This document shows positions 1 through 64,000 of a stretch of DNA of 64,000 nt, in pieces. The translations under genes were made by a program, and so were the position numbers. Every line of letters begins with the position of its first letter. Positions within the stretch are counted from its first letter, which is position 1. This DNA comes from Myxococcales bacterium. Lineage in GTDB: Bacteria > Myxococcota_A > Polyangia > Polyangiales > Ga0077539. The stretch is from contig JAEUKI010000009.1 in the NCBI GenBank assembly GCA_016793325.1, forward strand, positions 1 through 64,000, written 5' to 3'. Below the pieces are notes generated by a model. The model saw nothing but the letters and a program-made list of their open reading frames with translations, made no database searches and was not told the DNA's origin.

Positions 1-275
1 ACATTTGCAGGCGATTCGAAGCACGCTCGCGCGACAACTCACGCTCCTAAGTTCGAGCGCGAGCGAGAACGCCTGCGGAGCAAGATCGAGAGCACTCGCT
101 GACTGGGTCTGCGAAGCACAGTGCGCGGCTGCTTGCTGCCGCGCCCAATGGGCTGGGATTTCGCCAGCAGAGTCGCCGTGCGCCGCACGCCCAGAGGGCG
201 AGCCCTCATCGTGACTTGCTGCGAAGCGCAACCCCCCACCCGCGCTGCCGCGCGGCCCCCCCCCTTCCGCGCGGA
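1..275. other. Intergenic left flank, no gene seen
   Basis: I see no convincing coding sequence here. Positions 232-255 hold a C-rich segment (core ACCCGCGCTGCCGCGCG) that recurs in both arms of the inverted-repeat element near 54.8 and 55.05 kb. It is probably a dispersed intergenic repeat of this genome. Confidence 0.5.
248..274 (-). terminator. Hairpin just after pnp stop, possible terminator
   Basis: CCGCGCGG at 248-255 and again at 267-274 is self-complementary and can form an 8-bp stem around an 11-nt loop, starting 1 nt past the pnp stop codon. There is no U-run, so intrinsic termination is uncertain; it could instead protect the 3' end of the mRNA. Confidence 0.35.
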
Positions 276-3200
276 TCACTCCGTGGGTTCGTCGCGACGC
301 TCGCGGCGGCGCGGCGGGAGCTCTTCGCCGTAGCCCGCGCCACGGGGAGCACGATCACCGCGATCACCGCGGTCGTCGCGCGGCGGCGTCACGTTCTCGT
401 CGCGCGCGCGCATTCCGGCCTCGAGGCGCTCGCGCATGCTGCGCTGCGCGCGGGGACGACGCTCGCCGCCTTCGGCCGCGAGTCGCTCGGCGCGAAGGCG
501 CGCTTCTTCCGCGTCCTCGCCGTCGACGCGACGGGGACGCTCGTCGCGCACAGGGCGCTCTTCACGCGGCGCGCGGTCGCCGCGATCTCCGCGATCACTT
601 CGCTCGACGCGGTCTTCACGTGCGACGCGCTCTTCGCGGGGCGCGCGATCACCGCGGTCCTCGCGCGGTCCTCGCTCGACGTGCGCAGGGCGCTCTTCGC
701 GGGCGGGACGCTCGTCACGGGGCGCGCGATCACCACGGTCTTCGCGCGGCGCGCGGTCCCCGCGGAACTCGTCTCTCGGCGCACGGTCGCCTCGATCCGC
801 GCGCGCGGGACGATCGTCACGCGCCGGGCGGTCGTCGCGAAACCCGCGCTCTTCACGAGCCGGTCGCTCTTCGCGAGGAGCGCGATCACCGCGCTCTTCG
901 CGCGGCGCACGCTCTTCACGAGCCGGTCGCTCGTCGCGAGGAGCGCGATCACCGCGCTCTTCACGAGCGACGCGCTCTTCGCGCACGGGGCGCTCTTCGC
1001 GCGGCGCACGATCACCACGGTCACCGCGATCGCTTCGCTCGCGACGCGGGCGCTCTTCACCTTCGACGCGCTCGACGCGCTCTTCGCGAACCTCGCGCAC
1101 GGGGCGCTCTTCGCGGGGCGCGCGATCACCGCGGTCCTCGCGCGGTCCTCGCTCGACGTGCGCGGGGCGCTCTTCGCGCGCGACGCGCTCTTCACGAGGA
1201 GCTCGCTCGACGCGCTCCTCGCGCGGCGCACGGTCACCGCGTTCGCTGCGCTCGCGGCGCGGACGCTCTTCACCTTCGACGCGCTCTTCGCGCGCGACGC
1301 GCTCTTCGCGCACTGGGCGCTCTTCACGCACCGGACGCTCTTCGCGCGCGACGCGCTCTTCGCGCGCCGGACGCTCTTCGCGCGGCGCACGGTCACCACG
1401 GTCGCCGCGATCGCGGCGCTCGCGACGCGGGCGCTCTTCTTCGACCTCGGCCACTGCGACGATCGGCTCGCTCGACGCGGGCACTGGCGCGATCGGCTCG
1501 GGAACCTCGACGACCGCCGCGACCTCTGCCTCCTCGACGATCTCTTCGCGCACCGCGCGATCCCCGCGATCGCCGCGCGCGAAACGGTCCCCGCGATCGC
1601 CACGATCCCCGCGGTCTCGTCGGTCTCCGCGGTCGCGTCGATCACCGCGATCCCCGCGCTCACCACGATCACCACGATCGAACCGCGGCTTCGGCTCCTC
1701 GGGCGTGTAGCCTTCGGGAACGGGCAGCGCGGCCTTGCGAGACAGTCGAATCTTGCCAGTGCCCTCTTCGACCGAGAGCACTTTGACGTCGACGGTGTCG
1801 CCCTCTTTGACGACGTCGCGCACTTCGGCGACGCGCTTGTAATCGAGCTCGCTGACGTGCAGCAGGCCCTCGGTGCCCGGAAAGATCTCGACGAACGCGC
1901 CGAAATCCATGATGCGCTTCACGGTCCCGCGGTAGACGACGCCGATCTCGGCCTCCGCCGTGAGCCCGCGGATGATGTCGATCGCGCGCTGAACGGCCTT
2001 CGCGTCGTGTGACGCGATGTTGACCGATCCGTCGTCCTCGACCTCGATCTGGACGCCGGTCGCTTCGACGATGCCTTTGATGGTCTTCCCACCGGAGCCG
2101 ATGATGAGTCGGATCTGGTCGGGCTTGACCCTGAGCGTGGTGAGGCGCGGCGCGTAGAGGCTGAGATCCGCGCGCGTGACGGGCAGCGTCTCGAGCATCT
2201 TGCCGAGGATGTGGAGGCGTCCTTCGCGCGCTTGCTCGAGCGCCTGCTCGAGGATCTCGCGAGAGAGGCCCTCGATCTTGATGTCCATCTGGATCGCGGT
2301 GATGCCCTTGGACGTCCCGCAGACCTTGAAGTCCATGTCGCCGAGGTGATCCTCGTCGCCGAGGATGTCCGTGAGCACCGCGAAGCGATCGCCCTCTTTG
2401 ATGAGGCCCATCGCGACGCCCGCCACCGGAGCCTTGATGGGAACGCCCGCGTCCATGAGCGCGAGGCACCCGCCGCACACCGACGCCATCGAGCTCGAGC
2501 CGTTCGACTCGAGGATCTCGCTCACGATGCGAACGACGTAGGGAAACTGCTCCTTGTTCGGCATCACGCGCGCGAGCGCGCGCTCGGCGAGGTTTCCGTG
2601 GCCCACTTCGCGACGGCCGGGGCCGCGCATGGGCTTGGTCTCGCCGACCGAGAAGGGCGGGAAGTTGTAGTGAAGATAGAAGCGCTTCCAACGCTCGCCG
2701 TTGAGCCCGTCGATCTTCTGCTCATCGGGGCGAGTGCCGAGCGTCACGGTCACGAGGCCTTGCGTCTCGCCGCGCGTGAAGAGCGCCGATCCGTGCGCGC
2801 GCGGGAGCAAGCCCACCTCGCACGTGATGGGGCGCACAGTGCGCGTGTTGCGGCCGTCGATTCGCACGCCGCGATCGATGATCATCGTGCGCACCGCGAG
2901 CGCTTGCACGTCGTGCGTCGCCGTCTTCACGAGCCCGAGCACCTCGGGCGGCTCCGACGAGAACGCCTCGGCGACCTTGCGCGAGATCTCGCGGTTCTTC
3001 GCGTACCGATCGCCCTTCGCGCGGATCGTCGAGGCCTTCTGAAAGTCCTCGAGCGCGAGCGACTTGACCTTGTCGATCAGCTGCTTGGACGGCAGCACCG
3101 GAACGAACGCGCGCTTCGCCTTGCCCACCGCCGCGCGCAGCTGCTCTTGCAGCGCGATGATCGGCTGCGCCGCGCGGTGCGCGAACATGAGCGCGTCGAG

Positions 3201-3800
3201 AAACTCGTCCTCGGGCACTTCGTCCGCGCCGCCCTCGACCATCACGATCGCGTCTTTGCTCGCGGCGACGACGACGTCGAGGTCGCTCTGCGCGCGCTGC
3301 TCGAACGTGGGGTTCGCGACGAGCTTTCCGCCGACGCGCGCGACGCGAACGCCGGCGATGGGGCCGGACCACGGGATGTCCGAGAGCGTGAGCGCCGCCG
3401 AGGCGCCGGTCATCGCGAGCACGTCGGGGTCGTTGACCTTGTCCGCGCTGATGACGGTCGCGACGATCTGCACGTCGTTGCGATACCCGTCGGGAAACAA
3501 CGGCCTGCACGGACGATCGATCAAGCGCGAGACGAGCACCTCGTCGTCCTTGAGCTTGCCCTCGCGCTTGAAGAATCCGCCTGGAATCTTGCCGGCCGCG
3601 TACGTCTTCTCGATGTACTCGACGCTGAGGGGAAAGAAGTCGATCCCGGGCCGCGGCGCGTCGGACCCGCACACCGTGACGAGGACCATCGCCTCTCCAC
3701 AGGTGACGAGCACCGAGCCGTGCGCTTGTTTGGCGAGCCTTCCGGTCTCGAGCGTGATCAGCGAATCGCCGACCTTGATGGATTCACGAACGAAGGACAT
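276..3800 (-). CDS. pnp: Polyribonucleotide nucleotidyltransferase (PNPase) with giant repeat tail
   Basis: PNPase is the phosphorolytic 3'-5' exoribonuclease of the RNA degradosome. The first ~700 residues are a complete enzyme: RNase PH domain 1 (about 13-145), alpha-helical linker, RNase PH domain 2 (about 325-460), a KH domain with [11 protein letters not shown], and an S1 domain ending near residue 695. Residues ~703-1174 are an extra ~470-residue low-complexity tail of degenerate units such as [15 protein letters not shown]. Usual PNPases are about 700 residues, so the protein is two-thirds longer than normal. The tail is almost purely Arg, Asp, Glu, Pro, Ala and Gly, probably disordered and able to bind RNA or condense (inference). 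The DNA encoding it (276-1690) is internally repetitive and open in all frames. It lies downstream of rpsO on the same strand, the conserved rpsO-pnp order. Confidence 0.97.
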
Positions 3801-4178
3801 AGCAACGACGCTCCGACGCGCGCGCGACCGCGTGTCTCCGCAGGGACGCGCGCTGATGAAATGGTCCTCGCGTCCTCGGGTGCGCCGAGCCGTGGCGTCC
3901 GCGTTTGGTGCGCACCCAGAGCGACGAAGCCCCGCGCCCTGCGCCCTTCGGCGCTAGAGGTCTGGGTCGTCGGTCGATGCTCACGAAACGAGGGGGTCAA
4001 CGGGTCGATCGCGTGTGGCGAGAAGGCAAGGAGAACGAGCCGAGGACCCTTTCCTCGGCGGGGCGGGACTTGAGCACAATTCGCCTGTCTTGGCGACACC
4101 CCACCGCACGAATTGTCGTCGTCCCCGCGCCTCTGCCCGTCGAGACTCTGCCGCAGCGCCGATGCGCCGCCGCGAAGC
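3801..4178 (-). other. rpsO-pnp intergenic leader with two stem-loops
   Basis: This 378-bp gap separates rpsO and pnp. GCCGAGGA (4039-4046) pairs with TCCTCGGC (4052-4059) in an 8-bp stem with a 5-nt loop, followed in the minus direction by a pyrimidine-rich stretch. ACAATTCG (4076-4083) pairs with CGAATTGT (4109-4116), enclosing CGCC/GGCG. In E. coli the same interval carries a terminator and RNase III sites that let PNPase control its own mRNA. These hairpins could play that role, but this is inference. Confidence 0.45.
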
Positions 4179-4448
4179 TTACTTACGGAGCGAGTTGACC
4201 TCGAGCACCTTGCGGTAACGCTCGACGTCGGTCTTCTTCAGGTAGTCGAGCAGACGGCGGCGCTGGCCGACGAGCTTGAGCAGACCGCGACGCGAGTGGT
4301 GGTCCTTCACGTGCGCCGAGAAGTGCCCCTGCAATCCATTGATGCGCTCGGTCAAGAGGGCGATCTGGACCTCCGGCGAGCCGGTGTCCTTCTCGTGACG
4401 GCGGTTCTTCTCGATCAAATTCGACTTCGTCGTCGTGTGCAGCGACAT
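4179..4448 (-). CDS. rpsO: 30S ribosomal protein S15
   Basis: The 89-residue product is the standard S15 length and contains the family signature around [33 protein letters not shown] and [14 protein letters not shown]15 is a primary 16S rRNA-binding protein that nucleates assembly of the platform of the small subunit. The gene is transcribed from a good sigma-70-type promoter (4517-4544) through a ~60-nt leader and is followed by pnp on the same strand. The start is the only ATG compatible with the family N-terminus ([20 protein letters not shown]). Confidence 0.98.
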
Positions 4449-4516
4449 GTTGCGTGTCTCTCTTTGTATCGCAGGCTCCGGCGCGCGCCGGGCGGGTGAA
4501 CGAAAAACGGGCGCGG

Positions 4517-4544
4517 ACTATACCGGCCACTGCCGCGCTGTCAA
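4517..4544 (-). promoter_or_regulatory. Sigma-70-type promoter of rpsO(-pnp)
   Basis: On the minus strand TTGACA (4544-4539) and TATAGT (4522-4517) are separated by 16 bp, a near-consensus housekeeping promoter in an otherwise very GC-rich region. Transcription would begin near 4510, giving a ~60-nt leader for rpsO that contains the palindrome GGCGCGCGCC. Confidence 0.75.
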
Positions 4545-4584
4545 CGCTGGCTCGACACCGCCCGAGACAGCACCGCGCGAGCGG

Positions 4585-5415
4585 TCACGCCCTGCGCGAT
4601 CCGCGCGGTCGACGGGCGCGCTTCTTCGGTTTGCTCGCGGGCTTCGCGAGATCGTCGGCGTTGGGCCCGTCGTCGTCCTCGGCGCGCGCGCTCGACGCTG
4701 GGTGCACCATCGGTCCGCCGCGCTCGACCTCGACCGACAACAGCCCGACGAACACGCGCATCATGAGCGGCCGCAGCGTCGTGATCAGCTTCGCGAGCTC
4801 TTCGAGCCGATCCGTGGGCATCCCGTCGCGGACGAACTCGTTGAAGAAGTTCTTCGCGAACATTTGCCGAAACACCTCCGCGACGACCTCCGCCTGACTG
4901 CGCAGCCAACGGAGGTCCACGAACATCGTCTCCCACGGCAGCCCGAGCTCGTGAACGAGCTTCGCCGCTTCGATGAGCACCGCTTTGGGCGTCCACAGCG
5001 CTCCGTCGCGCTCCATGAAGAGCCCCGCGGCGATCGCCTTCTCGCGCAGCCCAACATCGCCGACCAGCTCGGGAACGAGCGCCGCGATCTCGTCGTGCCC
5101 GAGCGACCTCGTGTCATCGATCGACGGCGTCATCACCGCGGACTCGAGCGCCGCGATGCCTCCCTTTCCGCCGCGCGCGTCCCAGCCCTCGACCAGATCG
5201 CCGATGGCCGCGAGCGAATAGCCCCGCGCCTGCAACCGCTTGATCATCGCCACCCGCTTGAGGTGCGACTCGCCGTAGTACCCCGTGCGCCCCTCGAGCG
5301 CGGGCGGCGCGAGCAAGCCGCGCGTCTGCATCGCCCGCAGGTTGCGCACCGTGAAGCCCGTCCGCTGCGCGAGCTCGTCCACGGTGAGACGCAGCGTTTC
5401 AGCCCTCTTGACCAT
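4585..5415 (-). CDS. MerR-family transcriptional regulator
   Basis: The 276-residue protein begins with a winged-helix MerR DNA-binding domain (residues ~10-80: LTVDELAQRTGFTVRNLRAM, a wing with TGYYGESHLKRV, then AMIKRLQARGYSLAAIGDLV). The remaining ~190 residues form an effector/dimer region I do not recognise; it ends in a basic Lys/Arg-rich tail. It is divergent from a secreted lipase-like gene whose first codon is only 26 bp away, so the two very probably share a control region and the hydrolase is the likely target (inference). Two TTTCATG direct repeats, 15 bp apart, lie in that gap. No effector can be predicted. Confidence 0.88.
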   Translation of the reverse strand: MVKRAETLRLTVDELAQRTGFTVRNLRAMQTRGLLAPPALEGRTGYYGESHLKRVAMIKRLQARGYSLAAIGDLVEGWDARGGKGGIAALESAVMTPSIDDTRSLGHDEIAALVPELVGDVGLREKAIAAGLFMERDGALWTPKAVLIEAAKLVHELGLPWETMFVDLRWLRSQAEVVAEVFRQMFAKNFFNEFVRDGMPTDRLEELAKLITTLRPLMMRVFVGLLSVEVERGGPMVHPASSARAEDDDGPNADDLAKPASKPKKRARRPRGSRRA

Positions 5416-5444
5416 TGCACTCTTTCATGTAACATATTTTCATG
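5416..5444. promoter_or_regulatory. Divergent MerR/hydrolase control region
   Basis: This is an AT-rich island (ATGTAACATATTTT) in a GC-rich genome. It holds TTTCATG at 5423-5429 and 5438-5444 and the palindrome ATGTAACAT. It is a good candidate operator for the MerR protein. If the rightward promoter is here, translation of the hydrolase must begin downstream of 5442. Confidence 0.5.
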
Positions 5445-6998
5445 CACAATCGTTTTCGCCCGTCGGTTTCGCGGCAATTCGTTGTGCTCAACCAGCGATG
5501 CACGGTGTCCATCGTCGCGATCATGGCGTCGCTCGCGTCGCGCTGCGCCGCGCCCTCGCCGCCGTCCGCGGATGTACTCGACGCCCTCGCGCCTGTCGAC
5601 GCTCACCCCCACGCCCATGACGCCGCGCAGGACGCCTCGACGAGCGACGGAGCGCCGCCCGAAGACGCCCGCGTCAGCGCGCCCGACTCGGCGGTGGCGC
5701 CGGTCTCGTGCGGAGCTCCGAGCGGAGACTTCTACGCGTTCGCCGGGGCCATCCCGACCGAGCCCGGCGCCGTCGTGCGCTGCGAAGAGCTCGCGCTCGG
5801 CGCGGCGCGACCGAGGCTCGCGGGGCACCGAGCGTTTCGTGTGCTCTATTCAACGAGCGCGGTCGTACACGAGGCCGGCGCGCCCCGCCCCGAGCCCCGC
5901 CTCGCGAGCGGAACGGTCTTCATCCCCCGCGCCCCCGCCAGCGCACAGCGCCTCGTCATCGCCAACACCCACGGCACCACCGGAGTGATCGCGCGCTGCG
6001 CGCCGAGCATCAACGCGTCGTTCGACGAGAGCGCGATGCTGGCCCTCGCCGCCGCCGCCGAAGACGCTGTCCTCGTCGCGCCCGATTTCATCGGCCTCGG
6101 CGCAGATCGCGGCGTTCGCTCGCCAGACGCAGACACTGCCGTTGCAGACCCGCTCGCTCCGTCGCAGCGGCTGCGCCCCTTCAGCAACGTCGCGCACCCG
6201 TGGCTCTCGATCGAAGGCGAGGGACGCGCGACGATCGACCTCGTGCGCGCCGCGCGAGCGCTCCCCTCCGCGGGCCTCGCGGCGAGCGCTCGCTGGTTCG
6301 TCGCCGGCCAGTCGCAGGGCGGACACGCGGCGCTCGCGGCCGCCGAAGTCTCCGCCCGCGGATACGCGCCAGAGCTCGAGCTGCGCGGCGTGATCGCCGG
6401 CGCGCCCACTTCGATGATCGAGTCGCAAGAGCCCTCGGAGACCGAGATCTTTCGCGCGACGTTTCCGCTCATGCTCGTCGGGCTCTCGCTCGACGAGCGC
6501 GACGTGCGCGCCTCGCGGGTCTTGTCCGACCGCGCGATGGCCGCGTTCGCGCGCAGCAGCAACAGCTCGTGCCTCTCGGGCACGACGCTCGACGATTGGA
6601 TCGCTTCCTACTCGCTCTACCTCGCGCCGGCGCACGCGCTCACGCGGATCGACCCGCTCACGGACACCGCCGCGCGCGCCGCGCTCCGCCGCAACGACCC
6701 AGGGCACCAGCCCGTGCGCGCACCACTATTCATCGGCCAAGTGGTCGGCGACCCCGTCGTGATCGAAGGCCGAACGCGACAGCTCGTGGCTCGCCTCCGC
6801 GCGACCAACAGCGGCCCCGTGACCTACTGCGAGTACACCGGGTCCAACCTCGGACAGCCGTGGCTCCTGCGCGCCAACAACCACGCGGTGTTCAGCGCGA
6901 TGTTCGCCGCTGACGCGAGCGCCCGCGGCCGCTGCACGGACCGCAGCGGCGCGAGCACCTCCGCCGACGCGACCAGCTTTCTGCGAGGGATGCGATGA
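5442..6998 (+). CDS. Secreted lipase-like alpha/beta hydrolase
   Basis: The N-terminus has a short hydrophobic stretch (TVSIVAIMASLASRC) followed by an Ala/Asp/Pro linker rich in DA, typical of exported proteins here. The catalytic part resembles secretory lipases: the nucleophile elbow is VAGQSQGGHAAL with Ser291, preceded by an oxyanion-type TTGVIARC region (~residues 180-190). Acid and His residues probably lie in the last third, with a possible His in NNHAVF near residue 486. The likely substrates are lipids or esters (inference from family). The listed ATG is inside the divergent promoter region, so a GTG at 5484 or ATG at 5523 may be the real start. It lies opposite the MerR gene that probably controls it. 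Confidence 0.75.
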   Translation: MHNRFRPSVSRQFVVLNQRCTVSIVAIMASLASRCAAPSPPSADVLDALAPVDAHPHAHDAAQDASTSDGAPPEDARVSAPDSAVAPVSCGAPSGDFYAFAGAIPTEPGAVVRCEELALGAARPRLAGHRAFRVLYSTSAVVHEAGAPRPEPRLASGTVFIPRAPASAQRLVIANTHGTTGVIARCAPSINASFDESAMLALAAAAEDAVLVAPDFIGLGADRGVRSPDADTAVADPLAPSQRLRPFSNVAHPWLSIEGEGRATIDLVRAARALPSAGLAASARWFVAGQSQGGHAALAAAEVSARGYAPELELRGVIAGAPTSMIESQEPSETEIFRATFPLMLVGLSLDERDVRASRVLSDRAMAAFARSSNSSCLSGTTLDDWIASYSLYLAPAHALTRIDPLTDTAARAALRRNDPGHQPVRAPLFIGQVVGDPVVIEGRTRQLVARLRATNSGPVTYCEYTGSNLGQPWLLRANNHAVFSAMFAADASARGRCTDRSGASTSADATSFLRGMR

Positions 6999-7169
6999 AC
7001 CTCACACCGGGCGCATCGTCTCCCAGTGATGCGCGCAGTCGTCACTGTAGACACCGCGCGTCGCGCGCAGTCGACACACGAGACGCACACACAATCATCG
7101 AGGGCGCTTCGCGCGCAGACAACGGCGCCGCGACCGCTCGCTTCGCGACCGCCCACGACGCGACGCCCG

Positions 7170-7185
7170 TGGCACGCAGAGTGAA
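7170..7185 (+). promoter_or_regulatory. Sigma-54-like -24 element shared with the 9788-9803 site
   Basis: TGGCACG-CAGA-GTGAA has a perfect -24 box but GA instead of GC at -12. Practically the same 20-mer (one internal and both end differences) precedes the related convergent gene at 8624-9775. The conservation of the non-coding motif in front of two related genes supports function. Confidence 0.45.
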
Positions 7186-7233
7186 TTCACCGCGCGCATC
7201 ACGATGACGAACACCCCGAGGAGCACACGCACG

Positions 7234-8514
7234 ATGCGCGCATCGAAGTTCATCGCCACCACGTCGCTGATCGCGCTGGCGCTCGGCGCCTGCGGACCCG
7301 CGGATCCAAACGCCAACCTGTACGCCGACACCGAAGCCGAACCGGCCGCGTCCGAGCTCGCGGTCGACGAGCTGCGCGGCGTCGAGTGCGACGGGCCGTT
7401 CAACTGCAAGCACAACAACCCGCGCTCGGCCAACGCCAACCGCTACGACAATCCCGAGACGGGCAGCGATCGCTGGGCCATCCGCGACAACACCGAGATG
7501 CTCGACGGCCTCGGCGGAGTTCGCGGCGTCGTTCGCGACAGCACCGTGATGATCAATTTTGGTCAGCGCAAAGAGCTCCGCGGGCGGACGCACGTGTACG
7601 CGTTTGCCGTCGGGCTTCGCGGCGGCGTCCACGCGTCGGGCTGGGTCGATCAAGGCGCGATCGTCGGCCCCATCGGGCGCATGCCCACCGCCAACGCGCG
7701 CAACCCCGGTCACGGCGACTACGAGACCGACTTCGTGATCACCGGCGGCGACCCCGGCGAGTTCGGGACGTTGAAAGTACGCCCCAATATTCGACTCGAC
7801 GAGAACGTCGCCGCGACCGACTACCTCGCGCGTCCCGGCAACGTGGTCAACCTGCTCTACAACCTCCCGGGCCTCGGCGGCGTCGCGACGGACACGCTGC
7901 CCGTAGGAGCGCCGTTTCGCCGTTCGCTGGGGGTTCTCGCGAGGGATCTACCGCTCTATCGCCCGTCGAGCGCGACGCAAGTGCGCGTGATGCGCTTCGT
8001 GTACGGGCACGTCAACGGGCGCTACGGATGGATCGCGCGCGACGCGATCGCGCCGCGACCCGCGTCGATGCCCTCGACGCCATCCATGCCCGCGCCGAGC
8101 GAACCGTCGACTCCGTCCATGCCCGCGCCGAGCGAGCCTTCGCCCCCGCCGACGCCACCGCCGAGCGAGCCCGCGACGCCTGCGCCGCCGGCGACGCCTC
8201 CACCCGCGAATCAGTGCTACGTGCGTTGCTGCAACGGGCACCTCGAAGGCCCCATCAACACGTCGAGCGCCGGCGCTTGCGCCGCGCAGTACGCGGTGTG
8301 CGCAGATCGTGGCTTCGTCCGCCGCGCGGAGTTCAACGGAGTCGAAGCGTCGAACGGAACGAACCGCTGCTGGGCCAAGTGCAGCGGCCGGATGGCGTAC
8401 CACCGCGTCGAAGGCGTGACGTCGGGCTGCCGCGACGCGGCCATCGCCTTCTGCAGAGCAGATCGCACACGCGGCGCGTTTCAAGACGCCGCATGGCAGC
8501 CATGCCAGCCGTAG
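7234..8514 (+). CDS. Lipoprotein with C-terminal ten-cysteine module
   Basis: Starting at ATG 7234 (AGGAG 10 nt upstream) gives MRASKFIATTSLIALALGAC, a lipoprotein signal with the lipobox LGAC; an ATG at 7204 is possible. Residues ~40-280 are a folded domain I do not recognise, with repeated GW/DQG-type beta segments that could be SH3-like. A Pro/Ser/Ala linker (SMPAPSEPSTP repeats) leads to a ~100-residue module with ten cysteines, from NQCYVRCCNGHLEGP to AAWQPCQP. The module is almost identical to the C-terminus of the convergent gene at 8624-9775. Function unknown; probably outer-membrane or surface. Confidence 0.8.
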   Translation: MRASKFIATTSLIALALGACGPADPNANLYADTEAEPAASELAVDELRGVECDGPFNCKHNNPRSANANRYDNPETGSDRWAIRDNTEMLDGLGGVRGVVRDSTVMINFGQRKELRGRTHVYAFAVGLRGGVHASGWVDQGAIVGPIGRMPTANARNPGHGDYETDFVITGGDPGEFGTLKVRPNIRLDENVAATDYLARPGNVVNLLYNLPGLGGVATDTLPVGAPFRRSLGVLARDLPLYRPSSATQVRVMRFVYGHVNGRYGWIARDAIAPRPASMPSTPSMPAPSEPSTPSMPAPSEPSPPPTPPPSEPATPAPPATPPPANQCYVRCCNGHLEGPINTSSAGACAAQYAVCADRGFVRRAEFNGVEASNGTNRCWAKCSGRMAYHRVEGVTSGCRDAAIAFCRADRTRGAFQDAAWQPCQP

Positions 8515-8929
8515 CCTCGACTCGCAACACCGGGGGACTCGCACCGTGACGCGCGCTCGCGCCTCGCGGCGCTCTCATTTCTCCGCGTGTTTCACAGCGA
8601 AAACGCCGAGATGGCGCCCGCCGTCACGGCTGACAGGGCTGCCACGCCGCGTCTTGAAAGGCGCCGCGGGTTCGGTCGGCGCGGCAGAAGGCGATGGCTG
8701 CGTCGCGGCAGCCCGACGTCACTCCTTCGACGCGGTGGTACGCCATCCGGCCGCTGCACTTGGCCCAGCAACGGTTCGTTCCGTTCGACGCTTCGACCCC
8801 GTTGAACTCCGCGCGACGAACAAACGCATGCGCGTCGCACACGGCGTATTGGCCCGCGCACGCGCCAGCGCTCGACGTGTTGATGGGGCCTTCGAGGTGC
8901 CCGTCGCAGCAGCGGACGTAGCACTGGTT
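8209..8929. repeat. Large inverted repeat formed by convergent gene tails
   Basis: Positions 8209-8514 (plus) and 8929-8624 (minus) encode nearly the same ~101 amino acids. They are closely similar at DNA level over about 300 bp, differing mainly at synonymous sites, and are separated by a 109-bp loop. In that spacer I see no gene. Confidence 0.85.
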
Positions 8930-9775
8930 GGGCGGCGGCGGTGGTGGGGGCGGTGGCGGCGGTGGTGGGGGCGGTGGCGGCGGTGGTGGCGGAGGCGGTG
9001 GCTCTGCGGGCGGCGGCTCCATCGCAGCGACGCCCGAATCCATCGGGCTCATTTGAATTCCTGTGTCCATCGCGACGACCCCGGCGTCCGCGACGCCCGT
9101 CGCGCTGTCGCCCCGCGCTCCGCTGTCCACGCCGCTGTCCGCGCCGCGCGCTTCGGTTCGCACGGTGAGCGCGACACACTCGCCGCGCTCGCCGCAGGTG
9201 AGCCCGCGCTCTTCGCACGCGCGCTGCGCGGTGCACTCGTCCGAGGTCGCGCAACGATCGCTCGGCGCGAGGCAGCTCGCAGACAACATCACGCGCACGG
9301 TCCGCTCGTCGCCCTCGGTGAACGCGAACTGAATGGTCCTGCGCGCGACCGCGTCGCGACCGACCGCCTCGAGGACGACTTGGACCTGATCGCCCGAGCT
9401 CCAACCGACCGGTCGAACGACGGCGAACGACGCGGGAAGGCGCGCGTCCACGTTGGCCGATCGCCTCGAAAAAACGCGCTCGAATCGCGACAGGGCCACG
9501 CCCGAGTCGCTCGTCGAGACCGCGGCGTCGACGCCCGCGTCCCGCGAAGATGCGCTGGAGCCATCGCCTTGCGTCGCGTCTGCGACGGCGCTCCCATCGG
9601 TCGCCGCGCGAGAGGGCTCGTGACCCACGCGCCGGACGGTCACGGTCAGCCATGTGCGCCCCTGCTCGTCGGCGATGTCCGTGTCCACGACAACAAGAAC
9701 GCTCGTCGCAGGCGTGCTGCACGCGCTGAACAACGCCGCCGCCGACAGCGCGCTCGCGAAGGTTCGTCGCTTCAT
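8624..9775 (-). CDS. Lipoprotein with polyproline linker and ten-cysteine module
   Basis: The start ATG 9775 gives MKRRTFASALSAAALFSACS, a lipoprotein signal (FSAC); the frame is open upstream but only this start exports the protein. Residues ~25-100 contain an Asp/Ser/Ala linker. Residues ~120-190 are a domain with a six-cysteine cluster (SCLAPSDRCATSDECTAQRAC, CEERGLTCGERGEC pattern), then a DSG linker. An almost uninterrupted run of about 28 prolines follows, encoded by a 21-bp tandem microsatellite. The last ~101 residues are the ten-Cys module shared with 7234-8514. Function unknown; predicted surface protein. Confidence 0.8.
   Translation of the reverse strand: MKRRTFASALSAAALFSACSTPATSVLVVVDTDIADEQGRTWLTVTVRRVGHEPSRAATDGSAVADATQGDGSSASSRDAGVDAAVSTSDSGVALSRFERVFSRRSANVDARLPASFAVVRPVGWSSGDQVQVVLEAVGRDAVARRTIQFAFTEGDERTVRVMLSASCLAPSDRCATSDECTAQRACEERGLTCGERGECVALTVRTEARGADSGVDSGARGDSATGVADAGVVAMDTGIQMSPMDSGVAAMEPPPAEPPPPPPPPPPPPPPPPPPPPPPPPNQCYVRCCDGHLEGPINTSSAGACAGQYAVCDAHAFVRRAEFNGVEASNGTNRCWAKCSGRMAYHRVEGVTSGCRDAAIAFCRADRTRGAFQDAAWQPCQP
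8931..9000 (-). repeat. 21-bp tandem microsatellite coding polyproline
   Basis: Two perfect copies of a 21-bp G-rich unit (8941-8961, 8962-8982) plus partial flanking copies encode the polyproline stretch on the minus strand. Slippage here would change the linker length in-frame. Confidence 0.85.
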
Positions 9776-9787
9776 GCGCGAGCGCAA

Positions 9788-9803
9788 TTCACTCGGCGTG
9801 CCA
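9788..9803 (-). promoter_or_regulatory. Sigma-54-like element upstream of the polyproline lipoprotein
   Basis: TGGCACG-CCGA-GTGAA on the minus strand matches the 7170-7185 motif. It ends 12 bp before the ATG at 9775, so a sigma-54 start point would leave almost no leader. It could alternatively be an operator. The divergent neighbour encodes a sigma-54 activator. Confidence 0.4.
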
Positions 9804-9842
9804 TCGCCTGACTCGCGCGCCGTCCACAGGAGTTCGTGCCCG

Positions 9843-10892
9843 ATGACCACTTCGACCACCGCTACGACCGACGCCGAACGCGACGACGACCGCTTGGGCC
9901 CGCTGCTCGGGCGAAGCGCCGCGATGCGCGAGCTGTTCGCGAGGCTCCTGAAGATCGCGGCGACCGACGCTCCAGCGTTCATCCACGGTGAGACCGGGAC
10001 CGGAAAAGAGCTCGTCGCGCGCGCGGTTCACGAGCGATCGACGCGGGCGCGAGCCCCGTTCGTCATCGTCGACTGCGCAGCGTTGCCCGACAACTTGCTC
10101 GAAGCAGAGCTCTTCGGCCACGCGCGCGGCGCGTTCACCGGCGCGCACACGACCCGCGAAGGCGCGTTCGAGTCGGCCGCAGGCGGAACGGTCTTCCTCG
10201 ACGAAATCGGCGAGCTCCCCCTCTCGATGCAGCCGAAGCTCCTCCGCGTCCTCGAGTCGCGGACGATCCGTCGCATCGGCGAGTCGCAGCACCGCCCCGT
10301 CGACGTGCGCATCGTGACCGCGACGCACCGCGATGTCCCCTCGATGGTGCGAGATGGAGCGTTTCGCGAGGACCTCTATTTTCGTCTCGCCGTTCTACCT
10401 GTGAGCGTCCCGCCGTTGCGCGAGCGAGGCGACGACGTCCTGCTGCTCGCCAGGAGCTTCTTGCCCGAAGCGCTTCGTCACGCGCCGCTCGACCCGCGCC
10501 TCGTCGACGCGCTGCTCCGTCGCCGTTGGCCCGGCAACGTTCGAGAGCTGCGCAACACCATCAAGCGCGTCGCGAGCCTCGGGATCGAAGAGGCGATCGA
10601 CACACCATTTCAAGCGCCAAGCGCGACGACAGTCAGCGAATTTGCTCATCAAGCGCCGCCTCCCCTCGCGCCATCGCTCCCCGAGACGTCGCCACCGACC
10701 ACGATGCCCGGTCCGCTGTGCGACACCAGGGTGCCCTTCAAAGTGCTGCGCGATCAGTGGCTCGACCACCTCGAGCGCAGCTACATCACCCTCTTGCTCG
10801 CCCAGCACGATCGCAACATCACCGCCGTCGCCGCGGCCGCGGGGCTCGATCGCACATACATTCATCGCTTGCTGAAGAAGCACGGACTCTGA
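9843..10892 (+). CDS. Minimal sigma-54-dependent activator (AAA+ and Fis HTH)
   Basis: The protein begins at ATG 9843 (350 residues-scale, 349 aa) with only ~25 residues before an intact NtrC-type AAA+ domain: Walker A GETGTGKE, the sigma-54-contacting loop GAFTGA, Walker B VFLDEIGE, and the R-finger region. The C-terminus carries a Fis-type helix-turn-helix (HDRNITAVAAAAGLDRTYIH). There is no receiver, GAF, PAS or FHA input domain, so it resembles PspF-like activators controlled by a partner protein or by expression. It is divergent from the Cys-rich lipoprotein gene 8624-9775, whose upstream region has a -24-like motif; that gene and its relative at 7234 are plausible targets (inference). 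Confidence 0.88.
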   Translation: MTTSTTATTDAERDDDRLGPLLGRSAAMRELFARLLKIAATDAPAFIHGETGTGKELVARAVHERSTRARAPFVIVDCAALPDNLLEAELFGHARGAFTGAHTTREGAFESAAGGTVFLDEIGELPLSMQPKLLRVLESRTIRRIGESQHRPVDVRIVTATHRDVPSMVRDGAFREDLYFRLAVLPVSVPPLRERGDDVLLLARSFLPEALRHAPLDPRLVDALLRRRWPGNVRELRNTIKRVASLGIEEAIDTPFQAPSATTVSEFAHQAPPPLAPSLPETSPPTTMPGPLCDTRVPFKVLRDQWLDHLERSYITLLLAQHDRNITAVAAAAGLDRTYIHRLLKKHGL

Positions 10893-10953
10893 CCCGCTGT
10901 CGCGGCCGGTCTACAGCGCGCAGTCCACACTGTGATCGCCGGTCGACAGCCCT

Positions 10954-12057
10954 TCAGCGATCGCGCGCGCAGCGAAAGCCGATCATGGGCTCTTGCTCGA
11001 CGGGCGGGTTGTTGCGCCGCGTCGCGTCCATGATGAGGTACGGAAGGCTCGCGGACGCGAGCGCAGAGCCCCCTCGAAACACGCGCGACTCGGGGAGCGC
11101 TTCGTTGCAAAACGGGTTGTGCTGCGCGCGTCCCCAACACGGGTCGCTCGTGCCCATCGCGACGTACGGGAGGTAGGTGTCCGCGAGCCACTCGGCGATG
11201 TTTCCGCTGAGCTCGTAGACAGGGATCGCGAGCCCCTCTTCGGCGCCGACGCGGCCGCGCGGCTTGCTTCCGACGAGGACGGTCGCGCGCATGTTGTCGC
11301 TCGGGCACATCCCGCCCGGCGTGTAGAACTGCAGCATCCAGTGGGCGAGATCGCAGCGCCCCATCGGGTCGGTGTTGCCCCACGCGAACGTTCGACCTTG
11401 CGGAAGCGCCGTGAGCCACCAGCGCGAGACGTACTCGAACTCCGCCTCGGTCGGCAGGCGCCCGCCGTCCCAGATGCAAAACGCCATCGCCGCGTACCAC
11501 GACACCGCGTTGGCTGGATGCCCGTCGAGCCCGACGCTGCCGACGGCGTTCGTCGTCAGGGCGCTCGCTTGCAGCGCCGACGCCCTCGCGCGCCCCGAGG
11601 GAACGACGACTTCGCTCCCGTTCGGGTACGTCACGCGAAACTCTCGCGTGCCCCCGGGCTCTCGCAAGAGCGCGTCGCGAAAGTGCCTCAGCCTCGCGAC
11701 GGTGACTTCGGTCGAGTCGATGTAGAAGTCTCCCACTGAAATTCCAGTCTGAATCGGCGTCGCGTCCATCGCGAGGGGCGTGCCCATCGAGAAGCTCCCG
11801 CCCGTCACGAACACCCGTCGACAGCCCGGCGTCGCTTGATCCGGACAGCTCGGCGACACGATCGGCTCGGACACGACCGCCGCGTCCGCCACGACGCGCA
11901 CGTCCACGCGATCCTCGCTCGCGTCGCCGACCACCGCGTCCTGCGCGCCCTCGTCGCGCGACGCGTCCGACGCGTCCACCATCGCCGCGCCGTCGCTCGA
12001 CCCGTCGACGAACACGATCGCGGGCGCGCGACAAGCAGAGGCACACACAATCAACAT
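10954..12057 (-). CDS. Lipoprotein with formylglycine-generating-enzyme (SUMF1) domain
   Basis: A lipoprotein signal (MLIVCASAC) and an Asp/Ala linker are followed by a complete FGE-sulfatase family fold. Landmarks are VTGGSFSMGT, DFYIDSTEVTV, NAVSWYAAMAFCIWDGG, RLPTEAEFEY, ELSGNIAEWLAD, RVFRGGS and a C-terminal IGFRCARDR. True FGE oxidises a sulfatase Cys/Ser to formylglycine, but many bacterial members have other roles, and I see no sulfatase nearby. The start may instead be TTG 12078, whose TTGA overlaps the stop of the upstream TPR/PEGA gene, indicating translational coupling; the two genes form an operon. Ends convergently with the sigma-54 activator. Confidence 0.82.
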   Translation of the reverse strand: MLIVCASACRAPAIVFVDGSSDGAAMVDASDASRDEGAQDAVVGDASEDRVDVRVVADAAVVSEPIVSPSCPDQATPGCRRVFVTGGSFSMGTPLAMDATPIQTGISVGDFYIDSTEVTVARLRHFRDALLREPGGTREFRVTYPNGSEVVVPSGRARASALQASALTTNAVGSVGLDGHPANAVSWYAAMAFCIWDGGRLPTEAEFEYVSRWWLTALPQGRTFAWGNTDPMGRCDLAHWMLQFYTPGGMCPSDNMRATVLVGSKPRGRVGAEEGLAIPVYELSGNIAEWLADTYLPYVAMGTSDPCWGRAQHNPFCNEALPESRVFRGGSALASASLPYLIMDATRRNNPPVEQEPMIGFRCARDR

Positions 12058-12074
12058 ACACAGCCGAACGCTGC

Positions 12075-13112
12075 TCAAAACGCGCCTCCGACGACCGCGC
12101 CCGTCGCCGTCGGCGCGACGACCACCGCGCCGTGCGGCGCGCGCCTCGCCGCGATCACCCAATACACAGCGCCCGCGACCGCCGCCGCGCCGCCGACGAT
12201 GGCGAGGGTCTGTCCCGCGACGAGCATCGCGTCCGCTTCGTCTCGCGCGGTGACGATCGACCGATCGTCGGGGCACTCGAGCGCCTCGGTGCTCGCGATG
12301 TCCGTCGCCGCACAGCGCTCGCGCAACGCTCCGACGCGAGCCGCCCCGAAGCCCGCGACCACGGCGCCCGCGAGGCCCAACAGCGCGCCCCCGGCGGTGA
12401 TCGAGATGGCAGCGTAGGGAGGAGGCGCAGCGACGACTCGGGGTATCGAGCGCGCGGCTCCGAGGCCCTGCCCTGTCCCCGCGACACGACCGCCGACGCG
12501 CGGCCCCGAGCGATCGCCCCCCTGCCCCGCGTTCGTCGTGTCGCGCGGGCGCTCGATCAGCGCAAACTGCTCGCGAAAGCGCTCGCCTGCGACGAGCTCG
12601 ACCCTGCGTTCTTGCGGGTAGAACCCGTCCGCTCGCAGCTCGACGCTGACCGTCCCGGTCCGCAATCGAAGCGGCGACGCGAGCGGCAGAGTCCCTGCCG
12701 AAGCGCCGTTGACGAAGAGCTGCGCGCCGACGGGCGTCCCCGAGACCTCGAGCGAGCACAAATGCGAGGCGATGGTCTGCGCGGCCTCTTCGAGGATCGC
12801 GCGATGCCCCGAGATCCACGCGTCGTCGCTGCGCGCGAGGGCGGCAGCGAGATGCCGCTCGGCCTCCTCCCAAGCCCCGGTCGCCTGCAGCGCGAGCCCG
12901 AGCTGCGCGATCACCATGGGCCTCGGATCGAGCGCGACGGCGCGACGAAAGAGCGTGACGGCTTCAGCGTCGTTTCCCTCGCGGCGCGCGGCGATTCCGC
13001 GGCGAACGAGGTCGAACGACGGAGGCGCCTCCGCGGGTGAGCTCTGCGCAAACGCAGGCGCTGCGAGGTGCGAGATCACCGCACCGAGAGCCACCGGGAG
13101 GACAATGCGCAT
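12075..13112 (-). CDS. Exported TPR/PEGA-domain membrane protein
   Basis: The 345-residue product starts with a Sec signal peptide (MRIVLPVALGAVISHLAAPAFAQ). Residues ~30-90 are TPR-like (LVRRGIAARREGNDAEAVTL, AEAVTLFRRAVALDP). A PEGA-type beta domain follows at ~125-185 (GTPVGAQLFVNGASAGTLPL...LRADGFYPQERRVELVAGE). Then come a Gly/Arg linker and two hydrophobic segments (~240-265 and ~305-330) typical of paired C-terminal transmembrane helices. Such proteins are common beside myxobacterial kinases and may act as envelope scaffolds; no specific function can be claimed. First gene of an operon with the FGE-domain lipoprotein. Confidence 0.8.
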   Translation of the reverse strand: MRIVLPVALGAVISHLAAPAFAQSSPAEAPPSFDLVRRGIAARREGNDAEAVTLFRRAVALDPRPMVIAQLGLALQATGAWEEAERHLAAALARSDDAWISGHRAILEEAAQTIASHLCSLEVSGTPVGAQLFVNGASAGTLPLASPLRLRTGTVSVELRADGFYPQERRVELVAGERFREQFALIERPRDTTNAGQGGDRSGPRVGGRVAGTGQGLGAARSIPRVVAAPPPYAAISITAGGALLGLAGAVVAGFGAARVGALRERCAATDIASTEALECPDDRSIVTARDEADAMLVAGQTLAIVGGAAAVAGAVYWVIAARRAPHGAVVVAPTATGAVVGGAF

Positions 13113-13283
13113 GGAAGCCGACAGCAGAGAGGATCGTGCAACCGCCCCCGCGCGAGCAAGTGGGTCGATCGATGGCCGACGCGCGGGTCTCTCGAGGGAC
13201 GATCGATCGACGGCGTTTCGCGCGCATCTACCTGGTCTCGTGGGAGTCCGATCGCCCAATTGAACTCGCGCGTGCGCTTCGCG

Positions 13284-14453
13284 ATGCTCTCGATCGTGCG
13301 CAGCTCCATCACTCGTTCGCTCTTCGCGCTGTCGTTGACCGCTTGCGCGAGCGCCCCGATGAGCCCCGACGCTTCGACCGACGCATCGAGCGCGGACACA
13401 CGCTCGCTCGACGCTGCCTCGTCGGATCGACCCGAGCCGCTCGACGCTGCGACCGACGACGTCGACGCGACCGATTCTGCGCTGCCCGATGTGCGCTCGG
13501 ACGCCTCGCGCGTCGACGCGATGTGCGACTGCTTCGGCCACGACGGAACGTACTGCGCCGCCAACGCCCGCGCGCTGGCCACGGCCAACCGCTGCACCCT
13601 CCCCGTGTCGACGAGCAACGCCAACGCGCTCCTCCGATGCGCGATGGGTCGCTGGACGGTCGCCACCACCTGCGCCAACGGCTGCTCGGATGGCGAGGTC
13701 GACGGAACCGACGAGTGCTCGCTCCCGACGTGCGCGTGCTTCGTCCGTTCAGCGTGGTGCGGGGCGAGCGCGGCGCGACACGGCCTCGGGCTCGACCCGC
13801 CGTGCCGGGTCCCGCTGTCGCCTGCGCACGATGATGATTTGTTGGGCTGTGATTCGAGTGGCCGCTGGATTGTCCAGCAATCCTGCGCGATGGGCTGCTT
13901 TCAAGCGCCGACGGGCGTCGCGGACTACTGCATCGACACGCGCCCGACGCCGACGGACCCTGGCTGGGCCGACTGCGCGCGGCGCCCACAAATTACCTAC
14001 GGCGTTCACCCCGAGGCGTCCGATCGCATGCGCTGCGCGGGGATCACCGCGGGCCAGATCTCGCAGACGATCGGCGGCGCTCCAGCCTCTGCGGGCTACC
14101 ACCTGCAAGACGGAACCTCCATGGGCCTCGCCTACTGCGCCGCGACCGACCTGCGCACCGGCGGAATGTCCGAGACGCAAATCCGCGCCCTGCTCGAAGC
14201 GCTCGCGCTCAACGGCTTCGCGGCTTGGTATCGCAAGCCGGGCTCCGACGGCTGGCCGAGCTCGGAGGCCCCGCACATTCACGCGGTCTTCGCGGGCGTC
14301 GTGATGAAGACGCAGCTCCGCGGACAAGTGCGCGATTGGCTCTTGGGCCTCAACGGACTGGCGTCACACACGACGTACCGCTTCTGGACACCGAGCGCCC
14401 GAGCGCGCGGGATCGTGCGGCTTCTGTTTTCGAGAAACTACACGCCGCCGTAG
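13284..14453 (+). CDS. Cys-rich lipoprotein, possible M15-like metallopeptidase
   Basis: ATG 13284 yields MLSIVRSSITRSLFALSLTAC, a lipoprotein signal. After an Asp/Ser linker, residues ~75-215 hold two Cys-rich repeats of similar pattern (CDCFGHDGTYC...C...CTLPVST...LLRCAMGRW...CANGC and CACFVRSAWC...CRVPLS...LLGCDSSGRW...CAMGC). The C-terminal ~145 residues contain YHLQDG (His273), AATDL (Asp289) and EAPHIH (Glu328, His331, His333). This arrangement recalls zinc ligands of M15-type D-Ala-D-Ala peptidases, but the spacing is not canonical, so the peptidase call is tentative. It is divergent from the TPR/PEGA operon. Confidence 0.72.
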   Translation: MLSIVRSSITRSLFALSLTACASAPMSPDASTDASSADTRSLDAASSDRPEPLDAATDDVDATDSALPDVRSDASRVDAMCDCFGHDGTYCAANARALATANRCTLPVSTSNANALLRCAMGRWTVATTCANGCSDGEVDGTDECSLPTCACFVRSAWCGASAARHGLGLDPPCRVPLSPAHDDDLLGCDSSGRWIVQQSCAMGCFQAPTGVADYCIDTRPTPTDPGWADCARRPQITYGVHPEASDRMRCAGITAGQISQTIGGAPASAGYHLQDGTSMGLAYCAATDLRTGGMSETQIRALLEALALNGFAAWYRKPGSDGWPSSEAPHIHAVFAGVVMKTQLRGQVRDWLLGLNGLASHTTYRFWTPSARARGIVRLLFSRNYTPP

Positions 14454-14519
14454 GCGCGGGTGCGCGCGGGTGGCGTCGCTCCGCGGCGCCCCATTGCCCC
14501 CCTTCCCCTCCCACCAACG

Positions 14520-14864
14520 TCAGTCCCCTCCGCCGCCGTCCATCGGCGCGACGTCGAGGCACGGCGACGGTCCCGCTTCGCTCGCGTCCACGTCCATGCG
14601 ATCGAGCGGCGCGGTGAGGCACGCTTGCGCTTCGGCCATCGTCCCGCTGTCGCTCTGCGCGTCTTCGGGCGGCCTCGGGCTCAAACACGCGGTCGGAGCA
14701 CAGTCCACCGCGGCAGCGCCGAGCGCGATCGACGAGAGCGCCGCGGCCACCATCCGCTTGCGGCGCGCGAGAATCGCCTCGCGATCCTCGTCGCGGGAGT
14801 CACCGTCACCGTCGGCGCGTCGGCCGTCGTCGCCCTCTTGCTCGTGCATCGCCTCGTCGCTCAT
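14520..14864 (-). CDS. Small acidic protein with membrane anchor and Cys-rich tail
   Basis: A 114-residue protein starts at ATG 14864. An acidic N-terminus (EQEGDDGRRADGDGDSRDED) is followed by the basic motif EAILARRKR and a hydrophobic helix (MVAAALSSIALGAAAV). The tail holds three or four cysteines (CAPTACLSP, EAQACLTA, GPSPCLDVA). The layout of charged head, one helix and Cys-Pro tail suggests an inner-membrane-anchored protein with the tail outside. It is divergent from the foldase gene (151 bp apart) and convergent with 13284-14453. Function unknown. Confidence 0.6.
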   Translation of the reverse strand: MSDEAMHEQEGDDGRRADGDGDSRDEDREAILARRKRMVAAALSSIALGAAAVDCAPTACLSPRPPEDAQSDSGTMAEAQACLTAPLDRMDVDASEAGPSPCLDVAPMDGGGGD

Positions 14865-15015
14865 CGCGACAACCACGGTAGCATTGATCGCCAAACCTCT
14901 CGCAGGCCCGGAGTGGACTTCCGTCGCCGCCCGCGCGAATACCGATCGCCGCCCCGCGGTTGCCGTGCGACGAAGACCCGTCTATCGTCCCGCGCCCTTC
15001 GAAGATCCCACCGCT

Positions 15016-16890
15016 ATGCTCGAGCGCCTCTCCAAGAATTCTCAGTCGTTGATGATCGTTGTCCTCGTCGCGTCTCTCGCGATGATTTTCGGAACGCAGT
15101 TCGGCAACCGCCCCGGCGGCTGCTCGGCCGACGACTTCAAAGCCCCCACCTTCATCGCCAAGGTGTACGGCAACACGATTTCGCAGCAGGATTTCCAATC
15201 CCTCGCTCGACTCGTGCGGCTGTCCGACGGGCGCAACCCAACCCTCCGACGCGCAATCGTCAACGGCCTCGTCGAGCGCGAGCTGCTCGCGCACGAAGCC
15301 GAGCGCGTCGGGCTGAGAGTCACCGACGACGAGCTCAACCGCGAGATCACCGGCGGCTACATCTTCCTCACGCTCGGGGTCAACGAGCTCGAGCAGCTCA
15401 ACGCCAGCGGAACGCGCTACGCCTCGCCCCTCACCTCGCGCCAAGGCCCGGTGATCTACTCGCAGGACGAAAACCGCGGTCCCAACGACCCTCCTCCGCC
15501 CTTCAAAGTCGAGGACTTCCAGCGCTGGGTCGCCAACGCCTACGCCCGCACCGTCGCGGACTACAAGCTCGTGCTCGAGCGCGAGGTCCTGGCCGAGCGT
15601 ATGCGCCAGCTCGTGATCGCCTCGGTTCGCGCGTCGGACGACGAAGTGTGGCGCGAGTACGAGCGCAACCACACGCAAGTGAGCGTTCGGTACGTGCGGT
15701 TTTCGCCGGAGTTCTACCGAACGACCGTTCCCGACGATGACGACGCCGCGGTCAACGCGTTCGCCGCGTCGCACCAGGAGCAGATCAACACGCAGTTCAC
15801 GCAGCGCCGCGACTCGCTCCGCGGGTTGCCCGCGCAGGTGCGCATCCGTCACATCCTGTTGCGCTTCCCCGACGACGCGCAGGACCCCGCGAAGCTCGCG
15901 ATTCGTCAGCGCCTCGAGGCGCTCCGCACGCGCATCACCGCCGGCGAAAACTGGGTTCGCCTCGCGCGGCTCTACTCGCAGGACGACCACTGGCGCGAGG
16001 GCGGCCTCTCGAGCTGGACCGCGGTCGACCGCGTGGACCTGCCCGACGACGTCAAGCGCGTGCTTCCCAACCTGCAAGCGGGACAGATGTCCGAAGTGAT
16101 CCAGAGCCCGCTCGGCGTTCACTTGATCCAGGTCGTCGGTCGTCGCCAAGGCGATGTGCCCGAAGCAGACGCCAAGCGCGAGATCGCCCGCGATCTCTTC
16201 CGCCTCACGCGCGGAAACGAGCTCGCCAACGAAGCCGCGCTCGCCGCGCAGCGACGCTTGGGCGAAGCGGGCGCGACGCTCGAGACGGTGGCCGCGGCCA
16301 TCGGAGCCGAGGCGCTCGCGGCGTTCTACCGAGGACCCGTTCCTGCGACCGAGACGCTTCCGGGCAACAACCCCCTCACGCCCGAGACCCGCTCGGACCT
16401 GGGAACGCCCGAAGTCAAAGAGACCCCGGCGTTCACGCAGACCGGCAGCTTTCCGGGCGTGTCCGACGGCGACGCGCTCGTCGCGGCGTCCTTCGCGCTC
16501 ACCGCGGAGCGCCCCGCGCCCGCAGCGCCCATCAACGTGGGCGACGACCGCTTCTTGATCCGCCTCAAGGACAACGGCCGCCAGAACGCGTCGCGCTCGG
16601 ACTTCGAGCGTGACCGCATGCGCCTTCAAGAAGAGTTCATCGGCGCCCGCCGTCGCGACGCGATCGTGCAGTACGTCGCGCGCCTGCGCACCCGCGCCGA
16701 GCGCGACCGCGAGCTTCGCCTCGGCAACTCGCCGCTCATGCAAGAGCCCCGTCGCGAGACCGAGGGCAGCGGCTCGGGCGCGTCGGGATCGAGTGGGTCG
16801 GGTTCCAGCGGCAGCAGCGGTTCGAGCGGCACCAGCGGATCCAGCGGATCGCGCCCGAGCGGCAGCGGATCGAGCGGCACCGCGCGCTGA
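15016..16890 (+). CDS. SurA/PpiD-like periplasmic peptidyl-prolyl isomerase
   Basis: Start ATG 15016 gives a positively charged N-terminus and a single uncleaved helix (SLMIVVLVASLAMIFG), as in PpiD. Residues ~50-230 form a SurA_N-type chaperone region (YGNTISQQDFQSLARLV, VNGLVERELLAHEAERVGL). A parvulin rotamase domain lies at ~272-375 (VRIRHILLRFP, WVRLARLYSQDD, GGLSSWTA, SEVIQSPLGVHLIQV). The C-terminal region is helical and ends in a ~45-residue Ser/Gly-rich tail, which is unusual. The role is folding of secreted and outer-membrane proteins at the inner membrane. An extended upstream frame exists but lacks the membrane start. Confidence 0.9.
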   Translation: MLERLSKNSQSLMIVVLVASLAMIFGTQFGNRPGGCSADDFKAPTFIAKVYGNTISQQDFQSLARLVRLSDGRNPTLRRAIVNGLVERELLAHEAERVGLRVTDDELNREITGGYIFLTLGVNELEQLNASGTRYASPLTSRQGPVIYSQDENRGPNDPPPPFKVEDFQRWVANAYARTVADYKLVLEREVLAERMRQLVIASVRASDDEVWREYERNHTQVSVRYVRFSPEFYRTTVPDDDDAAVNAFAASHQEQINTQFTQRRDSLRGLPAQVRIRHILLRFPDDAQDPAKLAIRQRLEALRTRITAGENWVRLARLYSQDDHWREGGLSSWTAVDRVDLPDDVKRVLPNLQAGQMSEVIQSPLGVHLIQVVGRRQGDVPEADAKREIARDLFRLTRGNELANEAALAAQRRLGEAGATLETVAAAIGAEALAAFYRGPVPATETLPGNNPLTPETRSDLGTPEVKETPAFTQTGSFPGVSDGDALVAASFALTAERPAPAAPINVGDDRFLIRLKDNGRQNASRSDFERDRMRLQEEFIGARRRDAIVQYVARLRTRAERDRELRLGNSPLMQEPRRETEGSGSGASGSSGSGSSGSSGSSGTSGSSGSRPSGSGSSGTAR

Positions 16891-17391
16891 GCGAGCCGAA
16901 GGGGGGACTGAGCAACGAACGGGGCGGGTGGACGACGAGCGCGCACGCAAAGTGCCGACAGCGTTCGGGCGCGTGCAACGGGTCCAAGGGCTGCGGGGCG
17001 TGCAAAGTGCCCAGGGCTGCGGCGCTTGCAGAGAGCCAACAGCGTTCGGGCTGAAGGACGTGCAACGAGTGCATATCGAGCAGCGCCGAATACGGCGCTC
17101 ATGCGCATGCACTCGTTGCATGCGCTCTGGCCACGCACCCCGTCCCTGCACATGCGCTCACCGCGGTCGCCCCCCCATCGTTTCGCCCGCCGTGTCGCGC
17201 GAAAACATTGCGCTCAAGAACTGAACACACGTTCACTCCATGCATTGCACCCCATCGGCACTATTTCTCAATGTTTCTCGTATCGTCTGAGCTTCTGGCG
17301 CGCTGTTTCGCTCGAGTATCGCTCCATTCAATGGACGTTGTCTGTCAGAGAAGGTTTGCGCAAAGGGGGGGAGGCTGACTAGACCGAAGGT
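16891..17391. other. 500-bp gene-free region with decayed repeats and a cruciform
   Basis: No gene is seen. ACAGCGTTCGGGC occurs at 16958-16970 and 17039-17051, each followed shortly by CGTGCAACG, and GCAAAGTGCC at 16947 and 17002. From ~17200 to 17390 the base composition falls well below the surroundings, as expected of a control region before the M16 protease gene. Confidence 0.55.
17061..17120. repeat. Composite palindrome (14-bp arms, inner 7-bp stem)
   Basis: TGCAACGAGTGCAT (17061-17074) is perfectly complementary to ATGCACTCGTTGCA (17107-17120). Inside it AGCGCCG (17082-17088) pairs with CGGCGCT (17093-17099) around AATA. No T-run follows on either strand, so it is probably a REP-like or structured RNA element rather than a simple terminator. 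Confidence 0.7.
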
Positions 17392-18777
17392 ATGCACAGC
17401 GTCGCCTTCGGCTCCCTGCCGAACGGAACTCGAACCGTGGTCATCCACCGACCACACCTCCACCGCGCTGCGGTCACCGCCCTCGTGGGCGTTGGCTCGC
17501 GCTACGAGACCCCGAAGAGCAACGGGCTCTCGCACCTACTCGAGCACATGCTCTTTCGAGGAACGGCGAAACACAGCGACGCACACGCCCTCAACGACGC
17601 AATCGAACGCCTCGGCGGCGATCTCACCGCGACCACCCACGCGGACTACAGCACGTACGAGCTCAGCGTTCCCCCCGACGCTGTCGGCCGCGCGTGCTCC
17701 ATCGTCGGCGCGATGCTCTGCTCGCCAGCGATGGGCCAGCTCGACGTCGAGAAGGCCATCGTCCGCGAAGAGATCCTCGAAAACGTCGACGACGACGGTC
17801 GCCTGCTCGACCCCGACACCCTCTCGCGACGTCAGGTCTTCGGCAAACACCCGCTCGGGCTCCCCATCACCGGCTCGATCGACAACGTCGAGCGCTTCAC
17901 CGACCGCGACCTCCGCGCGCACCACGAGCACTATTACGTCGGCGCCAACGTCGTCGTGGCCGTGTGTTCGCCGCACGCGACCGACCGCGTTCAACGCATG
18001 ATCGACAAGGGCTTCGCCACGCTGAGAGAGGGCAAGCCCCGCGTCCCGACGGTCGCGAGGATCAAGCAGCGCCGGGCGAGGATCGAGTATTTTCCGCGCA
18101 TGGGGAGCCAGACCTGCGTGCGCCTCGCGTTCGCGACCCCCGGCGAAGGCGCCGAGATGGCCCGCGCCATCGAGATCCTCGCCCGCGTCCTTCACGACGG
18201 AATGTCCACGCGCCTGCACCGCCGCATCTGCGACGAGCTCGGCCTCGCCTACGACGTCAGCGCGGGGCTCGAGCTCTTTCGCGACGTCGGCGTCTTCGAT
18301 GTCGGCGCGTGCGTCGCGCACGAGAGCGTCCCGCGGCTCGCCAAAGAAGTCCTCACGATGCTCGGGGACCTCGCGCTCGAAGGCCCAACGGCCGCCGAGG
18401 TCGACAAAGCCGTGCGACGCTACTCGTTCGAGCTCGACGCGCTCGCGGACGATCCCCATGCGCTCGCGCGCGAGTACGGCTCGAGCGCGCTCTGGGGTCG
18501 GCCCCTCGACCTCGACGTCACACGCAAATCGCTCGCGGGCATCACCGTCGAATCCGTGCGCCGCGCCGCGCGCGTCGTGTTTACGCCCATGCGGTTGAAC
18601 CTCACGCTCGTCGGCGACCTCTCGCGCGACGAGCGCGCGGCGGTGCGCTCGGCTGCCCGCTCGTTTCGCGAGCGATTTTCCAGGGCGCTTTGCACTGGAG
18701 CGTGGCGCCCACCGGCGCGCGTGCTCGTCCGCCCCGCCGTCGCGCGCGCCGCGCTCAGCGCCGCATGGACCCCCTGA
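17392..18777 (+). CDS. M16 family zinc metallopeptidase
   Basis: The 461-residue protein is an M16B (insulinase/processing-peptidase-like) protease. The inverted zinc motif is LSHLLEHMLFRGT (His48, Glu51, His52) and the third ligand is Glu127 in IVREEILEN, the family spacing. There is no signal peptide, so it is probably cytoplasmic, or exported by another route. The second domain (~190-420) is present, with LLARVLHDGMST-like and TLVGDLSRDE segments. The gene stands alone after a 500-bp non-coding region and is followed on the same strand by the SprT-like gene, 69 bp on. Confidence 0.92.
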   Translation: MHSVAFGSLPNGTRTVVIHRPHLHRAAVTALVGVGSRYETPKSNGLSHLLEHMLFRGTAKHSDAHALNDAIERLGGDLTATTHADYSTYELSVPPDAVGRACSIVGAMLCSPAMGQLDVEKAIVREEILENVDDDGRLLDPDTLSRRQVFGKHPLGLPITGSIDNVERFTDRDLRAHHEHYYVGANVVVAVCSPHATDRVQRMIDKGFATLREGKPRVPTVARIKQRRARIEYFPRMGSQTCVRLAFATPGEGAEMARAIEILARVLHDGMSTRLHRRICDELGLAYDVSAGLELFRDVGVFDVGACVAHESVPRLAKEVLTMLGDLALEGPTAAEVDKAVRRYSFELDALADDPHALAREYGSSALWGRPLDLDVTRKSLAGITVESVRRAARVVFTPMRLNLTLVGDLSRDERAAVRSAARSFRERFSRALCTGAWRPPARVLVRPAVARAALSAAWTP

Positions 18778-18846
18778 GCGAAGTCGAAGCGCACTTGCCC
18801 GAGCACGCTCACTCGGAGCACTCTTCGGTTCTCGTAGAGCACTCGC

Positions 18847-19668
18847 ATGGACCCCTCGCCGCGCCAGGCTGAGTTCGCGCTGTTCGCGACCTCGGATGAC
18901 CCAGAGTGCGTTCGCCGCGCGCTCGAGGCTCGCATCGCGAAGAGCGCGCGCCAAGACGTCCGCCTGCGCCTCACCGAAAACTCGCACACGATGCTGTCGA
19001 CGCGCTTCGTCGACGGCGTTCGAACGCTGCGGTTGCACAGGATGTTCGTCGACGCGCCCGCGCCCGTGATCGACGCCGTCGGCATCTACATCGCCCGCGG
19101 AGACCGCACCGCAGGGGCGCTCATCGACGCGTTCGTCGAAGACAACCAGCACGCGATCGTGCGCAAGCCGCGGCGACCGACGCCCCTCGATCCCCGCGGA
19201 GAAGCGCACGACCTCGACGAGATCCAACGCGCGCTCTCCGCCGAGTACTTCGAAGGATCGGTGAGCATCCCGATCGGCTGGGGCCGCGCCGGGACGGCCC
19301 GCGGGCGCCGCGGGCGCCGCACGATTCGCATGGGCGTCTACCTCATCGATCAGCGCGCGATCCGGATTCACCCCGCGCTCGATCAGCACTGGGTGCCGCG
19401 GTTCTTCGTCGAGTGGGTCGTGTTTCACGAGATGGTCCACCACGTCGTTGGTGTGCTCCCCGCGGGCGACTGCGCGAGCTCGAGCAAGCCGCGACGCGAT
19501 CTGCACTCGCCCACGTTTCGCGAGCGCGAGCGCGCGTTTCGCGAGTACGAGCGCGCGCAAGCGTGGGAGCGCGAGAACCTCCCGAGGCTCATCGCGTCTC
19601 GCGCGCGCGACCGCGACGCGCACAACGCGAAACACAAATCGCAAAACGCAAGCCGCGCACGGGCGTAG
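18847..19668 (+). CDS. SprT-like zinc-metalloprotease-fold protein
   Basis: The 273-residue protein has HEMVH (His194, Glu195, His198) in FHEMVHHVVGV, followed by an Arg-rich segment with HSPTFRERERAFREYE, which supplies the probable third ligand His. This is the layout of SprT-like proteins. Residues ~20-130 (LRLTENSHTMLSTRF, HRMFVDAPAPVIDAVGIYIA) match the N-terminal half often found in these bacterial relatives. The C-terminus is basic. Substrate unknown. Likely cytoplasmic. Confidence 0.8.
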   Translation: MDPSPRQAEFALFATSDDPECVRRALEARIAKSARQDVRLRLTENSHTMLSTRFVDGVRTLRLHRMFVDAPAPVIDAVGIYIARGDRTAGALIDAFVEDNQHAIVRKPRRPTPLDPRGEAHDLDEIQRALSAEYFEGSVSIPIGWGRAGTARGRRGRRTIRMGVYLIDQRAIRIHPALDQHWVPRFFVEWVVFHEMVHHVVGVLPAGDCASSSKPRRDLHSPTFRERERAFREYERAQAWERENLPRLIASRARDRDAHNAKHKSQNASRARA

Positions 19669-19729
19669 CGACGATTTCGTCGACGCTTGTCGTCGAGGCG
19701 TCCGTGCAGTAGATGTTGTCTCCCCATCG

Positions 19730-20698
19730 ATGAAGCTTGTGATCGAGCGCGGGCGGGTTGTTCCGTTCGAAGCGCTACCCGCGAGGAGCATCGCTCTCGA
19801 CGGGTACGTCCAAGGGCCGGCCATCGACGCGGAGAGCGAGCGATACAGCTTCGACCACCACGCGGGCTGCGTTCGACACGCGACGCGCGCGACGTGCGAG
19901 CAAGTGCGCGACGCCATCGTGCTCGGCTTGGATCCCTCGGGATTCACCGTGTTTTGCAACGACGTCGACCTCGACACTGCGCTGTCGCTCTGGCTGCTCG
20001 CCAACCCGCACCGCGCTGCTGAAGAGCTCGTCGGACAGCTCGTCGTCGCCGCAGGGCACCTCGACGCGCACTCGGGCGCGTGGCCCATCGGTGAAGCGAT
20101 GCGCCACGTCGTCGAGTGGCTGAGCGAGCCCGAGACCACCGCTCGCGCCAACGGGACCTACTGGACGATGAACGACGCGCAGCTCGCGCGGCTCATCGGC
20201 GACATGAGCCGACGCGTCGACGTGTACACGCACGGACAAGCGCGCGCGGACGTCACGCGCTTCGAGATCGACGAGCGCTACGAGATCGAAGAGCGCGGTA
20301 CAGACTGGGTGCTCGCGCGGACCGTCGGCACGCGCTCGCACGCGGCGCTCTTTCGCGACGGGCACATTCGCGTGGTGATCTACCGGCAATTGCCGGACGG
20401 TTCGTACGGGTACACCGTGGCGAAGCGAAGCGAGTTCGTGAAGTTTTTTCCGGTCGGAGAGATCCTCGCGAAGCTCGACGAGCGCGAGGCAGGCTGGGGC
20501 GGAGGAAGCACGATCGGCGGCGCTCCGCGCAACGCAGACGGGTCGCGATCGAGGCTTCCGCCCGCAGAAGTGTTCGCGATCGTCGAGGACGTCGTGAAAG
20601 CGAGCCGCGCGGCGTGCGCCAATCGAATCGAGTTCGAGCGGCGTTCGACCCCGCCGATCGCGCCGGACGTGACCGTGAAGATGCGGGCGATTCGTTGA
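19730..20698 (+). CDS. DHH-motif protein of unknown function
   Basis: The ATG at 19730 is chosen because the protein sequence looks conserved only from MKLVIERGRVVPFEALPARS; the frame is open upstream. It has SFDHHAGC (Asp42-His43-His44) and NDVDLDTALSLWLL with acidic residues, and AAGHLDAHSG. This recalls DHH-family phosphoesterases, which use Asp/His clusters to bind Mn. However, the order of motifs does not clearly match RecJ or NrnA, so the family link is tentative. It sits 61 bp after the SprT-like gene on the same strand. Confidence 0.65.
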   Translation: MKLVIERGRVVPFEALPARSIALDGYVQGPAIDAESERYSFDHHAGCVRHATRATCEQVRDAIVLGLDPSGFTVFCNDVDLDTALSLWLLANPHRAAEELVGQLVVAAGHLDAHSGAWPIGEAMRHVVEWLSEPETTARANGTYWTMNDAQLARLIGDMSRRVDVYTHGQARADVTRFEIDERYEIEERGTDWVLARTVGTRSHAALFRDGHIRVVIYRQLPDGSYGYTVAKRSEFVKFFPVGEILAKLDEREAGWGGGSTIGGAPRNADGSRSRLPPAEVFAIVEDVVKASRAACANRIEFERRSTPPIAPDVTVKMRAIR

Positions 20699-20807
20699 CA
20701 CTCGGGGGTCTGTTCGCCATGGTCTGTGGACTCCCCTCGCGCGAGCGCCCCGCCCAACGACGGGCCAACACTCGCTCGACGCGCAGGTGATCGGAGGATT
20801 GCATCCA

Positions 20808-21134
20808 ATGGCTCAGGGAATTCAGACGGTTGGCGACCAGAACTTCGAGGCCGAGGTAGTCTCGTCCGACCTGCCAGTGCTCGTGGATTTCAGCGCGGTG
20901 TGGTGCGGGCCCTGCAAAGCGCTCGAGCCCATCGTGAAGGAAGTCGCCGGCGAATACGCAGGCAAGCTCAAGGTCGTGAAGGTCGACATCGACGAGTCGC
21001 CGGGCGTCGCAGCGCGGTTCGCGATTCGCGGAGTTCCGACGGTGATCGTCGTGAAGGGCGGACGCGAGGTAAAGCGTCAAGTCGGACTCGTGCCGAAGCC
21101 CAAGCTCGTCGCGCTCTTCAAAGACGAGCTGTGA
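20808..21134 (+). CDS. trxA: Thioredoxin
   Basis: The 108-residue protein is a standard thioredoxin: VDFSAVWCGPCK with the CGPC active site (Cys33, Cys36), KVDIDESPGVAARFAIRGVPT containing the cis-proline, and VKGGREVKRQVG. The start is ATG 20808 because GGAGGA lies 9 nt upstream; the GTG at 20787 would precede this ribosome binding site. It is the general cytoplasmic dithiol reductant. It ends 43 bp before the end of the convergent pseudokinase gene. Confidence 0.96.
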   Translation: MAQGIQTVGDQNFEAEVVSSDLPVLVDFSAVWCGPCKALEPIVKEVAGEYAGKLKVVKVDIDESPGVAARFAIRGVPTVIVVKGGREVKRQVGLVPKPKLVALFKDEL

Positions 21135-21177
21135 TCACAGCGTAGGGGGCCGATCGATCTCGAGACGCGCGCGGCGC

Positions 21178-22821
21178 TCACTCGTCGAGCAGCTCGATTT
21201 CGCCCGTGTCCACGTCGGTGAACTCGCGCGGGGGCTCGTTGGTCTGCAGCTCGCGCGCGGCCTGGAGCAAGCGCGGATCGATTCCATCGAGGTCGCGCTT
21301 GGGTGACGGCCGCGCAGGTGCCGGCGCGGGTGACGCGGTCGGCAATCCCGTCGCCATCCCGGGAATCTTCGGGACACGCGGCGCCGCAGGCGCGGGCCCA
21401 ACGGACGGCGGCGGAGCCACCGCGGCGCCCGGCGCGGCCTTCGGCATCGACGGCATCGCAGGACGCGCAGGACCACCGGGCATCGGCGGACGCGCGGCGG
21501 CTGGGGGCGGCGCAGTCGCCGAAGGAGGAATCGTCGTCCCGCTCTTGTTCGGCGGCGGAACGCTCGCGCGCGGCTTGCTCGGCACCGACGGGACCGACGG
21601 CATTGGCGCGGGAGGCCCCGGCATCGACGGACGCGCGGCCGGTGGCGGTGGCCCACCAGCGCTCGGGCCGCTCATCGGTCGGCCGATTCCCACGCGCGCT
21701 GCGGGCATCGCCGGCTGCGTCGGGACGTGGTTCGGATTGGGACCCGATGAAGGCATGGGCGGCCCTGGCCGACGCGAGGGGACGCTCGGAAGCGCTGGCG
21801 CGGGCGCTGGTGTCGGCGCGGGCGCGGCATGTTGCGGCACCACGGGAGCCGCAGCCGGCTTCGCCGAGGGCGCAGGCGCGACCGTCGTCGAATCACCGCT
21901 GTCATCTTCGCTCGGCTTGGGCGCCTCGATCGTCGGCAGGGGCGGCTCTTGCGGGCGTCGATCGAAGCCGCAGAGCTTCGACAGCCCGTTCAACAGCGTG
22001 CCCTGCCCGCCGGGGCGCTTCGTTCGATCGCGCTCGAGCAGCTGTCGAATCGACGCGGCGATGTCCGCAGGAACACCCGACTCTTCGAGCCCGTGCGGTG
22101 AGGGTGTGCCCGACAGAAGCTCGGCCGCGATCGCTCCGATCGCGAAGAGATCCGCGGTCGCCGTGACCTTCTTGCCCGCGACGACCTCGGGCGCGACGTA
22201 CGCGACCGCTCGCGCAAACGCCCGCAATCGAGGCTGGATTCTCTCCGGTGGAATCGATCCGACGATCGCCCCGTTCGTCAGCACGACGCCCTTGGCCGTG
22301 AGCATCACGTTCTCGGGACGCAGCGCCCCGTGCGGCGTCGCCGAGTGCAACGCAGACGTGGCCGACACGATCGCGAGCAAGAGCCTCAGCGCTTCTTCTT
22401 GGCCGATCCCCAGGTTTTGCGCGGCGCGCGCGTCGAGCACGTCGCGGAGCGTGACGCCTTCGACGCGCGGGTACGTCACGAACAAGATGTCGTCCGCGAG
22501 CCCCACTTCGAGGTGCATCGCGCAGCCTTGAATCGTGCGCCCCTCGAACATCTGCAGCTGCGTCCCGAGGGTCTCGGCCTCGCCCACGTTCGGCGCGAGC
22601 GCTGGTGAGATCACCTTGAGGATCACGTCGCACTTGTTGACTCGATCGCGCGCGACGTAGGTCGTCCCGAGCGGGCCGAAGCCGAGCACGCGACGGATCT
22701 CGAAGCGCCCATCGAGCAAATCACCAGGGGACACTGGGAGTTCGAGCGCGCTGCCGCAGTGGGCGCACTCGATGACACCCGGTTCGACCGGCGCCGCGCA
22801 GTATGGACAGGTCAGGGACAC
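21178..22821 (-). CDS. Zinc-ribbon protein with Ser/Thr pseudokinase domain
   Basis: The N-terminus is a zinc ribbon (CPYC...CAHC: Cys5, Cys8, Cys19, Cys22). Residues ~40-270 have a Hanks-kinase fold: Gly loop GFGPLGTTYV, VAIK-like lysine in VILKV (Lys69), and YVAPEVVAG. The catalytic loop reads PHGALRPENV (164-166 HGA in place of HRD) and the DFG position is LTNG. Two essential Asp residues are therefore missing and it should be catalytically dead. Residues ~285-520 are a Pro/Ala-rich disordered linker, ending with acidic EFTDVDTGEIELLDE. It lies downstream of dut, 118 bp apart on the same strand. Probable ATP-binding or scaffold role (inference). Confidence 0.88.
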   Translation of the reverse strand: MSLTCPYCAAPVEPGVIECAHCGSALELPVSPGDLLDGRFEIRRVLGFGPLGTTYVARDRVNKCDVILKVISPALAPNVGEAETLGTQLQMFEGRTIQGCAMHLEVGLADDILFVTYPRVEGVTLRDVLDARAAQNLGIGQEEALRLLLAIVSATSALHSATPHGALRPENVMLTAKGVVLTNGAIVGSIPPERIQPRLRAFARAVAYVAPEVVAGKKVTATADLFAIGAIAAELLSGTPSPHGLEESGVPADIAASIRQLLERDRTKRPGGQGTLLNGLSKLCGFDRRPQEPPLPTIEAPKPSEDDSGDSTTVAPAPSAKPAAAPVVPQHAAPAPTPAPAPALPSVPSRRPGPPMPSSGPNPNHVPTQPAMPAARVGIGRPMSGPSAGGPPPPAARPSMPGPPAPMPSVPSVPSKPRASVPPPNKSGTTIPPSATAPPPAAARPPMPGGPARPAMPSMPKAAPGAAVAPPPSVGPAPAAPRVPKIPGMATGLPTASPAPAPARPSPKRDLDGIDPRLLQAARELQTNEPPREFTDVDTGEIELLDE

Positions 22822-22939
22822 GAGGTCAGACGCTCCAGACGAAGCGATCGTACACTGAATGCCGCTCGCACGAGAGCTTGAAACAACACGAAAACCAACA
22901 CGCTACTCCGCGGCTCGCGCGAAGTCAGCAAACCACCGG

Positions 22940-23404
22940 TCAGCCGCCGGTCGATCCGAAACCTCCGGCCCCCCGACCGGTCTCGTCGTGCGCGTCCACC
23001 TCGACGATTTCGGCGCGAAACACGGGACAGATCACGAGCTGCGCGAACCGCTCGCCGCGCCGAATCGTGATCGGATCGCGGCCGAGGTTGATCACCAACA
23101 CCTGGAGTTCGCCGCGGTAGTCGTCGTCGATCGTTCCGGGCGCGTTGACGAGCGCGAGGCCCTCGCGGCGCGCGCGACCCGAGCGCGCCCGCACCTGCCC
23201 CTCGAACCCTGGAGGAACGGCGATCACGAGACCCGTCGCGATCGTCGTTCGCTCTCCGACCCCGAGGACAATGTCGTTGCTCACGGCCGCGACGAGGTCG
23301 AGGCCCGCGGCTCCGTCCGTCGCGTACGAAGGCATCGGGAGGTCCTTCGCGTGCGCGAGCCTTTGCACCGCGAGCTTCACCGAGGGCCTGTTCGCGTCGC
23401 TCAC
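22940..23404 (-). CDS. dut: Deoxyuridine 5'-triphosphate nucleotidohydrolase
   Basis: Trimeric dUTPase, 154 residues (family about 150). Motifs in order: SYATDGAAGLDLVA (I), RARSGRARREGLALVNAPG (II/III region), GTIDDDYRGELQVLVIN (III), ERFAQLVICPV (IV), and the C-terminal Gly-rich arm GRGAGGFGSTGG (V). It hydrolyses dUTP to dUMP and PPi, keeping uracil out of DNA. Its start ATG overlaps the rnc stop (ATGA at 23404-23401), so the two are translationally coupled. Confidence 0.97.
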   Translation of the reverse strand: MSDANRPSVKLAVQRLAHAKDLPMPSYATDGAAGLDLVAAVSNDIVLGVGERTTIATGLVIAVPPGFEGQVRARSGRARREGLALVNAPGTIDDDYRGELQVLVINLGRDPITIRRGERFAQLVICPVFRAEIVEVDAHDETGRGAGGFGSTGG

Positions 23405-24168
23405 GACTCGCTCCTGTCTCCACCGTTGGACGCTGTTTCGCCGCTCGATTCAGCGCCCTTCGCGTCGAGCGCCTCGAGCGCAGCGCGCGCGGCGGACTGC
23501 TCGGCGTCCTTCTTCGAGCGCCCTCGCCCGCGGGCCACCACGATGCTCTCGGCCTCGAGCTCGACCTCGTGTTCGCGGTCGTGATCGGGCCCGTACGTCG
23601 CCACCAATCGATAGCGCGGCGTGACCTTGTGCGAGGCTTGCAAGCGCTCTTGCAGCGTGGACTTGAAGTCCTCGACACCTTGCGCGACGACGCGATCGAT
23701 CCGGTCCGAGAGCGCGAGCAGGACGACCGCGCGCGCGGACTCGAAGCCACCATCGAGATACACCGCGGCGAACACGGCCTCGAGCGCGTCTGCCAGAAGC
23801 GATGGCCTCGTGCGTCCGCCCGTTCGCTCTTCGCCGCGGCCGAGCCGCATCGCGAGCCCGACGCCGGTGCGCGTGGCCACTTCGGCGAGCGAGCTCTCGT
23901 TGACGACCGCCGAGCGAAGCCGCGACAAGACGCCCTCGGGCGCGTTGGGAGAGCGCAGCCAGAGGGCCTCGGTCACGACGACGCCGAGCACCGAGTCGCC
24001 GAGAAACTCGAGGCGCTCGTTGTCAGCGCCGAAGCGCTCGACCTGCTCCTTGGGCGCGTGGTGCTCGGACGACCAGGACCTGTGCGTCAGCGCGGCGCGC
24101 AGCGCGAGCGCGTCTTTGAAGTGATAACCGAGCGCTTGTTGCACGCGGTCGAGGTTGCTGTCGGTCAT
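23401..24168 (-). CDS. rnc: Ribonuclease III
   Basis: 255 residues, slightly longer than E. coli RNase III (226). The catalytic RIII motif is ERLEFLGDSVLG (Glu51, Glu54, Asp58), followed by the second acidic cluster in GRTRPSLLADALEAVFAAVYLD. A dsRNA-binding domain spans ~170-240 (FKSTLQERLQASHKVTPRY, GRGRSKKDAEQSAARAALEA). It processes rRNA precursors and, probably, the rpsO-pnp leader. It follows the SDR-like gene by 30 bp and overlaps dut by 4 bp. Confidence 0.97.
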   Translation of the reverse strand: MTDSNLDRVQQALGYHFKDALALRAALTHRSWSSEHHAPKEQVERFGADNERLEFLGDSVLGVVVTEALWLRSPNAPEGVLSRLRSAVVNESSLAEVATRTGVGLAMRLGRGEERTGGRTRPSLLADALEAVFAAVYLDGGFESARAVVLLALSDRIDRVVAQGVEDFKSTLQERLQASHKVTPRYRLVATYGPDHDREHEVELEAESIVVARGRGRSKKDAEQSAARAALEALDAKGAESSGETASNGGDRSES

Positions 24169-24198
24169 GTGTTCTGTTGCGGCTGCGGCGACTTCGGG

Positions 24199-25308
24199 TC
24201 ACGCGAGGGGATCTTCGACCATCGTGCTCTCGCGGGCTTCGTCGCGCGAGCGCTTCTCCGCGAGCCGATCGCGCACGTACTGAACGATGGCGTCCGCGTA
24301 CGAGTCGAACGAAGGGCAGTGAATGTTGTACGGCTCGAGGATGTCCCTCGCGGTGCGGGAGTCGTACATCACGTCCGTCGCGAGCTGCTCGAAGAACGCG
24401 CGCGGCGAGCGGAGCAGCCGCTCGAGCACCGGGGCGCGAAGGACCGCGCGGGTGACGTTGGCGGGGATGAACCCGCGGGGCATCTTGCGGCCCGCGATCG
24501 ACGAGAGCAGCTCGAACACGCGCTTCGCGTGCAACGGCGCCGGATCGACGAGGTGCAGCGCGCGCGACGCGGCGCCCGGCTCGTCCATCACGGCCACCGA
24601 CGCCCTGGCCACATAATCAATCGGAACGAGGTTGAGCGGCGCGTTTCCCCGCGCGGGCAGCGGGAGCGAGAGGTCCGCGGGAGCGGTCAACACCAAGAGC
24701 ACCAGCAGATAGGGCCCGTCGAACCGATCGATCTCGCCCGTCCGCGAGTCGCCCACGACGAGCCCCGGCCGCAGCACGGTGATGGGCACCTCGTCGAACG
24801 CCCTTTGCACGAGGCGCTCGGCGACGAAGCGGGTCCGCTCGATCTCCGTGCGAAACGTCTGGCCTCGGTCGAGCTCGTCTTCGAACACGGTCCCCGTTCG
24901 ATCGCCGCTCACCGCCGCCGTCGACTCGAACACGAGCCGCCGCAGCGCGGGCGCGTGCCGCGCGAGCTCGAGCACCTCGCGCGTCCCGCCGATGTTGAGC
25001 GCGCGCGCCTCGGCGAGGTCCGCGCCCTCGTACGAGACGTGGGCGTGATGTTGAATATGTGTGATCTCGCCGGCGAGCGCCTTCCACTCGAGCCCCGACA
25101 GCCCGAGGTCGATCGCCGAGCAATCGCCCTCGATGACGGCCATCCGACGGCTGTGCGGCGAGCGATCGACGTACGTCCGCGCCTCTTCGAGGAACTTCGT
25201 CCGCGCGAGCAGCGACACGCGCGCCTCGGGCTTGCGCTCGAGCACCTCGAGCGCAACGCGCCTCGCGATCATCCGAGGAAATCCAGTGACCAACACGTGA
25301 TCGCTCAT
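24199..25308 (-). CDS. NAD(P)-binding extended-SDR / thioester-reductase-like protein
   Basis: The 369-residue protein starts at ATG 25308, inside ATGA shared with the coaE stop. It resembles the NAD_binding_4 group (fatty acyl-CoA and thioester reductases): LVTGFPRMIARRVALEVL at the N-terminus, VIEGDCSAIDLGLS, ITHIQHHAHVSYEGAD, NIGGTREVLELA, RLVFESTAAVSG, TVLRPGLVVGDSRTGEIDR, VPIDYVARAS. The expected catalytic YxxxK is not seen; its place reads IERTRFVAERLV. The glycine motif is also altered (TGFPRMI). It may be a non-enzymatic or specialised member. Clustered with coaE, rnc and dut. Confidence 0.78.
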   Translation of the reverse strand: MSDHVLVTGFPRMIARRVALEVLERKPEARVSLLARTKFLEEARTYVDRSPHSRRMAVIEGDCSAIDLGLSGLEWKALAGEITHIQHHAHVSYEGADLAEARALNIGGTREVLELARHAPALRRLVFESTAAVSGDRTGTVFEDELDRGQTFRTEIERTRFVAERLVQRAFDEVPITVLRPGLVVGDSRTGEIDRFDGPYLLVLLVLTAPADLSLPLPARGNAPLNLVPIDYVARASVAVMDEPGAASRALHLVDPAPLHAKRVFELLSSIAGRKMPRGFIPANVTRAVLRAPVLERLLRSPRAFFEQLATDVMYDSRTARDILEPYNIHCPSFDSYADAIVQYVRDRLAEKRSRDEARESTMVEDPLA

Positions 25309-25943
25309 CGGCGCTCCTCTCGACGGCCGCGCGCCCACGGCGGGCCTTCGCTCGCGACGATCGTCGCGTACAGCTCTTCGGATCGCACGATCACTCGGTC
25401 GACGCCGCGCGAGTTGTCCACGACCCACCGAGCCTCGGCGACCTTCTTCGCGAGCGGCCACTGCGCGCCGATCCGCGCGCGGGCCTCTTGTTCGCTGAGC
25501 TTGTCTCGCGCCATCACGCGCTCGCGCTGGACGTCCGCGCGCGCCGTCACGACCACGAGGCCCGCGAGCATGCGGTGCGTCCCGTTCTCGACGAGCAGCG
25601 CCGCTTCGTAGAGGCCCCAGCGCGCCCCGTCGTCCGAGAGCGCCGCGAAGCGGGCCATGCTCTCTTGCGCGATCCGAGGAATGACAATCGACTCGAGCGC
25701 GCGTCGCTCCGTCGCGTCGCCGAAGACGCGATCGCCGAGCCGTCGTCGGTCGAGCGTCCCGTCCGGCGCGAGAAACTCACGGCCGAAGCGCTCGAGCACG
25801 AGCGCGAGCCCCTCGGTGCCCGGAGCGACCACGTCCCGCGCGACGCGATCGGCGTCGATCACCGCGACGCCGCGCGACGCGAAGATGCGCGCGACCGTGC
25901 TCTTTCCACAGCCGATCCCGCCGGTGAGCCCGAAGACTTGCAT
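25305..25943 (-). CDS. coaE: Dephospho-CoA kinase
   Basis: ATG 25943 begins the family N-terminus MQVFGLTGGIGCGKSTVARI with the P-loop GGIGCGKST. Further signatures are GVAVIDADRVARDVV, DRRRLGDRVFGD, WGLYEAALLVENG and DKLSEQEARARIGAQWP. The 212 residues match the usual ~200. It phosphorylates dephospho-CoA at the ribose 3'-OH, the last step in coenzyme A synthesis. The frame is open upstream, but those residues do not match the family. First gene of the coaE-SDR-rnc-dut cluster, divergent from the MerR-TPR gene. Confidence 0.96.
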   Translation of the reverse strand: MQVFGLTGGIGCGKSTVARIFASRGVAVIDADRVARDVVAPGTEGLALVLERFGREFLAPDGTLDRRRLGDRVFGDATERRALESIVIPRIAQESMARFAALSDDGARWGLYEAALLVENGTHRMLAGLVVVTARADVQRERVMARDKLSEQEARARIGAQWPLAKKVAEARWVVDNSRGVDRVIVRSEELYATIVASEGPPWARGRREERR

Positions 25944-26071
25944 GCGCGCCGCCGAGCATCGCACGGTCGCCGGCCCCTCGCAGCCAGCGATCTCGACGAG
26001 CCCCACGTTCGGCAAAGCATTTCGAACCGCGCTCGGTTCTGTGCTGTAGTCCCATTCGAAACGCGCAGCCC

Positions 26072-27124
26072 ATGTCCGATCGTGCGGACAATCCACGCGC
26101 CCCGAGCGGGACGCTGATCGACCTCGCTAGCGAGCGCAAACGGCGCGCGGGAGGGAGTCCTGCGGGCGCCGCCCCGTCGACCGACGCGAGCGCCGCGGAG
26201 CTCGACGCGACGCCCGCGGCCCGCGCAGACCAAGCGCCGCCCGTCGCAGAGACGGCTCGGAGCTTCGACCGCACGGAGGTCGCGCGGCTCCTCGGGATCT
26301 CGACGCGACGCGTTCGCGCGTGGGAGCGCGCGGGGCTCCTGTCGCCCACGCTCACAGAGGCGCCGAAGCCCGAGCCGAGATATTCGTTTCGCGATTTGCG
26401 CGCGGCGCGGATCGTCCGCGACCTCGTTCGACGCGGGATCGCGCCCGCTCGCGTGCGGGCGCTGCTCGCCTCGCTCGACCGCGTGCTCGATGAGCAGCAA
26501 GACGCCCGCGTTCGCGTGAGCCTCGAGGACGGCCGCGTGCTCGCGCGCGACGCGCAAGGCGCGTTCGAGCTCCCGACGGGACAACGGCTGCTCGAGTTCG
26601 ACACGGGCGCGGCCACAGTCAAAGCGCTGCCAAAGCGCGCGCGAACGGCCGAGGGACGCACGGCGTACGAGTGGTTTCTCGAAGGGTGCAGGCTCGACGG
26701 CGACGAAGCGACGCGCACGCGCGCGGAGATGGCGTTTCGCAAGGCCATCGAGCTCGATCGCGACCTCGCGTGCGCGTGGACCAACCTCGGCGCGCTCAGG
26801 CTCGCCGAGCGCGACACCGACGAGGCCCTCGAGTGCTTCACGCGCGCGATGGAGTGCGACCCCGCGCAGCCCGAAGCGCCGTACAACGTCGGCTATCTCC
26901 TGCTCGAACGCAGGCAGCTCGAAGAGGCGATCCCGCTCCTCGCGCGCGCCGTCGCGCTCGACGCGGGCTTCGCCGACGCGCACTTCAACCTCGCGTCCGC
27001 GCTCGACGAAGTGGGCAAGCGCGCGCTGGCCCTCGCGCACTGGGAGATCTATCTCGAGCTCGTTCCGTCCGGGCCCTTCGCGGAGATCGCGCGGCAGCGC
27101 ATCGAGCGCGCGCAGCGGTCTTGA
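26072..27124 (+). CDS. MerR-type HTH regulator fused to TPR repeats
   Basis: After a ~65-residue Ala-rich lead, a MerR-type HTH lies at ~70-140 (RTEVARLLGISTRRVRAWER, YSFRDLRAARIVRDLVRRG). A beta-rich linker (VRVSLEDGRVLARDAQGAFE) follows, then three to four TPR repeats from ~205 to 345 (AEMAFRKAIELDRDLACAW, ALECFTRAMECDPAQPEAPY, AIPLLARAVALDAGFADAHF). The TPR half probably binds a protein partner instead of a small ligand. It is divergent from coaE (128 bp) and convergent with the 27137 gene. Targets unknown. Confidence 0.85.
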   Translation: MSDRADNPRAPSGTLIDLASERKRRAGGSPAGAAPSTDASAAELDATPAARADQAPPVAETARSFDRTEVARLLGISTRRVRAWERAGLLSPTLTEAPKPEPRYSFRDLRAARIVRDLVRRGIAPARVRALLASLDRVLDEQQDARVRVSLEDGRVLARDAQGAFELPTGQRLLEFDTGAATVKALPKRARTAEGRTAYEWFLEGCRLDGDEATRTRAEMAFRKAIELDRDLACAWTNLGALRLAERDTDEALECFTRAMECDPAQPEAPYNVGYLLLERRQLEEAIPLLARAVALDAGFADAHFNLASALDEVGKRALALAHWEIYLELVPSGPFAEIARQRIERAQRS

Positions 27125-27136
27125 GCGCGACCGCGG

Positions 27137-28411
27137 TCAGCGCTCGACGGCCCACGCGTTGGGCGTGACGACCGCGAGCTTTCCGTTCGAGAGCCATCCC
27201 ACCGAGATGCCCGACTCGGTGTTGATGGGCGTCGACCATCGCGCGACCGAGTGCGCGTGCGCGCGCACGTCCGTCCCTTCGAACAGCTCGACGCCTCGTC
27301 GCGTCACGATGACCCTCGCGCCGCCGGGCGCGGCCCACACGCCGAGCACTTCGCCCGCGCGAGCGCCGGCGTCGCGAGCGACGCGCGCCCGCTGATATTG
27401 CCCGCGAATCGTCGTCGAAAAGAGCAGGTCGACGTCCGCGCCGCCCGTGTCTTCGCGCCACACGACCACGCCCGTTCGCGTTCGCGTGATCCCCTGAAAC
27501 GGAACGGACGCCGTCGCCAAGATCGCCCCCGCGACCTCGAGCGTCACGTCGATCTTCAGCGGGTGTCCGCCGGACTCGAGCACGACGCGCGAGTTGTCCA
27601 CGTCGACGACCGCGTGCGTGGTCGACGAACGAGCGCCGCTGATCGCGGTCCAGCCGCTCGCGAGCTCGCCGCTCGCGCTGTGCGAGAGGATCGCGGGCTC
27701 CGCCGAGCGACCGCGGCGAGAGAGCACGCGCCAGCCGCGGCTCGCGTCGTAGACCCAGGGATTTCCCAGGAGATTGTTGCACACGGCGGCGCGCTCCCAC
27801 GTGTCTTGGTGGGGCGCCTTCAAGAACACGCGCCCGCGCCGAACGAGGTAGCCCGCGCCGTCGCCGTCGAACGCGATCGTGTCGAACGGAAGATCACAGC
27901 GCTGATCGTCGAACGCGAGCTCGACGCGCCGGCCGCCCGCGGTCTCGTCCACGATCGCGTCTCCCACGAGCGCGATCCTGTGCCCTCGGTCGTCGATCGC
28001 CCGCGCGAGCGCAGGCGAGAGCGCTCGCACCGTCCACGGCGCAGGCGGCGTCGCGACGATCCGCGCGGGCTCGTTGCCCGTGGGCTGCTCGGGCGTCAGG
28101 GGGGCTCCAGCGTCCGCGGCCGCGACGCGCTCGGACTCGATCGCGTTTGGCGCGGCGTCCTCGCCGAGCGCTCCGAGCGCGCTCGCGTCGTCCGTCGGAT
28201 CGGGGACATCGTCGACGATCACGACGCTCGTCGCCGGCGCGCCCCCACCCACGTTTGGCGCGGGAATCGCCCCGCGAAGCTCGATGAACCCGAGCGTCCG
28301 AGGCCCCCCGAGGACGACGTCTTCAACCGTCGCAGGCGCAGATCGTTGGCAGTGCACGAGCGACAGCAGTGCGAGCGCGGAGAAGATTCTTTCGCGCGCT
28401 CGGCCCATCAC
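27137..28411 (-). CDS. Lipoprotein of unknown function
   Basis: 424 residues. The N-terminus IFSALALLSLVHC is a lipoprotein signal. After an Ala/Pro-rich linker to about residue 120, the rest is beta-rich with repeated short DG/GR turns (HRIALVGDAIVDETAGG, GYLVRRGRVFLKAP, GWRVLSRRGRSAEP, GVVVWREDTGGADVDLLF), which would suit a beta-propeller. No catalytic motif is recognised. The start lies 6 bp after the stop of the multi-S1 gene on the same strand, so they are probably co-transcribed. Confidence 0.7.
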   Translation of the reverse strand: MMGRARERIFSALALLSLVHCQRSAPATVEDVVLGGPRTLGFIELRGAIPAPNVGGGAPATSVVIVDDVPDPTDDASALGALGEDAAPNAIESERVAAADAGAPLTPEQPTGNEPARIVATPPAPWTVRALSPALARAIDDRGHRIALVGDAIVDETAGGRRVELAFDDQRCDLPFDTIAFDGDGAGYLVRRGRVFLKAPHQDTWERAAVCNNLLGNPWVYDASRGWRVLSRRGRSAEPAILSHSASGELASGWTAISGARSSTTHAVVDVDNSRVVLESGGHPLKIDVTLEVAGAILATASVPFQGITRTRTGVVVWREDTGGADVDLLFSTTIRGQYQRARVARDAGARAGEVLGVWAAPGGARVIVTRRGVELFEGTDVRAHAHSVARWSTPINTESGISVGWLSNGKLAVVTPNAWAVER

Positions 28412-28417
28412 TCGTGC

Positions 28418-30415
28418 TCAGCTCCGCTTGTTGAGCAGGCCGCGCAGCTTCTCGGCGAGGCTCGTGCCCACGGTCTTCGCGGTCGCTTCGCGTTGGTACG
28501 CTTTGTACGCTTGGCGCTCTTCGTCGCGCGCAGCGTCGCGCACCGAGAGCTTCACGCGGCCGCGGTCGATCTCGACGACCTTCACGTTGATCACTGTACC
28601 AACAGGAAGGGCCTTGCGCAGGTCCGTTCCGCGGGGCTGGCCCGAGTCGCGGTCCATCACGTAGCCCGTCGCGAACTTGCCGATCGCGCCCTCGATCGTG
28701 GCCGTAAATCCACGACCGTCGTGCTCGGTGACCGTCGCCTTGGTGACGAGCCCCACGCGAACGTGGAGCGCCTTGTCGAGCTGCTCCTTGGTCACGCCCT
28801 CGGGCAACATCGAGAGGGCGATGCGTCGGTTGTTCTTCTCGACGCGCTCGACCTTCACGTTGACGACCTGGCCGAGCTTCAACACGTCTTGCGGGTGCTC
28901 GACGTGCTTTCCGTGGCCGAGCTCGCTCACGTGGAGCAAGCCATCGACGCCCGGCGACAGCTCGATGAACGCGCCGAACGGCTGCATGCGCGCGACCTTG
29001 CCCGCGTGAACGCTGCCCACAGGCCACGTCTTGGCCGCGTCGTCCCACGGGTCCTTCTCGACCGCGCGACGCGAGAGCATCACGCGCGGCAGCGCCGGGC
29101 CCTGATCGCGACGCGCGTGGCGATCGCGACCGTCTTTTCCGTCGCGTCCGTCCTTGCCACGGCGATCACGATCACGACCGCGGCCCTTGCCCTTGTCGCC
29201 GCCCTCTGCGGGCGCGCCTTCGCTCGGAGCGGCTTCGGCAGCGCCCTCTGCAGGAGCGCCTTCGCTCGGAGCTGCCTCAGTGGCCGCGGGAGCTTCGGCC
29301 TCGGTGGGAGCAGGAGCCTCGGGCTTCGCCTCTTGCGGCTTGGGCGGCTCGGGCGTGGTGATCTTCAGGACCTTCGCCTCGACCTCGTCGCCGACCTTGC
29401 ACACGTCTTGGGGGCGCGCGCCGCGGTTGTGCGAGAGCTCGGTGATGTGAATGAGCCCTTCGATTCCGCCGAGGTCGACGAACACGCCGTAGTCCTTCAC
29501 GGACACGACGATGCCGCGAACGACGTCGCCGGGCTTGATCTGCGACTTGAGCTCTTCGGCCCGCGCGCGAACGGACGCTTCGACGAGCGCGCGGCGCGAG
29601 ACGATCGCCTCGCGACCGTCGTCCACGAGGGACGTGACCTTGCACTCGACGCGCTGGTTGAGCAGCGACTTCGGGCTGACCGTCGGCGGAAAGCGCACGT
29701 CGATCTGCGACGACGGGCAGAACGCGCGCACGCCGTGCACGTCCATCTCGAGCCCGCCCTTGTTCATGCCCGTCACGAGCGCCTCGACCACGGTCCCGTT
29801 GTCGAGCGCTTCTTTGACGAGCACGCGGCCCTTCTGAACGCGCTCTGCGTCGCGCGTCACCACGACGTTGCCGCCGCGCGCGCCGTCTTGAATCACTTCG
29901 ACGTCGAAGCCGTCGCCGGGGTTCGGGTTGGATCCGTCCTCCGCGAGGACCTCGCGAAGATCGATCAAGCCCTTCTCTTTGCCCCAGAGGTCGAGCACCG
30001 CGGCGGCGCCGACGATCTCGATCACCTTGGCGCGGACCTTGTCGCCGTTCTTGAACGCGCGGGGCGGCTGCGCGGGCTGCGCGTCGCGCTTGTGCGCGTG
30101 CTCGCCGCCTTCGCCCTTGGGGCCGCGGTTCTTCTTGCGGCGCTTGCGCTTGCCTTCGCCGCCCTCGCCACCTTCAGCGCCCTCGGCGCCCTCGGCGCCT
30201 TCGCTCGCTTCGGCTTCGGTCCCGCCTTCGGCCACTTCGCCCGCGGCGTCGCCGTCAGCGGCCGCGGCGGTCTCCGAAGGCGCTGCGGCCTCGGGTGCTG
30301 CGGGCGCTGCGGTGGGCGCGGCGGCTTCAGTTGCGGGGTTTTCGGTGCTGGCCTTGCCCTCGTCGCCCGGCGTGGTGGGGCTCTCGTTGTTCGCCGGCTC
30401 GCGGATGTCGCTCAT
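28418..30415 (-). CDS. Multi-S1-domain RNA-binding protein (ribosomal protein S1-like)
   Basis: 665 residues from ATG 30415. Residues 1-110 are an Ala/Glu/Gly-rich disordered head ending in the basic patch KRKRRKKNRGPKGEGGEH. S1 OB-folds follow: ~118-190, ~200-275, ~290-345 (FVDLGGIEGLIHITELSHNR), ~470-545 ([20 protein letters not shown]) and ~555-640. The third S1 repeat is split before its last strand by a ~100-residue Ala/Pro/Glu then Arg/Asp/Gly insertion and resumes at RVMLSRRAVEKDPW. Either the main ribosomal protein S1 or a paralogue; the fewer than six clean repeats argue for caution. Divergent from cyaY. Confidence 0.85.
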   Translation of the reverse strand: MSDIREPANNESPTTPGDEGKASTENPATEAAAPTAAPAAPEAAAPSETAAAADGDAAGEVAEGGTEAEASEGAEGAEGAEGGEGGEGKRKRRKKNRGPKGEGGEHAHKRDAQPAQPPRAFKNGDKVRAKVIEIVGAAAVLDLWGKEKGLIDLREVLAEDGSNPNPGDGFDVEVIQDGARGGNVVVTRDAERVQKGRVLVKEALDNGTVVEALVTGMNKGGLEMDVHGVRAFCPSSQIDVRFPPTVSPKSLLNQRVECKVTSLVDDGREAIVSRRALVEASVRARAEELKSQIKPGDVVRGIVVSVKDYGVFVDLGGIEGLIHITELSHNRGARPQDVCKVGDEVEAKVLKITTPEPPKPQEAKPEAPAPTEAEAPAATEAAPSEGAPAEGAAEAAPSEGAPAEGGDKGKGRGRDRDRRGKDGRDGKDGRDRHARRDQGPALPRVMLSRRAVEKDPWDDAAKTWPVGSVHAGKVARMQPFGAFIELSPGVDGLLHVSELGHGKHVEHPQDVLKLGQVVNVKVERVEKNNRRIALSMLPEGVTKEQLDKALHVRVGLVTKATVTEHDGRGFTATIEGAIGKFATGYVMDRDSGQPRGTDLRKALPVGTVINVKVVEIDRGRVKLSVRDAARDEERQAYKAYQREATAKTVGTSLAEKLRGLLNKRS

Positions 30416-30560
30416 TGCGTGCTCTGAAAAGGGAGTGAAGGTGGGCGCTCGAACGGCGCTCGGATGGCCCGCGGCTCGTGCTCGAACCGCTCGCTCCGGG
30501 ACTGTTGGACAGTTTTCACGGACATGCGCACTGCGCGCTCGCCGCGCCGGAGGGGCGAGG

Positions 30561-30591
30561 CTTATACAACGGGCACACACCATCTGGGCAA
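30561..30591 (-). promoter_or_regulatory. Possible sigma-70 promoter for the S1-like gene
   Basis: TTGCCC (30591-30586) and TATAAG (30566-30561) are 19 bp apart on the minus strand, a rather wide spacing. This would give a ~140-nt leader. The palindrome ACCCCCCGGGGGT lies just upstream at 30592-30604. Confidence 0.3.
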
Positions 30592-30644
30592 CACCCCCCG
30601 GGGGTCGCAAACACCACAATCGAACTCGGACACAGCCACCGACC

Positions 30645-30971
30645 ATGGAAGAAGCCCGTTATCTCAAGCTGGCCGACAAGACGTTCAAGCGCGTGATGGA
30701 CGCGTTCGACGCGGTCGATCCCGACGTCGCCGAGGCGTTCATGGCCGCGGACGTCCTCACGATCGCCTTCGCCAACGGCGTTCGATGCGTGCTCAACACC
30801 CAACGCCCCGTGCGGCAGCTCTGGTGCGCCGCCCGCGCAAGCGCCTGGCACTTCGACTACGACGAAGCCTCGGACACTTGGGTGAGTGACAAGAACAAGG
30901 CCGAGGACCTGTTCGCCGTCCTCGCGCGCGTAACCAAACAAGAGGCCAGCATCGACGTCGCCTTTCGGTGA
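30645..30971 (+). CDS. cyaY: Iron donor protein CyaY (bacterial frataxin)
   Basis: 108 residues, the CyaY length. The order of motifs follows the family: acidic first helix (FKRVMDAFDAVDPDVAEAF), DVLTIAFANGVRCVLNTQRPVRQLWCAARASAWHFDYD with the conserved N/Q-R-Q-W strand pattern, then WVSDKNKAEDLFAVLARV. CyaY binds iron at acidic residues of helix 1 and regulates IscS-driven Fe-S assembly. The frame is open far upstream but ATG 30645 gives the family start. A GTG overlapping the stop (GTGA at 30968) shows the next gene may be coupled. Confidence 0.92.
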   Translation: MEEARYLKLADKTFKRVMDAFDAVDPDVAEAFMAADVLTIAFANGVRCVLNTQRPVRQLWCAARASAWHFDYDEASDTWVSDKNKAEDLFAVLARVTKQEASIDVAFR

Positions 30972-31039
30972 CCGCGCGACCACGGACGATTTCGTCACAG
31001 ACGCCCCCGCGCCCGTGCACTCACCACGGATCAACGCTC

Positions 31040-33235
31040 GTGCGCGCTTTCTTCTTGCTGTTCGTCCTCGCGCTGGCGCTCTTCCGTTGCTCGCCGCCGC
31101 GCCCTCCTGCGGTTCCCGACTGCGGCGATCACGGTCGGCCCGACGCGACGAGCCCGACCGACGCCCCCGACGCGCCCTCGAGCGCGCCGTCGCACCGGCT
31201 ACGAATCAGTTCTGCCAGCGAATTTACTGATCTCGCGACGCCGCAGGGCGAAGTGAAATTCCTCGCCCGCTCCGGCGAAGGAAGGCTGCCGGGCCCGCTC
31301 GCCACCAACGAGTGCGTGTTCTCGAACAGCGTTCGCTATCCGCTGCACCTCTCGTTCTTGCGCTCGCTCGCGGGGCTCGAGTCGTACTCGACCGAGCAGT
31401 ACTCCGACGCGACCGCGCGGCGCGCGACGCGCACGATCGCTCCCGGCTCGCTCTATTGGCGGCCCGGCGCGGTGCACCCCGACGGCAGCCGAGGCGTTCT
31501 CGCGTATACGTTTTCGGTCGCGAGCAACGAGGCGCCGAACACCGTCGAAGGCTGGGCCGAGCTCGATCGCCGGCTCGCGGCGTGCGTCGATTGGCCTGCA
31601 AAAGACCTCGTCCTCGTCGCGACTGACGCCGAGCAAGAAGCGTGGCTCCTCCGCGAACGCGCGGCCCTCGCGCGCGAAGGCGTCACCGTGATGCCCCGCG
31701 ACGAGCTCACGGGCGCCATCGAGGTGTACTCGCCCGGAGAGACGTACGGCTACGTTCGAACGCTCGCGGTCGGCCAACGCATCGCGGACTACGGCGCGAG
31801 AGACATCCTCGTGGCCGACTCTGCGAGCGACGACGTGTCCATCGTGTCTGCGCTGATCACGACGTTTCCGCAGAGCTTCGGGAGCCACCTGAACCTGCGA
31901 ATGCGTGAAAAAAGGCTGCCCAATCTGCGTTGGTCGCGCGCCCGCGAGTCCGCCGAGCTCCGCGCGCTCGAAGGAGCCCTCGTGCGCATGACCGTGAGCC
32001 CGAGCGGCGAGATCACCTTCGCGCGGGCGACGCTCGACGCGGCGACGTGCTTCTGGCGCGCGCTCCAGCAGCCGCTGCCGACGCCCGCCGCGGACCTGTC
32101 CGTCACCGACCTCGCGTCCCTCCAAGATCTCGCGCACACACATCGCGTCGCGTACGGCGTCAAAGCCGCGAACCTCGGCGAGATCATCGACGCATTGGGC
32201 CCAGAAAACGCGCGCTATCGTCACGATGGCTTCGCGATTCCCTTCAGTCGCTTCGCGGAGCACGTCCGGCGCAACAACGTGACCCCCGCGATCGAGGCCG
32301 TCACGACGGACGTCGGCCTCCGCGAAAATCGCGTGGCGCTGCTCGCGCGCCTCGAGTCCGTGCGCGACGCGATCCGACGCGGGTCGCTCGCGCCGGGCCT
32401 GCTCGACGCGATCGCGACGCGCATTCGGCAGACGTGGGGCGCCGGCGCGGACACCACGTTCGTGCGCTTTCGAAGCAGCACCAACGCCGAGGACACCGAG
32501 CAGTTCAGCGGCGCAGGGCTCTACGACTCGCGCACGGGCTGCCTCGCGGACGACCTCGACGGCGACGACGCGGGCCCGTCGCGCTGCCTCACAGCCGAGC
32601 ACCGAAGCGCGCTCGAGTCGCGCCTCGCGCAATACCGCGCAGAGCTCTCGGCGAACCCCGATCGAACGTACCTCGCGCCCTTGATCGCGGACCTCGAAGA
32701 GGACCTCAGCGAAGAGAAGACCGTCAGCGACGCGCTGCGCAAGGTGTGGCGCTCGCTCTTCAACGCGCGGGCGTTCGACGAGCGCGAGTTCTACGGGATC
32801 GATCACCGCGCGGTGTACATGGGCGTCGCGGTCGTTCGCACGGTGAGCATGGAGCGACGCGAGAGCGTCGCGCTCACGAATTTGCCCCGCGACGGCGCGG
32901 CCGACGGGCTCTATCGCGTCCTCTCGCAGGTGGGCGAAATCGGCGTGGTTCGCCCGTCGATCCCGTCAGCGGCGCCCGAGGTGATGACCTTCGTCCGCGC
33001 GGGCGCGGGCGGCGCGATGTTCACCGTGAGCCAGCGATCGACGGAGTCTCCCGCGATGGACCTGTGGTCCGAGAGCGAGCGCGCCCTGCTCGCGACGATC
33101 CTCGTGCGGATGCAAGACCACTTCGCGTCGCGCGTGTACCCGCGGGTCGCTCCGCTTCGGCTCGACGTCGAGATCGACGTCGCCTCCGACGGAACCCCAC
33201 TATTCAAGCAAGCCCGTCCTTACGTAGCCAATTGA
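31040..33235 (+). CDS. Lipoprotein with PEP-synthase/PPDK-type ATP-grasp domain
   Basis: From GTG 31040 the protein begins VRAFFLLFVLALALFRCSPP, a lipoprotein signal; GTG 30968, overlapping the cyaY stop, would only add a 24-residue N-region. Residues ~60-360 are an unrecognised domain. From ~375 to 731 it has the N-terminal ATP-binding domain of PEP synthase/pyruvate phosphate dikinase: YGVKAANLGEII, GFAIPFSRFAEH, FVRFRSSTNAEDTEQFSGAG (near residue 478), and a late GRYRV-like TGL segment. The swivelling phospho-His and PEP-binding domains are absent. An ATP-grasp fold outside the cytoplasm is odd. The enzyme activity is unknown. Confidence 0.8.
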   Translation: MRAFFLLFVLALALFRCSPPRPPAVPDCGDHGRPDATSPTDAPDAPSSAPSHRLRISSASEFTDLATPQGEVKFLARSGEGRLPGPLATNECVFSNSVRYPLHLSFLRSLAGLESYSTEQYSDATARRATRTIAPGSLYWRPGAVHPDGSRGVLAYTFSVASNEAPNTVEGWAELDRRLAACVDWPAKDLVLVATDAEQEAWLLRERAALAREGVTVMPRDELTGAIEVYSPGETYGYVRTLAVGQRIADYGARDILVADSASDDVSIVSALITTFPQSFGSHLNLRMREKRLPNLRWSRARESAELRALEGALVRMTVSPSGEITFARATLDAATCFWRALQQPLPTPAADLSVTDLASLQDLAHTHRVAYGVKAANLGEIIDALGPENARYRHDGFAIPFSRFAEHVRRNNVTPAIEAVTTDVGLRENRVALLARLESVRDAIRRGSLAPGLLDAIATRIRQTWGAGADTTFVRFRSSTNAEDTEQFSGAGLYDSRTGCLADDLDGDDAGPSRCLTAEHRSALESRLAQYRAELSANPDRTYLAPLIADLEEDLSEEKTVSDALRKVWRSLFNARAFDEREFYGIDHRAVYMGVAVVRTVSMERRESVALTNLPRDGAADGLYRVLSQVGEIGVVRPSIPSAAPEVMTFVRAGAGGAMFTVSQRSTESPAMDLWSESERALLATILVRMQDHFASRVYPRVAPLRLDVEIDVASDGTPLFKQARPYVAN

Positions 33236-33252
33236 GAGTTCAGAGGTAAGCC

Positions 33253-34383
33253 ATGGCACTTCGCACTTACGTTTGCGTCGCTGTTTGCGCGGTCGCCGCG
33301 TGCGCCCCGCCCGCGCCCGCCACGGACAGCGGCATCGACACAGGAATTCAACCCGATGCGCGCCCCGACACGACAGCGCCCGACAGCACGAGCGATCCCG
33401 ACGCGAGCGACGTCGTCGACAGCGGGACTCCGTCGGACGCATCGGACGTCGCAGACGCGCGGGACGCGGGCGGCGACAGCGCGCCGGACGGCTCGACGCC
33501 CGACGGCGGCGGCGCGTGCTCCTTGTACGAAGGCAACGCAGCCTGGACCGCGCGCTTGGTCGTCGAGCCCGGCGCGAGGCTCTGCGCGTATCCCGCGAGC
33601 GAGTGGATCCAGATGGGCGGCGAGGCCAAAGAGGCGGTGCGCCGTCGAGCGCTCACCGAGGCGCTCGCGAAGAAGAGCGTGATCACGATGCCCGCGGGCA
33701 CGTACGCGCTGCCCACAGCGAACGAAACGCGAGCCTTTTTGCTGCCGATGTGCGTTCGAGACCGAGGCGGCGCGACGCCCGTCGCCACCGCGGCGAGCGC
33801 CGTGACCTCGCGTCGCATCGAGGGTGGAATCGGGATCTCCGACGGGATCTACGTCGAGGCGACCTTCGGGCTCGGCGCGCAGCGGCTCGCGGCGCTGATC
33901 GAGCGCCCGATCTCGAGCACGACCGCGACGCTCGCGGCGGGCCCAGTGATGTCGCACGACGACGGCGTGAACCTCCGCCGCTACACGACGTCGCAGTCGG
34001 ACGGGAGCCTCTACGCGAGCTGCGCGATTCGCCCGACGCACTGCCACAGCTTCGCGCTCGGCGCGATGGGCACGCTCCGCGTCGACGAGTACCGATGGGT
34101 GGCGTCGCCCGGCCTCGGCCTAGGGATCCCGCTGCGCCTACGCGGAACGCTCTCGGGCACAGCGATCGACCTTTCGAACTACGACGACATGACCGGCGTC
34201 TACAGCCACCACGCGTTCGACAGGACGTACTTCTATCGCTTCGCCGCGCCCATCGGCGGCGCGTGCGGCGTGCGCGTCGACTTCAACGTCGAAGACACGA
34301 CCGCGGTCTTCCTCACCAACTGCGACGGAACGCCCACCGGCAGCGCCCTCGCCGCCACGCGCTCGGACGTGAGCTGCGGCTGA
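33253..34383 (+). CDS. Lipoprotein of unknown function
   Basis: 376 residues. Signal MALRTYVCVAVCAVAACAPP has the lipobox VAAC. Residues ~25-90 are an Asp/Ser/Thr/Ala linker (DSGIDTGIQPDARPDTT). Residues ~95-376 are a folded domain with four to six cysteines (GACSLYEGN, LCAYPASEW, LPMCVRDRG, SCAIRPTHCHSF, GACGVRVDF, LTNCDGTP) that could form disulfides. It starts 17 bp after the ATP-grasp lipoprotein gene and is probably in its operon. No family recognised. Confidence 0.7.
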   Translation: MALRTYVCVAVCAVAACAPPAPATDSGIDTGIQPDARPDTTAPDSTSDPDASDVVDSGTPSDASDVADARDAGGDSAPDGSTPDGGGACSLYEGNAAWTARLVVEPGARLCAYPASEWIQMGGEAKEAVRRRALTEALAKKSVITMPAGTYALPTANETRAFLLPMCVRDRGGATPVATAASAVTSRRIEGGIGISDGIYVEATFGLGAQRLAALIERPISSTTATLAAGPVMSHDDGVNLRRYTTSQSDGSLYASCAIRPTHCHSFALGAMGTLRVDEYRWVASPGLGLGIPLRLRGTLSGTAIDLSNYDDMTGVYSHHAFDRTYFYRFAAPIGGACGVRVDFNVEDTTAVFLTNCDGTPTGSALAATRSDVSCG

Positions 34384-34443
34384 GCGCGAATCCGCGCGGG
34401 CATCTCCGAGGCCGATCGCGGGCGTGTATAGAAGCATCACGCG

Positions 34444-35094
34444 ATGGCAACCCAAACCAACGTGAAGTTCTCGCGGGTGTCGATCCCGATCGCCGACGCG
34501 TTGGCCCAGCTGCAAGAAGAGGCGTTCGATCCCCTGCGGATCGAGCTTCGCAAGTTTGCTCGAATCCAGCCGACCGGTGAGGACGAGTTTCCCGGCTACG
34601 ACGTGATCGGGAGGCCGCTCGACCTTCGCTCGATCGAAGCAGTGCTCGACGAGGTCGGCCGCGGCGAGAGCTTCGGCCTCGGCTACTTGGTCGGCGTCCC
34701 TGCGTACATCTATCTCAACTTCTTCGACTTCGACGACGCTGGATACTCCGCGCTGCTCACGTTCGACTCGAGCGTGCTGTACTTCCGCGACGACAAGAGC
34801 GCTCAGGGACAACTCCTCGAGCGGATCCTGTCGCGTACGTGTGACGCGCTCGACGTCGACGTGTGCGGCTACAACAGCAGCGATCGCTACATCGGCGAGT
34901 TCGACGCGCTCGCGGTCGCAGAGATCGTCGATGGGGTACGGTCGGGAGAACTGTTGAGGATGGAGCAGCCCTTCTTCTACGCGATCAAGGCAGACCACCT
35001 CACGACTGAATCCATCCTCAGCGCGATCCCCCACACGCTCGCCAAACACAAGCGGCTCGGGCGATACCACGTACTCAGCGCGTGGCCTCGTTAG
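34444..35094 (+). CDS. Cytoplasmic protein of unknown function
   Basis: 216 residues, no signal peptide or membrane helix. The sequence is not repetitive and reads as a compact alpha/beta protein (PGYDVIGRPLDLRSIEAVLD, FGLGYLVGVPAYIYLNFFDF, VDVCGYNSSDRYIGEFDALA). I do not recognise it. TATAGA at 34427-34432 could be a -10 box, but there is no -35 match. It is followed, convergently, by the M48 peptidase gene 78 bp away. Confidence 0.7.
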   Translation: MATQTNVKFSRVSIPIADALAQLQEEAFDPLRIELRKFARIQPTGEDEFPGYDVIGRPLDLRSIEAVLDEVGRGESFGLGYLVGVPAYIYLNFFDFDDAGYSALLTFDSSVLYFRDDKSAQGQLLERILSRTCDALDVDVCGYNSSDRYIGEFDALAVAEIVDGVRSGELLRMEQPFFYAIKADHLTTESILSAIPHTLAKHKRLGRYHVLSAWPR

Positions 35095-35172
35095 CGCGAG
35101 GCCTCCCTCACTCGCACAAGCAACCGCCGATCAGCGCGCGGGATCGACACCCCAACGTCGAGCGCCGTGCGC

Positions 35173-36786
35173 TCAGTCGAGCCCTTTGCCCGCGCGGTCG
35201 AGCGCCTCGCTCACGACGCGCGGGTCGACGTCGAGCAGCATCGCCGTCCCGGCGAGCGAGCGCACCTCGCTGCGATCGATGGTTCCATCCGCTGCGGCGA
35301 TCGCGCAGAGGTCCTCGATCATGCGCGCGCACTGCACGCGCGACATCGTGTGGATGAGCTTGTCCGAGAGGTCGGCCATGTGCACCTGGCGCTCTTCGGG
35401 GGTCATGCTCGCGATCCACATGGCGTCTTGTTCGTTTTGAATCCGCGAGCGAATTCCCAGCAACAACTGGTGTTCGCGCGCGTCCATCACGCCGTCGGCC
35501 ATCGCCACTTCGAGCGCCGCCATCGCGAAGAAGAGCATCGCTTCGCGCTGCGACGGGCCCGAGAGCATCGTGGTCGGGTTCATCATCCCGAGGATCGCGC
35601 CGACCTCGCGCTCGAGCTGCTCTTCGGACAGGTCGCCCGCCGAGCGCCCCTGCATCCGATGAAACGTCTGCGACCGCGCGAAGAGCGTCAGCGCTTCGAG
35701 CCGCAGCGGGCTGTACGGGTGCGTCGAGAGCCAGTCGCCCGCCTCGCTCTTGGACGTCGTCGCCTTGAGGTCGTGGTACTGCGCAGAGAACTCGCTCGCG
35801 TCGCGCACCGAGCGCGCGTTGGACAGGCCGCTCGTAACCTTGAAGAGCGCGCGAACCGCCGTGCCCAAGTCGTCGCAGCACAGGAGCCCCACGCGGTCCG
35901 CGGTGATCTCTGCGTAGCGCTTGTACGCGAACAGTCGCAGCACGGTCGTCGGGTTGACCCTGTCGTCTTTGCGCAGCGATTCGCCCGAGAGCGCGAGGTG
36001 CCCGTAGATCGCGTGGCCGAGCTCGTGGCCCACGACGAACGTGAGCTCGCTCTCTTCGAGCCGTTCGAGCAGGCCCGACGAAAACCCGAGGAGCACCTTT
36101 CCGTTCGCCTCGCGCACAACGAACGCCTGCATCATCGCGTCGGGAAAGCAGTAGCTCTCGACGGGATCCGAGATCCCCAAGCGACGCACGCACTCGTCGA
36201 CGACGTTGAACACCATCGGATGCAGCCTCGGCGTGAGCCTGAGCCCCGAGAGAAGCAGCGATCGCCGCTCGCGCGAGCTCGACATCGCCGCGCGCGCCGC
36301 GTTGGTGCGCGCTTCGACGAAGAGCGGGTCCTGCTCGAGCAGCCCCAGCATCTCGCGCTCTCCTTCGAACACGAGCAGGTCGCGATCGATCGTGCTCGAC
36401 ACAGGGCCCATCGCCGCGCGCGTCTTGGCTGCCATCGACGCAGCAGCCGCGCCGCCGTCGCCAGGACGCAAGATAAACGTCCCGTACGCGAGGTCGTTGA
36501 CCACGCGCCACTTGCCTTCGATCTGGTTCGACTGCTGGTTCCACACGCCCGCGAAGGCGACGACGACGTTGCCCTTCTGGTGCATGTAGACCTTGCGCCA
36601 CGACGCGCGCCCCGTCGTCGTGTCGTAGACGCCTTCGATCACGAACGAGCCGTCTTCATCCTGACCGTGGCCTTGAACCTTGCCGGCCGAGAAGATCAGC
36701 ACCGCGCTCGTCGGGTACTCGATGGGATCTCTTGGATACTCGTACTTGAAGTGCCCGTGCCAAGAAGCCTGCACTGCGTTCGACAT
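35173..36786 (-). CDS. M48-family metallopeptidase with TerB-like C-terminal domain
   Basis: 537 residues from ATG 36786. Residues 1-110 are a beta-rich domain (SWHGHFKYEYPRDPIEYP, SFVIEGVYDTTTGRASW, VVVAFAGVWNQQSNQIEGKW). The Ste24/HtpX-like peptidase domain has FVVGHELGHAIYGH (His254, Glu255, His258) and the third zinc ligand Glu in YAEITADRVGLLCC. Residues ~420-535 resemble a TerB/TelA-type helical domain (FAMAALEVAMADGVMDAREH, LCAIAAADGTIDRSEVRSL), with repeated acidic turns that may bind metal. No signal peptide or membrane helix is apparent, unlike most M48 enzymes. A copy of the 91-94-bp hairpin repeat lies 17 bp upstream. Confidence 0.85.
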   Translation of the reverse strand: MSNAVQASWHGHFKYEYPRDPIEYPTSAVLIFSAGKVQGHGQDEDGSFVIEGVYDTTTGRASWRKVYMHQKGNVVVAFAGVWNQQSNQIEGKWRVVNDLAYGTFILRPGDGGAAAASMAAKTRAAMGPVSSTIDRDLLVFEGEREMLGLLEQDPLFVEARTNAARAAMSSSRERRSLLLSGLRLTPRLHPMVFNVVDECVRRLGISDPVESYCFPDAMMQAFVVREANGKVLLGFSSGLLERLEESELTFVVGHELGHAIYGHLALSGESLRKDDRVNPTTVLRLFAYKRYAEITADRVGLLCCDDLGTAVRALFKVTSGLSNARSVRDASEFSAQYHDLKATTSKSEAGDWLSTHPYSPLRLEALTLFARSQTFHRMQGRSAGDLSEEQLEREVGAILGMMNPTTMLSGPSQREAMLFFAMAALEVAMADGVMDAREHQLLLGIRSRIQNEQDAMWIASMTPEERQVHMADLSDKLIHTMSRVQCARMIEDLCAIAAADGTIDRSEVRSLAGTAMLLDVDPRVVSEALDRAGKGLD

Positions 36787-36803
36787 CGAAGGTCTCCTGA
36801 GAG

Positions 36804-36897
36804 CGACTCCGCCTTCCGTCGGCGACACGCGAGTTGCATCTCTCGGGACATTTCCCAGGAGAGAGCCCTCGGCGTGTCTTCTTCCAACGGGGCGTCG
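36804..36897 (-). repeat. Hairpin repeat copy A (94 bp)
   Basis: On the minus strand it begins CGACGCCCCGTTGG and ends with CCGACGGAAGGCGGAGTCG, imperfect terminal inverted repeats; an inner pair is GACACGC/GCGTGTC. The core TCCTGGGAAATGTCCCG folds as GGGA-AATG-TCCC flanked by CTCTC/GAGAG. It is related to copies B and C at 61472 and 61573. It lies within the 5' region of the M48 gene. Confidence 0.8.
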
Positions 36898-36920
36898 CGA
36901 TAGCGTCCTCTCCGAACATG

Positions 36921-37967
36921 CTACCGCACGTTGGCCGGTCGCTCGTCCTTTCGTCGCACGTCGAGCACTACGATCTTCGTCGGATGAACGAACGGCGCCG
37001 GATCCGACGGCCACGCGCTCTTCTGCCCACGATCGACCACACGACCGAGAGACCACGCGTCGACGTCGATCGCCGTGCGAATCGAGAGATAGCCCTTCTC
37101 GCAGCGCGCTCGAAGCGCGTCCATCCACTGCGCGCCCGAGAGAAATAGCGCGTTGTTGACCAGCACGATCGCGCCCCCGTGCGCCGCCAGCGGCTGCACT
37201 TTGTCGAGCATGCGCAGGGGCTCGGCGACGAGGTCCACCGTTCCCGCAGAGGACTGACTGAAGAAGGGCGGGTCGACGACGATCGTGTCGAACAAGAGCG
37301 ACTGCGATTTCATCCGGCCGATCACGCGAAACAAGTCGTCGACGACCAGGTCGCGTCGGTCGATTTCTCCCCACCCGTTGAGCGCGAAGCTCCTCTTCGC
37401 GAGCGCAAGAAACTTCGCGCTTCGATCTGCTTGGACCACCCGCGACGCGCCCCCGGCGCGCGCCGCCACGCCGAGCGCGCCCGTGTACGCAAACGCGTTC
37501 AGCACCGAGCGCCCCGCGCTCTCGCGCCGGAGCCACGCGCGCAGCGAGGCGGTGTCGCAGTAGAGGCTCGCGTCGCGATTGAGCAGCAAATCCACTGCGA
37601 AACACACGCCGTCTTCGCGCACCTCCGCGGGCAACGTCGCGCGCTCGCCGCGAAGGAGCCGCCCGTTGCGGAGCGCGGGCTCCTCTGCGCGACGGGCCTT
37701 CCACACCACGGTGTCGATCCAGCGCCAACGCGCGCGCACTTCGTCGCTCGCCGCGCGCGCTTTGACAGCGTCTCCGTCGGGCAAATCGCTGTGATCGTGG
37801 ATCACGAGGCAGCGGCCGAACACCTCGAGCACGAGCGACGGATCGCCCTCGACGAACCCGTTGAACGCCCGAAACACCGTGGTGCTCGCGTCGAGCGCGG
37901 GCCCCTCGACCGAGCGCAGCTCCGGTCGGACTTCTTCGCGCCACGCGAGCGCACGAGCGATGGACAT
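36921..37967 (-). CDS. Class I SAM-dependent RNA methyltransferase (RlmI-like)
   Basis: 348 residues from ATG 37967. The catalytic half contains SVLNAFAYTGALGVAARAGG (SAM motif I), RVVQADRSAKFLALAKRSF and FDTIVVDPPFFSQSS (motif IV DPPF), as in the RlmI/RlmK group of 23S rRNA m5C/m7G methyltransferases. The N-terminus (FRAFNGFVEGDPSLVLEVFG) matches the second, EEHEE-like domain; no PUA domain is visible. CYCD-type LYCDTASLRAWLR precedes motif I. Target nucleotide unknown. Same strand as the M48 gene; the gap between them contains repeat copy A. Confidence 0.82.
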   Translation of the reverse strand: MSIARALAWREEVRPELRSVEGPALDASTTVFRAFNGFVEGDPSLVLEVFGRCLVIHDHSDLPDGDAVKARAASDEVRARWRWIDTVVWKARRAEEPALRNGRLLRGERATLPAEVREDGVCFAVDLLLNRDASLYCDTASLRAWLRRESAGRSVLNAFAYTGALGVAARAGGASRVVQADRSAKFLALAKRSFALNGWGEIDRRDLVVDDLFRVIGRMKSQSLLFDTIVVDPPFFSQSSAGTVDLVAEPLRMLDKVQPLAAHGGAIVLVNNALFLSGAQWMDALRARCEKGYLSIRTAIDVDAWSLGRVVDRGQKSAWPSDPAPFVHPTKIVVLDVRRKDERPANVR

Positions 37968-38145
37968 GGCCCTGCAATACCTCACTCGCGTCGCGAGGAG
38001 TGAGAGGGGGGGGTTGGAGCGGAAGCTCGAGGCGATCGCAGAGCGACGCGAGCCCCGCGACGCCGAGGGTTCTGTCACAGCCCGTCGTTCGCTACGATGG
38101 CGGGCGGGCACAGTCCGCTCGTCGCACACAAAAAGGATCCGCAGG

Positions 38146-38553
38146 ATGCACAAGCTGTTTCACACGCTCGTGGTGTCGGGCGCGGCGCTCGTTCAGGGAT
38201 GCGCCTCGACGCAGGTGGCGGCCGCGCAACCCGTTGAGACCGCGCGCGCCGAGCGCTCTCCCAGCGTCGCCGCGACGAGCCCCTCCGCGGCAAACGCCGC
38301 CGCGAGCCCCACCAACACAGTTTCCCCGCCGGTCGAACCGCGCGCAGCGACGCCCGCGGCGACACCGGGCAGCGTCCAAGCGCTCGTCGCCGACGCGCGC
38401 TCGTGCGCAGACGTCGGTTGGCACACCACCAAGTCCGCGCACATGTGGATCGAACGCGCGCAGACCGTGACGGTCGAAGGACACACGTATTCGTGTCTGC
38501 CCGAGGAGGCCAATCGCACGCCGCGCTGTTGCCGACAGGACCCGGCGCGGTGA
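38146..38553 (+). CDS. Small lipoprotein
   Basis: 135 residues. Signal MHKLFHTLVVSGAALVQGCAS has the lipobox VQGC; AAGGA lies upstream. Residues ~22-85 are an Ala/Pro/Ser/Thr linker. The last ~50 residues (VADARSCADVGWHTTKSAHM, TVEGHTYSCLPEEANRTPRC, CRQDPAR) have four cysteines, which fits a small disulfide-stabilised domain. Its stop codon overlaps the GTG start of the ferritin-like gene (GTGA at 38550), so the two are coupled. Function unknown. Confidence 0.75.
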   Translation: MHKLFHTLVVSGAALVQGCASTQVAAAQPVETARAERSPSVAATSPSAANAAASPTNTVSPPVEPRAATPAATPGSVQALVADARSCADVGWHTTKSAHMWIERAQTVTVEGHTYSCLPEEANRTPRCCRQDPAR

Positions 38554-39338
38554 TCTCGGTCTCCCCGTCCGGCCGCTGGGGCGGTCGCGTGACCTCTCGT
38601 CCGTTGCCCGACGCGCGCGACGAGCTCGACGCGATCGACCCCGTAGTCCGAGAGAGGCTCGCGGACATCTGGTGGACGCAGTCTGCGACGGAGCTGCGCG
38701 TAGCGACGTCGTTTGCGGTCGTTCACCGATCGCTTCGCGAGCTCGGCGCCGAGGCCTCGCTCGTCGCGCTCGCGGAGAGGGCGATCGACGACGAGCATCG
38801 ACACGCAGCGCTCTGCCTCGAGATGGCCACGCGATTGTACGGACACGACGTCGAGCCCCCGCCGCTGCTCCCCACGCGACAGCCGCACCACCGTGAAGCG
38901 CTCGACGAAGACGAGCGCCGCGCGCTCTACGTGATCGGTCAGTGCGCGCTCAACGAGACCTTCGCCAACGCGTACCTCTCGACGGCGTACGGAGCCACCA
39001 AGAGCCCCCTCGCCCGCGCGGCGATCAACGAGCTCATGCGCGACGAGATCGACCACAGCCGACTCGGGTGGGCGTTTCTCGCGACGATCCCGGCCAGCAA
39101 AAGAGCGCGGATTTCGGACTGGCTCGTCCCGCTGACGATCACGAACCTTCGCGAGTGGCACGAGAGCGCGACGACGCACACGTATTCATACGAGTCTCAT
39201 GGGATCCCCAGCGCCGACGCGGTGCGCGAGGCGCTCGGCGAGGTCGTTCGAACGGTGCTGATCCCAGGATTTGCGCACGTCGGGCTCGACGTCCGCGCGC
39301 TCGAACTGTGGTCTCGGGCGGGGATGCCTACGCGCTGA
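38550..39338 (+). CDS. Ferritin-like (diiron-type) protein
   Basis: 262 residues from GTG 38550, overlapping the previous stop. Two E-x-x-H type iron-binding helices are visible: AERAIDDEHRHAALCLEMA and NELMRDEIDHSRLGWAFLAT, with an intermediate Glu in CALNETFANAYLSTA. This is the four-helix arrangement of ferritin-like oxygenases/reductases. The N-terminus (RPLPDARDELDAIDPVV) looks unlike storage ferritins. Reaction unknown. The coupling to a Cys-rich lipoprotein is notable. Confidence 0.75.
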   Translation: MISVSPSGRWGGRVTSRPLPDARDELDAIDPVVRERLADIWWTQSATELRVATSFAVVHRSLRELGAEASLVALAERAIDDEHRHAALCLEMATRLYGHDVEPPPLLPTRQPHHREALDEDERRALYVIGQCALNETFANAYLSTAYGATKSPLARAAINELMRDEIDHSRLGWAFLATIPASKRARISDWLVPLTITNLREWHESATTHTYSYESHGIPSADAVREALGEVVRTVLIPGFAHVGLDVRALELWSRAGMPTR

Positions 39339-39347
39339 CGCGAGCGA

Positions 39348-39845
39348 TCACACGTCCTCGGGCGGCGGCGGAGCGCCGTAGCGCGCCACGGCCGCGCCCG
39401 GATCGTTGGGGTTGTACGGCGAGATCCCGTACGCAGGAACCGTCGTGCAGCACGGATCGGGCTGCACGACGACCGGCTGCGGCTGCACCACCGGCTGCGG
39501 ACGCGCAGGGCGAACGACGATCACCGTGTTGTCCACGGGCTGCGGCTGAACCACCACGGGATCGGGCTGCTGCACGATCACCTGCTGTTGAACCACGACG
39601 GGCTCGGGCTGCTGAACGATCACGTGTTGCTGTTGAACCACGTGCACTTCTTGCTGCTGCATCACCGGCGTGCACGCGCTGCCTGCGACGGCGGCGACGA
39701 ACGACGCGAGCGCGGCGCGCGAGCGGTACGCGGACCAATCCGCGGCGGGTGCCTCTCGAACGCCGATCGACGCTCGGCAAAACGGGCACTCGGGGTCCGT
39801 GGATCGAACGTGTCGTGCGCAGCTCGGGCAGGGTAGAAGAGCCAT
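39348..39845 (-). CDS. Zinc-ribbon protein with Gln/Val-rich repeat region
   Basis: 165 residues. N-terminal zinc ribbon CPSCARHVRSTDPECPFCRA; a hydrophobic segment ending in AVAGSACTPV at ~45-60. Then comes a 70-residue region of alternating Val with Gln and Pro (QQQEVHVVQQQHVIVQQPEP and similar), and a CCTTVPAYGISPYNP tail. The alternating Val pattern is beta/amyloid-prone. It may be a membrane- or lipid-anchored protein with the tail outside, but the cysteine is not in a perfect lipobox. Function unknown. Ends convergently with the ferritin-like gene. Confidence 0.68.
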   Translation of the reverse strand: MALLPCPSCARHVRSTDPECPFCRASIGVREAPAADWSAYRSRAALASFVAAVAGSACTPVMQQQEVHVVQQQHVIVQQPEPVVVQQQVIVQQPDPVVVQPQPVDNTVIVVRPARPQPVVQPQPVVVQPDPCCTTVPAYGISPYNPNDPGAAVARYGAPPPPEDV

Positions 39846-40221
39846 GGATTCCTCCGGGAGGCCTCAGCGGTAGAGGGCGATGAGACCGTTGCGATCGCGG
39901 TTTCCTTGGGAGAACGCTGGCGCGGCCAGGAGCTTACAGTCTGCAGCGGCCGCCACACCGCCACGAATGGATCGAGAACGGTACGTCGATCGATGGAGCG
40001 GCGGTCGAGGCGCGTCGCGATCGAGTACGATTCTCGCGCAGCGGTCGCCAACGTGGTCACGGGCCTGTGACGATTGTCGAACGCCAAACCGCCACTCGTT
40101 CGTTCGACATACCTTTCTCGATGGATTCGTGGCGGTTTGACTCGATCCCAACCACGCCGACGCTCGTCCCGTTTCTACGGCGTTCAATTGTGGCGTGGTG
40201 TAACCAGCAAGCGAGCACTCG
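39846..40221. other. 376-bp intergenic region with two serial stem-loops
   Basis: No gene is seen. CAAACCGCCAC (40085-40095) is perfectly complementary to GTGGCGGTTTG (40129-40139), and ACCACGCC (40151-40158) to GGCGTGGT (40192-40199). The two hairpins follow each other directly, just before the 40222 gene, and could be a small RNA or a leader structure. Confidence 0.5.
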
Positions 40222-40680
40222 ATGTCATCCAAACAAAGCGCGGGAGACACAAAGAAAGCACGCGCGGCCAAAGAAGCTGCAGAGCAGTTTCGCGAGCAAG
40301 GCGAGAAGATCCAGCACCAGGCTTCGCGCTGGGGTTGGAAGGCGCAAGCCGCGCTCCAGCTCTGGACCGTGGGGTGGGGCATGGTGTTGCTCTTCGCACC
40401 AGCAGCGCTGTTGTTTCAGTCGGGGCGATCGTTTCCGAAGAGCCCCGCGCCGGGCATGATCGCGATGACGGCGATCTGCCTCGGAGCGATCGGCGTGAGC
40501 AGCGCGACGTTTCGACTGCTGTTTCCCTCGGTGCCGATCCTCGCGAAGGACGTCAACAACCAACCGTACGAGTCGCACCGCACCATGAAGCAGCGCTGGC
40601 TGATCTTCGGCGCGACGCTCGGCGCGTACCTGCTCGGGGTCGCGATTCTCTACACGAACGCGCAAACCCCAACGAGCTGA
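40222..40680 (+). CDS. Small three-helix membrane protein
   Basis: 152 residues. A charged, coiled-coil-like N-terminus (KKARAAKEAAEQFREQGEKI) is followed by three hydrophobic helices: ~48-66 (LWTVGWGMVLLFAPAALLF), ~76-98 (PGMIAMTAICLGAIGVSSA) and ~128-146 (WLIFGATLGAYLLGVAILY). No family recognised. The downstream lipoprotein gene starts 3 bp after its stop, so they form an operon. Confidence 0.75.
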   Translation: MSSKQSAGDTKKARAAKEAAEQFREQGEKIQHQASRWGWKAQAALQLWTVGWGMVLLFAPAALLFQSGRSFPKSPAPGMIAMTAICLGAIGVSSATFRLLFPSVPILAKDVNNQPYESHRTMKQRWLIFGATLGAYLLGVAILYTNAQTPTS

Positions 40681-40683
40681 ACG

Positions 40684-41373
40684 ATGCGCGGCGATCCTCG
40701 AGCAGAGCTGCGACGAGTCTCGCGCGTGCTGCTGCTGGTCGCGCTCGGTACAGCGCCGTCGTGCGCGTCCTCTCGAGCGTCTCGCGGTTCGTCGAACACA
40801 ACGTCGAACCCGACGGTGAGCGCCGCGATCGACGCGCAAGCAACGCTCGACGCAGCGACCGAACACGACGTCCGCAGCTCGGACAGCGCGGTCTCGGGCG
40901 ATCGCTGGTCACCGATATGCGTCTTCCGAGCGTTCGCCGTGCGCGACTTCTGGTTCGAGGCGCCGACGACGCTGGTGAGCCACACGGTCCCCGTGATCGA
41001 TGGCGTCGCGTACGAGTTCGAGGCCGAAGGGGTCACTGTATCGACCGACGACGTCCAGCTCTCGAACGCGACGCGCACCCAAGGTCGAATCGTGCTCGGC
41101 GACCGTGAAGCGCGGCTCGAAACGATTCGAAACACCGACGGCGGCGCGTACATTCTTCGATGGGCGAATCGATCGCGATCGGTCGTCTCGGGCGGCCGGC
41201 GGATCGCCTACGTCGACACGAGCCCGACGCTCCTTTGCGCGCGTTGGACGACCGAAGCCCAACGCGCCGTCGCGCTCCGAATCATCGAGTCCGTTCGGTT
41301 TACGGCACCGCCCGCTGACGCCATCGAGCCGCCCGAACAACCCGCGCCAAACGCCGAGCGCGATCGTCGATAG
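40684..41373 (+). CDS. Exported protein of unknown function, possible lipoprotein
   Basis: 229 residues. The N-terminus RVSRVLLLVALGTAPSC is a signal peptide with a near-lipobox. A Ser/Thr linker follows to ~residue 60. The remaining ~165 residues (WSPICVFRAFAVRDFWFEAP, GRIVLGDREARLETIRNTD, TLLCARWTTEAQRAVALRII) contain only two cysteines and look like one folded domain. Operon partner of the three-helix membrane protein. Confidence 0.68.
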   Translation: MRGDPRAELRRVSRVLLLVALGTAPSCASSRASRGSSNTTSNPTVSAAIDAQATLDAATEHDVRSSDSAVSGDRWSPICVFRAFAVRDFWFEAPTTLVSHTVPVIDGVAYEFEAEGVTVSTDDVQLSNATRTQGRIVLGDREARLETIRNTDGGAYILRWANRSRSVVSGGRRIAYVDTSPTLLCARWTTEAQRAVALRIIESVRFTAPPADAIEPPEQPAPNAERDRR

Positions 41374-41429
41374 CGAAGACACGGTCGTCTGTCGTCGAAG
41401 CCGCACAACAAAGGCTACCCTCGCGCCCG

Positions 41430-42350
41430 ATGGATCCTCGCGATCAACCATCGAGGCCCGCCCGCCGTCCCGAAGGCTTCGTCGCCAAGGGCCCTCGCCC
41501 CGCAGGAACACGCGGCGACCCCACGCTCGACCCAGCGGAAGGCGAAGAGCGATCGCTGCTCACCGGCGATTTTCAGCTCTTTCAACTCGTCCGCGGCCAC
41601 CGCTGGTCCATGGACGACCTCGTCACCGCGTACATCGCCCGCGAGTCCGCGCTCGCCCGCTGGCCCGACGCCGTCGGCGACGACGCGACCCGCTCGCTCG
41701 CGTGCCTCGACATGGGCTGCGGAATCGGCTCGGTCCTGCTCATGTGCGCGTGGAGCCTCCCCCGCTCGCATTGCACGGGCATCGAAGCACAACCGCGCTC
41801 GGCCTCGATGGCCCGACGGAGCGCGCGCTTCAACGGCGTCGACGACCGCGTGCGCGTGCTCGACGGAGACCTCCGCGACCCGAGCGTTTTGACCAGCGAA
41901 ATCGCAGACAGTCCAGCGCCGCGCTTCGACCTCGTGACCGGGACCCCTCCGTACTTTCGCGACGGCGAAGGGGTCGAGTCCACCGTCGATCAGCGCGGCC
42001 CGTGTCGCTTCGAGCACCGCGGCGGCGTCGAAGACTACGCGCTGTCCGCGGCGCGCTACCTCTCGGACGACGGCGTCGCCGTGCTCTGCGCAGGATCGCT
42101 CGAGCGCGACCGAGCCGCGGCGGGGATCGCCGCGTCGGGGCTCGACTTGATTCGATGGGTCGAGGTCGTCCCGAGAGCGTTCAAAGCGCCGCTCGTCGAC
42201 GTGTACGTGCTCGCGCGCCGAGCGAGCGCACCGTCGACGGTCGAGCGCGAGACCCTCGTCGTCCGCGGCCTCGACGAACAGTGGACGCCCGCCTTCGTCG
42301 CCCTGCGAGACGCCATGGGGATCCCCAGCGCTCCGCCGAAGCGCCGCTAA
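41430..42350 (+). CDS. SAM-dependent N6-adenine-type methyltransferase (TrmN6-like)
   Basis: 306 residues. The fold matches tRNA1(Val) A37 N6-methyltransferases: LLTGDFQLFQLVRGHRWSMD, motif I CLDMGCGIGSVLLMC, CTGIEAQPRSASMARRSARF, LDGDLRDPS, and the catalytic motif GTPPYF in place of NPPY/F (Asn to Thr). The Asn contributes to amino-group binding, so the substitution is notable. It continues as RFEHRGGVEDYALSAARYLS. Likely RNA methylation; substrate not certain. Confidence 0.82.
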   Translation: MDPRDQPSRPARRPEGFVAKGPRPAGTRGDPTLDPAEGEERSLLTGDFQLFQLVRGHRWSMDDLVTAYIARESALARWPDAVGDDATRSLACLDMGCGIGSVLLMCAWSLPRSHCTGIEAQPRSASMARRSARFNGVDDRVRVLDGDLRDPSVLTSEIADSPAPRFDLVTGTPPYFRDGEGVESTVDQRGPCRFEHRGGVEDYALSAARYLSDDGVAVLCAGSLERDRAAAGIAASGLDLIRWVEVVPRAFKAPLVDVYVLARRASAPSTVERETLVVRGLDEQWTPAFVALRDAMGIPSAPPKRR

Positions 42351-42416
42351 ACCCCAGCGCTCGTTGTCCACCGAACTCGCTCGCGATCGTGCGATGCTCC
42401 GCGACCATCGACTCCC

Positions 42417-43730
42417 ATGGTCCGCAATAGCTCCGATTCGACAACGACGCGCGACGAAGGTCCCGCGCGCGCTCCCATGGATACGGCCACATTTCTCGAC
42501 GCCCTCGCCGACTGCATCACCCACAGCGCCCCGCCTCGCGCCGCGCTCTTGGCGCTCGCGCCCTTCGACGACGGCCCCTTCGACTTCGGCGCGATCGACG
42601 TCGACGAGCTTCGCGCGTTCGTCAAAGACCACTACCCCGCGATCGCGCGGCTCTGCACACACAAGCGCGACGCCGTTCGTCACGCGTCGCTGTGGGCCCT
42701 CGGCGGCGCCGAAGACCCCCGCGCCGCAGCGGTGATCGTCGCGTCCCTTCGAAAGCCGCTCTCTCGCTACGACCACGACTTCGCGTACATGGCCGCAGGG
42801 CAGCTACGCGCCAAGGGCGTGGCGTGGTTCACGGACATCGCCCTCGACGGATCGCCGGACGATCGCGCCGCCGCCCTCTCGTGCATCGGCCTCGCGCGCT
42901 CGCCAGACGTCGCCATCGCCGCGCTCGAACGCATCGCGCGAAGGCACGGATCGAGCGTCGCCCTCTTCGGCGCGCTCTACAACGCGCACGACGTCAGGGC
43001 CCTTCCCCTCGCGATGACGGGGATCGAAGACGACTCTCCTCACGTGCGCGCGAGCGCCGTGGGCGTCGTTCACGAGTGCGTGCGAATCTCCCGAGAAACA
43101 AGCGCGAAGCTCTCGCTCACGGACAACGCCATCGCGCGCGCCGTCGAGCGACTCTTGATCGATCCGCGCATGTGGCTCGAGGCCGAAGACCCGTGGGCGT
43201 CGGCGTTTTCATGGACCCTCGCGATCCTCGCGGACTGCGATCGCCCCGTAGCCGAGCGCGTCGCTCGCAGCGCGCTCTCGACCAAGGTGCGACCCGAGCG
43301 TCAACGCGAGGCGTTCTCGCTGCTGCGTTCGATGCCGTACTCGCCTGCGATCGAGGCCGCCGTGCTCCCGTTCACCAAGGGCGGAGCGCGCGAGCACGCC
43401 CTGCTCGCCGCGACGGTGCTCTGCAAGAGCCCCGACGAGAAGACCCGAAAGACGGCCCTCGCGACGCTGCACAGCAAGGTGCTCGCGGGCGGGAGCGTCG
43501 ATGCGCATTGGCACGACGCGGTCGACGCGCTCGGCCAGGATCCCACGGCGATCGATCACTGGATCGCGCAGGCCGCGCGAGAGAAGAAGAAGCCGCGGTC
43601 GCCCGTTCGTGACCGCGTCGCGCGCGCCATCGAGCACCTCGCGTTCGACCACGACGACGCGTGGACCGAAGCGCTGCTCGCGCGGTGCGACCCGAAGCTC
43701 GCGGAGACCGTGCGAAAGCTGCTCGCGTAG
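42417..43730 (+). CDS. HEAT-repeat protein
   Basis: 437 residues (417 if ATG 42477 is used). An all-helical protein made of ~35-40-residue repeats: IARLCTHKRDAVRHASLWAL, RAAAVIVASLRKPLSRYD, DRAAALSCIGLARSPDVAIA, SPHVRASAVGVVHECVRISR, REAFSLLRSMPYSPAIEAAV. These resemble HEAT/PBS-lyase repeats and normally form a protein-binding solenoid. No catalytic site. Intracellular. Convergent with the arrestin-like gene at 43739. Confidence 0.8.
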   Translation: MVRNSSDSTTTRDEGPARAPMDTATFLDALADCITHSAPPRAALLALAPFDDGPFDFGAIDVDELRAFVKDHYPAIARLCTHKRDAVRHASLWALGGAEDPRAAAVIVASLRKPLSRYDHDFAYMAAGQLRAKGVAWFTDIALDGSPDDRAAALSCIGLARSPDVAIAALERIARRHGSSVALFGALYNAHDVRALPLAMTGIEDDSPHVRASAVGVVHECVRISRETSAKLSLTDNAIARAVERLLIDPRMWLEAEDPWASAFSWTLAILADCDRPVAERVARSALSTKVRPERQREAFSLLRSMPYSPAIEAAVLPFTKGGAREHALLAATVLCKSPDEKTRKTALATLHSKVLAGGSVDAHWHDAVDALGQDPTAIDHWIAQAAREKKKPRSPVRDRVARAIEHLAFDHDDAWTEALLARCDPKLAETVRKLLA

Positions 43731-43738
43731 CCGCAGCG

Positions 43739-45487
43739 CTAGCGATACGCGCCGCTCGCGCCCGTGAGCAGCGCGCTCAGCGCGACCGCGAGGCGATCGG
43801 CAGGCTCGGCGCAGGCGCCAGGATCGAGGGCGAGCGGGATGCGCATCGCGACCGTTCCCTCGTGAACGACCACCGTGGCGTTTGTGGCGCGCGAGAGCAT
43901 GGCGCCGTCTTCAGCGTCCGTTCCGCGGCGCGCGATCGTCGCGCGGATCGTCGTGTAGACGGGCTTGGGCCCCTCGAACGCGTGCACGATCGAGAGCTCG
44001 TGCCCGCGCACGGACCAGCCCGACACCGCGAGGTCTCCCGGACGCAGCGCCTCCGCGTGCTCTTCTGCGAACGAGCGCCACCGATCAACGTGCGCCTCGA
44101 ACATCGCCGGCGGCGCGACGCGACGAACCGCGTTGTCGAGCCTCTGCGCGAGCCCGTGCACCAACATGAGCGCGCGCTGCAGGCTCGTGGGCTGGTACAC
44201 GCCGCCCTTTCGAAGCGCGACGACGCCTTGATCCGAGACCCCAACTTCGTCGAAGAGCATCAGGGTCTCTTGCACGGACGCGTCGAGCAGCGACGTCGCC
44301 TGATTGGGATCGCGAATCGCACAGGAAAATCGCTTACGAAACGGCGCGCTGAGCGCGGGGATCTTTCCGCCGAAATCCGTCCACGCTCGCTCGGCGACGC
44401 GCAGCTCGAGCCCGAGGTCTCTGTGCGAGAGCTCTGTCACGATGCACGGGCCGAGCGAGGCGTGCGTCTCTTCGCGCACGACGGCGGCGATCGAGCCGAC
44501 ACGAAAGCGAGCCTCGCAGCGGTCGAGGTGGACCGCAGCGTCGGAGACGCCCAGTTGCCGAAGGTGCTCTCCTGCAGAGAGCCACACTTCGCGATGGCGC
44601 GCGCGGCCCACGGTGGGCGCCTCGGTCGCGAGCGAGGGCGCTTCGACGTCGACGACCGTCACGGGCGTCCGCAACACGAGGTCCGATCCCCACGAGACGA
44701 CGGCCTTCACTTCGAGCGCGTGGGTCACCGAGATGAACGGCGTCGAAAACGTCCGCACGACCTCCGGCGGAACGACAGCGCGCACGCTCGTCGACGCGCC
44801 ATCCGCGGGCGCAGACTGCGCGACGATCCACTCGCGACGATCGACCTCGAGCGGCCCCGCAGAGCTCGAGACGTTCGCCTGCTCGACCGCGACGAGGGCG
44901 AGCGTCACGCGATCGATCCTTCGATCGCCGATCCCGCTGAGGGCGACAGACGCGTCGAACGCAGCGCCGGGCACGAGCACTCCCGCGTTGGTCGACAGCT
45001 CGATGATCGGGTCTTTTCCACGCGATTCGTCGGCGTTGGAGGTCACGAGCAGCGGCCGCGGACCGAGCCTCGCGTGCGAAGGCGGGACGACGATCACGTC
45101 GTACGTCGCGTGCGCGTCCGGCCACCATGGAATCGAAACGCGCACGCTCAGCGAGTACTGAATGTGACTGAGCGCGCTGCGAAAGCTCGGCGGCGCGTCC
45201 GCGGGAATCGCGAACTGGACGTGATGCTCCGTGGTGCCCTTCTCGAGCAGCATCGCTGGCAGCCTCGCTCCGAGCTGCACCGCCGTTCGCTTGTGAAACG
45301 TACGGTGCGAGCTCTTGCCCGTGGTGACCGTGCGCTTGTAGCGACTCTCGGTTCCGACGAGGACGACATCGATGTAGTCCACCTTGGTCTGCTCGGTGCT
45401 CTCGAGCGTGAACCTCACGGCGAGCGTCTGGCCCGCGGCGATGGGTTGTGGCGTGAGATACGTGCGAATCGTGGGTCTTGCGGGCAT
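43739..45487 (-). CDS. Arrestin-like / SpoOM-type beta-sandwich protein
   Basis: 582 residues. The N-terminal half matches arrestin-like folds: LTPQPIAAGQTLAVRFTLES, DYIDVVLVGTESRYKRT, EKGTTEHHVQFAIPADAPPS, SIQYSLSVRVSIPWW. A second sandwich follows (LVPGAAFDASVALSGIGDRR, VTLALVAVEQANVSSSAG). The C-terminal ~250 residues are alpha/beta and not recognised (LLDASVQETLMLFDEVGVSD, LMLVHGLAQRLDNAVRRV). Bacterial arrestin-like proteins are rare compared with their eukaryotic counterparts; the role is unknown. Directly follows the SMP-30-like gene on the same strand (1-bp gap). Confidence 0.75.
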   Translation of the reverse strand: MPARPTIRTYLTPQPIAAGQTLAVRFTLESTEQTKVDYIDVVLVGTESRYKRTVTTGKSSHRTFHKRTAVQLGARLPAMLLEKGTTEHHVQFAIPADAPPSFRSALSHIQYSLSVRVSIPWWPDAHATYDVIVVPPSHARLGPRPLLVTSNADESRGKDPIIELSTNAGVLVPGAAFDASVALSGIGDRRIDRVTLALVAVEQANVSSSAGPLEVDRREWIVAQSAPADGASTSVRAVVPPEVVRTFSTPFISVTHALEVKAVVSWGSDLVLRTPVTVVDVEAPSLATEAPTVGRARHREVWLSAGEHLRQLGVSDAAVHLDRCEARFRVGSIAAVVREETHASLGPCIVTELSHRDLGLELRVAERAWTDFGGKIPALSAPFRKRFSCAIRDPNQATSLLDASVQETLMLFDEVGVSDQGVVALRKGGVYQPTSLQRALMLVHGLAQRLDNAVRRVAPPAMFEAHVDRWRSFAEEHAEALRPGDLAVSGWSVRGHELSIVHAFEGPKPVYTTIRATIARRGTDAEDGAMLSRATNATVVVHEGTVAMRIPLALDPGACAEPADRLAVALSALLTGASGAYR

Positions 45488-45488
45488 T

Positions 45489-46625
45489 TCAGTAGATTCC
45501 CGGCCGCGCGAGGCGGACGCGATAGAGCGCAGTGCGCGCGGTGATGAACAGCGTGCGCGCGTCGGGCGCGCCGAACGCGCAGTTGGCCGGCTGCATCGGG
45601 ACCGCGATCGTCCCCCACAGGCGCCCCGTCGGTGAGAACACTTGTACGCCGGAGCTCGTCGTGACGAAGAGGTTGCCGTCGCGGTCGATCGCCATTCCGT
45701 CTGGATTTCCGCTGGTCATCACAAACGTTCGCTCGTTGGACAAGCTCCCGTCCATCGCCACGTCCATCGCGCGAACGATCCCGTCCGCGGTGTTCGCGAA
45801 GTAGAGCGTCCGCTCGTCGGGCGAGAGCACGATCCCATTGGGTCGCGTCGCGCGCGCGCCTCGCCACTCGGCCGTGAGCGTCCCCGACGGTGCTCGTCGA
45901 AAGACTCCGTTGAACGACAACTCTTGCGGCGCGCCCCCGAGTCCGTACGGCGGATCCGTGAAGTAAATCGTCCCGTCCGAGCGCACCACGAGGTCGTTTG
46001 GCGAGTTGAGACGGCGGAGCATTCCCCCTTCCATGAAGTCACGCGCGAGGGTCTCTCTCGAGCCGTCCATGCGTGTGCGTGTAATCGAGCGAGACCCGTG
46101 CTCTGCCGCGAGCACTCGCCCCATCCCGTCGACCGCGAGCCCGTTGGAGTTGTCGCTGGGCATCCGAAACATCGAGTACGTCATCGGCAACACGAGCCGA
46201 TGAATCGTGTTCGCAGGAATGTCCGAGAACAGAAGATCCCCCTCGCGCTCGCGCCACTGCGGGCCTTCGGTAAACATGTAGCCCCCGCGCGCCATCTCGA
46301 CCGCGCCGATGCCGTTCAGCGGGTTGACCGGCGCTGCGTCCGCCGTGGGTCGATCGCTCGGTACGTCCGCGGGCGTTGGCGCGTCCATCGCGATCCCCGT
46401 GTCCGTCGCGAGCCCGCTGTCCGTCGCGCTGTCGTCGACCGTCGCGTCCATCGTCGTAGCGCTGTCCGTCGGCTCGCTGTCGGGCCTCGGGCCGTCATCG
46501 GTCGTCGCGCGATCCGGGAGCGACGTCCCCGTGTCGGTCGTGTTCGACGCGTCCATCGTCGGCGTCGTGCCGCAGTGAACCGTGGAAAAACAAAGCCCAA
46601 AGAGCCACGCGCGTACCCTCGTCAT
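45489..46625 (-). CDS. Lipoprotein of the SMP-30/gluconolactonase/LRE family
   Basis: ATG 46625 gives MTRVRAWLFGLCFSTVHCGTT, a lipoprotein signal. After an 80-residue Asp/Ser/Thr linker, a six-bladed beta-propeller follows: GYMFTEGPQWREREGDLLFSD (metal-binding Glu), LNSPNDLVVRSDGTIYFTDP (Asn/Asp ligands), RPNGIVLSPDERTLYFAN, GNPDGMAIDRDGNLFVTTSS. The Glu, Asn and Asp ligands of the divalent-metal site are conserved, so it may be an active lactonase. Substrate unknown. Downstream, 1 bp away, lies the arrestin-like gene. Confidence 0.86.
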   Translation of the reverse strand: MTRVRAWLFGLCFSTVHCGTTPTMDASNTTDTGTSLPDRATTDDGPRPDSEPTDSATTMDATVDDSATDSGLATDTGIAMDAPTPADVPSDRPTADAAPVNPLNGIGAVEMARGGYMFTEGPQWREREGDLLFSDIPANTIHRLVLPMTYSMFRMPSDNSNGLAVDGMGRVLAAEHGSRSITRTRMDGSRETLARDFMEGGMLRRLNSPNDLVVRSDGTIYFTDPPYGLGGAPQELSFNGVFRRAPSGTLTAEWRGARATRPNGIVLSPDERTLYFANTADGIVRAMDVAMDGSLSNERTFVMTSGNPDGMAIDRDGNLFVTTSSGVQVFSPTGRLWGTIAVPMQPANCAFGAPDARTLFITARTALYRVRLARPGIY

Positions 46626-46678
46626 GCGCGCCAGCATCGCGCACTGCGCGCGCGCGCACAATCGCGGTCGCTACGCGG

Positions 46679-47359
46679 TCACCCTCGCAGGATCCGTGCG
46701 GCGATCAGCACGCCGAGCCCTGCGCTCAGCGCGCACGCGACGGTGAGCAGCGTCCGGTACGCGCGTCGAGAGCGATCCGCGACGCGGCGCAGCCCCACGC
46801 TCAACGCGGTCGTCGTCAGCGCCATGCCCGCGATCGTTCCGACACCAAAAATCAACAAGAACGCAAACGGCCCGAGCAAACGCGCGTTGGTCGCGCCGAT
46901 GATCGCGACGCCCGCCGAGCCCGCGAGCCCGTGCACCGCGCCCACGGCCACCGCGGACAGCCGCGATTTCACGGTGCTCCCGGCGGACTCGTGCGGCTCA
47001 CCATGCTCGTGATCGTGATCGTGATGGTGGTCGTGATCCTTCGCGGGATCGTCGCGACGAACACGCACGAGCCCCACGACGCCGAGCACGACGAGCATCG
47101 CGCACACCCCGAGCTCGGCGTACTTCGCGAAGCGCTCGGGGATCGTCAGCCCCGTCAGCGACAAGAGCGCGCCGACGGCAGCGAGCACCCCCGCGTGCCC
47201 GAGCCCCCAGGACGCTCCCACGAGAGACGCCCCCCGAACGCCTTGCTCGCGACGCAAGAGCGTCGCCACCGCCGCGACGTGATCGGCGTCCGCTGCGTGG
47301 CGAAGCCCGAGCAGAAAGCCCAGCCCCAACGCCAACGGAATCTCGCCACTCACCGCCAT
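46679..47359 (-). CDS. NicO/UreH-type metal transporter-like protein
   Basis: 226 residues with about six membrane helices. The first helix has GLRHAADADH, the H(x)4DH-type motif of nickel/cobalt permeases (His21, Asp26, His27). A loop at ~105-123 is a His cluster (DHDHHHDHDHEHGEPHE) typical of metal-binding segments, followed by SAVAVGAVHGLAGSAGVAI. This points to a Ni2+/Co2+ or other metal-exporting/importing permease of the inner membrane. No urease or hydrogenase gene is nearby to identify the metal. Confidence 0.85.
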   Translation of the reverse strand: MAVSGEIPLALGLGFLLGLRHAADADHVAAVATLLRREQGVRGASLVGASWGLGHAGVLAAVGALLSLTGLTIPERFAKYAELGVCAMLVVLGVVGLVRVRRDDPAKDHDHHHDHDHEHGEPHESAGSTVKSRLSAVAVGAVHGLAGSAGVAIIGATNARLLGPFAFLLIFGVGTIAGMALTTTALSVGLRRVADRSRRAYRTLLTVACALSAGLGVLIAARILRG

Positions 47360-47511
47360 CGCGATCGAAAACCCTGCAACGTCTCACGGGCCGCTCACAG
47401 CCCGTCGAAAAGGGATCCGTGCGAGTACCACAGCGGACCGAGGACGCGCTATCGCGTACGAGGTCACATCGCGACGCGTCGCGGCCACATGCACTCGAAG
47501 CGATCGAAGCC

Positions 47512-48501
47512 ATGCACCCTACAAAGACATCGAAGCTCCTCGCGCTCGTCGCGGCGCTCGTATCGCACGCGGCGTTCGTCGAGACGTCGCACGCTCAATC
47601 TCGTCCAGCGCGCTCTGCTACACGACCACCAGCCCCCGTCGCAGGGAGGCAGCGCGCGACGTTCTACCAACGAATGGCGAGGGTGCGCGAGGGGATGACA
47701 GAAGCCGCAGTGCGCTCGATCGTCGGACCGCCAGATTTCGTGCTGCAACGCGGTCACGCTGCGCTGCAGCAAGGGGCGAATCTCACGACCGCGTGGTGCT
47801 ACGGTGCGACCGCACAGGGAGACCTGCCGACGCACGGAACGATCGCCTTCGACCGCTCGCGCCGCGTGTACACGATGTCTGGAACGCGCGCGCCGCGCCC
47901 GAGCATCCTTGCGATGACCGACGACGCGCTGCGCTCACACTTGAACAACATTGCAGCGATCGGCGCGATCGACGCCGCGCGATTCGATCCCGCCCCGCTC
48001 GTTCGCGCTGTCAACGCGCTGCAGCCGCTCGGGCGCGACGCGGCGCTCGACGTGATCGACGAGTACCTCCGCGTGCACAATGGAGCGCTCGCGGCGCTCG
48101 ATGAATCAGTGTTTCTGCTGCTGCGGGCGCTGTTCGTCCCCTCGTCGCCGCATCGAGCGCATCCGCCCGCGGCGCTCGGCGCGCCGTCGGTCATGCCGCC
48201 GACCAACCCCGACGATCTACCAGCGTTTCCCCTGGCGATCGCAGACGACGTCCCCTTCGTGCTCGTGACGGGCTACACGCTCGGCGGCGTGCCGCAGCCC
48301 GCGGAGCAACACATGCCCTGGTATCGCGCAAGCGCCACGATCCGACCGCGGCCGCTCGCTCCCAACTCGGCGACCGCCCTAGCGACCTTCGCCGCCACTG
48401 CCGGAGGAAGGCACTTCTTCGCCGCCGAGCCCTCGGGCCGCGCGATGCTCACGAGCCAACTGCAGCGCTACAACGCTTCGCTCGCGACGCGATCGCCGTA
48501 G
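47512..48501 (+). CDS. Exported protein with BamE-like segment
   Basis: From ATG 47512 the protein begins with a signal peptide (LLALVAALVSHAAFVETSHAQ). Residues ~55-90 (RVREGMTEAAVRSIVGPPDF) resemble the SmpA/OmlA (BamE) fold motif seen in many small envelope proteins. The rest (~100-329) is a helical domain without recognised motifs (MTDDALRSHLNNIAAIG, LQPLGRDAALDVIDEYLRVH). Function unknown. It ends 8 bp before the convergent Sec-thioredoxin lipoprotein gene. Confidence 0.7.
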   Translation: MHPTKTSKLLALVAALVSHAAFVETSHAQSRPARSATRPPAPVAGRQRATFYQRMARVREGMTEAAVRSIVGPPDFVLQRGHAALQQGANLTTAWCYGATAQGDLPTHGTIAFDRSRRVYTMSGTRAPRPSILAMTDDALRSHLNNIAAIGAIDAARFDPAPLVRAVNALQPLGRDAALDVIDEYLRVHNGALAALDESVFLLLRALFVPSSPHRAHPPAALGAPSVMPPTNPDDLPAFPLAIADDVPFVLVTGYTLGGVPQPAEQHMPWYRASATIRPRPLAPNSATALATFAATAGGRHFFAAEPSGRAMLTSQLQRYNASLATRSP

Positions 48502-48509
48502 TCGCTCGC

Positions 48510-49658
48510 TCACACACCGAGCAGTCGCCGCACTTGCGACTCGAGGTTCGACTCGCGCGCGATCACGCGCCCGTCGGGGCCCACGAGATAGAAGCCCGGC
48601 GTGCTCCAGCCGCCGATTTGAAAGATGTAGTTCGTCGGAACCAACGCGGTTGGATACATCGCTCCCGATCGACTGGACCAAGCGCGGCACGTCGATGCTT
48701 GAGAGCCGTCTCCCAAGAACAAGTGCACGATCTTCAAGCCCGAAGCTGCGTAGCGCGAATACAAGTTCTGAAGCATCCCGGCTTCAGTGACACAAGCGCC
48801 TCACGTGAAGCTCCCCGTCGCGACGATCGTGAGCCGCGCGCCGCACCACACGTTGTTGCGATAGTTGATGCTCGAGCCGTCGCTGCAGCGAACACCGGTG
48901 AAGTCAGGGATGCTGTTTCCCGCGCTGCGTCCGAAGGGCGCGTTGAGCGCGGGGCACATCCCCGACGGCGGAGGCATCGTCGGAACGCCCGAGTCCTGAC
49001 GAACACCGCTGTCCGTAGGCGGTGGTGGCGGGGGCGATCCTGCGCCCGAGAGGCACGCGTTGAACGCGCCGGCGGTGCACTCCATCGTCGAGAGGCACGC
49101 GACGTTGTTCGCGTAGCGCGTGTCCGTCGCGCACAGCGACTCGCACTGCGACTGCGAGAGCGGAGCGCCCCCCGAGCTGATGCGCGCGCCGCACGTCGTG
49201 TAGATGTGGTTGCACGCCGTCGCACATGAATAGGTGGGCCCCGGTGGCGGCTGCGTTGGGACGCCCGAGTCGCTCGGCGCGCTCGCGTCCATCCTCGGCA
49301 CTCCGCTGTCCGTCGGGCTCGACGGAACGCCCGCGTCGCTCGGCGCTCCGGGCCGAATCGGCACCGACAAGAAGCACCCCGTGATCGCGTCGCGCGAGCA
49401 CGCGACCTCGCTCAAGCACGTCTCGAAGCCGTCGAGCCCGCCTGCGCGACACTGCTCGACGCACTGCGATCGGCTGAGCGCACCAGACGCCGTCCCGAGC
49501 GACATGCGACAGGCGTCGTAGATCCGCCCGCACGCGCGCTCGCACAACGACTGTCCGCCGGGCGCGCGAGGAACGAACTCGCTCTCGGGTTGCGCGCACG
49601 CCCCGCTCGTCATCGCGACGAGCAAGACGACGCAGATCGCTTGCTTGGGTCTCTTCAT
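48510..49658 (-). CDS. Probable selenoprotein: 8-Cys/thioredoxin-fold lipoprotein, UGA at 48803-48801
   Basis: Reading the in-frame UGA as selenocysteine gives 382 residues. Signal with lipobox SGAC; two eight-cysteine modules (~40-100, ~145-205) with DSGVPSSP linkers; then a thioredoxin-fold domain. The motif ATGSFT-U-GAC (Sec286, Cys289) aligns with SAGWCGVC of the paralogue at 61683-62918, so U takes the place of the N-terminal redox Cys. After UGA the frame continues 96 codons: GLKIVHLFLGDGS, GWSTPGFYLVGPDGRVIARE (cis-Pro). A SECIS-like hairpin follows (48768-48787). Alternatives: a nonsense mutation (one base from TGC/TGT) or sequencing error. Predicted periplasmic or outer-membrane oxidoreductase; downstream of an FHA-sigma-54 activator gene. 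Confidence 0.75.
48768..48787 (-). other. bSECIS-like hairpin after the in-frame UGA
   Basis: In the mRNA, CUGAAGC-CGGGAU-GCUUCAG forms a perfect 7-bp stem with a 6-nt loop. The loop starts 20 nt after the UGA and has a G in its first two positions. Stem, loop size, spacing (16-37 nt) and loop G all satisfy the bacterial SECIS consensus. It lies within coding sequence, as usual for bacteria. Confidence 0.7.
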
Positions 49659-49703
49659 GGTCGCGTTGGGTCATTGCACGGCGCAGACCATCGCTCGAAT
49701 CGC

Positions 49704-49719
49704 AGCCAATTTGCAGCCA
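49704..49719 (-). promoter_or_regulatory. Candidate sigma-54 promoter of the Sec lipoprotein gene
   Basis: TGGCTGC-AAAT-TGGCT on the minus strand has GG and GC exactly 10 bp apart, matching 8 of 12 scored consensus positions. It would give a leader of ~35 nt before ATG 49658. A second, weaker GG-N10-GC site at 49675-49690 is too close to the start. Confidence 0.4.
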
Positions 49720-49762
49720 TTCCCGGGCTGAGCTCGTGGGCGTACACGTTGGTTGCGCAGCG

Positions 49763-49802
49763 CTTGCTCAACGCGAAGCCCGCGCGACCCGCGTTGAGCA
49801 AG
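49763..49802 (-). terminator. 13-bp stem-loop after FHA-sigma-54 gene
   Basis: CTTGCTCAACGCG (49763-49775) is the perfect complement of CGCGTTGAGCAAG (49790-49802), with a 14-nt loop, starting 6 nt past the stop at 49809. No U-run is present. It could terminate or insulate the activator transcript from the Sec gene, whose own promoter would lie just inside or after it. Confidence 0.6.
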
Positions 49803-49808
49803 TTGTGC

Positions 49809-51242
49809 TCAGTCGCGATTGGTGAGCTTGGGTTGCGCTCTCGGCGTCGTGAGCCCGAGCTCGCTCAGGCGCGCGACCAGCGTGCGGCGAGGCATCGCGA
49901 GGTGGCGCGCGGCGCGCGATTGGTTTCCGTCGAAGCGAGAGAGCGTCTCGAGGATGCGCGAGCGCTCGAAGGCCCGAAGCTCGTCGCGCAGGGACGCGCG
50001 CTCGTGGGCGCTCGACGGCAGCGCTGGCGGCGGAGGCAACGTCGAGTACACGCTCGCGCGCTGCGCGGCTTCGAGCCCGAGATGGACGCGCTCGATCGTC
50101 GCTCCCCCCGCCAAGAGCGCGGCGCGCTCGATCACCGTGCGCAGCTCTCTCACGTTGCCCGGCCACGCGTGCGCCTCGAGCGCTTCGCGTACGCCCACGC
50201 CGAAGCTCGGCTCGCGCCCGAGCGCCCGCCGCGCGAAGTGCGTCGCGAGCAGCTCGACGTCCTCGACGCGCTCCCGCAACGAGGGAACGCGCAGCGCAAA
50301 GCCCTGGATTCGATAGAAGAGATCTCGCCGAAACAGCCCCCGCTCGACCATCTCTTCGAGCGAGCGGTGCGTCGAGGACACGATGCGCACGTCGACGGCC
50401 CTCGGCCGAATCGAGCCGAGCCGCGTGAGCTCGCCCCGCTCGAGGACGCGCAGCAATTTGGCCTGCAATCCGAGCGCGAGATCGCCGATTTCGTCGAGCG
50501 CGAGCGTCCCGCCGTGCGCCGCTTCGAAGAGCCCCGGCTTCGCCGCGACCGCCCCCGAAAACGCCCCCCGCTCGAAGCCGAACAGCTCGGCCTCGAGGAG
50601 GTTCTCTGGAAGCGCCGCGCAGTTGATCGCGACGAGGGGCCCCTTCGCGCGCGGCGATCGCTCGTGAATGGCGCGGGCGACGAGCTCTTTTCCTGTGCCT
50701 GTTTCGCCGAGGATCATCACGGCGATCGACGTCGGCGCGAGCCGATCACAGAGCGACAAGAGGCTCAGCATCGCCTGCGATCGCGCGACGATCCCCGCGG
50801 GCCCGAGCGGCGCGTCTCGATTTCGTGTGCCCTCGCTCGCCCGCAGCACGAGCACGCACTCACCTAGCGAAAACGCAGCTCCGACGCCGATCCGTCGCCG
50901 CTCTCCCTCGGCGAGGGGCGTGTGTCCCGCGACGATCGCCGCGCGGGCGCCGGGCGCGCGCTCGATCCACCAGCCCCCGTCCACGAAGCGAAGCAGCGCG
51001 TGCCGACGAGACACCGTCGGGTCGAGCAGGACCACGTCGTTGTCCCGCGACCGCCCGAGGGTGAGCAAGACCTGCCCACCTTCGGGATCCGGGAGCGCAA
51101 ACCGCCGCGCGTCGCCGTGAACGAGAACCTCGAGGGCGTACGCGCAACGGAGCGGCGCTCGCTCGTTCGCCCACGAAGCGCAAGGCGCAGTCTCGCTGTC
51201 CGAGAGCCAATCGATCGCAGTCGCGTCGCGAGGGGTGTCCAT
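49809..51242 (-). CDS. FHA-domain sigma-54-dependent activator
   Basis: From ATG 51242, 477 residues: an N-terminal FHA domain (~45-115: TLGRSRDNDVVLLDPTVSRR, HALLRFVDGGWW) that binds phosphothreonine, an AAA+ sigma-54 domain (Walker A GETGTGKE, GAFSGA in place of GAFTGA, Walker B ALDEIGD), and a Fis-type HTH (RFDGNQSRAARHLAMPRRTL). Such proteins link Ser/Thr kinases to sigma-54 promoters in myxobacteria. The start is chosen because longer forms run into the divergent lipoprotein gene. It is transcribed toward the Sec lipoprotein gene and is divergent from 51319; both have sigma-54-like upstream sites. Confidence 0.92.
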   Translation of the reverse strand: MDTPRDATAIDWLSDSETAPCASWANERAPLRCAYALEVLVHGDARRFALPDPEGGQVLLTLGRSRDNDVVLLDPTVSRRHALLRFVDGGWWIERAPGARAAIVAGHTPLAEGERRRIGVGAAFSLGECVLVLRASEGTRNRDAPLGPAGIVARSQAMLSLLSLCDRLAPTSIAVMILGETGTGKELVARAIHERSPRAKGPLVAINCAALPENLLEAELFGFERGAFSGAVAAKPGLFEAAHGGTLALDEIGDLALGLQAKLLRVLERGELTRLGSIRPRAVDVRIVSSTHRSLEEMVERGLFRRDLFYRIQGFALRVPSLRERVEDVELLATHFARRALGREPSFGVGVREALEAHAWPGNVRELRTVIERAALLAGGATIERVHLGLEAAQRASVYSTLPPPPALPSSAHERASLRDELRAFERSRILETLSRFDGNQSRAARHLAMPRRTLVARLSELGLTTPRAQPKLTNRD

Positions 51243-51288
51243 GGTCGAGCGCGCGTCGCAACGCCGATGCCAGCGCTCGATCGCTCGT

Positions 51289-51304
51289 CGGCACAGCGCG
51301 TGCT
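51289..51304 (+). promoter_or_regulatory. Candidate sigma-54 promoter upstream of 51319 lipoprotein
   Basis: CGGCACA-GCGC-GTGCT has GG-N10-GC spacing and matches 9 of 12 scored positions, including GGCAC. It would start transcription within a few nt of ATG 51319, so an almost leaderless mRNA is implied, which lowers confidence. Confidence 0.3.
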
Positions 51305-51318
51305 CAACGATCGATCCC

Positions 51319-52227
51319 ATGAACCATCGCCGCGCACTCGAACACCTCCTCCCTGGCGCGCTCTTGCTCGGCGCGCTCGCCGGCTGCGCAAACATCCCCG
51401 AAGGCCAAGCGCCCGCTCCCGCGCCGCGCCGCATGGACACTGGCGGAACGCGCTGCACCGACACCATCGGCGACGCGAGCGCCTCACACGTGTGCGTCGA
51501 GCGCGTCGTCGGCCGCGTGACCGATCAAGACGGCCGCCCCGTCACGGGCGTGCTGCTCACGCTGTGCGGAATGGGTCAGTGCCGCGACCTCGCGCCGAAC
51601 AGCAACGGCGAGTTCGACTATCGCATCGAGGCGCGCCTGAACCCTGGCGTGTTCGCGGTGCACGCCGAGGCCCCGCAGCAGCCGTACGCGCTGCTCTATG
51701 CGCAGATGCCGCAGGTTCGCGCGGGCGTCGCGACGTTCGAGTCACCCATTCGCTTGCACCGGATGAACAGCGAAGGCGCAGCGATCGTCCGCGGAATGTC
51801 CGCGGGCCAGACCGTCACCGCGGGCGACGTGACCCTCACGATCCCGCGCGGCGCGATGATCCTCCCGTCGCTCGCTGACGAAGAGCGGACGCTTGAGTTT
51901 CGCTCGGTCGGCGTCGCGATGTACCAGTCGCCCGCGTTCGCGCAGGGCGCGTCGATGAGCGCGCTGTACGCGCTCGCGCCAACCGCGCTGACGAGCACGA
52001 TGTCGATGCGCGTTCGCGTTCGAAACCGCGCGGAGCTCGCCGCGGGACAGCGCGTCGAGTTCGTCACCATGGGCACGGATATCGAGGCCGACCGCTTCGA
52101 CGCAGGCTCGCTCATCGTGCTCGGGCTCGGGCGGGTCACTGCAGACGGGCAGTTCATCGAGAGCGACGAGGGCGTCGGCGTTCGAGAGCTGCACTGGGTG
52201 GGCGTCCGCGTGAAGCGCGCGCTGTGA
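51319..52227 (+). CDS. Lipoprotein with carboxypeptidase-regulatory-like domain
   Basis: 302 residues; signal with LLLGALAGC lipobox. Residues ~50-150 (VVGRVTDQDGRPVTGVLLTLC, ...SNGEFDYRIEARLNPGVFAV) follow the pattern of CarboxypepD_reg/Ig-like beta-sandwich domains found in surface proteins. Residues ~155-302 (AGDVTLTIPRGAMILPSLAD, LIVLGLGRVTADGQFIESD) are beta-rich with a repeated IPRGA-type segment. No catalytic residues. Its stop overlaps a GTG start frame of the CAP-domain gene (GTGA at 52224), so they form an operon. Confidence 0.75.
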   Translation: MNHRRALEHLLPGALLLGALAGCANIPEGQAPAPAPRRMDTGGTRCTDTIGDASASHVCVERVVGRVTDQDGRPVTGVLLTLCGMGQCRDLAPNSNGEFDYRIEARLNPGVFAVHAEAPQQPYALLYAQMPQVRAGVATFESPIRLHRMNSEGAAIVRGMSAGQTVTAGDVTLTIPRGAMILPSLADEERTLEFRSVGVAMYQSPAFAQGASMSALYALAPTALTSTMSMRVRVRNRAELAAGQRVEFVTMGTDIEADRFDAGSLIVLGLGRVTADGQFIESDEGVGVRELHWVGVRVKRAL

Positions 52228-52238
52228 GAGAGGCCATC

Positions 52239-53231
52239 ATGAAAACAGTCACGTATATTCGACACAGCTTGCTTTTCGTCATTCCGATCATCGCAGCGGC
52301 GTGCGGCCCCGAGATGGTCACAGCGCCCTCGAACCCGCGCGAACCGATGGACTTCATCCCGATTCCGTCGGGCCCTTCGACGCCGGGCGACCCCGTGATG
52401 ATCCCGACGGACTCGGGCGTTGGCGACACGGGGATCGCCACCGGGGGACCACCCGCGATCGACGCGTCCGCGCCGGACGTTCGCAGCCCACCGCCACCGC
52501 CGACGGACAGCGGCGTCGCTCCGCCCATGATGATGCCGCCGTCTGGAGCGACGACCTGCGAGCGCGCGTGCCAGCACGTCTACCGCGACTGCATGTTGGG
52601 CTTTCGCTCGTCCTCGGGCGCGACGCTCACCGAGTCGCAGTGCGTTTCCGCGTGCGCCGCGGGGCAATTCGGCGGCGCAGAGTCGTGCCTCGCGACGGCA
52701 CCGTGCGGCGCGGCCTCTCTCAACGCGTGCTTCTCGTCGAGCCCGCCGAGCACGCCGGACGCATCGCCCCCGACGGACGCTTCTGGTGGGACGCCTCCGC
52801 CATCTTCGGGGGCCACGGCGCTCGAAGACGAGGTGCTCGCGCTCACCAACGCTCGCCGCGCCGCCGGCGCAAACTGCGGTGGAACGATGTTCGGCCCGGC
52901 CCCGCCGCTGCGCATGAACGAGACCCTCCGCGGCGTCGCGCGCGCGCACAGCACGGACATGGGAACGCGAAACTACTTCGCTCACAACAGCCTCGATGGC
53001 CGCACACCTTTTCAACGCATGATGGCCGCCGGCTACTCGAGCTCGCCGATGGGCGAGAACATCGCCGCGGGCAACGGCACCGCGGCCGCGACGGTCACGC
53101 AGTGGATGAACAGCCCCGGCCACTGCCGCAACATCATGAACCCGTCGTATCGCGCGCTCGGCGTCGGCTACGCCAACGTTGCCTCTTCGATGTACCGCCA
53201 CTATTGGACGCAGAACTTCGGGGGCATGTGA
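52239..53231 (+). CDS. Lipoprotein with 8-Cys module and CAP (SCP) domain
   Basis: 330 residues from ATG 52239 (GAGAGAGG upstream); GTG 52224 overlapping the previous stop is possible. Signal with FVIPIIAAAC lipobox, Pro/Ser/Asp linkers, one eight-cysteine module (~105-165: CERACQHVYRDC...SQCVSAC...CLATAPC...CF), a second linker, then a CAP domain (~200-330). CAP signatures: LTNARRAAG, MNETLRGVARAHSTDM, NYFAHNSLDGRTPFQRMMAA, MGENIAAGN, WMNSPGHCRNIMNPSYRALG. The His and Glu cavity residues are present. CAP proteins are secreted and vary in role. The module links it to the two thioredoxin-fold lipoproteins. Confidence 0.85.
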   Translation: MKTVTYIRHSLLFVIPIIAAACGPEMVTAPSNPREPMDFIPIPSGPSTPGDPVMIPTDSGVGDTGIATGGPPAIDASAPDVRSPPPPPTDSGVAPPMMMPPSGATTCERACQHVYRDCMLGFRSSSGATLTESQCVSACAAGQFGGAESCLATAPCGAASLNACFSSSPPSTPDASPPTDASGGTPPPSSGATALEDEVLALTNARRAAGANCGGTMFGPAPPLRMNETLRGVARAHSTDMGTRNYFAHNSLDGRTPFQRMMAAGYSSSPMGENIAAGNGTAAATVTQWMNSPGHCRNIMNPSYRALGVGYANVASSMYRHYWTQNFGGM

Positions 53232-53378
53232 CCATCGCCACGCGCGGGGGGCGCGCTTGGGCAGCGTGAGCAACTGCTGCTCATTCGAGTGAGCGAAGAT
53301 CGCTCTGCGCGGCGAGACTACAGCGCGATTCACTGTGTTTTTGCTGATGTTCTCGCGCACGCAGCTCGACTCATCCCG
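53232..53378 (+). other. Intergenic region with hairpin after the CAP gene
   Basis: TGAGCA (53267-53272) pairs with TGCTCA (53278-53283), and an alternative GCTCA/TGAGC pairing overlaps it (53279-53294). It may end the CAP-gene transcript; no T-run. Confidence 0.35.
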
Positions 53379-53394
53379 TGGCCCGACGACTGCA
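53379..53394 (+). promoter_or_regulatory. Strong candidate sigma-54 promoter of the trypsin-like gene
   Basis: TGGCCCG-ACGA-CTGCA matches 10 of 12 scored positions of TGGCACG-N4-TTGCW, with exact 10-bp spacing. The predicted start (~53405) gives a short leader that still holds AGAGG before ATG 53417. Confidence 0.55.
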
Positions 53395-53416
53395 ATGCAC
53401 CGACGCAGAGGTGCTC

Positions 53417-54607
53417 ATGAACGCAATCGTCCCCCACCGTTCTCATCGATCGCTGCCCGCGCTCTTGCTGGCCGCTTGCTCCGTCGCTTCGTGCGCGGAG
53501 CCGCTCACCGACGACGCCGCTGGCGAGACCGTGACCGAGCCCATCATCAACGGCACCCCGGCCCCGAGCTACCTCGAGGCCGCGTTGATCGACATGACCT
53601 CGGGCTCCGGTCGCAGCGCGTGCACGGGCAGCGTCGTCGCGCCACGCGTTGTACTGACCGCGGGTCACTGCATCGCCGGCTTCACGAGCTTCACCGTGAC
53701 CCTTCCCAACGCGGGCGGTCAGAGCGCGACGGGGACCCGCGCGTGGACCGACTACGTTCAGACCGGACGATCGGTGAACCCGAACACGCTCGACGTCGGC
53801 GTGATCATCTTGGACAGCCCTCTCACGCTCACGACGTACCCGCGGCTGCAGCCCTCGATGATCGCCACGGGAACGAGCGTCACCAACGTCGGCCGCGTGC
53901 TCAACGGGAGCGTCACGCGCTCGCTCTGGATGGGCCGCTCGGTGAGCGTCGACGACGGCGCGCGGGTCGGCTTTCGATTCTCGTACGTGTCGCAAGAGAT
54001 CACGCAGCCCGGCGACTCGGGCGGCCCCGTGTACGCAGAGCTACCCGAAGGACGCTCGATCGTCGGCGTGTGTTCGGGCGGCGGCGGAGGCCGACAGATC
54101 ATGGGCCGCGTCGACCTCGCGTACGCGCGGATCCAGCAGATCATCATGGAGAACGGCGGCGTACCGGGTGGGATGATGCCGCCGTCGATGCCGGGAGGAT
54201 CGACGTCGCCGCCCAGCGGAATGCCCGGTGGAATGCCCTCGAGCCCGCCCGCCGCGCCGGGATCGAGCTGGTGCGCGGACACGATCGAAGCCGAGCCCAA
54301 CGACGCGCAATCGAGCGCAGAGGCGCTCACCGGTAGCCGCTGTGGTCGCATCGACGGCGGCGATCAAGACTGGTTCCAGTGGACATCGCCCGGCGCAGGA
54401 ACGCCCTACGCGATCGCCCTCGCGACCAGCGGCGACGCGACGCTCACGGTCTTCCGGAGCACGGACACGGGCTCGTGGGTGCGACTTCCCAACACCGCGA
54501 CGAACACGATCGAAGCGACCTCGAGCGGCGCATGGCAGTACCGCGCAGCGGTGAGCTCGCCCTCGGGACAGCGCCAGTACTACTCGCTTCGCTTCGCGAT
54601 GCGCTGA
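53417..54607 (+). CDS. Secreted trypsin-like (S1) serine protease with C-terminal PPC-like domain
   Basis: From ATG 53417: signal with LLLAACSVASC, short linker, then a chymotrypsin-fold protease at ~45-260. The triad is TAGHC (His), NTLDVGVIIL (Asp) and TQPGDSGGPVY (Ser), beginning at IINGTPAP, the usual zymogen-processing point. A Gly/Pro/Met linker (PGGMMPPSMPGGS) leads to a ~105-residue domain (DTIEAEPNDAQSSAEAL, GDQDWFQW, ATLTVFRS) typical of pre-peptidase C-terminal domains. Probably predatory or regulatory proteolysis at the cell surface (inference). Preceded by the 53379-53394 sigma-54-like promoter. Confidence 0.9.
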   Translation: MNAIVPHRSHRSLPALLLAACSVASCAEPLTDDAAGETVTEPIINGTPAPSYLEAALIDMTSGSGRSACTGSVVAPRVVLTAGHCIAGFTSFTVTLPNAGGQSATGTRAWTDYVQTGRSVNPNTLDVGVIILDSPLTLTTYPRLQPSMIATGTSVTNVGRVLNGSVTRSLWMGRSVSVDDGARVGFRFSYVSQEITQPGDSGGPVYAELPEGRSIVGVCSGGGGGRQIMGRVDLAYARIQQIIMENGGVPGGMMPPSMPGGSTSPPSGMPGGMPSSPPAAPGSSWCADTIEAEPNDAQSSAEALTGSRCGRIDGGDQDWFQWTSPGAGTPYAIALATSGDATLTVFRSTDTGSWVRLPNTATNTIEATSSGAWQYRAAVSSPSGQRQYYSLRFAMR

Positions 54608-54654
54608 AGCTGCCAACGCGTTGGGGAGGCGCGTGTGTTGGGCACAGGCGCCGT

Positions 54655-55205
54655 TTCGCAGCGCGAAACGCGCGTCCGTGTGACGCGGCCTCACCCCCGC
54701 TGCCGCGCGCCCCTCTCCCGCGCTCGAGCGCGGGAGAGGGGCTACTGGGACTGAAGCGTTGTGGCAGAACGCCAACGGCGCTTCGCGAGGCCCCCACCCG
54801 CGCTGCCGCGCGCCCCGCCCCCACGTAGTGAGGGCGGGGCTTTGCATTGTGCAAAGTGCTGTAATTGGACTGGCAGATTGATTGTATGGGCCACTGCCAT
54901 ACAAGGGCCGCTTGTCGCTCGATTGCGGTGGATGTTCGACGGCAATCGTGACCGCGCCCACTTTCCGCACACACAATCAACTTATCAGTCCAAGAACTGC
55001 ATTTCATCAATGCAAAGCCCCGCCCTCACTACGTGGGGGCGGGGCGCGCGGCAGCGCGGGTGGGGGCTCCGAAGTCTTCGCGTTCCGCAGCGATGATGCG
55101 TCCGATCGCGATGCGTCCCGTTGTCAGCCCAATCAGCGGCGGGAGAGGGGCGCGCGGCAGCCGCGGGTGAGGCCGCAGCGCACTCGCAGCGCGAAACGCC
55201 CGTTC
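54655..55205. repeat. Nested inverted-repeat intergenic element
   Basis: Outer arms (54655-54720 and 55136-55205) are inverted copies of each other. Inner arms are perfect over 59 nt (54790-54848 and 55009-55067) and continue with partial identity inward to ~54885 and ~54970. The left outer part includes a 32-nt perfect palindrome (54710-54741, CCCCTCTCCCGCGC/GCGCGGGAGAGGGG). The central ~80 bp is unique and less GC-rich. No coding sequence is seen across 54608-55315. It may be a MITE-like or REP-type element. Confidence 0.8.
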
Positions 55206-55315
55206 GCATCGACACGCTGGAATTCTCCCCACAGAACAGACGATCAAGCGCGCCACTCTTCGGCGCCGATGCGTGTGTTGGCGTGCGTTCGTTGTGCGCG
55301 CTTCTCTTCGCGCGC

Positions 55316-56806
55316 TCAGTGATCGCGGCGCGTTCGGCGGCCGCGTCGCATGCCGCTGCGTTCGGTCCCGGGATTGACGGCGTCGGTCAACACCGGCACC
55401 GACAGCGGCGTCGTGACCACCGTCTGCGGAACGCTCGCAGCCGCAGGCGCCACCTCGACGACCGGACGCCGCTGCGTGTTCGCCTCGGCCCCGCGCGTCA
55501 GCAGAAACACCACGAGCGCGAACGACGCACCGACGGTTCCCACACAAAACCCGACCCATCCGAGCACCGTGGCCACCATCGACGAGATCGATCGCGACCG
55601 CGCGCTGCCCATCGACGACAGCTCGGATCGAGCGCTCTCGTCAGCGTGCGCGTGCGCGTTGGACAACGGAGGGCTCGACGGCCGCGCGACCACCGCGGGC
55701 TCGTGCGCGACGCCCGCAGGCAACGCCAACGCCTCGGGCGTCGTTCGAAGCGACTCGTCGAACTCGGCGTTGGGCACCGTCGCTACGTCGTCTGCGTCTG
55801 CGTGCGCCATCGGCTCGATCATCGCGGTGCCCGCGGACTCCGTCGAACGAACGCCCGCGGCGCGCGCGAGGACCCACTGCATGAATCCCGCGAGCTCCTC
55901 GCGCGTCGCCGGCGGCGGGAGCGCGCCGAGCAGCGCCCTCGCGAGCGAGGGAGCGTCTTGGTAGCGCTCGCGCGACTGCTTGTGCAGCGCCCGCCGCACG
56001 ACGAGGTCGAGCGCTTGCGGGACCTCGGGCCGAAACCGCGACGGGAGCGGGATCTCGTCCTTGAGCACCCGGCCCATGAATTCAAAGGGCGTCTTGACCG
56101 CGAACAGCCTTCCGCCAGTGAGCAGCTCCCACGCGACGATCCCGACCGCGAAGATGTCGGTCGCGCGCGAGATGGGATCGCCCGTCACTTGCTCGGGCGC
56201 CATGTAGCCGACCTTGCCTTTGACCACGCCGCGCCGCGTATGAATGGCGCACGAAGCGGCGCGAGCGATCCCGAAGTCCGACACGCGCACCATCCCGTCG
56301 AAGCCGACGAGCACGTTTTGTGGAGAGACGTCTCTGTGCACGATGCCGAGGCACGTTCCGTCGCTGTCGCGCGCGGAGTGAGCGGCTTCGAGCCCCGCGA
56401 GCACGTCGAGCAAAATCCGCGCAACGATGTTGAGCGGAACTTGCTCAGCGCCGCCCGGCGCGCGAGCGAGCGCCGCCATGAGCGCGCTCAAGCGACATCC
56501 GCGCACGAAATCCATGACGAGATACAGCGATCGATCTTGTCCCACGTCGTGCGTGGCCACGACGTTGGGGTGATGAATCCTCGCGGACAGCCTCGCTTCT
56601 TCGAGGAACATCCGCGCGAACTCGCCGTCGCGCGCGAGCACGGGGTCGCACACTTTCACTGCGAATTCTCTGGTGAAACCGCCGATCCCTTCGGCGAGCG
56701 CGTGGTACACGGTCGCCATCCCGCCCGAGGCGATCGCGCGCGTGAGTCGATAGCGGCCAACAGAGCCGAGCTGTTGCTCGGAATTTTCGGGGGACTGTGG
56801 GATCAT
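55316..56806 (-). CDS. Transmembrane Ser/Thr protein kinase
   Basis: 496 residues from ATG 56806 (MIPQSPENSEQQ); an ATG at 56890 would share a CCATGG with the divergent kinase start. Active Hanks kinase: Gly loop ASGGMATVYHA, FAVKV Lys, HRDVSPQNVLV, VSDFGIARA and YMAPEQVTG all intact. The juxtamembrane region is Ala/Pro/Ser-rich and one helix lies at ~425-447 (MVATVLGWVGFCVGTVGASF). The C-terminal extracytoplasmic tail is short and basic (GRRTRRDH). It is divergent from a second kinase; phosphorylation of FHA activators nearby is a reasonable inference. Confidence 0.9.
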   Translation of the reverse strand: MIPQSPENSEQQLGSVGRYRLTRAIASGGMATVYHALAEGIGGFTREFAVKVCDPVLARDGEFARMFLEEARLSARIHHPNVVATHDVGQDRSLYLVMDFVRGCRLSALMAALARAPGGAEQVPLNIVARILLDVLAGLEAAHSARDSDGTCLGIVHRDVSPQNVLVGFDGMVRVSDFGIARAASCAIHTRRGVVKGKVGYMAPEQVTGDPISRATDIFAVGIVAWELLTGGRLFAVKTPFEFMGRVLKDEIPLPSRFRPEVPQALDLVVRRALHKQSRERYQDAPSLARALLGALPPPATREELAGFMQWVLARAAGVRSTESAGTAMIEPMAHADADDVATVPNAEFDESLRTTPEALALPAGVAHEPAVVARPSSPPLSNAHAHADESARSELSSMGSARSRSISSMVATVLGWVGFCVGTVGASFALVVFLLTRGAEANTQRRPVVEVAPAAASVPQTVVTTPLSVPVLTDAVNPGTERSGMRRGRRTRRDH

Positions 56807-56888
56807 CGCGAGCAACTTGGAGAGCAATGCGCGGGCCAACCGGCTGCTCGAAGATCCCGCACCCACGACGCGCGCGAGTCGCTGAGCC

Positions 56889-58625
56889 ATGGCAGGAGTT
56901 GCGAAGGCTTCACCAGACGTGACGATGGATGGAACGCACGGTTCCATTCGGCTCGGCTCGTACGTGCTTCGTCATCGCCTCGCGCACGGCGGGATGGCCG
57001 AGGTCTATCTCGCGCAGAAGATCGGCGACGAAGGATTCACCAAGTGGGTCGCGATCAAAGCGATCCTCGAGCACCTCGCGAGCGACGAGCGCTTCGTCAG
57101 GATGTTCCTCGCGGAGGCGAGGCTCGCCGCGCGCATCGATCACCCGAACGTGTGCGCGGTGTTCGACTTCGGACAGAGCCGCGGGACGTACTTCATCGCG
57201 ATGGAGTACCTGCACGGCCAGCCCCTCTCGGCGCTGATGCAGCGCGCCGCGAGGCAGCGAGGCGTTCCGGTCAAGCTCGCCGCGCGAATCGTCGCTGACG
57301 CCGCGCGAGGCCTCCACGCCGCGCACGAGCTTCGGCGCGAAGACGGCTCGTTGGCCGAGGTCATCCACAGAGACGTCTCGCCGCAGAACATCTTCGTCTT
57401 GTATTCGGGCGCCACCAAGGTCGTCGACTTCGGCATCGCCCGCAGCAACGACGCGATCGGCGACAAGACCGCGACCGGAGAGCTCAAGGGCAAGATCTCG
57501 TACATGGCCCCCGAGCAGGTCCGCGGCTCGGCCCTCGATCGACGCGCAGACATCTGGGCGATCGGCGTGGTCCTCTGGGAGCTGCTCACAGGACAACGGC
57601 TCTTCAAGCGCGACAACGACATGGCCACGGGCTTCGCCGTGCTCGACGCGCCCATCCCGCAGCCGTCCACCATTCGCCCGGGACTGCCCGCGGCGTTCGA
57701 CCAGATCGTGCTCCGCGCCCTCGCGCGCGACCGCAACGACCGCTACGCGCACGTGCTCGACCTGGCGCGAGACCTCGAAGCTGCGCTGGCAAATTACGGG
57801 GTGACCGCGGGTCAGGAAGAAGTCGCTGAGTTCGTCGGCGACCTGTTCGCCAAGGAGCACGACGAGCGCCAGAAGCTCCTGCGCTCGCTCTCGGCCGCGA
57901 AGATCCTCGAGCTCGAGTCCATCGCCTCGCTCGACGGCGAGGACACGCAGCTCACGCCCTCGAACGAGAGCGAAATCAGCGCGATGGCCACGAAGGTCCC
58001 CGCGGCGATCACGACCGCTGAGCTCCAGCCCGCGCAAGTGCTCGCCCCGCCCGCCTACTCGAAGCCGCCGCCTCCGACGCAAACCACGGTCACGACCACG
58101 GACACGCGCGCGCTTCGGCGCGATCGCCGGTGGGCCACCATCGCGATGATCGTGGCTCCGTTGTTGTCCGTGATCGCCGCGGTGATCGTCGTTCGAACGC
58201 TCGTTCAACCGCGGACGACCGTCGAACACCGGATCGTCACGCAAGCGCCGCCGACGCTCCCGCCAACGCTGCCGACGCTCGTCGCAGACGCGGGCCTCGC
58301 GCCCGTTGTCGCTTCGACCAACGCCTCGAACAACACTCCATCGCCCCGTCGAACGCCCGTCGACTCGCAGACGACCACCGTCGTCACCGCGCGGCGCGGA
58401 CCGCGGCCCGGCCACGCGACGCTGCTGTCGTCGCCGCCCGCGGACGTGTATCTCGGCGCGCGTCGGCTCGGACGAACGCCCATCGCCAGCGTCGATCTCC
58501 CTCCGGGCAGGCACGCGCTGCGCTTCGTCGCGCCGGGCGGGCTGCCTCCCCAACAAGTCGAAGTCGAAATCCGCGCCGGAGGGACGACGGTACGCCGCGT
58601 GCGTTGGCGCGAAGTCGACAAATGA
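56889..58625 (+). CDS. Transmembrane Ser/Thr protein kinase with PEGA domain
   Basis: 578 residues. Complete kinase domain ~20-285 (AHGGMAEVYLAQ, VAIKA, HRDVSPQNIFVLYSGATKVV, DFGIARSN, YMAPEQVRG). A helix at ~413-435 (WATIAMIVAPLLSVIAAVIV), a Thr/Pro/Ala linker, then an extracytoplasmic PEGA domain at ~510-575 (LLSSPPADVYLGARRLGRTP, LPPGRHALRFVAPGG). The start may be ATG 56925. It is coupled to the OmpA-family gene by an ATGA overlap, so sensor kinase and envelope protein are probably made together. Confidence 0.92.
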   Translation: MAGVAKASPDVTMDGTHGSIRLGSYVLRHRLAHGGMAEVYLAQKIGDEGFTKWVAIKAILEHLASDERFVRMFLAEARLAARIDHPNVCAVFDFGQSRGTYFIAMEYLHGQPLSALMQRAARQRGVPVKLAARIVADAARGLHAAHELRREDGSLAEVIHRDVSPQNIFVLYSGATKVVDFGIARSNDAIGDKTATGELKGKISYMAPEQVRGSALDRRADIWAIGVVLWELLTGQRLFKRDNDMATGFAVLDAPIPQPSTIRPGLPAAFDQIVLRALARDRNDRYAHVLDLARDLEAALANYGVTAGQEEVAEFVGDLFAKEHDERQKLLRSLSAAKILELESIASLDGEDTQLTPSNESEISAMATKVPAAITTAELQPAQVLAPPAYSKPPPPTQTTVTTTDTRALRRDRRWATIAMIVAPLLSVIAAVIVVRTLVQPRTTVEHRIVTQAPPTLPPTLPTLVADAGLAPVVASTNASNNTPSPRRTPVDSQTTTVVTARRGPRPGHATLLSSPPADVYLGARRLGRTPIASVDLPPGRHALRFVAPGGLPPQQVEVEIRAGGTTVRRVRWREVDK

Positions 58626-59992
58626 CCGTTCGAACCTCGATCGTTGGTGTTCTCGTCGCGGGGTGCGCTGCGCTCTTCGACGCGACGGCGAACGCCCAGT
58701 CGAGCGCGCTGCATCGCTTCTTCCTCGTCGGCGAAGTCGGCGCAGGCTCGATGCTCAGCGAATGGCAGCGATCGACCGCGGGCTACGGGCTCGCCGTCGA
58801 AGGCGCGGGGCGCCTCGGGTTCACGCTGATCGGTCCGCTCGGGGCGCAAGTCGGCGGAGGCAGCCGCGTGTTTCCACGAAGCGGCAACACCGCGGGCCAA
58901 CTGTGGACCGCCGGCGGCGGACTCCGAGCGGATCCCCTCGTCCATAGGCTCGTGCGACTCGCGTTCGACGCGAACGCGAACGTCGCGTTTACCGCAGAAA
59001 AGACAAGGTTTTCTTGGGATCTCTCGGCAGGTGCGCAAATTCAAGTGCACCCCGCGGTCGGCGTCGGCGCGTACGCGCGCTTCGGGTACTTGCACGCAGC
59101 GAGCTCGGATTTGCCCGACAACGCAGCGTGGCTTACCGGCGGGCTGTCGCTCACGCTACGGCTCCCCGAGCGATCGGCAGACGACGCCGAGTCGGACACC
59201 GACAGCGACGGCGTCGTGGACAGCGAGGACTTCTGCCCGCTCGAGCCCATGGGTTCGTCCGCCGACGCCGATCGCCCAGGGTGCCCGCGGCCGCGCTTGG
59301 ATCGCGACAACGACGGCGTGATCGACCGCGAAGACTTCTGCGAATCCGTCCCCGCGGGGCGTTCACCCGACCCCACGCGACGCGGCTGTCCGCTCACGGT
59401 GAGCGACGAGGACACCGACGGCGATGGAATCGCAGATCGCCTCGACGCGTGCCCCCGCGAGCGCGGCGTCGCGAGTCGAAATCCTCGTCGCCGAGGCTGC
59501 CCGAGGACGTTTCAGTTCGAAGTCGAAGGCGCGGATGACTGGGTCACCGATCCCGTGTTCTTCGAGCGCGGCGATCCGACGGTCTCACCGCGGAGCCGCT
59601 CGACGCTCGACACGGTGCGCGAAGCGCTCGAGCTCATGCCGATGCTCCGCGTCGTCTCGATCGAGGGACACGCCGACGACACCGGAACGCCCCAGCGCAA
59701 CGAAGAGCTCTCGCTCCAGCGCGCGCAAAACGTCTACGACTGGCTCGTCGCACACGGAATCAACGCGTCGAGGCTCCGCGTCCGCGGCCGCGGCTCCGAT
59801 CACCCCATGATCCCCGGAACCTCCGCCCGCGCGCGCTCGGTCAATCGACGGGTCGAGTTTCTCATCCTCGAAGTCGACGACAACGCCCCGTCGCTCACCA
59901 CACGAAGCGTGACCCAGGTCCCCGAGATGCCCGCGGACGCGCGGCGCCCCGAGCCCCCGAGGCCGCGGCGGCGCCGCCCACGAAACGAGTAG
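58622..59992 (+). CDS. OmpA-family outer-membrane protein with thrombospondin type-3 repeats
   Basis: 456 residues. Signal peptide (SIVGVLVAGCAALFDATANA), N-terminal beta-barrel-like domain to ~175, then three calcium-binding type-3 repeats (DTDSDGVVDSEDFCP, DRDNDGVIDREDFC, DTDGDGIADRLDACP). A C-terminal OmpA peptidoglycan-binding domain at ~305-425 follows (VVSIEGHADDTGTPQRNEEL, LSLQRAQNVYDWLVAHGI, RVRGRGSDHP, NRRVEFLI). It ends in a Pro/Arg tail. Role: anchoring the outer membrane to peptidoglycan. Translationally coupled to the upstream kinase. Confidence 0.92.
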   Translation: MTVRTSIVGVLVAGCAALFDATANAQSSALHRFFLVGEVGAGSMLSEWQRSTAGYGLAVEGAGRLGFTLIGPLGAQVGGGSRVFPRSGNTAGQLWTAGGGLRADPLVHRLVRLAFDANANVAFTAEKTRFSWDLSAGAQIQVHPAVGVGAYARFGYLHAASSDLPDNAAWLTGGLSLTLRLPERSADDAESDTDSDGVVDSEDFCPLEPMGSSADADRPGCPRPRLDRDNDGVIDREDFCESVPAGRSPDPTRRGCPLTVSDEDTDGDGIADRLDACPRERGVASRNPRRRGCPRTFQFEVEGADDWVTDPVFFERGDPTVSPRSRSTLDTVREALELMPMLRVVSIEGHADDTGTPQRNEELSLQRAQNVYDWLVAHGINASRLRVRGRGSDHPMIPGTSARARSVNRRVEFLILEVDDNAPSLTTRSVTQVPEMPADARRPEPPRPRRRRPRNE

Positions 59993-59994
59993 CG

Positions 59995-61419
59995 CTACTC
60001 GCGCTTCGCCCGAGGAGACTTCGTCAAACCGAGCTCTGCGATCTTCGCGACGAGCGTCCTGCGCGGCATCCCGAGCAAGATCGCCGCTTGCGACTGATTG
60101 CCTCCGCACTGCTCGAGCGCGGCGATGATCTGCTCGCGTTCGATCGCGCGGAGGTTCTCTTTGAGCGAGCCCCCTGTCGCCGCGCCGAGCGCTGGCGGCG
60201 CCACGGTGTTCGCGACGCTCGCGTCGACCCGCGCGTTGAGCATCGCGGGCGCCGGTTGATTCGGGAGCTGCAAGTGAACGACGTCGATGCGCCCGCCGCC
60301 CGAGAGCAGCACGGCGCGCTCCATCACGTTGCGCAGCTCGCGCGCGTTGCCCGGCCACCGATGACGTCGCAGCGCTTCGAGCGCCTGCGCGCTCAACACC
60401 GGCTCTTCACCGCGCAAAACGACCTTCGCGAAGTGCACAGCGAGCAGCTCGAGGTCGTCGAGCCGCTCGCGAAGCGGCGGAAGCTCCACGCTCACGCCGT
60501 GCACGCGATAGAAGAGGTCGCGACGAAACGTCCCTGCTTCGACCATCGCCGCGAGGTCTCGATGCGTCGCAGACACGACGCGCACGTCGACGACCCGCGG
60601 CTTGACGCTCCCGACGCGCAGGATCTCTCCGGACTCGAGGACGCGCAGGAGCTTGGCCTGCACGTCCAGCGCGAGCTCGCCGATCTCGTCGAGCATCAAC
60701 GTCCCTTGGTGCGCCGCTTCGAACAAGCCTGGCTTGGACGCGACGGCCCCCGAAAACGCTCCGCGCTCGAAGCCGAAGAGCTCTGCTTCGAGCAAATTCG
60801 GCGGCAGCGCAGCGCAGTTGATCGCGATGAAGGGCTGCCGCGCGCGGGGCGAACGATCGTGAATCGCGCGCGCGACGAGCTCTTTGCCGGTGCCCGTCTC
60901 GCCGCGGACGAGGACGTTGACCGCAGAGGGAGCGACGCGATCGACCATCGCGAGCGCGACCTGCATCGAGGACGATCGAAAGAGGATCCCGCCCTGTGTT
61001 TGCACTGCGCTCGTCGTCGGGCTCACGCGCTCTTCGCGCACGACGAGCACGACGTCGCCGAGGGCGAAAGGCGCTCCGAGCGCGACCGAGACCTCGCCGT
61101 CGCTGTCGACCGCGGTGCTCCCGACGCGAAGCCGCGCGCGGCTCCCCTCGACGCGACGAATCGAGACCCACCCGTCGCGCAACGTCAGGATCGCGTGCTG
61201 CCGCGAGACCGTCGGATCCTGCAGGCTCACGTCGTTGCTTCGCGACCGACCGAGGCTGAGCGTGACGGTCTTGTCCGTCGAATCAGGGAGCTCGAAGCGA
61301 ATTCGCTCGCTCTGGATGTACGCCTCGAGGACGCGACGCCGAACCCCTCCTCGCCCCGCTCCGACCTCGGTGTCGTTGAGGTTGGTCGGCTCTTCGTCGT
61401 CTCGCTCGAAGCGATTCAA
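59995..61419 (-). CDS. FHA-domain sigma-54-dependent activator
   Basis: 474 residues. FHA domain ~30-120 (TLSLGRSRSNDVSLQDPTVS, RQHAILTLRDGWVSI), AAA+ domain (GETGTGKE, GAFSGA replacing GAFTGA, MLDEIGE), Fis-type HTH (CGGNQSQAAILLGMPRRTLV). It is closely similar to the activator at 49809-51242 (same AAA+ blocks, same T-to-S change). It is preceded by two hairpin repeats (copies B and C), and 263 bp upstream lies the end of the thioredoxin-fold lipoprotein gene. Probably phosphopeptide-controlled by Ser/Thr kinases such as the pair at 55-58 kb (inference). Confidence 0.92.
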   Translation of the reverse strand: MNRFERDDEEPTNLNDTEVGAGRGGVRRRVLEAYIQSERIRFELPDSTDKTVTLSLGRSRSNDVSLQDPTVSRQHAILTLRDGWVSIRRVEGSRARLRVGSTAVDSDGEVSVALGAPFALGDVVLVVREERVSPTTSAVQTQGGILFRSSSMQVALAMVDRVAPSAVNVLVRGETGTGKELVARAIHDRSPRARQPFIAINCAALPPNLLEAELFGFERGAFSGAVASKPGLFEAAHQGTLMLDEIGELALDVQAKLLRVLESGEILRVGSVKPRVVDVRVVSATHRDLAAMVEAGTFRRDLFYRVHGVSVELPPLRERLDDLELLAVHFAKVVLRGEEPVLSAQALEALRRHRWPGNARELRNVMERAVLLSGGGRIDVVHLQLPNQPAPAMLNARVDASVANTVAPPALGAATGGSLKENLRAIEREQIIAALEQCGGNQSQAAILLGMPRRTLVAKIAELGLTKSPRAKRE

Positions 61420-61471
61420 TGCACGTTCGAGTATTCGACGGATGCCCCACGGTTAGCAAGTCGCGCGATCA

Positions 61472-61562
61472 CGACGCCCCGTTGGAAGAAGACACGCAGT
61501 GAGCTCACTCCTGGGAAACACCCCGCGAACCTCAGCTCGCGTGTCGCCAACGGTAGGCGTCG
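61472..61562 (+). repeat. Hairpin repeat copy B (91 bp)
   Basis: CGACGCCCCGTTGG at the start and CCAACGGTAGGCGTCG at the end form imperfect terminal inverted repeats; GACACGC/GCGTGTC pairs inside. It matches copy C at 87 of 91 positions, 101 bp apart. Core TCCTGGGAAACACCCCG. Confidence 0.85.
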
Positions 61563-61572
61563 CGAAATCAAT

Positions 61573-61663
61573 CGACGCCCCGTTGGAAGAAGACACGCAG
61601 TGAGCTCACTCCTGGGAAACATCCCGTGAACCTCAGCCCGCGTGTCGCCAACGGAAGGCGTCG
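61573..61663 (+). repeat. Hairpin repeat copy C (91 bp)
   Basis: Tandem with copy B after a 10-bp gap; core TCCTGGGAAACATCCCG pairs GGGA with TCCC, flanked by CAC/GTG and TGAG/CTCA. The four differences from copy B lie mostly in the core. It ends 19 bp before the stop of the convergently read lipoprotein gene. Confidence 0.85.
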
Positions 61664-61682
61664 CGACGTCACTCGACGTTGA

Positions 61683-62918
61683 TCATCCGCCGCTGAGAAT
61701 CGAGTCGAGCACGGATCGCACTTGCGTGACGGAGATGCCCGAGGTGTGGTGACGAATGCGTCCGGTGCGATCGAGCACGGTCACCGCAGGAACGCCGCTG
61801 ATCGTCACCGCGCGAAGCCAGTCGCGCGACGGATCGACCACCGTCGTGCTCGTGAGCGAATAGCGCGAGTGCCACGTGTTGGCGTAGGCGACCGTGCCCG
61901 GGGAGCGGTCGGGGTTCTCGATCACGAGGGTCAGCACGCGAACGCCACGCGCGCGATACGCCGCGGTGATGTCGCGCTCGATCGTCGGAGCCTCGCGCTG
62001 ACACACGCCGCACCAGCCCGCAGAGACGATCACGACCGTCGCGCTCGCCGCGCAATAGGCAGGGCCGTACAGCGCATGCGAGGCGCCGTCGATCGCCGTA
62101 AACGTCGTCGGCCTCGCGAAGCACCCGACGCTCGTGCAGAAGCCCGTGGTCGGCGGCGAGCACGACGTCATCGGCGCCCCCGAATCCGCCGAGGGAACGC
62201 CCGCGTCCGCCGGCGGCGGCGGTGGCGGACTCGATCCGCCGCTTCCCATCAAGCACGCGTAGAACGCGTCCATCGTGCACGCCATCGTGCTCAGGCACGC
62301 CGCGTTGCTTCGATAGTTGTTCGTCGCAGCGCAGTGGGCCTCGCACTGCGCGCGCGTGAGCGAGGTCCCCGACTGCGAGAGAACAACGCGACAATCGTCG
62401 TAGATGTGCCCACACGCGGTCGCGCACGAGTACGTCGACGGCGGCGACGAGGGCACGCCCGAGTCGGACACCGGCGGCGGCGACCCCGCGTCCACCGGTG
62501 GAACCTGCGCGTCGATCGGCGAGCTCGGCGCGCTGCCGCTGTCGCTCGGCGCTCCGCCGTCTTGCGCGATGGGAATCGCTGAGAAACACCCAACGATCGC
62601 GTCGGTCGTGCACTGCACGTCGCCGAGGCACCGCGCCGCGCCCGAAAACGCCCCCGCGTTGCACTCGCTCACGCACTGCGAGCGCGAGAGCACACCCGCG
62701 CCGTTCGAGAGCGATCGACGACACGTGTCGTAGACCCGCGCGCACGCACGCTCGCAAATCGAGCCTCCCATCGCGCTCGACGAGGCGTCATCCGCCCCCG
62801 TGTCCGCGACCGCGGGCGGGCGTCGTCGAAGCACGAGCTCATCAGCGTCGGTCTGCGCGCACGCCCCCACGAGCAGAGCAGCCGCGAACGAGGCAATCAT
62901 CGGGATCGTACGGGTCAT
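61683..62918 (-). CDS. 8-Cys/thioredoxin-fold lipoprotein (CGVC)
   Basis: 411 residues from ATG 62918, with GGAGGA 8 nt upstream. Signal with ALLVGAC lipobox; two eight-cysteine modules (CERACARVYDTC... and CATACGHIYDDC...), linkers with DSGVPSSP, then a thioredoxin-fold domain. Landmarks are VVIVSAGWCGVCQREAP (redox Cys pair CGVC), VLTLVIENPDRS, and AVTISGVPAVTVLDRTGRI with the cis-Pro (GVP). It matches TlpA/AhpC-type redoxins. It is the cysteine paralogue of the selenoprotein candidate at 48510-49658. A good sigma-54-like promoter lies upstream, and an FHA-sigma-54 activator is next on the same strand. Confidence 0.88.
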   Translation of the reverse strand: MTRTIPMIASFAAALLVGACAQTDADELVLRRRPPAVADTGADDASSSAMGGSICERACARVYDTCRRSLSNGAGVLSRSQCVSECNAGAFSGAARCLGDVQCTTDAIVGCFSAIPIAQDGGAPSDSGSAPSSPIDAQVPPVDAGSPPPVSDSGVPSSPPSTYSCATACGHIYDDCRVVLSQSGTSLTRAQCEAHCAATNNYRSNAACLSTMACTMDAFYACLMGSGGSSPPPPPPADAGVPSADSGAPMTSCSPPTTGFCTSVGCFARPTTFTAIDGASHALYGPAYCAASATVVIVSAGWCGVCQREAPTIERDITAAYRARGVRVLTLVIENPDRSPGTVAYANTWHSRYSLTSTTVVDPSRDWLRAVTISGVPAVTVLDRTGRIRHHTSGISVTQVRSVLDSILSGG

Positions 62919-62956
62919 GGGCAGTGTCCTCCGCGCCGAAGCGCGAGAGCCGTCAT

Positions 62957-62972
62957 TGCAACGGCTCTGCCA
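62957..62972 (-). promoter_or_regulatory. Candidate sigma-54 promoter of the CGVC lipoprotein gene
   Basis: TGGCAGA-GCCG-TTGCA on the minus strand matches 10 of 12 scored positions of the -24/-12 consensus, with exact 10-bp GG-GC spacing and a perfect TTGCA. Predicted start ~62947, leader ~28 nt containing GGAGGA. Confidence 0.6.
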
Positions 62973-63173
62973 GTCGCCCCGAGGCGCCGACGCTCGCGCG
63001 CCGAGCCCGCCGCGCGAGGCGTTAATCACCTGCAAAAATCCACACGAACGTCCGTCGCTGCGCAGCTCGAACGCGCGCTCTCGCGCCGCTACGCGCGCAC
63101 GAGCGACGCGCCCACGACCGCTCGCGTCGAGCGCTGAGCAGACTCTGCCCACCCTCCGCTGAGCGAGCGCTGC

Positions 63174-63947
63174 TCACTCGTCGTGCTCTGCGCTGGCGAT
63201 CACCTCGCGCAGCGAGAAGTCCATGGGCCCGAACGCCACGAGGGTCCCCGTACGGCGCGCCCCGACGCGGAGGGCGTCCGTGGTGACCGCGCGCTGAAAG
63301 ATCCGCTCGACCAGCGCGGCAAACTCCGCGCGAAACGCGAGGGCAGACTCCATCGTGAGCGCGCCCACGACGAAGCGAAAGTACTCTCCCTCGCCCCGAA
63401 ATCTCCCGCGCAAGAACGTGGGAACCGACCTCGCGACGAGCAGCCGGTCGATCGGTCCGTCGAGGTTCCACCGGACGTCGCGCGAGATCTTGAGCACGAA
63501 GCGGTCGCGCTCGCGAAGCTCGAGGATCCCCATGGCGTGCAGCGCCGTGAGGTAGCGGCGCACCGTCGCGTCATCGAGCCGAAACCGCCGTCGAATCGCC
63601 GCGAGCTCGTGCCCGCTCGTCAGCATCCAGAAGAAGTAAAAGAGCCCCGCGTCCCGCACGAGGCGCCGCTCTTGCGCAACCGTCAGCGTGTACACGTCCG
63701 AGCTCGCCGCGTTCTCCGCGCGCCGCGCCAGCGCGAACAAGCTCGTCCCGAGCGCGCGACACAGCTGCTCGAGCCGATCGAGCGACAGCGTCGCGGTCGA
63801 GAGCCATCGCTTCACCGTCGGCTCGCTGACGCGAACCCGCCGCGCGAGCGCTCGATACGTCACCCCCTGCTCCTTCGCGAGGTGCTTGAGCGCTCGAACG
63901 AGCAGCGTCCGCTCGTCCCTCCCCGCGTCGCTTCCGTGCTGGACCAC
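63174..63947 (-). CDS. XRE-type HTH regulator with winged-helix-like C-terminal half
   Basis: 257 residues from GTG 63947 (an upstream start cannot be excluded because of the window edge). The N-terminal HTH (~15-75: LAKEQGVTYRALARRVRVSE, PTVKRWLSTATLSLDRLEQL) is of the cro/C1 type. The rest contains a second HTH-like segment (FRLDDATVRRYLTALHAMGI) and an unrecognised domain (FLRGRFRGEGEYFRFVVGAL). This pattern occurs in many myxobacterial regulators. It probably autoregulates through palindromes at its 5' end. Same strand as the CGVC lipoprotein gene, 255 bp upstream of it. Confidence 0.82.
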   Translation of the reverse strand: MVQHGSDAGRDERTLLVRALKHLAKEQGVTYRALARRVRVSEPTVKRWLSTATLSLDRLEQLCRALGTSLFALARRAENAASSDVYTLTVAQERRLVRDAGLFYFFWMLTSGHELAAIRRRFRLDDATVRRYLTALHAMGILELRERDRFVLKISRDVRWNLDGPIDRLLVARSVPTFLRGRFRGEGEYFRFVVGALTMESALAFRAEFAALVERIFQRAVTTDALRVGARRTGTLVAFGPMDFSLREVIASAEHDE

Positions 63948-63982
63948 GACGGAGACAGTATCGATTCGCGCGACCTACGGTC

Positions 63983-63993
63983 TCGAAATTCGA
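63983..63993 (-). promoter_or_regulatory. Palindromic operator candidate for the XRE gene
   Basis: TCGAAATTCGA is a perfect 11-nt palindrome; GTATCGA on the minus strand also has its complement TCGATAC nearby (63959-63965, 63990-63996). Both lie within 50 bp of the start, as expected for autoregulation. Confidence 0.4.
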
Positions 63994-64000
63994 TACGCAC

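Follow-up and report, generated by a model that had tools for sequence, protein, structure and literature searches.

A predicted selenocysteine-containing, ResA-like redoxin with tandem eight-cysteine modules in a Myxococcales genome

A gene on the reverse strand of contig JAEUKI010000009.1 of a Myxococcales bacterium very probably codes for a selenoprotein, with an in-frame UGA, located at the position of the first redox Cys of a thioredoxin-fold domain, read as selenocysteine (Sec) by the SelA, SelB, SelC and SelD of the same genome. The gene lies in a stretch of 64,000 nucleotides (positions 1 to 64,000 of the contig, hereafter the window), and the corresponding assembly comprises 10.38 Mb in 95 contigs and is 93.7% complete. 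The assignment was made by comparison of sequences, and the features on which it draws are collected in Table 1.

Table 1. Coordinates of the predicted selenoprotein gene, its elements and related genes in the window
Feature	Position	Strand	Basis or remark
Predicted selenoprotein gene, full length	48510..49658	-	382 residues, Sec at residue 286; terminal TGA 48512-48510
Signal peptide with lipobox-like TSGAC ending at C21	49596..49658	-	PS00013-like pattern; lipid anchor predicted
First 8-Cys module, residues 37-98	49365..49550	-	8 Cys counted; home-made module HMM
Second 8-Cys module, residues 143-205	49044..49232	-	8 Cys counted; module HMM
Redoxin (thioredoxin-fold) domain, ResA-like, residues 246-369	48552..48923	-	Pfam PF08534, AlphaFold2 model, Foldseek
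In-frame UGA, predicted Sec286 (U of U-G-A-C)	48801..48803	-	Frame, orthologue alignment, U column
Cys289, second redox residue of UxxC	48792..48794	-	Invariant in the 14-row domain alignment A2
Predicted bacterial SECIS hairpin CUGAAGC (CGGGAU) GCUUCAG	48768..48787	-	7 bp; loop 48780-48775, 20 nt past the UGA
Glu292 (CxxE)	48783..48785	-	Invariant in A2; profile-aligned with the ResA Glu
Pro354, predicted cis-Pro before strand 355-359	48597..48599	-	AlphaFold2 model
FHA/sigma-54 interaction regulator	49809..51467	-	Directly upstream of the Sec gene
CAP-domain protein, one 8-Cys module	52224..53231	+	Module HMM; counterparts close to the G001 and G002 orthologues
Cys paralogue, two 8-Cys modules, SAGWCGVC	61683..62918	-	Frame reading; module HMM

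The frame of this gene runs for 285 residues, through a signal peptide, two 8-Cys modules and the start of the redoxin domain, before it meets the TGA. It then continues with GACVTEAG and 88 further residues, giving 96 codons between the UGA and a second TGA. An earlier, sequence-only reading of the window had proposed exactly this frame, and it was recovered as described. The cis-Pro motif that this reading placed in the downstream part, GWSTPGFYLVG, is present there, and its assignment of the UGA to the first redox Cys, with the second retained, agrees with the Cys paralogue, which reads SAGWCGVC at the aligned place. It had also anticipated that gene finders would split the gene. A protein search of the databases returned seven homologues of 285-303 aa (five named "hypothetical protein" and two without a name), all of which end right after ATGSFT; 88-aa downstream pieces are present as separate entries (five matches, one of them the window's own).

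Such truncated entries, with the 88-aa downstream open reading frame listed apart, are also what would be seen if the UGA were a genuine stop, which would leave a 285-aa 8-Cys lipoprotein and a remainder that is either decaying or separately translated. The pattern of conservation makes this very unlikely. Full-length orthologues were found in 4 of 57 genomes of the organism's own order, with identities of 100% (own genome, G000), 78% (G002), 69% (G001) and 65% (G006). In a sample of 377 genomes from the phylum, into which G001 was not drawn, orthologues were confined to the organism's own family (G000, G002 and G006). Each full orthologue has exactly one TGA, which occupies the same column in all four aligned sequences, and the frame and downstream residues are kept in every case; no orthologue with a true stop at the UGA position was found. 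The DNA of G002 and G006 is that of L026 (LNEO01000352.1) and L027 (JAUXYJ010000074.1), respectively, so these were not counted twice; judged by sequence, P0005 represents the annotated protein of L026 and P0010 that of L027. Downstream of the UGA, dN/dS ranged from 0.166 to 0.362 in all six orthologue pairs (Nei-Gojobori), and over the 60 codons before it from 0.068 to 0.230 in five pairs, dS being saturated in the sixth. These values indicate that the 96 codons past the UGA are under purifying selection. A conserved UGA followed by coding constraint, one of the marks of a bacterial selenoprotein, was observed in 4/4 orthologues, and in the structural model the redoxin fold extends from one side of the codon to the other. 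A sequencing or assembly error is of negligible probability: a single substitution converts either Cys codon (TGC or TGT) to TGA, but the same TGA is found in separately assembled genomes, e.g. LNEO01000352 and JAUXYJ010000074.

The identity of the residue at this position was followed across the domain family. A profile derived from a 14-row alignment of the domain (A2) was run over the fetched loci and yielded 44 distinct rows. If the UGA replaces a redox Cys, relatives should carry Cys there, and this is what was found: the U column contains Cys in 34 rows, TGA in 9 and Asn (AAC) in 1. Neither TAA nor TAG was observed in this column, either in the 44 rows or among the matches listed from 183 genomes, which again argues against a genuine stop. 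Alignment of the UGA with Cys in homologues that lack Sec is a further mark of bacterial selenoproteins. Distant Cys relatives include two from metagenome-assembled genomes named Myxococcota and Sandaracinaceae. The Asn row, L042 (G012:C279), reads AAWNVPS, Asn and Ser replacing both redox cysteines, and is probably a redox-dead form.

The dependence of the proposal on a Sec-decoding apparatus led to a result in its favor, as selA, selB, selC and selD counterparts were all found in the genome that carries the window. Scores were 510 bits for SelA (cut-off 268), 339 bits for SelB (cut-off 242), 378 bits for SelD (cut-off 125) and 61.2 bits for tRNA-Sec (cut-off 47), for which ARAGORN gave the anticodon UCA. 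The presence of all four is itself characteristic of genomes that encode bacterial selenoproteins. The SelD of this genome is interrupted by a UGA of its own (HGAG-UGA-ACK). When the same searches were applied to 14 control genomes, the cut-off was exceeded for tRNA-Sec in five, SelB in two, SelA in one and SelD in two. The bit score of tRNA-Sec alone is therefore unspecific, and given these control rates the SelA, SelB and SelD protein matches carry most weight. All four orthologue-bearing genomes have tRNA-Sec at ≥59 bits and SelA over the cut-off. Among genomes with the related subfamily B (see below), no SelA match was obtained in G007, an assembly of 1850 contigs, and in G008, which is 76% complete, no tRNA-Sec exceeded the cut-off and the SelA match was partial and below it.

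Decoding of UGA as another amino acid, such as Trp, or by leaky readthrough was considered as an alternative, since a near-cognate tRNA would equally preserve the frame. This is most improbable. The codon is not reassigned, because 34 other genes of the window (from a heuristic gene list) end in TGA. In addition, relatives carry Cys at this position, the genome provides Sec machinery, a SECIS-type hairpin follows the codon, and the SelD frame of this genome is itself interrupted by UGA. Insertion of Sec thus remains the preferred interpretation of the codon.

The predicted SECIS hairpin is separated from the UGA by 13 nt. According to the bacterial SECIS model given in the accessible part of a 2026 review, a G falls within the first two loop nucleotides and the loop lies 16-37 nt after the UGA (PMC13188914); the window hairpin, with loop CGGGAU at 20 nt, is within these limits. 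Its sequence is the same in three subfamily-A orthologues, and the fourth has the loop CGUGCA. A stem was scored where perfect pairing extended over ≥6 bp, with a loop of 4-8 nt and a start 13-30 nt past the codon. Such a stem follows the site in 9/9 TGA rows versus 2/34 Cys rows (Fisher p 9.8e-8), the rows being non-independent in that the nine TGA rows represent about four lineages. The loops of all nine UGA rows begin C-G-G/U-G, and this loop is absent from both of the Cys rows that have a stem of ≥6 bp. Over the 43 rows with either UGA or Cys, a strong hairpin with a C-G-G/U-G loop is found only after UGA. A shorter hairpin, GAGC(CGGGT)GCTC, with a stem of 4 bp, occupies the SECIS place in the Cys row L085 (G019:C461) and may be left over from a UGA that once stood there.

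The background frequency of such structures was assessed within the window. Among the 1150 TGA trinucleotides on both strands, 79 precede a stem of ≥6 bp, as does 1 of the 34 gene-terminal TGAs. The combination of this stem with a CGKG loop at +18 to +21 occurs at one of the 1150, namely the in-frame UGA of the Sec gene, the CGKG motif having been defined after the UGA set, window gene included, had been viewed. Codon usage in the hairpin is constrained as well: the codons ACT, GAA, GCC, CTT and CAG are identical in 4/4 orthologues (5/5 invariant degenerate columns), compared with 57/186 of the other invariant degenerate columns, which gives a chance of about 0.003. Three of these codons are used by the window gene solely in the hairpin (ACT, 1 of 25 Thr; CTT, 1 of 24 Leu; GAA, 1 of 11 Glu). 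Between subfamily A and subfamilies B and C, three of six stem pairs are changed on both sides with pairing kept and the C-G-G/U-G loop constant. As the stem is invariant within subfamily A, covariation support comes from the comparison with B, C and D, and the pair changes were taken from loop-anchored positions because a MAFFT alignment of the nine UGA hairpins misplaces stems where loops differ by one base. The 47 nt past the UGA fold into the hairpin; for a 63-nt stretch that includes the UGA, the minimum-energy fold differs from it (z -1.76, 10 of 200 shuffles being equally stable). No Rfam family reached its gathering score in the window.

The profile search of 183 genomes of the order gave at least nine rows with one TGA. 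These form four groups: A (G000, G001, G002 and G006), which contains the window gene, B (G007 and G008), C (G000:C35 and G002:C212) and D (G018:C84). In groups B, C and D too, the TGA is located on the first redox Cys. Group B consists of L051 and L077, with the motif ISLAAGW-UGA-GTC. The metagenome proteins P0094-P0098 are database fragments that end at ISLAAGW, the group-B break point, and P0088, P0089, P0091 and P0092 are the matching C-terminal pieces. Group C provides a second UGA redoxin in the window's own genome, L094 (G000:C35:85112-85564, minus strand), which reads AAGW-UGA-TRC and has a lipobox-like start (by eye) and a hairpin with a CGGGC loop but is without 8-Cys modules; its orthologue in G002 is L095. 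Group D, from another family of the order, is represented by L096 (G018:C84:6748-7161), which reads SAMW-UGA-TSC and is followed by a 7-bp hairpin with loop CGUGC. Among the matches listed for the phylum sample, 16 further weak, partial rows (E 8e-7 to 7e-4) have one TGA, examples in other families being G383:C149:3595-3843 and G325:C21:61798-62277. These candidate selenoproteins suggest that UGA redoxins may spread beyond the four groups.

In a tree of the 44 rows, subfamily A formed one group (100/98), and B and C grouped with three Cys rows, including the window's paralogue (97/93). The UGA and Cys labels on this tree need four changes. A single origin of all Sec rows was rejected, as a tree that held the UGA rows together gave p-AU 0.007. 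The number of Sec/Cys exchange events is nevertheless unsure on account of long branches (L096 and L093). A much broader scheme can be envisaged, in which at least four exported Sec-redoxin lineages use one interchangeable SECIS type (loop C-G-G/U-G) and have swapped Sec and Cys repeatedly, and in which the UGA of the window lineage acts as a selenium-gated switch, yielding a bare but fully folded tandem 8-Cys surface protein without selenium and adding the redox domain when selenium is available. Taken as a whole, this scheme is speculative and we consider it unlikely to hold.

The protein was modeled with AlphaFold2 from a 50-row alignment, with U modeled as C. The redox domain was predicted with a pLDDT of ∼94, and U286 was placed after strand 276-282, just before helix 287-306. 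The best match to this model in the PDB (Foldseek) was the soluble domain of ResA (1su9), with E 3e-8 and a TM score of 0.77 by target length. Sequence-profile matches were to the thioredoxin-family protein 3kcm (best), ResA, StoA and DsbE. The Pfam domain PF08534, which spans the UGA, scored just over its cut-off (27.7 versus 26.6 bits, U read as C). For the window protein (P0003), the NCBIfam ResA model NF002854 gave 13.7 bits against a cut-off of 170 (E 0.042); the other matches with E up to 1 were to deiodinase-related (E 0.16) and mutase (E 0.4) models, all far under their cut-offs. No NCBIfam family was obtained for P0005, nor for the group-B pieces P0094 and P0088. The domain is predicted to work like ResA, though it is not filed in the ResA family.

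Given the ResA-like fold, the profile matches and the CxxE glutamate, thiol-disulfide exchange is the likely chemistry, and the most likely activity would be extracytoplasmic thiol-disulfide reduction or isomerization with Sec as the attacking residue. A Sec-dependent peroxidase of the peroxiredoxin type, rather than a disulfide reductase, was also considered, since the Pfam domain bears the name Redoxin, AhpC-TSA matched below its cut-off and peroxiredoxin chains are among the Foldseek matches. The peroxiredoxin catalytic motif is PxxxT/SxxC. Here, the corresponding stretch is V279-ATG-S-FT-U286, in which Ser is present but Pro is absent, V279 being at -7. Moreover, ResA, StoA, DsbE and thioredoxin-family oxidoreductases rank highest among the matches by structure and by profile, and both UxxC and CxxE are retained. 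A peroxidase is therefore unlikely, though it keeps a small share of the probability.

For the preferred disulfide reductase or isomerase, the following mechanism is proposed. SelB, loaded with Sec-tRNA, would recognize the hairpin whose CGGGAU loop lies 20 nt past the UGA, and insert Sec286. The protein would then be exported and, in some members, probably lipid-anchored at C21, the redox domain being kept off the membrane by the two helical, disulfide-rich modules. Sec286 would be the residue that attacks disulfide substrates, with C289 resolving the mixed selenylsulfide and Glu292 and Pro354 in ResA-like places. Candidate substrates are the disulfides of 8-Cys modules, either the protein's own or those of the neighboring CAP-domain protein, as a related module is present in the latter and in its counterparts near the orthologues.

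The N-termini were examined with a PS00013-like lipobox pattern. A canonical lipobox was found in four of eight subfamily-A N-termini (P0003, P0004, P0005 and P0008); in P0006, P0007, P0009 and P0010, His precedes the invariant Cys. C21 is invariant in a nine-row alignment. The designation of the gene product as a lipoprotein in the sequence-only reading thus calls for reserve; membrane anchoring is a prediction that may fail for some members. The 8-Cys modules were modeled as helices at low confidence (pLDDT about 50-70).

The Cys paralogue resembles the Sec gene in having a signal peptide, two 8-Cys modules and a redoxin domain, and differs in having SAGWCGVC where the Sec gene has UGAC. The 8-Cys modules are common to both genes, but the redox domain of the paralogue groups with B and C and not with A, and these mixed affinities suggest domain exchange. 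A match of the paralogue to the Pfam family Toxin_13 (E 0.013, 16.1 bits, below the cut-off of 21) was dismissed as chance.

As for the gene neighborhood, the gene immediately upstream of the orthologue in L097 (G001) and L027 (G006) is related to the FHA/sigma-54 regulator; in L026 (G002) the upstream region gave a partial match. On the other side of the Sec gene, window positions 43739-45487 (reverse strand) match arrestin N- and C-domains over the Pfam cut-offs. Beside this arrestin-like gene lie a gene resembling SMP-30 and a NicO-like transporter rich in His. The downstream run of NicO-like, SMP-30-like and arrestin-like genes is matched in L026 and not in L027 or L097. The NicO-like gene (46679-47359) was considered as an electron donor of the CcdA/DsbD type and rejected, as it is without such a Cys pair (by eye).

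This analysis adds a well-supported predicted selenoprotein family whose members are split or truncated by annotation pipelines, and it places Sec in a predicted exported, disulfide-rich protein of a probable myxobacterial branch. Within one domain family, members with UGA and members with Cys coexist in the same genomes, and in the 43 rows compared the strong C-G-G/U-G hairpin is found only after UGA, so both the exchange of Cys and Sec and the RNA requirement are directly testable. Deltaproteobacteria as a whole are described as selenoprotein-rich in the accessible text of one study (PMC5029168). A literature search found no paper on Myxococcota selenoproteins and nothing on selenocysteine in Sandaracin- taxa, although supplements of large-scale predictors may flag the gene. 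The terms "lipoprotein" and "Myxococc" are absent from the accessible text of the selenoprotein review (PMC13188914).

In its accessible part, that review counts 119 prokaryotic selenoprotein families or subfamilies, including a "Redoxin family protein" (PF08534, UxxC; Table 1 of PMC13188914), which is probably the "Prx-like 3" (pfam08534, UxxC) of the GOS survey (PMC2398784). The Sec "Redoxin family protein" and the window protein both have a redoxin domain with Sec first in UxxC. Unlike the window protein, the listed proteins are described in the accessible parts of these sources without 8-Cys modules, lipobox or a named myxobacterial host, the comparison with this class, whose representative is HEU0032618.1, covering the domain and the UxxC motif, which agree (PMC13188914, PMC2398784). 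The sequence-only reading had known of no selenoprotein that combines lipobox, 8-Cys modules and redoxin; no such form appears in Table 1 of the review as accessible, and UxxC Sec redoxins as such are already listed there (PMC13188914). What appears to be new is thus the fusion of tandem 8-Cys modules to a ResA-like Sec domain, the class of Sec redoxins being already known. Sec in a TlpA/ResA-like protein is also a feature of the UGC-containing TlpA disulfide reductase family (PMC13188914, Table 1, in its accessible part; NCBIfam WAxxUGC_long, NF041054), in which, however, Sec belongs to a UGC motif rather than to UxxC, and NF041054 was not among the NCBIfam matches of P0003. With the Cys-containing ResA, TlpA and DsbE (CcmG), the window protein shares the fold, the CxxC position, the CxxE glutamate, the Pro before a strand and predicted export; it differs from them in having Sec in place of the first Cys, the sequence GSFTU without a preceding Trp, and tandem 8-Cys modules.
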